A stretch of 12,077 nucleotides of DNA from Candidatus Auribacterota bacterium. GTDB taxonomy: Bacteria; Auribacterota; JAFGBW01. How positions within the stretch are numbered: position 1 is the first letter of the stretch; every line of letters begins with the position of its first letter. A program made the translations under genes and the position numbers. The stretch lies in the NCBI GenBank assembly GCA_016932965.1, contig JAFGBW010000253.1:1-12077 (forward strand). The letters run 5' to 3'. Shown one piece after another: positions 1 through 12,077 of this stretch. The notes beneath the pieces were generated by a model. That model worked only from the letters and a program-made list of their open reading frames with translations. It had not been told where the DNA came from and made no database searches.

Positions 1-858
1 TTGAAGACAGGCGAAAAATATCCCTGCAGCGAATGGCTGTATCTGATACTCATGCAATATAAAGAATCCCCCGGTGACAAGAACGGCAAGAAAGGAAGCG
101 AAGAGAGTATCACCGTCATGACGCTGAACATGGCCCATGCCCGGAAGGGGACTTCCAACGGGACGACAAACAAAAAAAACAGAATCGAGAACAATTTAAA
201 CCATATCGTGAAAGTGATCACGCATGAACATCCGCTGGTCGTTGCTTTACAGGAAGCCGACGGGGAAACGTATCGTCCGGATAATTTCAATCAGGTCGAG
301 TTCATTTCCGAAAAGGCGAAATACCCGTATATCGAAACGGGTTATCATGTCATTAAAAAGAATTTTGTATACGGTACGGCCCTTCTATCTTTATATCCTT
401 TATCCCATACCGAAATGACCACATTCCTTCCTTCTCCGCCGACTCCTTTAAAAGGTTTTGTCGTGTCGAGAATGAAATGGCCTTTTCCTTCATGGAACAA
501 GGAAGTGGACGTTATCAGCCTTCATCTGGATTTTCTCAGAAAACACGTCCGGATGAAACAGGTGGAACAGATCATTCAAAAATTGAAAACCAGAGGGAAA
601 CCCCTGATCGTGATGGGTGATTTCAACTGCGAACCGGATATCAGGGAAAACACCCTGCAATATTTTTGCGAGAATCTGAATCTGAAAATGTATAATCCCT
701 ATTCGGTGGAGCTGGTGACGTTCCAATTATTCAAAAAACGGCTGGACTGGATTCTGATTTCACCGGATTTCGAATTCAAGTCCTATCGGGTATTGAAAGA
801 TAAGATATCCGACCATTCCGGGGTGATCGCCGAAATTGCCGTCCGAAAACAATCGTGA
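1..858 (+). CDS. Endonuclease/exonuclease/phosphatase (EEP) family protein, probably 5'-partial
   Basis: This looks like a metal-dependent phosphodiesterase or nuclease of the EEP superfamily (DNase I, sphingomyelinase, ExoIII fold). Visible motifs, numbered from the TTG at position 1: TLNMAHA with Asn43, LQEAD with metal-binding Glu85, SLHLD with His175, MGDFN with Asp207 and Asn209, LDWI with Asp249, and the C-terminal SDH with catalytic Asp271-His272. All core residues are present, so it should be active. The start is uncertain. A TTG sits at the window edge, with in-frame ATGs at 52 and 118. Starting at 118 would cut into the first core beta-strand, and no good Shine-Dalgarno precedes either ATG, so the gene probably begins at or before the edge. 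No clear signal peptide is seen. The substrate (DNA, phospholipid or phosphoinositide) cannot be told. The next gene lies about 565 bp away across repeats, so no operon link is implied. Confidence 0.85.
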   Translation: MKTGEKYPCSEWLYLILMQYKESPGDKNGKKGSEESITVMTLNMAHARKGTSNGTTNKKNRIENNLNHIVKVITHEHPLVVALQEADGETYRPDNFNQVEFISEKAKYPYIETGYHVIKKNFVYGTALLSLYPLSHTEMTTFLPSPPTPLKGFVVSRMKWPFPSWNKEVDVISLHLDFLRKHVRMKQVEQIIQKLKTRGKPLIVMGDFNCEPDIRENTLQYFCENLNLKMYNPYSVELVTFQLFKKRLDWILISPDFEFKSYRVLKDKISDHSGVIAEIAVRKQS

Positions 859-880
859 AAACGCAGAGGCGCAGAGGGGG

Positions 881-966
881 GAAGGAATTGAGAATTTAGA
901 ATTAAGAATTGAGAATGGAAACTTGAAGCCAGGAGGGCAAAGAGGGACCGACGTAGTCGCTCGTAA
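881..966 (+). repeat. 86-bp direct repeat, copy 1
   Basis: This stretch is identical over 86 bases to 5633-5718, in the same orientation, 4752 bp away. It combines a low-complexity part built from gaattgagaatt/gaattaagaatt units with a unique-looking part (ccaggagggcaaagagggac, then cgacgtagtcgctcgtaa). Identity stops sharply at 967 (A here, G in the other copy). Both copies are noncoding. Confidence 0.95.
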
Positions 967-972
967 AAAAAT

Positions 973-1126
973 AATTTTCACCATGGAGGACACAGAGAGC
1001 TCGGAGGGAATTGGGAAAAGTTTTGAGTTATGAGTGTTGAGTTATAAGTTAACAAATGAAATTTCATTTAACTCAAAACTTAAAACTCAACACTCATAAC
1101 TCTTTTTATCCTCCATGGTGAATTTT
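973..1126. repeat. Large imperfect palindrome (MITE-like element)
   Basis: Three nested inverted-repeat layers are visible. The outer arms ttcaccatggagga (977-990) and tcctccatggtgaa (1109-1122) match over 14 bp. The inner arms gagttatgagtgttgagtt (1025-1043) and its complement (1084-1102) match over 19 bp. The core aaatgaaatttcattt (1054-1069) is a perfect 16-bp palindrome. The left side carries about 28 extra bases between outer and inner arms, including cacagagagctcggaggg. Transcribed, it would fold into a long hairpin. No open frame uses it. It may be a decayed nonautonomous mobile element or a structured terminator/RNA, and the sequence alone does not decide. Confidence 0.7.
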
Positions 1127-1164
1127 CTTTTATTCAATTCCGTATCTGTCAAACTCTTATGAGC

Positions 1165-1183
1165 CCTCCGGCTGAGCCGGAGG
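1165..1183. repeat. REP-like hairpin, 8-bp G+C stem
   Basis: CCTCCGGC-TGA-GCCGGAGG is a perfect 8-bp stem with a 3-base loop, followed by tttacctgttttaatta. No T-run follows directly, so it is a poor intrinsic terminator for the upstream gene. Compact G+C hairpins of this type resemble REP elements mobilised by RAYT (TnpA-REP) transposases. That attribution is inference, as no such transposase is in the window. Confidence 0.6.
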
Positions 1184-1207
1184 TTTACCTGTTTTAATTA
1201 AAATTAC

Positions 1208-1346
1208 ATTCAGGCGTTACAATAAGCCCAAGAAAAAAAAGGTGTTTTCCCAGAAAGTCCGCCTGAATAAATCCATCGCCCTAGTTATTATATCGGAACC
1301 ATATTTTCTTATTTAATCATGTTATAACTAGGCAAAAAAACCGATG
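1208..1346. other. Two adjacent stem-loops upstream of the radical SAM operon
   Basis: The first stem pairs attcaggcg (1208-1216) with cgcctgaat (1260-1268), perfect over 9 bp. The second pairs cctagttat (1280-1288) with ataactagg (1324-1332), also perfect over 9 bp. It is extended outward by catcg (1274-1278) with cgatg (1342-1346) after an internal bulge. The loops are long and A+T rich. They could be subterminal hairpins of an IS200/IS605-like remnant or a structured leader for the downstream operon. Nothing proves either. Confidence 0.4.
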
Positions 1347-1423
1347 TATTATAATCTAATGCACATTAAAGATATAGTCTCTTATACGTAATCACTATCA
1401 AAAATCATCACACTAACTAAAAG

Positions 1424-2893
1424 ATGAAAATTTGTTTTATTCTGGGTCAAAATGAAAGTTTAGGCATTGAATACCTATCTTCTTTTCTTAAACAAAACGG
1501 ACAAAAAGTCGACCTCTTGTTCGATCCCTGCCTTTTTAATGATTCTATCACCTCAATTCCATGGTTAGCTCAAAAATTCAGCCGAGAATCGTTCATTTTG
1601 TCTGAAATCAAAAAAATCCAACCGGATCTAATTGGTTTTCAAGTATTCACAGATACACTCCCCTGGAATATGCACCTCGCCGAATATATCAAGAAACACT
1701 ACCCTTTGATAAAAATTGTATTTGGCGGCATTCATCCGACATCCGTCCCCGAAGAAATGCTTCAACATGAATGTGTTGATTTTGTTATCCGGGGAGAAGG
1801 CGAACATGCGCTGCTTGAACTTATGCAGACCCTCTCTCAACAGAAAAATCCTGAAAACATAAAGAATCTATCCTATCGGGACAATAACAGAATCATTCAC
1901 CATACCCCCCTAAGACCGCTGATTTCAAACCTCGACACCCTTCCTTTTCCGGATAAAGAATTATTCTATACAAAAGCGCTCCCTACGAAAGGGTACAAAA
2001 TTATGACCAGTCGGGGATGTCCCTTTAACTGCAGCTACTGTTACAATCATGTGGTAAAAGAACTCTACGGATTCCCCAAAAATTTTGTAAGAAGGCGCTC
2101 TGTCAAAAATGTAATTGATGAGTTGGTTATCGCGAAAAACCGGTGGAGGACAAATAAAATATTTTTTGATGACGATATTTTTATATCCGACAAAGAGTGG
2201 CTTGAAGAATTTGTCGCAGAGTACATAGAAAAAATCACCCTTCCCAATTTCTGTTTTGTACACCCTGTCTATATTAATGAAAAAACAATTAATCTGTTAA
2301 AAAAAATGAACACACAGTTGGTTGAAATCGGCATCCAAACGATTGATCCCGAATACCGGAAAAAAATATATCAAAGACATTACTCACAGGAACAACTTAA
2401 AAAAGCCTTGCATCTCATATATCAATCGAAAATTCCCTGCATCGCTGACAATATCATTGACTACGAAACCATTACAGAAGAAGAGGCTCTCCGGATAACA
2501 CAATTTTATCTTAATGAAAAAATATGCAAAGTATACCTGTTCAATCTTCGTATCTTTCCGCATACTCAAATCGCCCATTTACTAAATAGAAAAAAGGAGC
2601 TTCCTGTCCCGAAAGAGGAACAGAACTATTTCAGCATCGTAAAAGCAAAAAGATTAAAAAATATTCAAAAAATATTTATCATGATACTATTCGGAAAAAT
2701 TTTCCCAAAACGGTTCACGCCTTATTTATTAAAAACCAGACTGTATCGCTTTTTCCCGTTATTAAACTATCATTTTTTACTTGAGCTGTTCTATGCAATC
2801 GAAATTTCATTGCGAAGAAAAGCACTATTTAACAGGGAAACCAGCTCTAAATATATTCGATATATATTGAAAAAAATTTTCCGGAGATTCTGA
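1424..2893 (+). CDS. B12-binding-domain radical SAM protein
   Basis: This is a 489-residue radical SAM enzyme with the layout of the B12-binding class. Residues 1-140 form a Rossmann-like N-domain with FGGIHPTSVPEE near 100-111 and the RGEGE signature at 123-127, both typical of this class. It lacks the DxHxxG cobalamin ligand motif, as many members do. The [4Fe-4S] motif is GCPFNCSYCYN, with Cys199, Cys203 and Cys206, preceded by a TSRGC strand. The core continues to about residue 380 (FFDDD near 247-251, EIGIQ near 301-305). The C-terminal 100 residues are basic and hydrophobic, which might favour membrane contact. The start ATG is preceded only by a weak A-rich stretch. The stop lies 2 bp before the next radical SAM gene, so the two are cotranscribed. 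The substrate is unknown; the family includes methyltransferases, cyclases and lipid-tailoring enzymes. Confidence 0.88.
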   Translation: MKICFILGQNESLGIEYLSSFLKQNGQKVDLLFDPCLFNDSITSIPWLAQKFSRESFILSEIKKIQPDLIGFQVFTDTLPWNMHLAEYIKKHYPLIKIVFGGIHPTSVPEEMLQHECVDFVIRGEGEHALLELMQTLSQQKNPENIKNLSYRDNNRIIHHTPLRPLISNLDTLPFPDKELFYTKALPTKGYKIMTSRGCPFNCSYCYNHVVKELYGFPKNFVRRRSVKNVIDELVIAKNRWRTNKIFFDDDIFISDKEWLEEFVAEYIEKITLPNFCFVHPVYINEKTINLLKKMNTQLVEIGIQTIDPEYRKKIYQRHYSQEQLKKALHLIYQSKIPCIADNIIDYETITEEEALRITQFYLNEKICKVYLFNLRIFPHTQIAHLLNRKKELPVPKEEQNYFSIVKAKRLKNIQKIFIMILFGKIFPKRFTPYLLKTRLYRFFPLLNYHFLLELFYAIEISLRRKALFNRETSSKYIRYILKKIFRRF

Positions 2894-2895
2894 CA

Positions 2896-4269
2896 ATGCC
2901 TAAAATAACAGATAAAAAAGTTATCGACCATACCCGATCGGTTTGTCCGGAATGCCTTAAACAATATGATGCTGAAATCATATCAGAACATAATCAAGCG
3001 TTTATGGTTCGCACCTGTACTACCCACGGTGTAAAAAAACATTTGGTTTCTAAAAATGCGGATGACTATGAATATTTCAGAGAATGTTATTTAATGCTGA
3101 AAAAAGACATCAACATGTCTCCCTCAAAACAGAAAGCCTATAACATTCATGTTACGGATAAATGCAATTTAAAATGTCCTATTTGCTATTCCAGGGGGCA
3201 ATCACGTCAGAAAGATATTACAATTAAAGACCTGGAGGAACACTTTCAGGGGGTAACGAACTCTCGTCTTTGCCTTTTCGGAGGAGAACCAACCATGCAT
3301 GAGCATGTTGAGGAAATCATACAATGGATTAAAAAAAACAATAATATCGCCGTGCTCTACACCAATGGCTTAAAATTGGATGATTCTGAATTCGTAAAAA
3401 AAATCAAAAACGCCGGTATCGATGAAGTGCATATTCAATTTGACGGATTTTCCGAAAACGCCTATGAAACCTTCAGAGGCAACAAAAATTTACTCCATAT
3501 AAAGCAAACCGCGATTGAGGAATGCGCCAGACAAAACCTGACCATTGTGCTGGAAGTGACCGTCAATACAAATAATATTTCTGAAATCAACAGCATATTC
3601 AATTTTGCTCTGGAAAAACCGAATATAAAAGGAGTGGTCTTTAGAACATTATGCTTAGTCGATCTCACCTCGAAATATGAGCAAAAAATCACAACCGATG
3701 ATATCATCCATACATTATCCCGGAATAAAAAGCATCCCGTCTCAGAAGAAGAGATCAATCTGTTCCAAAAGTTACTCTATAAATATTGCTTTTATTTTAA
3801 AGTACCCTTATTCGGATGTGTTCTTAACCGGTATTATCTTCTCTATAAAGATGGCAACACGACTCTTAACATCGGTGATATGTTGAATCTAAAAAAAATA
3901 AACTCTTATTTCTCAGACTTTCATCAGAATTCTCAAAAGCGGTCAAACAAATGGATAGCCGCATTTAAAACCATCTTTCACTTTTTAAACAAAAGAAATA
4001 TAAAAGTAGCCTTATTGATACTCCGAAATTTTCTCACGGAAAAATTCAACGGCCGTCACAAACATATCAAACCTGTCAGATCGTTTTTCTTCCTTGAAAT
4101 CTCAGGGCCAATGGATCAGTACAATTATGATCAAAAAATAATTGAATTATGCCCCTCCGGCGTCTATCTCGAAGAGAAGCTGCACCGGTCCTTAGGACTC
4201 GCCTACTATGACCGAAGAATGAATATTGATAAGCTGTTATTATCTCAAGAATACAGACAAAAGGATTAA
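2896..4269 (+). CDS. Radical SAM protein with N-terminal zinc-ribbon-like motif (Tes/MJ0619-like)
   Basis: This 457-residue enzyme has the cluster motif CNLKCPICYS (Cys90, Cys94, Cys97) and the SAM-binding GGEPT at 129-133, as in MoaA/PqqE-type radical SAM proteins. Ahead of the core lies TRSVCPECL...RTCTTHG with Cys17, Cys20, Cys41 and His44, a putative zinc or iron site. Such an N-terminus, together with a late MDQYNYD...LCP segment, recalls the MJ0619/tetraether-lipid-synthase (Tes) group, which forms carbon-carbon bonds between lipid chains. This is resemblance by eye, and the protein is somewhat short for that group. It begins 2 bp after the upstream radical SAM stop, with GGAG at 2883-2886 nine bases before the ATG, inside the end of the previous gene. 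Tight coupling suggests both enzymes act on one substrate. A peptide-modifying role is also possible, but no precursor peptide was seen. Confidence 0.85.
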   Translation: MPKITDKKVIDHTRSVCPECLKQYDAEIISEHNQAFMVRTCTTHGVKKHLVSKNADDYEYFRECYLMLKKDINMSPSKQKAYNIHVTDKCNLKCPICYSRGQSRQKDITIKDLEEHFQGVTNSRLCLFGGEPTMHEHVEEIIQWIKKNNNIAVLYTNGLKLDDSEFVKKIKNAGIDEVHIQFDGFSENAYETFRGNKNLLHIKQTAIEECARQNLTIVLEVTVNTNNISEINSIFNFALEKPNIKGVVFRTLCLVDLTSKYEQKITTDDIIHTLSRNKKHPVSEEEINLFQKLLYKYCFYFKVPLFGCVLNRYYLLYKDGNTTLNIGDMLNLKKINSYFSDFHQNSQKRSNKWIAAFKTIFHFLNKRNIKVALLILRNFLTEKFNGRHKHIKPVRSFFFLEISGPMDQYNYDQKIIELCPSGVYLEEKLHRSLGLAYYDRRMNIDKLLLSQEYRQKD

Positions 4270-4332
4270 ATCAGGAAGCTTCTTCATAAACCTATCTGAA
4301 TCATTTCATCCTGTCCCGGGAATTGTCCTGAA

Positions 4333-4473
4333 TCAGGCGTCATCCAGATGAATGCCGGGCCTTGCCTGAATTCCATCCAGAATCCGGTGAGCTGTTTCGA
4401 TTATTTCCTCCCGTGAGGGCCCGAATCGTTTAGACCACTCGGAGGATTTGGCCTGAAACCGGTCAAAAAAAAA
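4333..4473 (-). other. Frameshifted 3' tail of the kinase-like gene
   Basis: After the homopolymer of nine A on the plus strand (T9 in the coding sense, 4465-4473), the original frame hits TGA at once (4463-4465). If one T is skipped, the frame continues for 43 more codons, beginning D-R-F-Q-A-K-S-S-E-W and ending I-H-L-D-D-A before a TGA at 4333-4335. The tail is helical and charged, with no rare stop, and reads as a natural C-terminus. The intact protein would be about 405 residues. Causes could be sequencing or assembly error, a recent inactivating indel, or transcriptional slippage. Confidence 0.7.
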
Positions 4474-5551
4474 CGCGTGCTTCAACAGGTCCCAGCGCCC
4501 CGATAACTCCCAGAACCAGACTTTCAGTCTCATAACGGTAAATATCCTGCCCGCCTTCGGCCATAAAGCCGTCTTCCCCTAATTGTTCAGGAGACAGTCC
4601 GGCATTAATGATCAGATTGTAAATCAGAGCGTCTTCATCAAAGGCCATTGCCCAGTTCCTTAAATCATACAAATTCATTTTTGCAGACGGGATGGAGACC
4701 GGCTCTCCGGATTCAGGGTCGGCTTTTATATCATAAATCCCCATATCTAAAATATCTCCACGTGGGTGAACCAGGCCTTTATCAATGAGATGGGCTTCAT
4801 AGTCTCCTTCCGGTGTTCTCCTTAAAACAAACTGATTTTTGTAAGCATCAAAAATAAAAAAACCTCCCGGTTTCTTCCAGATACGGACAGATTCTCTTAT
4901 GACAGCGGCCTGGGCTTTTCTGTCTTCTTTGAGAATGTTGAAGGAAATCCATTCTGAAGGATCAAAAAAGGGTTCCGTCAGCACAAAACGAACTTGCTCC
5001 GGATCATGGTTTGCAGGAATGGCTCCGAAAAAACCTTTTGGTTCGCCTGTCAAATCGTTCAGGATCACTGTCGTGACTTCATGGAGAACCGCATAGTAGT
5101 CGCTCTTAAATTTTTTGGTCATTTTAAGAGCAAAAGAATAAGGGGTGTCTTCTGTTCTGAGCCTTACCGTCACCCTGTAAACATTTCTGTATTTGCTTTT
5201 ATCTCCCGTTTTTTCAATTTCGACTCCTGCAATGTCTTCTTTTTGAAAAGAAACCGGGAAAAAACTGTTCAACGTATGGGGGAGCAGCTGACTCCGGTTG
5301 AATAACCGGATGATATGTAAACGGTCCTGTTCCGAAAGCTCTGATCTTTCAAAATCAAACTTGTCAGGGGTTATGATATCAGAATGGCTTTTCGGTGCCA
5401 GATTGTCTGACAGATGCTTCTGTTGATAAGACAAGTCTCTTTTTTCTTCTGAACAGTAAAGATGACCGGATACCCCTGTTAACATGTCAAAGGACTGTAA
5501 CAGAAATACAAAACAAAACATTCTGAACAACCGAAATCTGATAATAATCAT
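4463..5551 (-). CDS. Exported kinase-like protein of unknown function, frame broken near 3' end
   Basis: The 362-residue product has no family I can name with certainty. Residues 1-30 look like a signal peptide (R5, R7, R10, then the hydrophobic MFCFVFLLQSF, with a possible cut near VSG). From about residue 105 to 300 the pattern recalls a divergent protein-kinase or aminoglycoside-phosphotransferase fold: FALK with Lys143, HEV with Glu158 as helix-C acid, a hinge-like RFVLTEPF near 188-195, FFIFDAYKNQF with Asp235 as catalytic-loop acid and Asn239, then HLIDKGL with Asp257 in the DFG position. Asn239 is one residue closer to the Asp than usual, so this is tentative. A second conserved-looking block, ALIYNLIINAGLSPEQLG, follows. 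The frame breaks at a nine-base run, and a 43-codon tail continues in another frame. It is convergent with the radical SAM operon. No Shine-Dalgarno is seen at the ATG, which lies 6 bp after a good -10 box. Confidence 0.65.
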   Translation of the reverse strand: MIIIRFRLFRMFCFVFLLQSFDMLTGVSGHLYCSEEKRDLSYQQKHLSDNLAPKSHSDIITPDKFDFERSELSEQDRLHIIRLFNRSQLLPHTLNSFFPVSFQKEDIAGVEIEKTGDKSKYRNVYRVTVRLRTEDTPYSFALKMTKKFKSDYYAVLHEVTTVILNDLTGEPKGFFGAIPANHDPEQVRFVLTEPFFDPSEWISFNILKEDRKAQAAVIRESVRIWKKPGGFFIFDAYKNQFVLRRTPEGDYEAHLIDKGLVHPRGDILDMGIYDIKADPESGEPVSIPSAKMNLYDLRNWAMAFDEDALIYNLIINAGLSPEQLGEDGFMAEGGQDIYRYETESLVLGVIGALGPVEARVFF

Positions 5552-5556
5552 GCATA

Positions 5557-5583
5557 ATTATACCAGATATAAAAAAAAGTCAA
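5557..5583 (-). promoter_or_regulatory. Extended -10 promoter giving a near-leaderless mRNA
   Basis: On the minus strand, TTGACT (5578-5583) is followed after 15 bp by TATAAT (5557-5562), with TGG directly before it as an extended -10. The spacer is short, but the extended -10 can compensate. The ATG of the kinase-like gene begins 6 bases after TATAAT, so the expected transcript start falls on or next to the start codon. That fits the absence of a ribosome binding site. Confidence 0.6.
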
Positions 5584-5632
5584 TGTACGAAGGTGTTCCG
5601 GGGGCAGGATATTATCACCACGGAGAGGGGAA

Positions 5633-5718
5633 GAAGGAATTGAGAATTTAGAATTAAGAATTGAGAATGGAAACTTGAAGCCAGGAGGGCAAAGAGGGAC
5701 CGACGTAGTCGCTCGTAA
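5633..5718 (+). repeat. 86-bp direct repeat, copy 2
   Basis: Identical to 881-966 in the same orientation. Here it continues into gagcaagggcagggtggccgtagtc, which copy 1 lacks, and it is preceded by caccacggagaggggaa. This shows the two copies sit in slightly different composite repeat contexts. Confidence 0.95.
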
Positions 5719-5776
5719 GAGCAAGGGCAGGGTGGCCGTAGTCCAATTAAGAATTATGAATTGAGAATTAAATACT

Positions 5777-5795
5777 CCCGCAGAGGCGCAGGGGC
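5777..5795 (+). repeat. GCAGAGGCGCAGG dispersed motif
   Basis: The 19-mer cccgcagaggcgcaggggc here occurs as an exact reverse complement at 8873-8891. Its inner 13-mer cgcagaggcgcag also occurs directly at 862-874. All three are intergenic. Confidence 0.9.
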
Positions 5796-5944
5796 GCGGA
5801 GAAAAAGGAAATTGTTTTTGACCGGATCATCGGTTGGGCCGGAAAAAATAGGCGAGGGAGGGACCAGTGTAAACAGTGAAATAACGGTCAATTTCAAGGG
5901 ATTCAGTTCCGGCTTATCGTCTGCAGGTCATGAAAGTCAGCTGG

Positions 5945-7540
5945 CTATTTTGCTCCGGCTTTTTTAAGAATTTTAACAAATTTTTTATTGTACTTTTTTG
6001 CAAGAGACAGGCAATTAAAACCCCGTTTATTTTTTATATTCAGATCAGCCCCTCTTTCAATTAATAATTTCAAGACTTCTAAATGCCCTTTGTTTACTGC
6101 ATTCATTGCAGCAGTAAAACCATAAGAATTTTGAATATCGAGTTTTGCCCCGTTATTTATCAGAAGCTCGGCGATATCAGAAAAACCGTAAGCAGCGGCT
6201 GCCATTAAGGGCGTCCACCCGCCGCTTTTGAATTGATTTACATCATATCCTTTTTTCAGCATTGATTCCACGATTTCATAATAACCCTGTTTAATAGCGG
6301 AATTCATTATATCTGTAGTAAAATCAGATCCTGCATTAATTAATAGTTTTGCTATTGAAGGCAAATATCGATCAAGAGAAACCTTGAGAAGAGTAGAGCC
6401 TTCCAGGTCTTTTTCATTAATAAGATCATTTTTTATCTCCAGTAATTTCTTGATTATAGGAATATTATTTTTTCTTATTGCATGAAATAAGGCATTCCTG
6501 CCCTTGTTATCCTTTGAGTCAATTTCAGCACCTTTACTCAACAGAAAATCCAGACATTTACTTCGTCCAAATTCAGAAGCAGCCATTAAAGGAGTATAAC
6601 CGTTGTAATCCTTACCGTTCACATCCACACCTTTTTCAACAAGTTCGTAAACTTTTTCAATTTGACCGAAAATGATTGCTGTCATAAATGTGATGAAATC
6701 ATTTTTCTTTTTAAAATCATGCCTGCCGATATTTCCATGTATCGGATAAACAACGTTATAACTTGCCCGCCATTTGGGCACTTTAATCTCAGAGTTAAGT
6801 TCATATACCTCACCCTTTATTGCATTTATCTTTAAATCAAGTGCCTCTCCCTTCATGTTAATAGCTTCAAGTTCCAGAGTTAAAGTATTTAAACCAGGCT
6901 GAATTTCATGCTCGATAAGTTTGTCGTTAACTTTTATACCGTTGATTTGTTTTACACGAATAATGTCAATTCTTTTCCTGAAAGGAGATATCACAAGAGG
7001 ATTATCAAGTATGAGATGTACTCCGAATTGATGCATCATATCGACAATTTTAGGGTTTGAATATTGCAGAGCTTTTTTTAACGCATAACTTCTCTCATTT
7101 TCATCTATGACCGGAAGAAGTAAACTCACTGCATCGTAATTATCTTCGCGTATTGCATTAACTATTATTGAATATCCCTTTGAATCTTTAATTGTCGGAT
7201 CAGCCCCTTTATCGAGCAAATACTTCACCATATAGACATCATTCCCGGATGCTTTATATAATGCAGTTTCTCCATCCTTATTTCGTTCATCAATATTTAC
7301 CCCTTTTTCAAGCAAATATAATATTAACTCCGGGAAGTCATTCCACATCGCACACATAAGTAATGTATTTCCGTATTTATCTTTAAAATCAACAGGACCC
7401 TTTTCTATTTTCTCCTTAACGGCTTCAAAGTCCCGTTCCCTGATAAGTTTAAATATTTCATCACTTTTTTTTGAAGAATATACGCAGGTAGAAATCACGG
7501 ATAATAATAGTACCATAGCTAATCTCATAAATTTTTTCAT
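5945..7540 (-). CDS. Exported ankyrin-repeat protein with PEGA-like insert
   Basis: This 531-residue protein is probably periplasmic or surface-attached and binds other proteins through ankyrin repeats. Residues 1-22 are a signal peptide (K2, K3, R6, then a hydrophobic run). Cys19 follows I-S-T, a poor lipobox, so lipoprotein status is doubtful. A first ankyrin block covers about 25-175 (YGNTLLMCAMW, DGETALYKASGN, KGYSIIVNA). Residues 184-262 are different: a beta-rich segment with INGIKVNDK, EIQPGLNTLTLELEA and KGEVYEL, reminiscent of PEGA-type domains. A second ankyrin block covers about 280-531 (YNGYTPLMAASEFG, GWTPLMAAAAYG, YGFTAAMNAVNKG, RGFNCLSLAKKY). The start is well supported by AAGGAG at 7546-7551, five bases before the ATG. 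It appears to be a single-gene transcription unit, with a MITE-like element just upstream. Its binding partner is unknown. Confidence 0.85.
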   Translation of the reverse strand: MKKFMRLAMVLLLSVISTCVYSSKKSDEIFKLIRERDFEAVKEKIEKGPVDFKDKYGNTLLMCAMWNDFPELILYLLEKGVNIDERNKDGETALYKASGNDVYMVKYLLDKGADPTIKDSKGYSIIVNAIREDNYDAVSLLLPVIDENERSYALKKALQYSNPKIVDMMHQFGVHLILDNPLVISPFRKRIDIIRVKQINGIKVNDKLIEHEIQPGLNTLTLELEAINMKGEALDLKINAIKGEVYELNSEIKVPKWRASYNVVYPIHGNIGRHDFKKKNDFITFMTAIIFGQIEKVYELVEKGVDVNGKDYNGYTPLMAASEFGRSKCLDFLLSKGAEIDSKDNKGRNALFHAIRKNNIPIIKKLLEIKNDLINEKDLEGSTLLKVSLDRYLPSIAKLLINAGSDFTTDIMNSAIKQGYYEIVESMLKKGYDVNQFKSGGWTPLMAAAAYGFSDIAELLINNGAKLDIQNSYGFTAAMNAVNKGHLEVLKLLIERGADLNIKNKRGFNCLSLAKKYNKKFVKILKKAGAK

Positions 7541-7607
7541 ACGAGCTCCTTTTCTTTGCAGATGGATTACCCGGGTATTCAGTTATTAAAAATTAGCATT
7601 TTTACAA

Positions 7608-7738
7608 TTCCGGGGACACAATACCTATTTTTTGACGGATACAATCCGTATTGCTTTATATTTTATTTATTCGGTTTTTAAAATTAAATACCGAACTTCC
7701 AGCTACAGAGTCAAATATAGGTATTGTGTCCCCGAATT
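7608..7738. mobile_element. MITE-like palindromic element, about 131 bp
   Basis: The arms cggggacacaatacctat (7611-7628) and its complement (7717-7734) are perfect over 18 bp. They extend inward through tttgac/gtcaaa and outward through aattc/gaatt, each with one unpaired base. Inside are a small perfect hairpin, acggat-aca-atccgt (7635-7649), and an imperfect one, cggttttt...aaataccg (about 7672-7693). There is no open frame. The ggggacacaatacct arm resembles sequences often found around REP-associated (RAYT/Y1) transposase genes, an attribution from memory. The right end lies 3 bp from the stop codon of the SIMPL gene. Confidence 0.7.
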
Positions 7739-7741
7739 AAT

Positions 7742-8461
7742 TTAATCTGACAAATAGTACTCGATGGTCGATACGACCCGGATTTTCTTGATGTGCTGGG
7801 TGGAGGAATCCCTGTCCTCGATCGAAAACTGACCCTGCGAAGCATTCCGGATTTTTCCGAGCCTGCTATTTGAATCCATCGCAAATTTGGAAGCGACTTC
7901 CCGTGCATTGCGGGTTGCCTCTTCGATCATTTCCGGTTTGATCTTATTCAGTTCCGTGTACAGGTATTCCGTTCTGTTCTGATAGTCCTGGCCGGAAAGG
8001 GCAATGCCCTCCTTGCCAAGTTCAGCCATTTTTTTCATGGTTTCCCTGACCAGGGCCACCTTGCCGCTATAAACCGTTATCGCCGCCGAGGATGAGAACC
8101 GGTATTGGATTTTACTCGAATCTGCGTAGTCCTGAGTCTGTCTGTCAACGATTGAAGGCTGTGAAAGGGTCATCTCATCTTCGGTGAAGCCGTTCTTGGT
8201 CAGGAACTTCACCACCTTATCGGTCTGGTTTTGAACGACCGAATACAGCTGGGGGAGATCATTGCTGACTTCGTTGAATTTGATCGGCCAGATGGCGATA
8301 TCCGCCTCCACTTCCCGTTCGGCCAGTCCTTTGACAGTCACAATCCTGTCCATACCTTTGACTCTGATCGCCGCATTGGCAAGCAGGTATCCAAAGAGGA
8401 TCAAACCGGCACAGAGGAACACACCTAAAATCGCGGCTTCCCTTATTCTGCCTGAATTCAT
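7742..8461 (-). CDS. SIMPL-domain (DUF541) protein
   Basis: This 239-residue protein matches the SIMPL/DUF541 family (BP26/YggE-like), whose members are envelope proteins of poorly defined function sometimes linked to oxidative-stress tolerance. Residues 9-31 form one hydrophobic membrane anchor or uncleaved signal (ILGVFLCAGLILFGYLLANA). The family signature starts at about residue 38: RIVTVKGLAEREVEADIAIWPI, then paired beta-alpha units with NGFTEDEMTLSQPSIVDR, YRFSSSAAITVYS and the late EATRNAREVASKFA, ending in a VVSTIEYYLSD strand. The length is normal for the family. The start is supported by AAAGGA at 8468-8473, six bases before the ATG. It shares orientation with the ankyrin gene but is about 200 bp away across a MITE-like element, so cotranscription is uncertain. 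Confidence 0.9.
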   Translation of the reverse strand: MNSGRIREAAILGVFLCAGLILFGYLLANAAIRVKGMDRIVTVKGLAEREVEADIAIWPIKFNEVSNDLPQLYSVVQNQTDKVVKFLTKNGFTEDEMTLSQPSIVDRQTQDYADSSKIQYRFSSSAAITVYSGKVALVRETMKKMAELGKEGIALSGQDYQNRTEYLYTELNKIKPEMIEEATRNAREVASKFAMDSNSRLGKIRNASQGQFSIEDRDSSTQHIKKIRVVSTIEYYLSD

Positions 8462-8538
8462 GATTTATCCTTTCTTAATTTTAAACCCCAGCTTCATCTG
8501 CCGGAAGCGGAACACAGCATAAACCCCCGACGCGTACC

Positions 8539-8557
8539 CCCTCCTGGTTGGAGGGGA
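8539..8557. repeat. G+C-rich hairpin
   Basis: A perfect 7-bp stem CCCCTCC/GGAGGGG with loop TGGTT. No T-run follows on either strand, and it sits 5' of the SIMPL gene, so terminator function is unlikely. It may be another REP-like unit. Confidence 0.4.
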
Positions 8558-8872
8558 TGGGATGAAATCGGTTCATCTCTATTTCAAATAATGCCAGAAA
8601 ATCACCCAAGGAATATAAGTCTGCAAAATTTCCGCTTTCTTTTCATCTGTATCTGCACGGATCATCTCCTGCCGCGGCGGCATCAGGGCATGGTTTGGAG
8701 TCATGAATCGGGTTTAAATGCGTTGATCGTTCAATTCAAAGAATTTTAATGATTAAATCGTTCAAAGGCAACATTCCGTTTGGACCCGGTTCCAACAATC
8801 CAATTTTAATGCATGATACGTTCGGTCCGGTAATGCGATCAGCGCACTGTCAAAAACTCCCGTTCCCTCTGT

Positions 8873-8891
8873 GCCCCTGCGCCTCTGCGGG
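8873..8891 (-). repeat. GCAGAGGCGCAGG dispersed motif, inverted copy
   Basis: Exact reverse complement of 5777-5795 over 19 bases. It is flanked by cgttccctctgt, again like the cggagaggg context of other copies. Confidence 0.9.
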
Positions 8892-8930
8892 AATCATTTT
8901 TTATCTTCTGAGCAACACGAAGAATCGGGT

Positions 8931-8960
8931 TTGTAAAAAACAAGAAAAAATAGATAAAAT
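8931..8960 (+). promoter_or_regulatory. Candidate sigma-70-type promoter for the kinase gene
   Basis: TTGTAA (8931-8936) and TAAAAT (8955-8960) are 18 bp apart in an A+T-rich stretch. The transcript would start near 8967 and leave a leader of roughly 75 bases before the ATG at 9044. Such hexamers arise easily in A+T-rich DNA, so this is only a candidate. Confidence 0.3.
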
Positions 8961-9031
8961 CTTATGCCTTCTTAAATGAAAAGATTTGATTTAATTTTTT
9001 TATGAATTCATGCAAAATGATGCCGTTCATC

Positions 9032-9037
9032 AAAGGA
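9032..9037 (+). promoter_or_regulatory. Ribosome binding site deciding the kinase start
   Basis: AAAGGA lies six bases before the ATG at 9044. The in-frame ATG at 9002 is preceded only by a T-run, so 9044 is the better start. Confidence 0.65.
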
Positions 9038-9043
9038 ATGATC

Positions 9044-11143
9044 ATGAAAAAAGATGATTTGCCATTTTGCCCGGAGTGCGAAAAGGATTATCCTTCTGGC
9101 ACAGCTTTTTGTCCTGTGGACGGGACAAAGCTTCTGCTCAGGTCCGAGGATCCTATGATTGGTAAAGTGTTTGACGGAAGGTACCGGATCATTTTCAAGC
9201 TGGGTGAAGGCGGGATGGGCTCTGTTTACAAGGCAAGGCAGTTGAACACGGACAAGCTTGTTGCCCTGAAAGTCATCCGTCGCTCTCTGATCGAGGATGA
9301 GGAAATTGTAGAAAGGTTTAAAAGGGAAGTCAGGCTCCAGTCAAAGCTGGAGCATCCCAATATTGTTACTGTTATTGATTTTTCCAGAACAGAAGAGGGT
9401 GATTATTATTTCGTCATGGGTTTTGTCAAAGGCACCTCGCTGAAAAAGCTTATTCTTGAAAACAAGAAAGGCCTGGCTTTGGAAACTTTTTACACGCTTG
9501 CGTGCCAGATTTGCGACGGGATGGATTATGCCCATGAACAGGGAATCATTCACAGGGATTTGAAGCCTGAGAATATCTGCATCACCACGTCCAAACATCA
9601 GCAGATAGTAAAAATCATGGATTTCGGTCTTGCTAAAACAGTGGAGGGCACGGCAACTCTTGAATTGTCAAAAACCGGGGTCCTGTTGGGGACCCCTGCC
9701 TACATGTCACCTGAACAGGCAAAGGGAGAAGTTAAAAAAATCGGACCCTCAAGTGATATTTACTCTCTGGGCATTATTTTTTACCAGATGCTGACCGGTG
9801 TACTTCCTTTTAAATCAGATACGTCCTGGGGTTATCTTGTCAAGCATATCAATGAGCCGCCCCAGCCGCTGAGGATTGTGAATCCTGCGATCCCTGAAAA
9901 AATTGAAAGCATCATCCTTCTCTGCCTGAAAAAAAATCCGGAGGAGAGGTACAAATCAGTCATTTCTCTTAAACAGGCCCTGCTTGAAGCTGGAAATGCG
10001 GACAGGAGACTGAAACCAGATAAGATTGTGAAAGCGAAAATCATCCAGGAAGACGGTTCAGAAACAATCATGCCTGCCCCGAAAAGAAAATCGAAATGGA
10101 AAATAATAATTCTTCTGCTTATCGTATTAATCATCCCTTTTCTTCTTGTCATGAGGTTTCTGTATTTTGGAGTGGGATTTCCGTTATCAAGTATCCTGTT
10201 TAATGATGCTGTAAAGAAAAACGAAAAATTTTGCTTTGAAATGAATGAAGCGATCAATTTATACGGGGAGGCATTGAGTCTTTTTGAAAATAAAAAATAT
10301 AAAGAAGCGGAAGAAGTATGCCTCCGTATTCTGGAAATGAGAAAAAAACTTTTTGGGGATGAGCATCCTGATATCGCAGAATGTCTGCATCTGCTTGCGA
10401 TGATTTACAAGAAAACCAGTCAATACGAGAAGGCTGAAAAATTTTTCAAACAGGCCATTGCGATGAAGGAAAAAACTCTTGGGATGAATGACCTTCAGGT
10501 GAGTTACAGCCTGGATGAACTTGGCGGAATGTATTACGAGCAGGACTGGGTTGCAGAATCCAAATCTGTTTCCATTACTTTACTTGCAAAAGCGGAAGCA
10601 GCCTACAAACAGGCTTTGGCGATTCGGGAAAAGGCCCTGGGGACAGAACATCTTGGAATTGCTGCAAACCTTACTTCTCTCGCTGAGGTGTGCGGCAGGG
10701 AGGATAAATATGAAGAGGCTATCGGCTATTATAAGCGTGCTCTGGATATCAGGACTAAATTACTTTTTCCTGAGCATCCCGATTTCATGAATAATCTGGA
10801 GACCCTGGCTTTGATGTATCAAAAATTGAACAGATATGCAGAAGCAGAGTCCTATTTAAAGAAAGTACTTGCCTTAAGGGAGGAGGTATACGGCCCGGAC
10901 AGCCATACAGTTGGCTATACTTTGGATAGACTTGCAAAATTATATGATTTACAAAAACAATATGAAGAAGCGGCGGCTCTATGGGAACGGGAACTGTCTA
11001 TATGGGAAAAAAACACGGGGGAGATCCATCCCGACCTGGCGGGCAGGCTTTTAAACCTGGCCCGGATTTACCGGGAACTTAAGCGTGAAGAGGAAGCGCA
11101 GGATATGGAAAAACGGGCGGAGCTGATTCAGAGCAAGGAATAA
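9044..11143 (+). CDS. Membrane Ser/Thr protein kinase with zinc ribbon and TPR domain
   Basis: This 699-residue kinase is PknB-like (Hanks type). In order: an N-terminal ribbon CPEC...CPVDG (Cys9, Cys12, Cys23, with Asp replacing the fourth Cys); the kinase domain at about 47-315; a transmembrane helix at about 352-374; and an external or periplasmic TPR region at about 386-699. All catalytic elements are present: glycine loop LGEGGMGSV, ALK with Lys76, helix-C Glu95, HRDLKPEN with Asp172 and Asn177, DFG with Asp193, GTPAYMSPEQ, and SDIYSLG. The TPR part has about six units of a 42-residue kinesin-light-chain period (Y.EAE....LAIREK.LG..HP). One unit holds an extra segment, WVAESKSVSITLL. Its likely role is to sense a protein partner through the TPRs and phosphorylate cytoplasmic targets. 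The target is not evident. An alternative start at 9002 would add 14 residues. The next gene is 190 bp downstream. Confidence 0.92.
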   Translation: MKKDDLPFCPECEKDYPSGTAFCPVDGTKLLLRSEDPMIGKVFDGRYRIIFKLGEGGMGSVYKARQLNTDKLVALKVIRRSLIEDEEIVERFKREVRLQSKLEHPNIVTVIDFSRTEEGDYYFVMGFVKGTSLKKLILENKKGLALETFYTLACQICDGMDYAHEQGIIHRDLKPENICITTSKHQQIVKIMDFGLAKTVEGTATLELSKTGVLLGTPAYMSPEQAKGEVKKIGPSSDIYSLGIIFYQMLTGVLPFKSDTSWGYLVKHINEPPQPLRIVNPAIPEKIESIILLCLKKNPEERYKSVISLKQALLEAGNADRRLKPDKIVKAKIIQEDGSETIMPAPKRKSKWKIIILLLIVLIIPFLLVMRFLYFGVGFPLSSILFNDAVKKNEKFCFEMNEAINLYGEALSLFENKKYKEAEEVCLRILEMRKKLFGDEHPDIAECLHLLAMIYKKTSQYEKAEKFFKQAIAMKEKTLGMNDLQVSYSLDELGGMYYEQDWVAESKSVSITLLAKAEAAYKQALAIREKALGTEHLGIAANLTSLAEVCGREDKYEEAIGYYKRALDIRTKLLFPEHPDFMNNLETLALMYQKLNRYAEAESYLKKVLALREEVYGPDSHTVGYTLDRLAKLYDLQKQYEEAAALWERELSIWEKNTGEIHPDLAGRLLNLARIYRELKREEEAQDMEKRAELIQSKE

Positions 11144-11333
11144 TAAAATTCACATCCAAGATCATTTAGACCCGGGATTGAAGTATAGTATCTAAAGGCA
11201 AAGCGCATCCCTGAATTTGAACTGCCTGCCCGGAAAAACTTTCTATTCTTGATCTGAAATTCTTTTTTTTGGTAACCTTTTAAGCCTATGAGGAAACGTG
11301 TTTTTGAATCAGTTACCGGTACAGGGAGGCTCA

Positions 11334-11573
11334 ATGTTTGTACTCAAAGATAGCGCCCAGAAAATGGCTGAAAAAATCCAGCGTATAATTGACAAGGGTG
11401 AGTTATGCAAACACGACTTTCCCGCGTTATTGCACGAAGCGGACAAAGACGGCATTCTGGATTTTCACGAAAAGAATCTGCTCAAAGCGCTCGCAGACCT
11501 TATGTCCAACAAAATGATCAGGCGGGTCAGCAGTTGTTCAGAATGTGATATGCTGAACCAGAAATCCAGGTAA
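11334..11573 (+). CDS. Small protein with a single EF-hand-like loop
   Basis: This 79-residue protein is not recognised as a named family. Residues 35-46 (E-A-D-K-D-G-I-L-D-F-H-E) fit the 12-position EF-hand calcium loop: acids at 1, 3 and 5, Gly6, a hydrophobic residue at 8, Asp9, Phe10 and Glu12. The only departure is Glu instead of Asp at position 1. Helix-forming sequence flanks it on both sides (KHDFPALLH and KNLLKALADLM), as an EF-hand needs. A lone hand usually pairs by dimerising. Near the C-terminus is CSEC (Cys68, Cys71), a possible metal or disulfide site. There is no signal peptide. The start at 11334 is chosen over an upstream ATG at 11298 because GGAGG (11325-11329) lies four bases before it. 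It follows the kinase on the same strand, but 190 bp away. Confidence 0.7.
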   Translation: MFVLKDSAQKMAEKIQRIIDKGELCKHDFPALLHEADKDGILDFHEKNLLKALADLMSNKMIRRVSSCSECDMLNQKSR

Positions 11574-11708
11574 TGGAATATTGATTTCTGATTTATTTAA
11601 CCGGTAAGAACCGATAAGTGTTGGAGACACTGTGCCGGCTGAGATGTTTCGATAAAATAAATTTTTGATACTTCCGTTATACCGTCACCCAATGACATAA
11701 AAACATAT

Positions 11709-12077
11709 TCAGACCTTGCAGCTCAGGGCCATAAAGCCTTTAAAAACATAATCCTTGTTTATAAGCGGGCTGTCTGTAACAGCCTCATCTAAAAGCTCTG
11801 CGCCAAACTGAAAAACAAAGCTCCAGTTTCGTGGCAACTCTATCATCGCATTAAAGCCGGTTTCATGGCTTAAGGTGTCATTCAAATGGTAAAAGGGGCG
11901 ATCTTTTGTCGCGTTTGCCGCAGGCACACCGTACTCATAGTTGGATAACGTGCTATCCTGCCAGTTAAGAGCCAGGTTTGGGGTAAGCCTTACACTTCCA
12001 GCCTGGAAAGATTTGCTGAGCTGAATTTTGGCCGTGTTTCCGCCGGTTTTGTCCAGGGCATCAGTTGCAGCACGCAA
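11709..12077 (-). CDS. MipA/OmpV-family outer-membrane protein, C-terminal part
   Basis: Only the last 122 residues are in the window; the 5' end lies beyond the right edge. The sequence shows alternating beta-barrel strands (AKIQLSKSFQAG, VRLTPNLALNWQDS) and an N-Y-E-Y-G-V segment. The end, WSFVFQFGAELLDEAVTDSPLI, matches the conserved close of MipA/OmpV proteins (L...A.DSPIV). These sit in the outer membrane, and MipA scaffolds a murein-synthesis complex. Oddly, the protein ends M-A-L-S-C-K-V instead of the usual terminal aromatic residue, and it has a Cys in the last strand. The gene is convergent with the EF-hand-like gene, with 135 bp between them and no strong terminator. Confidence 0.75.
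   Translation of the reverse strand: MRAATDALDKTGGNTAKIQLSKSFQAGSVRLTPNLALNWQDSTLSNYEYGVPAANATKDRPFYHLNDTLSHETGFNAMIELPRNWSFVFQFGAELLDEAVTDSPLINKDYVFKGFMALSCKV

Follow-up and report, generated by a model that had tools for sequence, protein, structure and literature searches.

Tetraether synthase, the radical SAM (seleno)protein TrsS and the cobalamin-dependent radical SAM enzymes are the closest described counterparts of the two genes considered here. Tetraether synthase (Tes, or GDGT-MAS; MJ0619, structures 7TOL and 7TOM, profile NF045702) stores its substrate radical as a carbon-sulfur bond on a C-terminal auxiliary iron-sulfur cluster, and its rubredoxin site reads C9X2C12X20C33X2H36 (PMC9433317). 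The MJ0619 metal ligands to which we compare our sequences are those given in that structure paper. In class 1 cobalamin-dependent radical SAM enzymes, the cobalamin domain is N-terminal (PMC13331322). The window, by which we mean the whole stretch of DNA analyzed, is the complete contig C39, 12,077 bases long; it belongs to a draft genome of 3.14 Mb from a small bacterial phylum, of which 44 genomes were available for comparison. It carries two adjoining genes on the plus strand: g1 (1424-2893), which encodes a cobalamin-binding radical SAM enzyme of 489 aa, and g2 (2896-4269), which encodes a Tes/TrsS-superfamily radical SAM enzyme of 457 aa.

A preliminary description of this DNA had reported two unlike radical SAM genes separated by 2 bp and cotranscribed, and both the ORFs and their domains are confirmed. 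The TGA stop codon of g1 (2891-2893) is followed by CA and then by the ATG of g2 at 2896, and a GGAG Shine-Dalgarno sequence for g2 (2883-2886, plus strand) is embedded in the end of g1. Judged by these signals, g1 and g2 look coupled in translation and are probably cotranscribed, in agreement with the earlier claim. The description was also correct that no precursor peptide lies alongside: the gaps flanking the pair hold no precursor-like or credible small ORF. An Rfam search of the window found neither a cobalamin riboswitch nor any other family.

The g1 protein has the class 1 layout. A Pfam B12-binding domain (PF02310) spans residues 11-133 (1454-1822, plus strand), with 65.8 bits against a cutoff of 32.1 and an E-value of 4e-18, and a Radical_SAM domain (PF04055; 6e-17) spans residues 195-359, with a CX3CX2C cluster motif at C199, C203 and C206 (2018-2041, plus strand). 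Cobalamin binding is predicted from this arrangement. The best NCBIfam profiles are HpnJ, BchE and the ladderane-associated rSAM_ladder_B12 (TIGR03471, TIGR02026 and TIGR04072), which likewise join an N-terminal cobalamin-binding domain to a radical SAM core. The scores of g1, about 93-106 bits, are well under the cutoffs of 360-578, so the functions of these families are not transferable to it. Within the phylum, its nearest relatives share 33-36% identity. Its C-terminal part (residues 380-489) is basic, with a pI of 10.7.

For g2, the Pfam search recovered an N-terminal Zn_ribbon_HMPTM domain (PF23545, 8.8e-14) followed by Radical_SAM (PF04055, 1.7e-14); the HMPTM in the name of the zinc-ribbon family denotes the function proposed earlier for MJ0619. 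The best curated profile was TrsS (NF045646), at 164.6 bits over residues 12-286 against a cutoff of 490, and the second best was Tes, at 125.3 bits against a cutoff of 450; because both scores fall under the NCBI thresholds, g2 is assigned to neither family. The protein is similar in length to TrsS. The selenoprotein reading that the name TrsS suggests is disfavored by the open frame of g2 and by its score under the TrsS cutoff. Among solved structures, the best match by sequence was tetraether synthase 7TOL (E 6.9e-32), and identity to Tes is 23-24%. An AlphaFold2 model of g2 (pLDDT 77.5, pTM 0.81) matched 7TOM with a Z score of 32.9 over 410 residues, the next family being MoaA at 19.3. Because the alignment used for this model included tetraether synthases, the modeling was repeated without any Tes-clade row, and the match was equally good (7TOL, Z 34.3 over 411 residues). 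The structural comparison with MJ0619/Tes that the preliminary description had proposed thus returned Z scores of 33-34 over about 410 residues, MoaA being the next-best fold family in the g2 searches at 19-20. Both models are of low confidence in the C-terminal half (pLDDT about 45-85), so that any lipid pocket modeled there is tentative in shape; residues 320-400 in this half are basic, with a pI of 11.2. By sequence, profile and predicted fold, g2 is a true homologue within the tetraether synthase/TrsS superfamily.

The metal ligands of g2 are partly kept and partly lost. The earlier reading of this protein as Tes-like had drawn on Cys17, Cys20, Cys41 and His44 and on an MDQYNYD...LCP end. 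The positions are right: the rubredoxin or zinc-ribbon site C17-X2-C20-X20-C41-X2-H44 (2944-3027, plus strand) matches the MJ0619 spacing exactly, and MDQYNYD (residues 406-412) and LCP (418-420) align with the C-terminal cluster region of Tes, where an MDxYNxD region is shared. The radical SAM CX3CX2C cluster (C90, C94 and C97; 3163-3186, plus strand) is common to both proteins as well, and alignment columns and fold search place that of g2 in a partial TIM barrel. At the columns of the N-terminal auxiliary [4Fe-4S] ligands (C73, C77, C80 and a His in Tes), g2 has C, I, S and K. Two of the three Cys of the C-terminal auxiliary cluster are present, C308 in an invariant column, Ca (3817-3819, plus strand), and C419 (4150-4152, plus strand); the third, in IPFC of Tes, is replaced by Ala/Leu. 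The labile Met439 is absent, with Ser at its column, and the column of Tes Tyr459 is Val. Three residues past the Met439 column lies M406, which is followed by D407 (4111-4116, plus strand) and whose column is Cys in the three nearest relatives (L170, L171 and L174). In two TrsS rows (L034 and L039), unlike in g2, the N-terminal cluster motif is intact and none of the three C-terminal-cluster Cys is lost. The Tes-like label is supported for superfamily membership but not for tetraether-synthase function, for which the N-terminal auxiliary ligands, one Cys of the catalytic auxiliary cluster, the Met and the Tyr are missing. We consider g2, from these alignment columns, probably to be a divergent Tes relative with another function.

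A tree of 60 superfamily members places g2 in a six-member clade (SH-aLRT 99), together with proteins from genomes G384, G357 and G231 and more distant ones from G030 and G024; the branch of g2 is long, and its exact position inside the clade is weakly supported (87). All six members are without the N-terminal cluster motif. The clade-mates, at about 29% identity to g2 or less, keep the C308 and C419 columns or nearly so; three of them have Cys in place of M406, and none adjoins a B12 radical SAM gene. Close members are rare: when 386 genomes from around G384 were sampled, a profile of four of them gave strong matches in three, the same ones that already contributed to the profile. Among the matches listed, relatives of g2 reach at most about 31% identity across long alignments. 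Viral contigs yielded partial g2 relatives only, at 23-33% identity, and no g1 relative. Elsewhere in the superfamily, a Tes/TrsS-like group shows the reverse of the g2 pattern, with the N-terminal cluster motif kept and Cys ligands of the C-terminal cluster lost (L042, L043, L046, L047, L051, L059, L064, L067, L068, L070 and L096). The hosts of this group belong mostly to aerobic genera (Pedobacter, Neobacillus, Bradyrhizobium and others).

The explanation we prefer, tentatively and with somewhat less than even confidence, is that the two genes make up an operon for the sequential radical tailoring of one hydrophobic, membrane-associated molecule, be it a lipid or an envelope precursor linked to a lipid. 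Because g2 keeps the Tes fold, the rubredoxin site and the radical SAM cluster, it would be expected to make a 5'-deoxyadenosyl radical and to attack a C-H bond. Since the N-terminal cluster is gone and the catalytic C-terminal one is incomplete, the sulfur-carbon joining of alkyl ends carried out by tetraether synthase would not be expected. More likely is either a step with a single radical (desaturation, ring closure or addition) or the use of a rewired auxiliary cluster on C308, C419 and perhaps M406. The g1 enzyme, for its part, would introduce a methyl group or create a ring or a C-C bond. A lipid substrate is plausible, and the suggestion comes mainly from the fold of g2 and from the genes found beside other couples of this superfamily, rather than from the window itself. 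The coupling signals, the match to 7TOL, the fold scores and the ligand columns count in favor of this explanation, as do the lipid and tetrapyrrole enzymes behind the best g1 profiles, the basic C-terminal parts of both proteins and the lipid-linked couples described below. Counted against it are the lack of any lipid-synthesis gene beside the pair on the contig, the unconserved pairing, the glycosyltransferases and methyltransferases around g1 relatives, and the weakly modeled C-terminal half of g2. It is tempting to speculate further that g2 represents a separate Tes-fold subfamily that has dispensed with the N-terminal cluster and remodeled its catalytic counterpart, with C308, C419 and M406 replacing three Cys and Met439, and that builds an undescribed bacterial lipid together with its cobalamin radical SAM partner; this extended version we regard as quite unlikely.

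The neighborhoods of related genes could point to a different class of substrate. Around the relatives of g1 (n=34 neighbors), six genes match glycosyltransferase family 2 and six match a methyltransferase domain, and a sugar aminotransferase, an epimerase and a UDP-sugar dehydrogenase are also found. In G231, a g2-like gene overlaps another radical SAM gene in a cluster that also holds a DegT/StrS aminotransferase and, within a few kilobases, several B12 radical SAM genes. The pair may thus tailor a surface sugar or glycan, for example by methylation, dehydration or rearrangement, instead of an alkyl chain. This alternative is rather unlikely: B12 radical SAM genes are so common in such clusters that the association says little here, the window holds no glycosyltransferase or sugar gene, and the predicted fold of g2 is that of a lipid enzyme. 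It is also conceivable that g1 and g2 share a transcript through chance gene order and perform unrelated jobs. Of 94 loci with g2 relatives, not one shows a B12 radical SAM gene directly alongside, the examined loci of g1 relatives hold no g2-like gene, and the two other genomes of the order contain no close relative of either gene. With those counts, and with the B12 radical SAM genes of G231 lying kilobases away from the g2-like gene and not next to it, we reject conserved pairing on current data. The preliminary description had allowed that a pair never co-occurring elsewhere would speak against its reading, and the pair occurs nowhere else in the collections searched, which comes close to that outcome. 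The absence is nevertheless soft evidence, because the closest g2 relatives listed share about 31% identity or less, too distant for non-conservation to mean much. Overlapping translation signals and an equal base composition of the two genes also argue against chance order, which we consider improbable.

Two further possibilities fare worse. That g2 is a true tetraether synthase, making membrane-spanning lipids by the MJ0619 mechanism, would fit the homology in sequence and fold and the identical rubredoxin spacing, but it is very unlikely, since g2 has neither the N-terminal cluster motif nor the labile Met439 and Tyr459, lacks one C-terminal-cluster Cys, and scores 125 bits against the curated cutoff of 450. 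Radical SAM couples are also common in RiPP loci, and g2 bears a weak similarity to SkfB and other maturases, confined to the core domain. However, maturation of a ribosomal peptide by this pair hardly seems probable: neither gap offers a precursor, the Pfam search gave no SPASM or peptide-binding domain match, and peptide maturases are not among its best relatives, whether judged by sequence or by fold. The preliminary description had named clustering of g2 with a peptide-maturase family as the finding that would overturn its reading, and this is not what we observed. As a natural relative with the Tes fold and a stripped or altered set of clusters, g2 would reveal which parts of tetraether-synthase chemistry are dispensable. 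It would also counsel caution against naming every bacterial Tes homologue a membrane-spanning-lipid gene, a risk in environmental surveys based on homology.

Couples of Tes-like genes that are better conserved do occur beside lipid genes elsewhere. At five loci (L026 8506-11521, L027 7500-10518, L031 3-2925, L032 6303-9321 and L079 589-3787), two unlike Tes-like radical SAM genes overlap and are followed directly by a lipid A acyltransferase gene (60-100% alike). Their hosts are four genomes from one family of the window's phylum and one Verrucomicrobiia genome. The arrangement suggests acyl-chain chemistry on lipid A. In a Muiribacteriota MAG (L077 2742-10641), a Tes-like couple (4593-7407) lies inside a fatty-acid synthesis cluster with an acyl carrier protein, a reductase, a FabA-like protein and a ketoacyl synthase.

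Besides the pair, the contig carries genes for an ankyrin protein and a kinase, one of the endonuclease/phosphatase family, and an orphan ORF. The contig end interrupts the gene at 1-858, whose beginning lies in contig C252, the last 261 bases of which overlap window positions 1-261 at 97.7%. The orphan ORF (4463-5551, minus strand, 362 aa) has no Pfam match and no relative in the other 43 genomes of the phylum that were searched.

The preliminary description also took the pair to be more A+T rich than its neighbors and suggested transfer. The G+C content of g1 and g2 is 36%, against a mean of 43% over 124 genes of the same genome, which places the pair at the 10th percentile of a biased reference (204 kb from contigs picked through radical SAM matches). 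The claim of A+T richness is right only in part: the ankyrin gene (5945-7540) is lower still at 34% G+C, and the codon usage of g2 is ordinary (56th percentile). No phage match was found. As an argument for recent horizontal transfer, then, composition is weak, and with a G+C content at the 10th percentile only, transfer of the pair is weakly supported.

Upstream of the pair, a dispersed, intergenic palindromic repeat (860-1160) contains inverted repeats and has 64 match places in its own genome, a point in favor of the contig being part of that genome. A 97-base stretch of it recurs at 5621-5718 with 97% identity and in the same orientation, so that like-oriented copies flank the pair together with ORF 4463-5551. 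These flanking copies are compatible with past movement of the pair, though they do not demonstrate it. An apparently truncated and probably degraded copy of the g1 family is present elsewhere in the same genome (L022 13584-13922, G000:C169, minus strand), with 45% identity over 109 residues. It adjoins a UbiA prenyltransferase gene and another radical SAM gene, in surroundings that are A+T-rich and dense in radical SAM genes.
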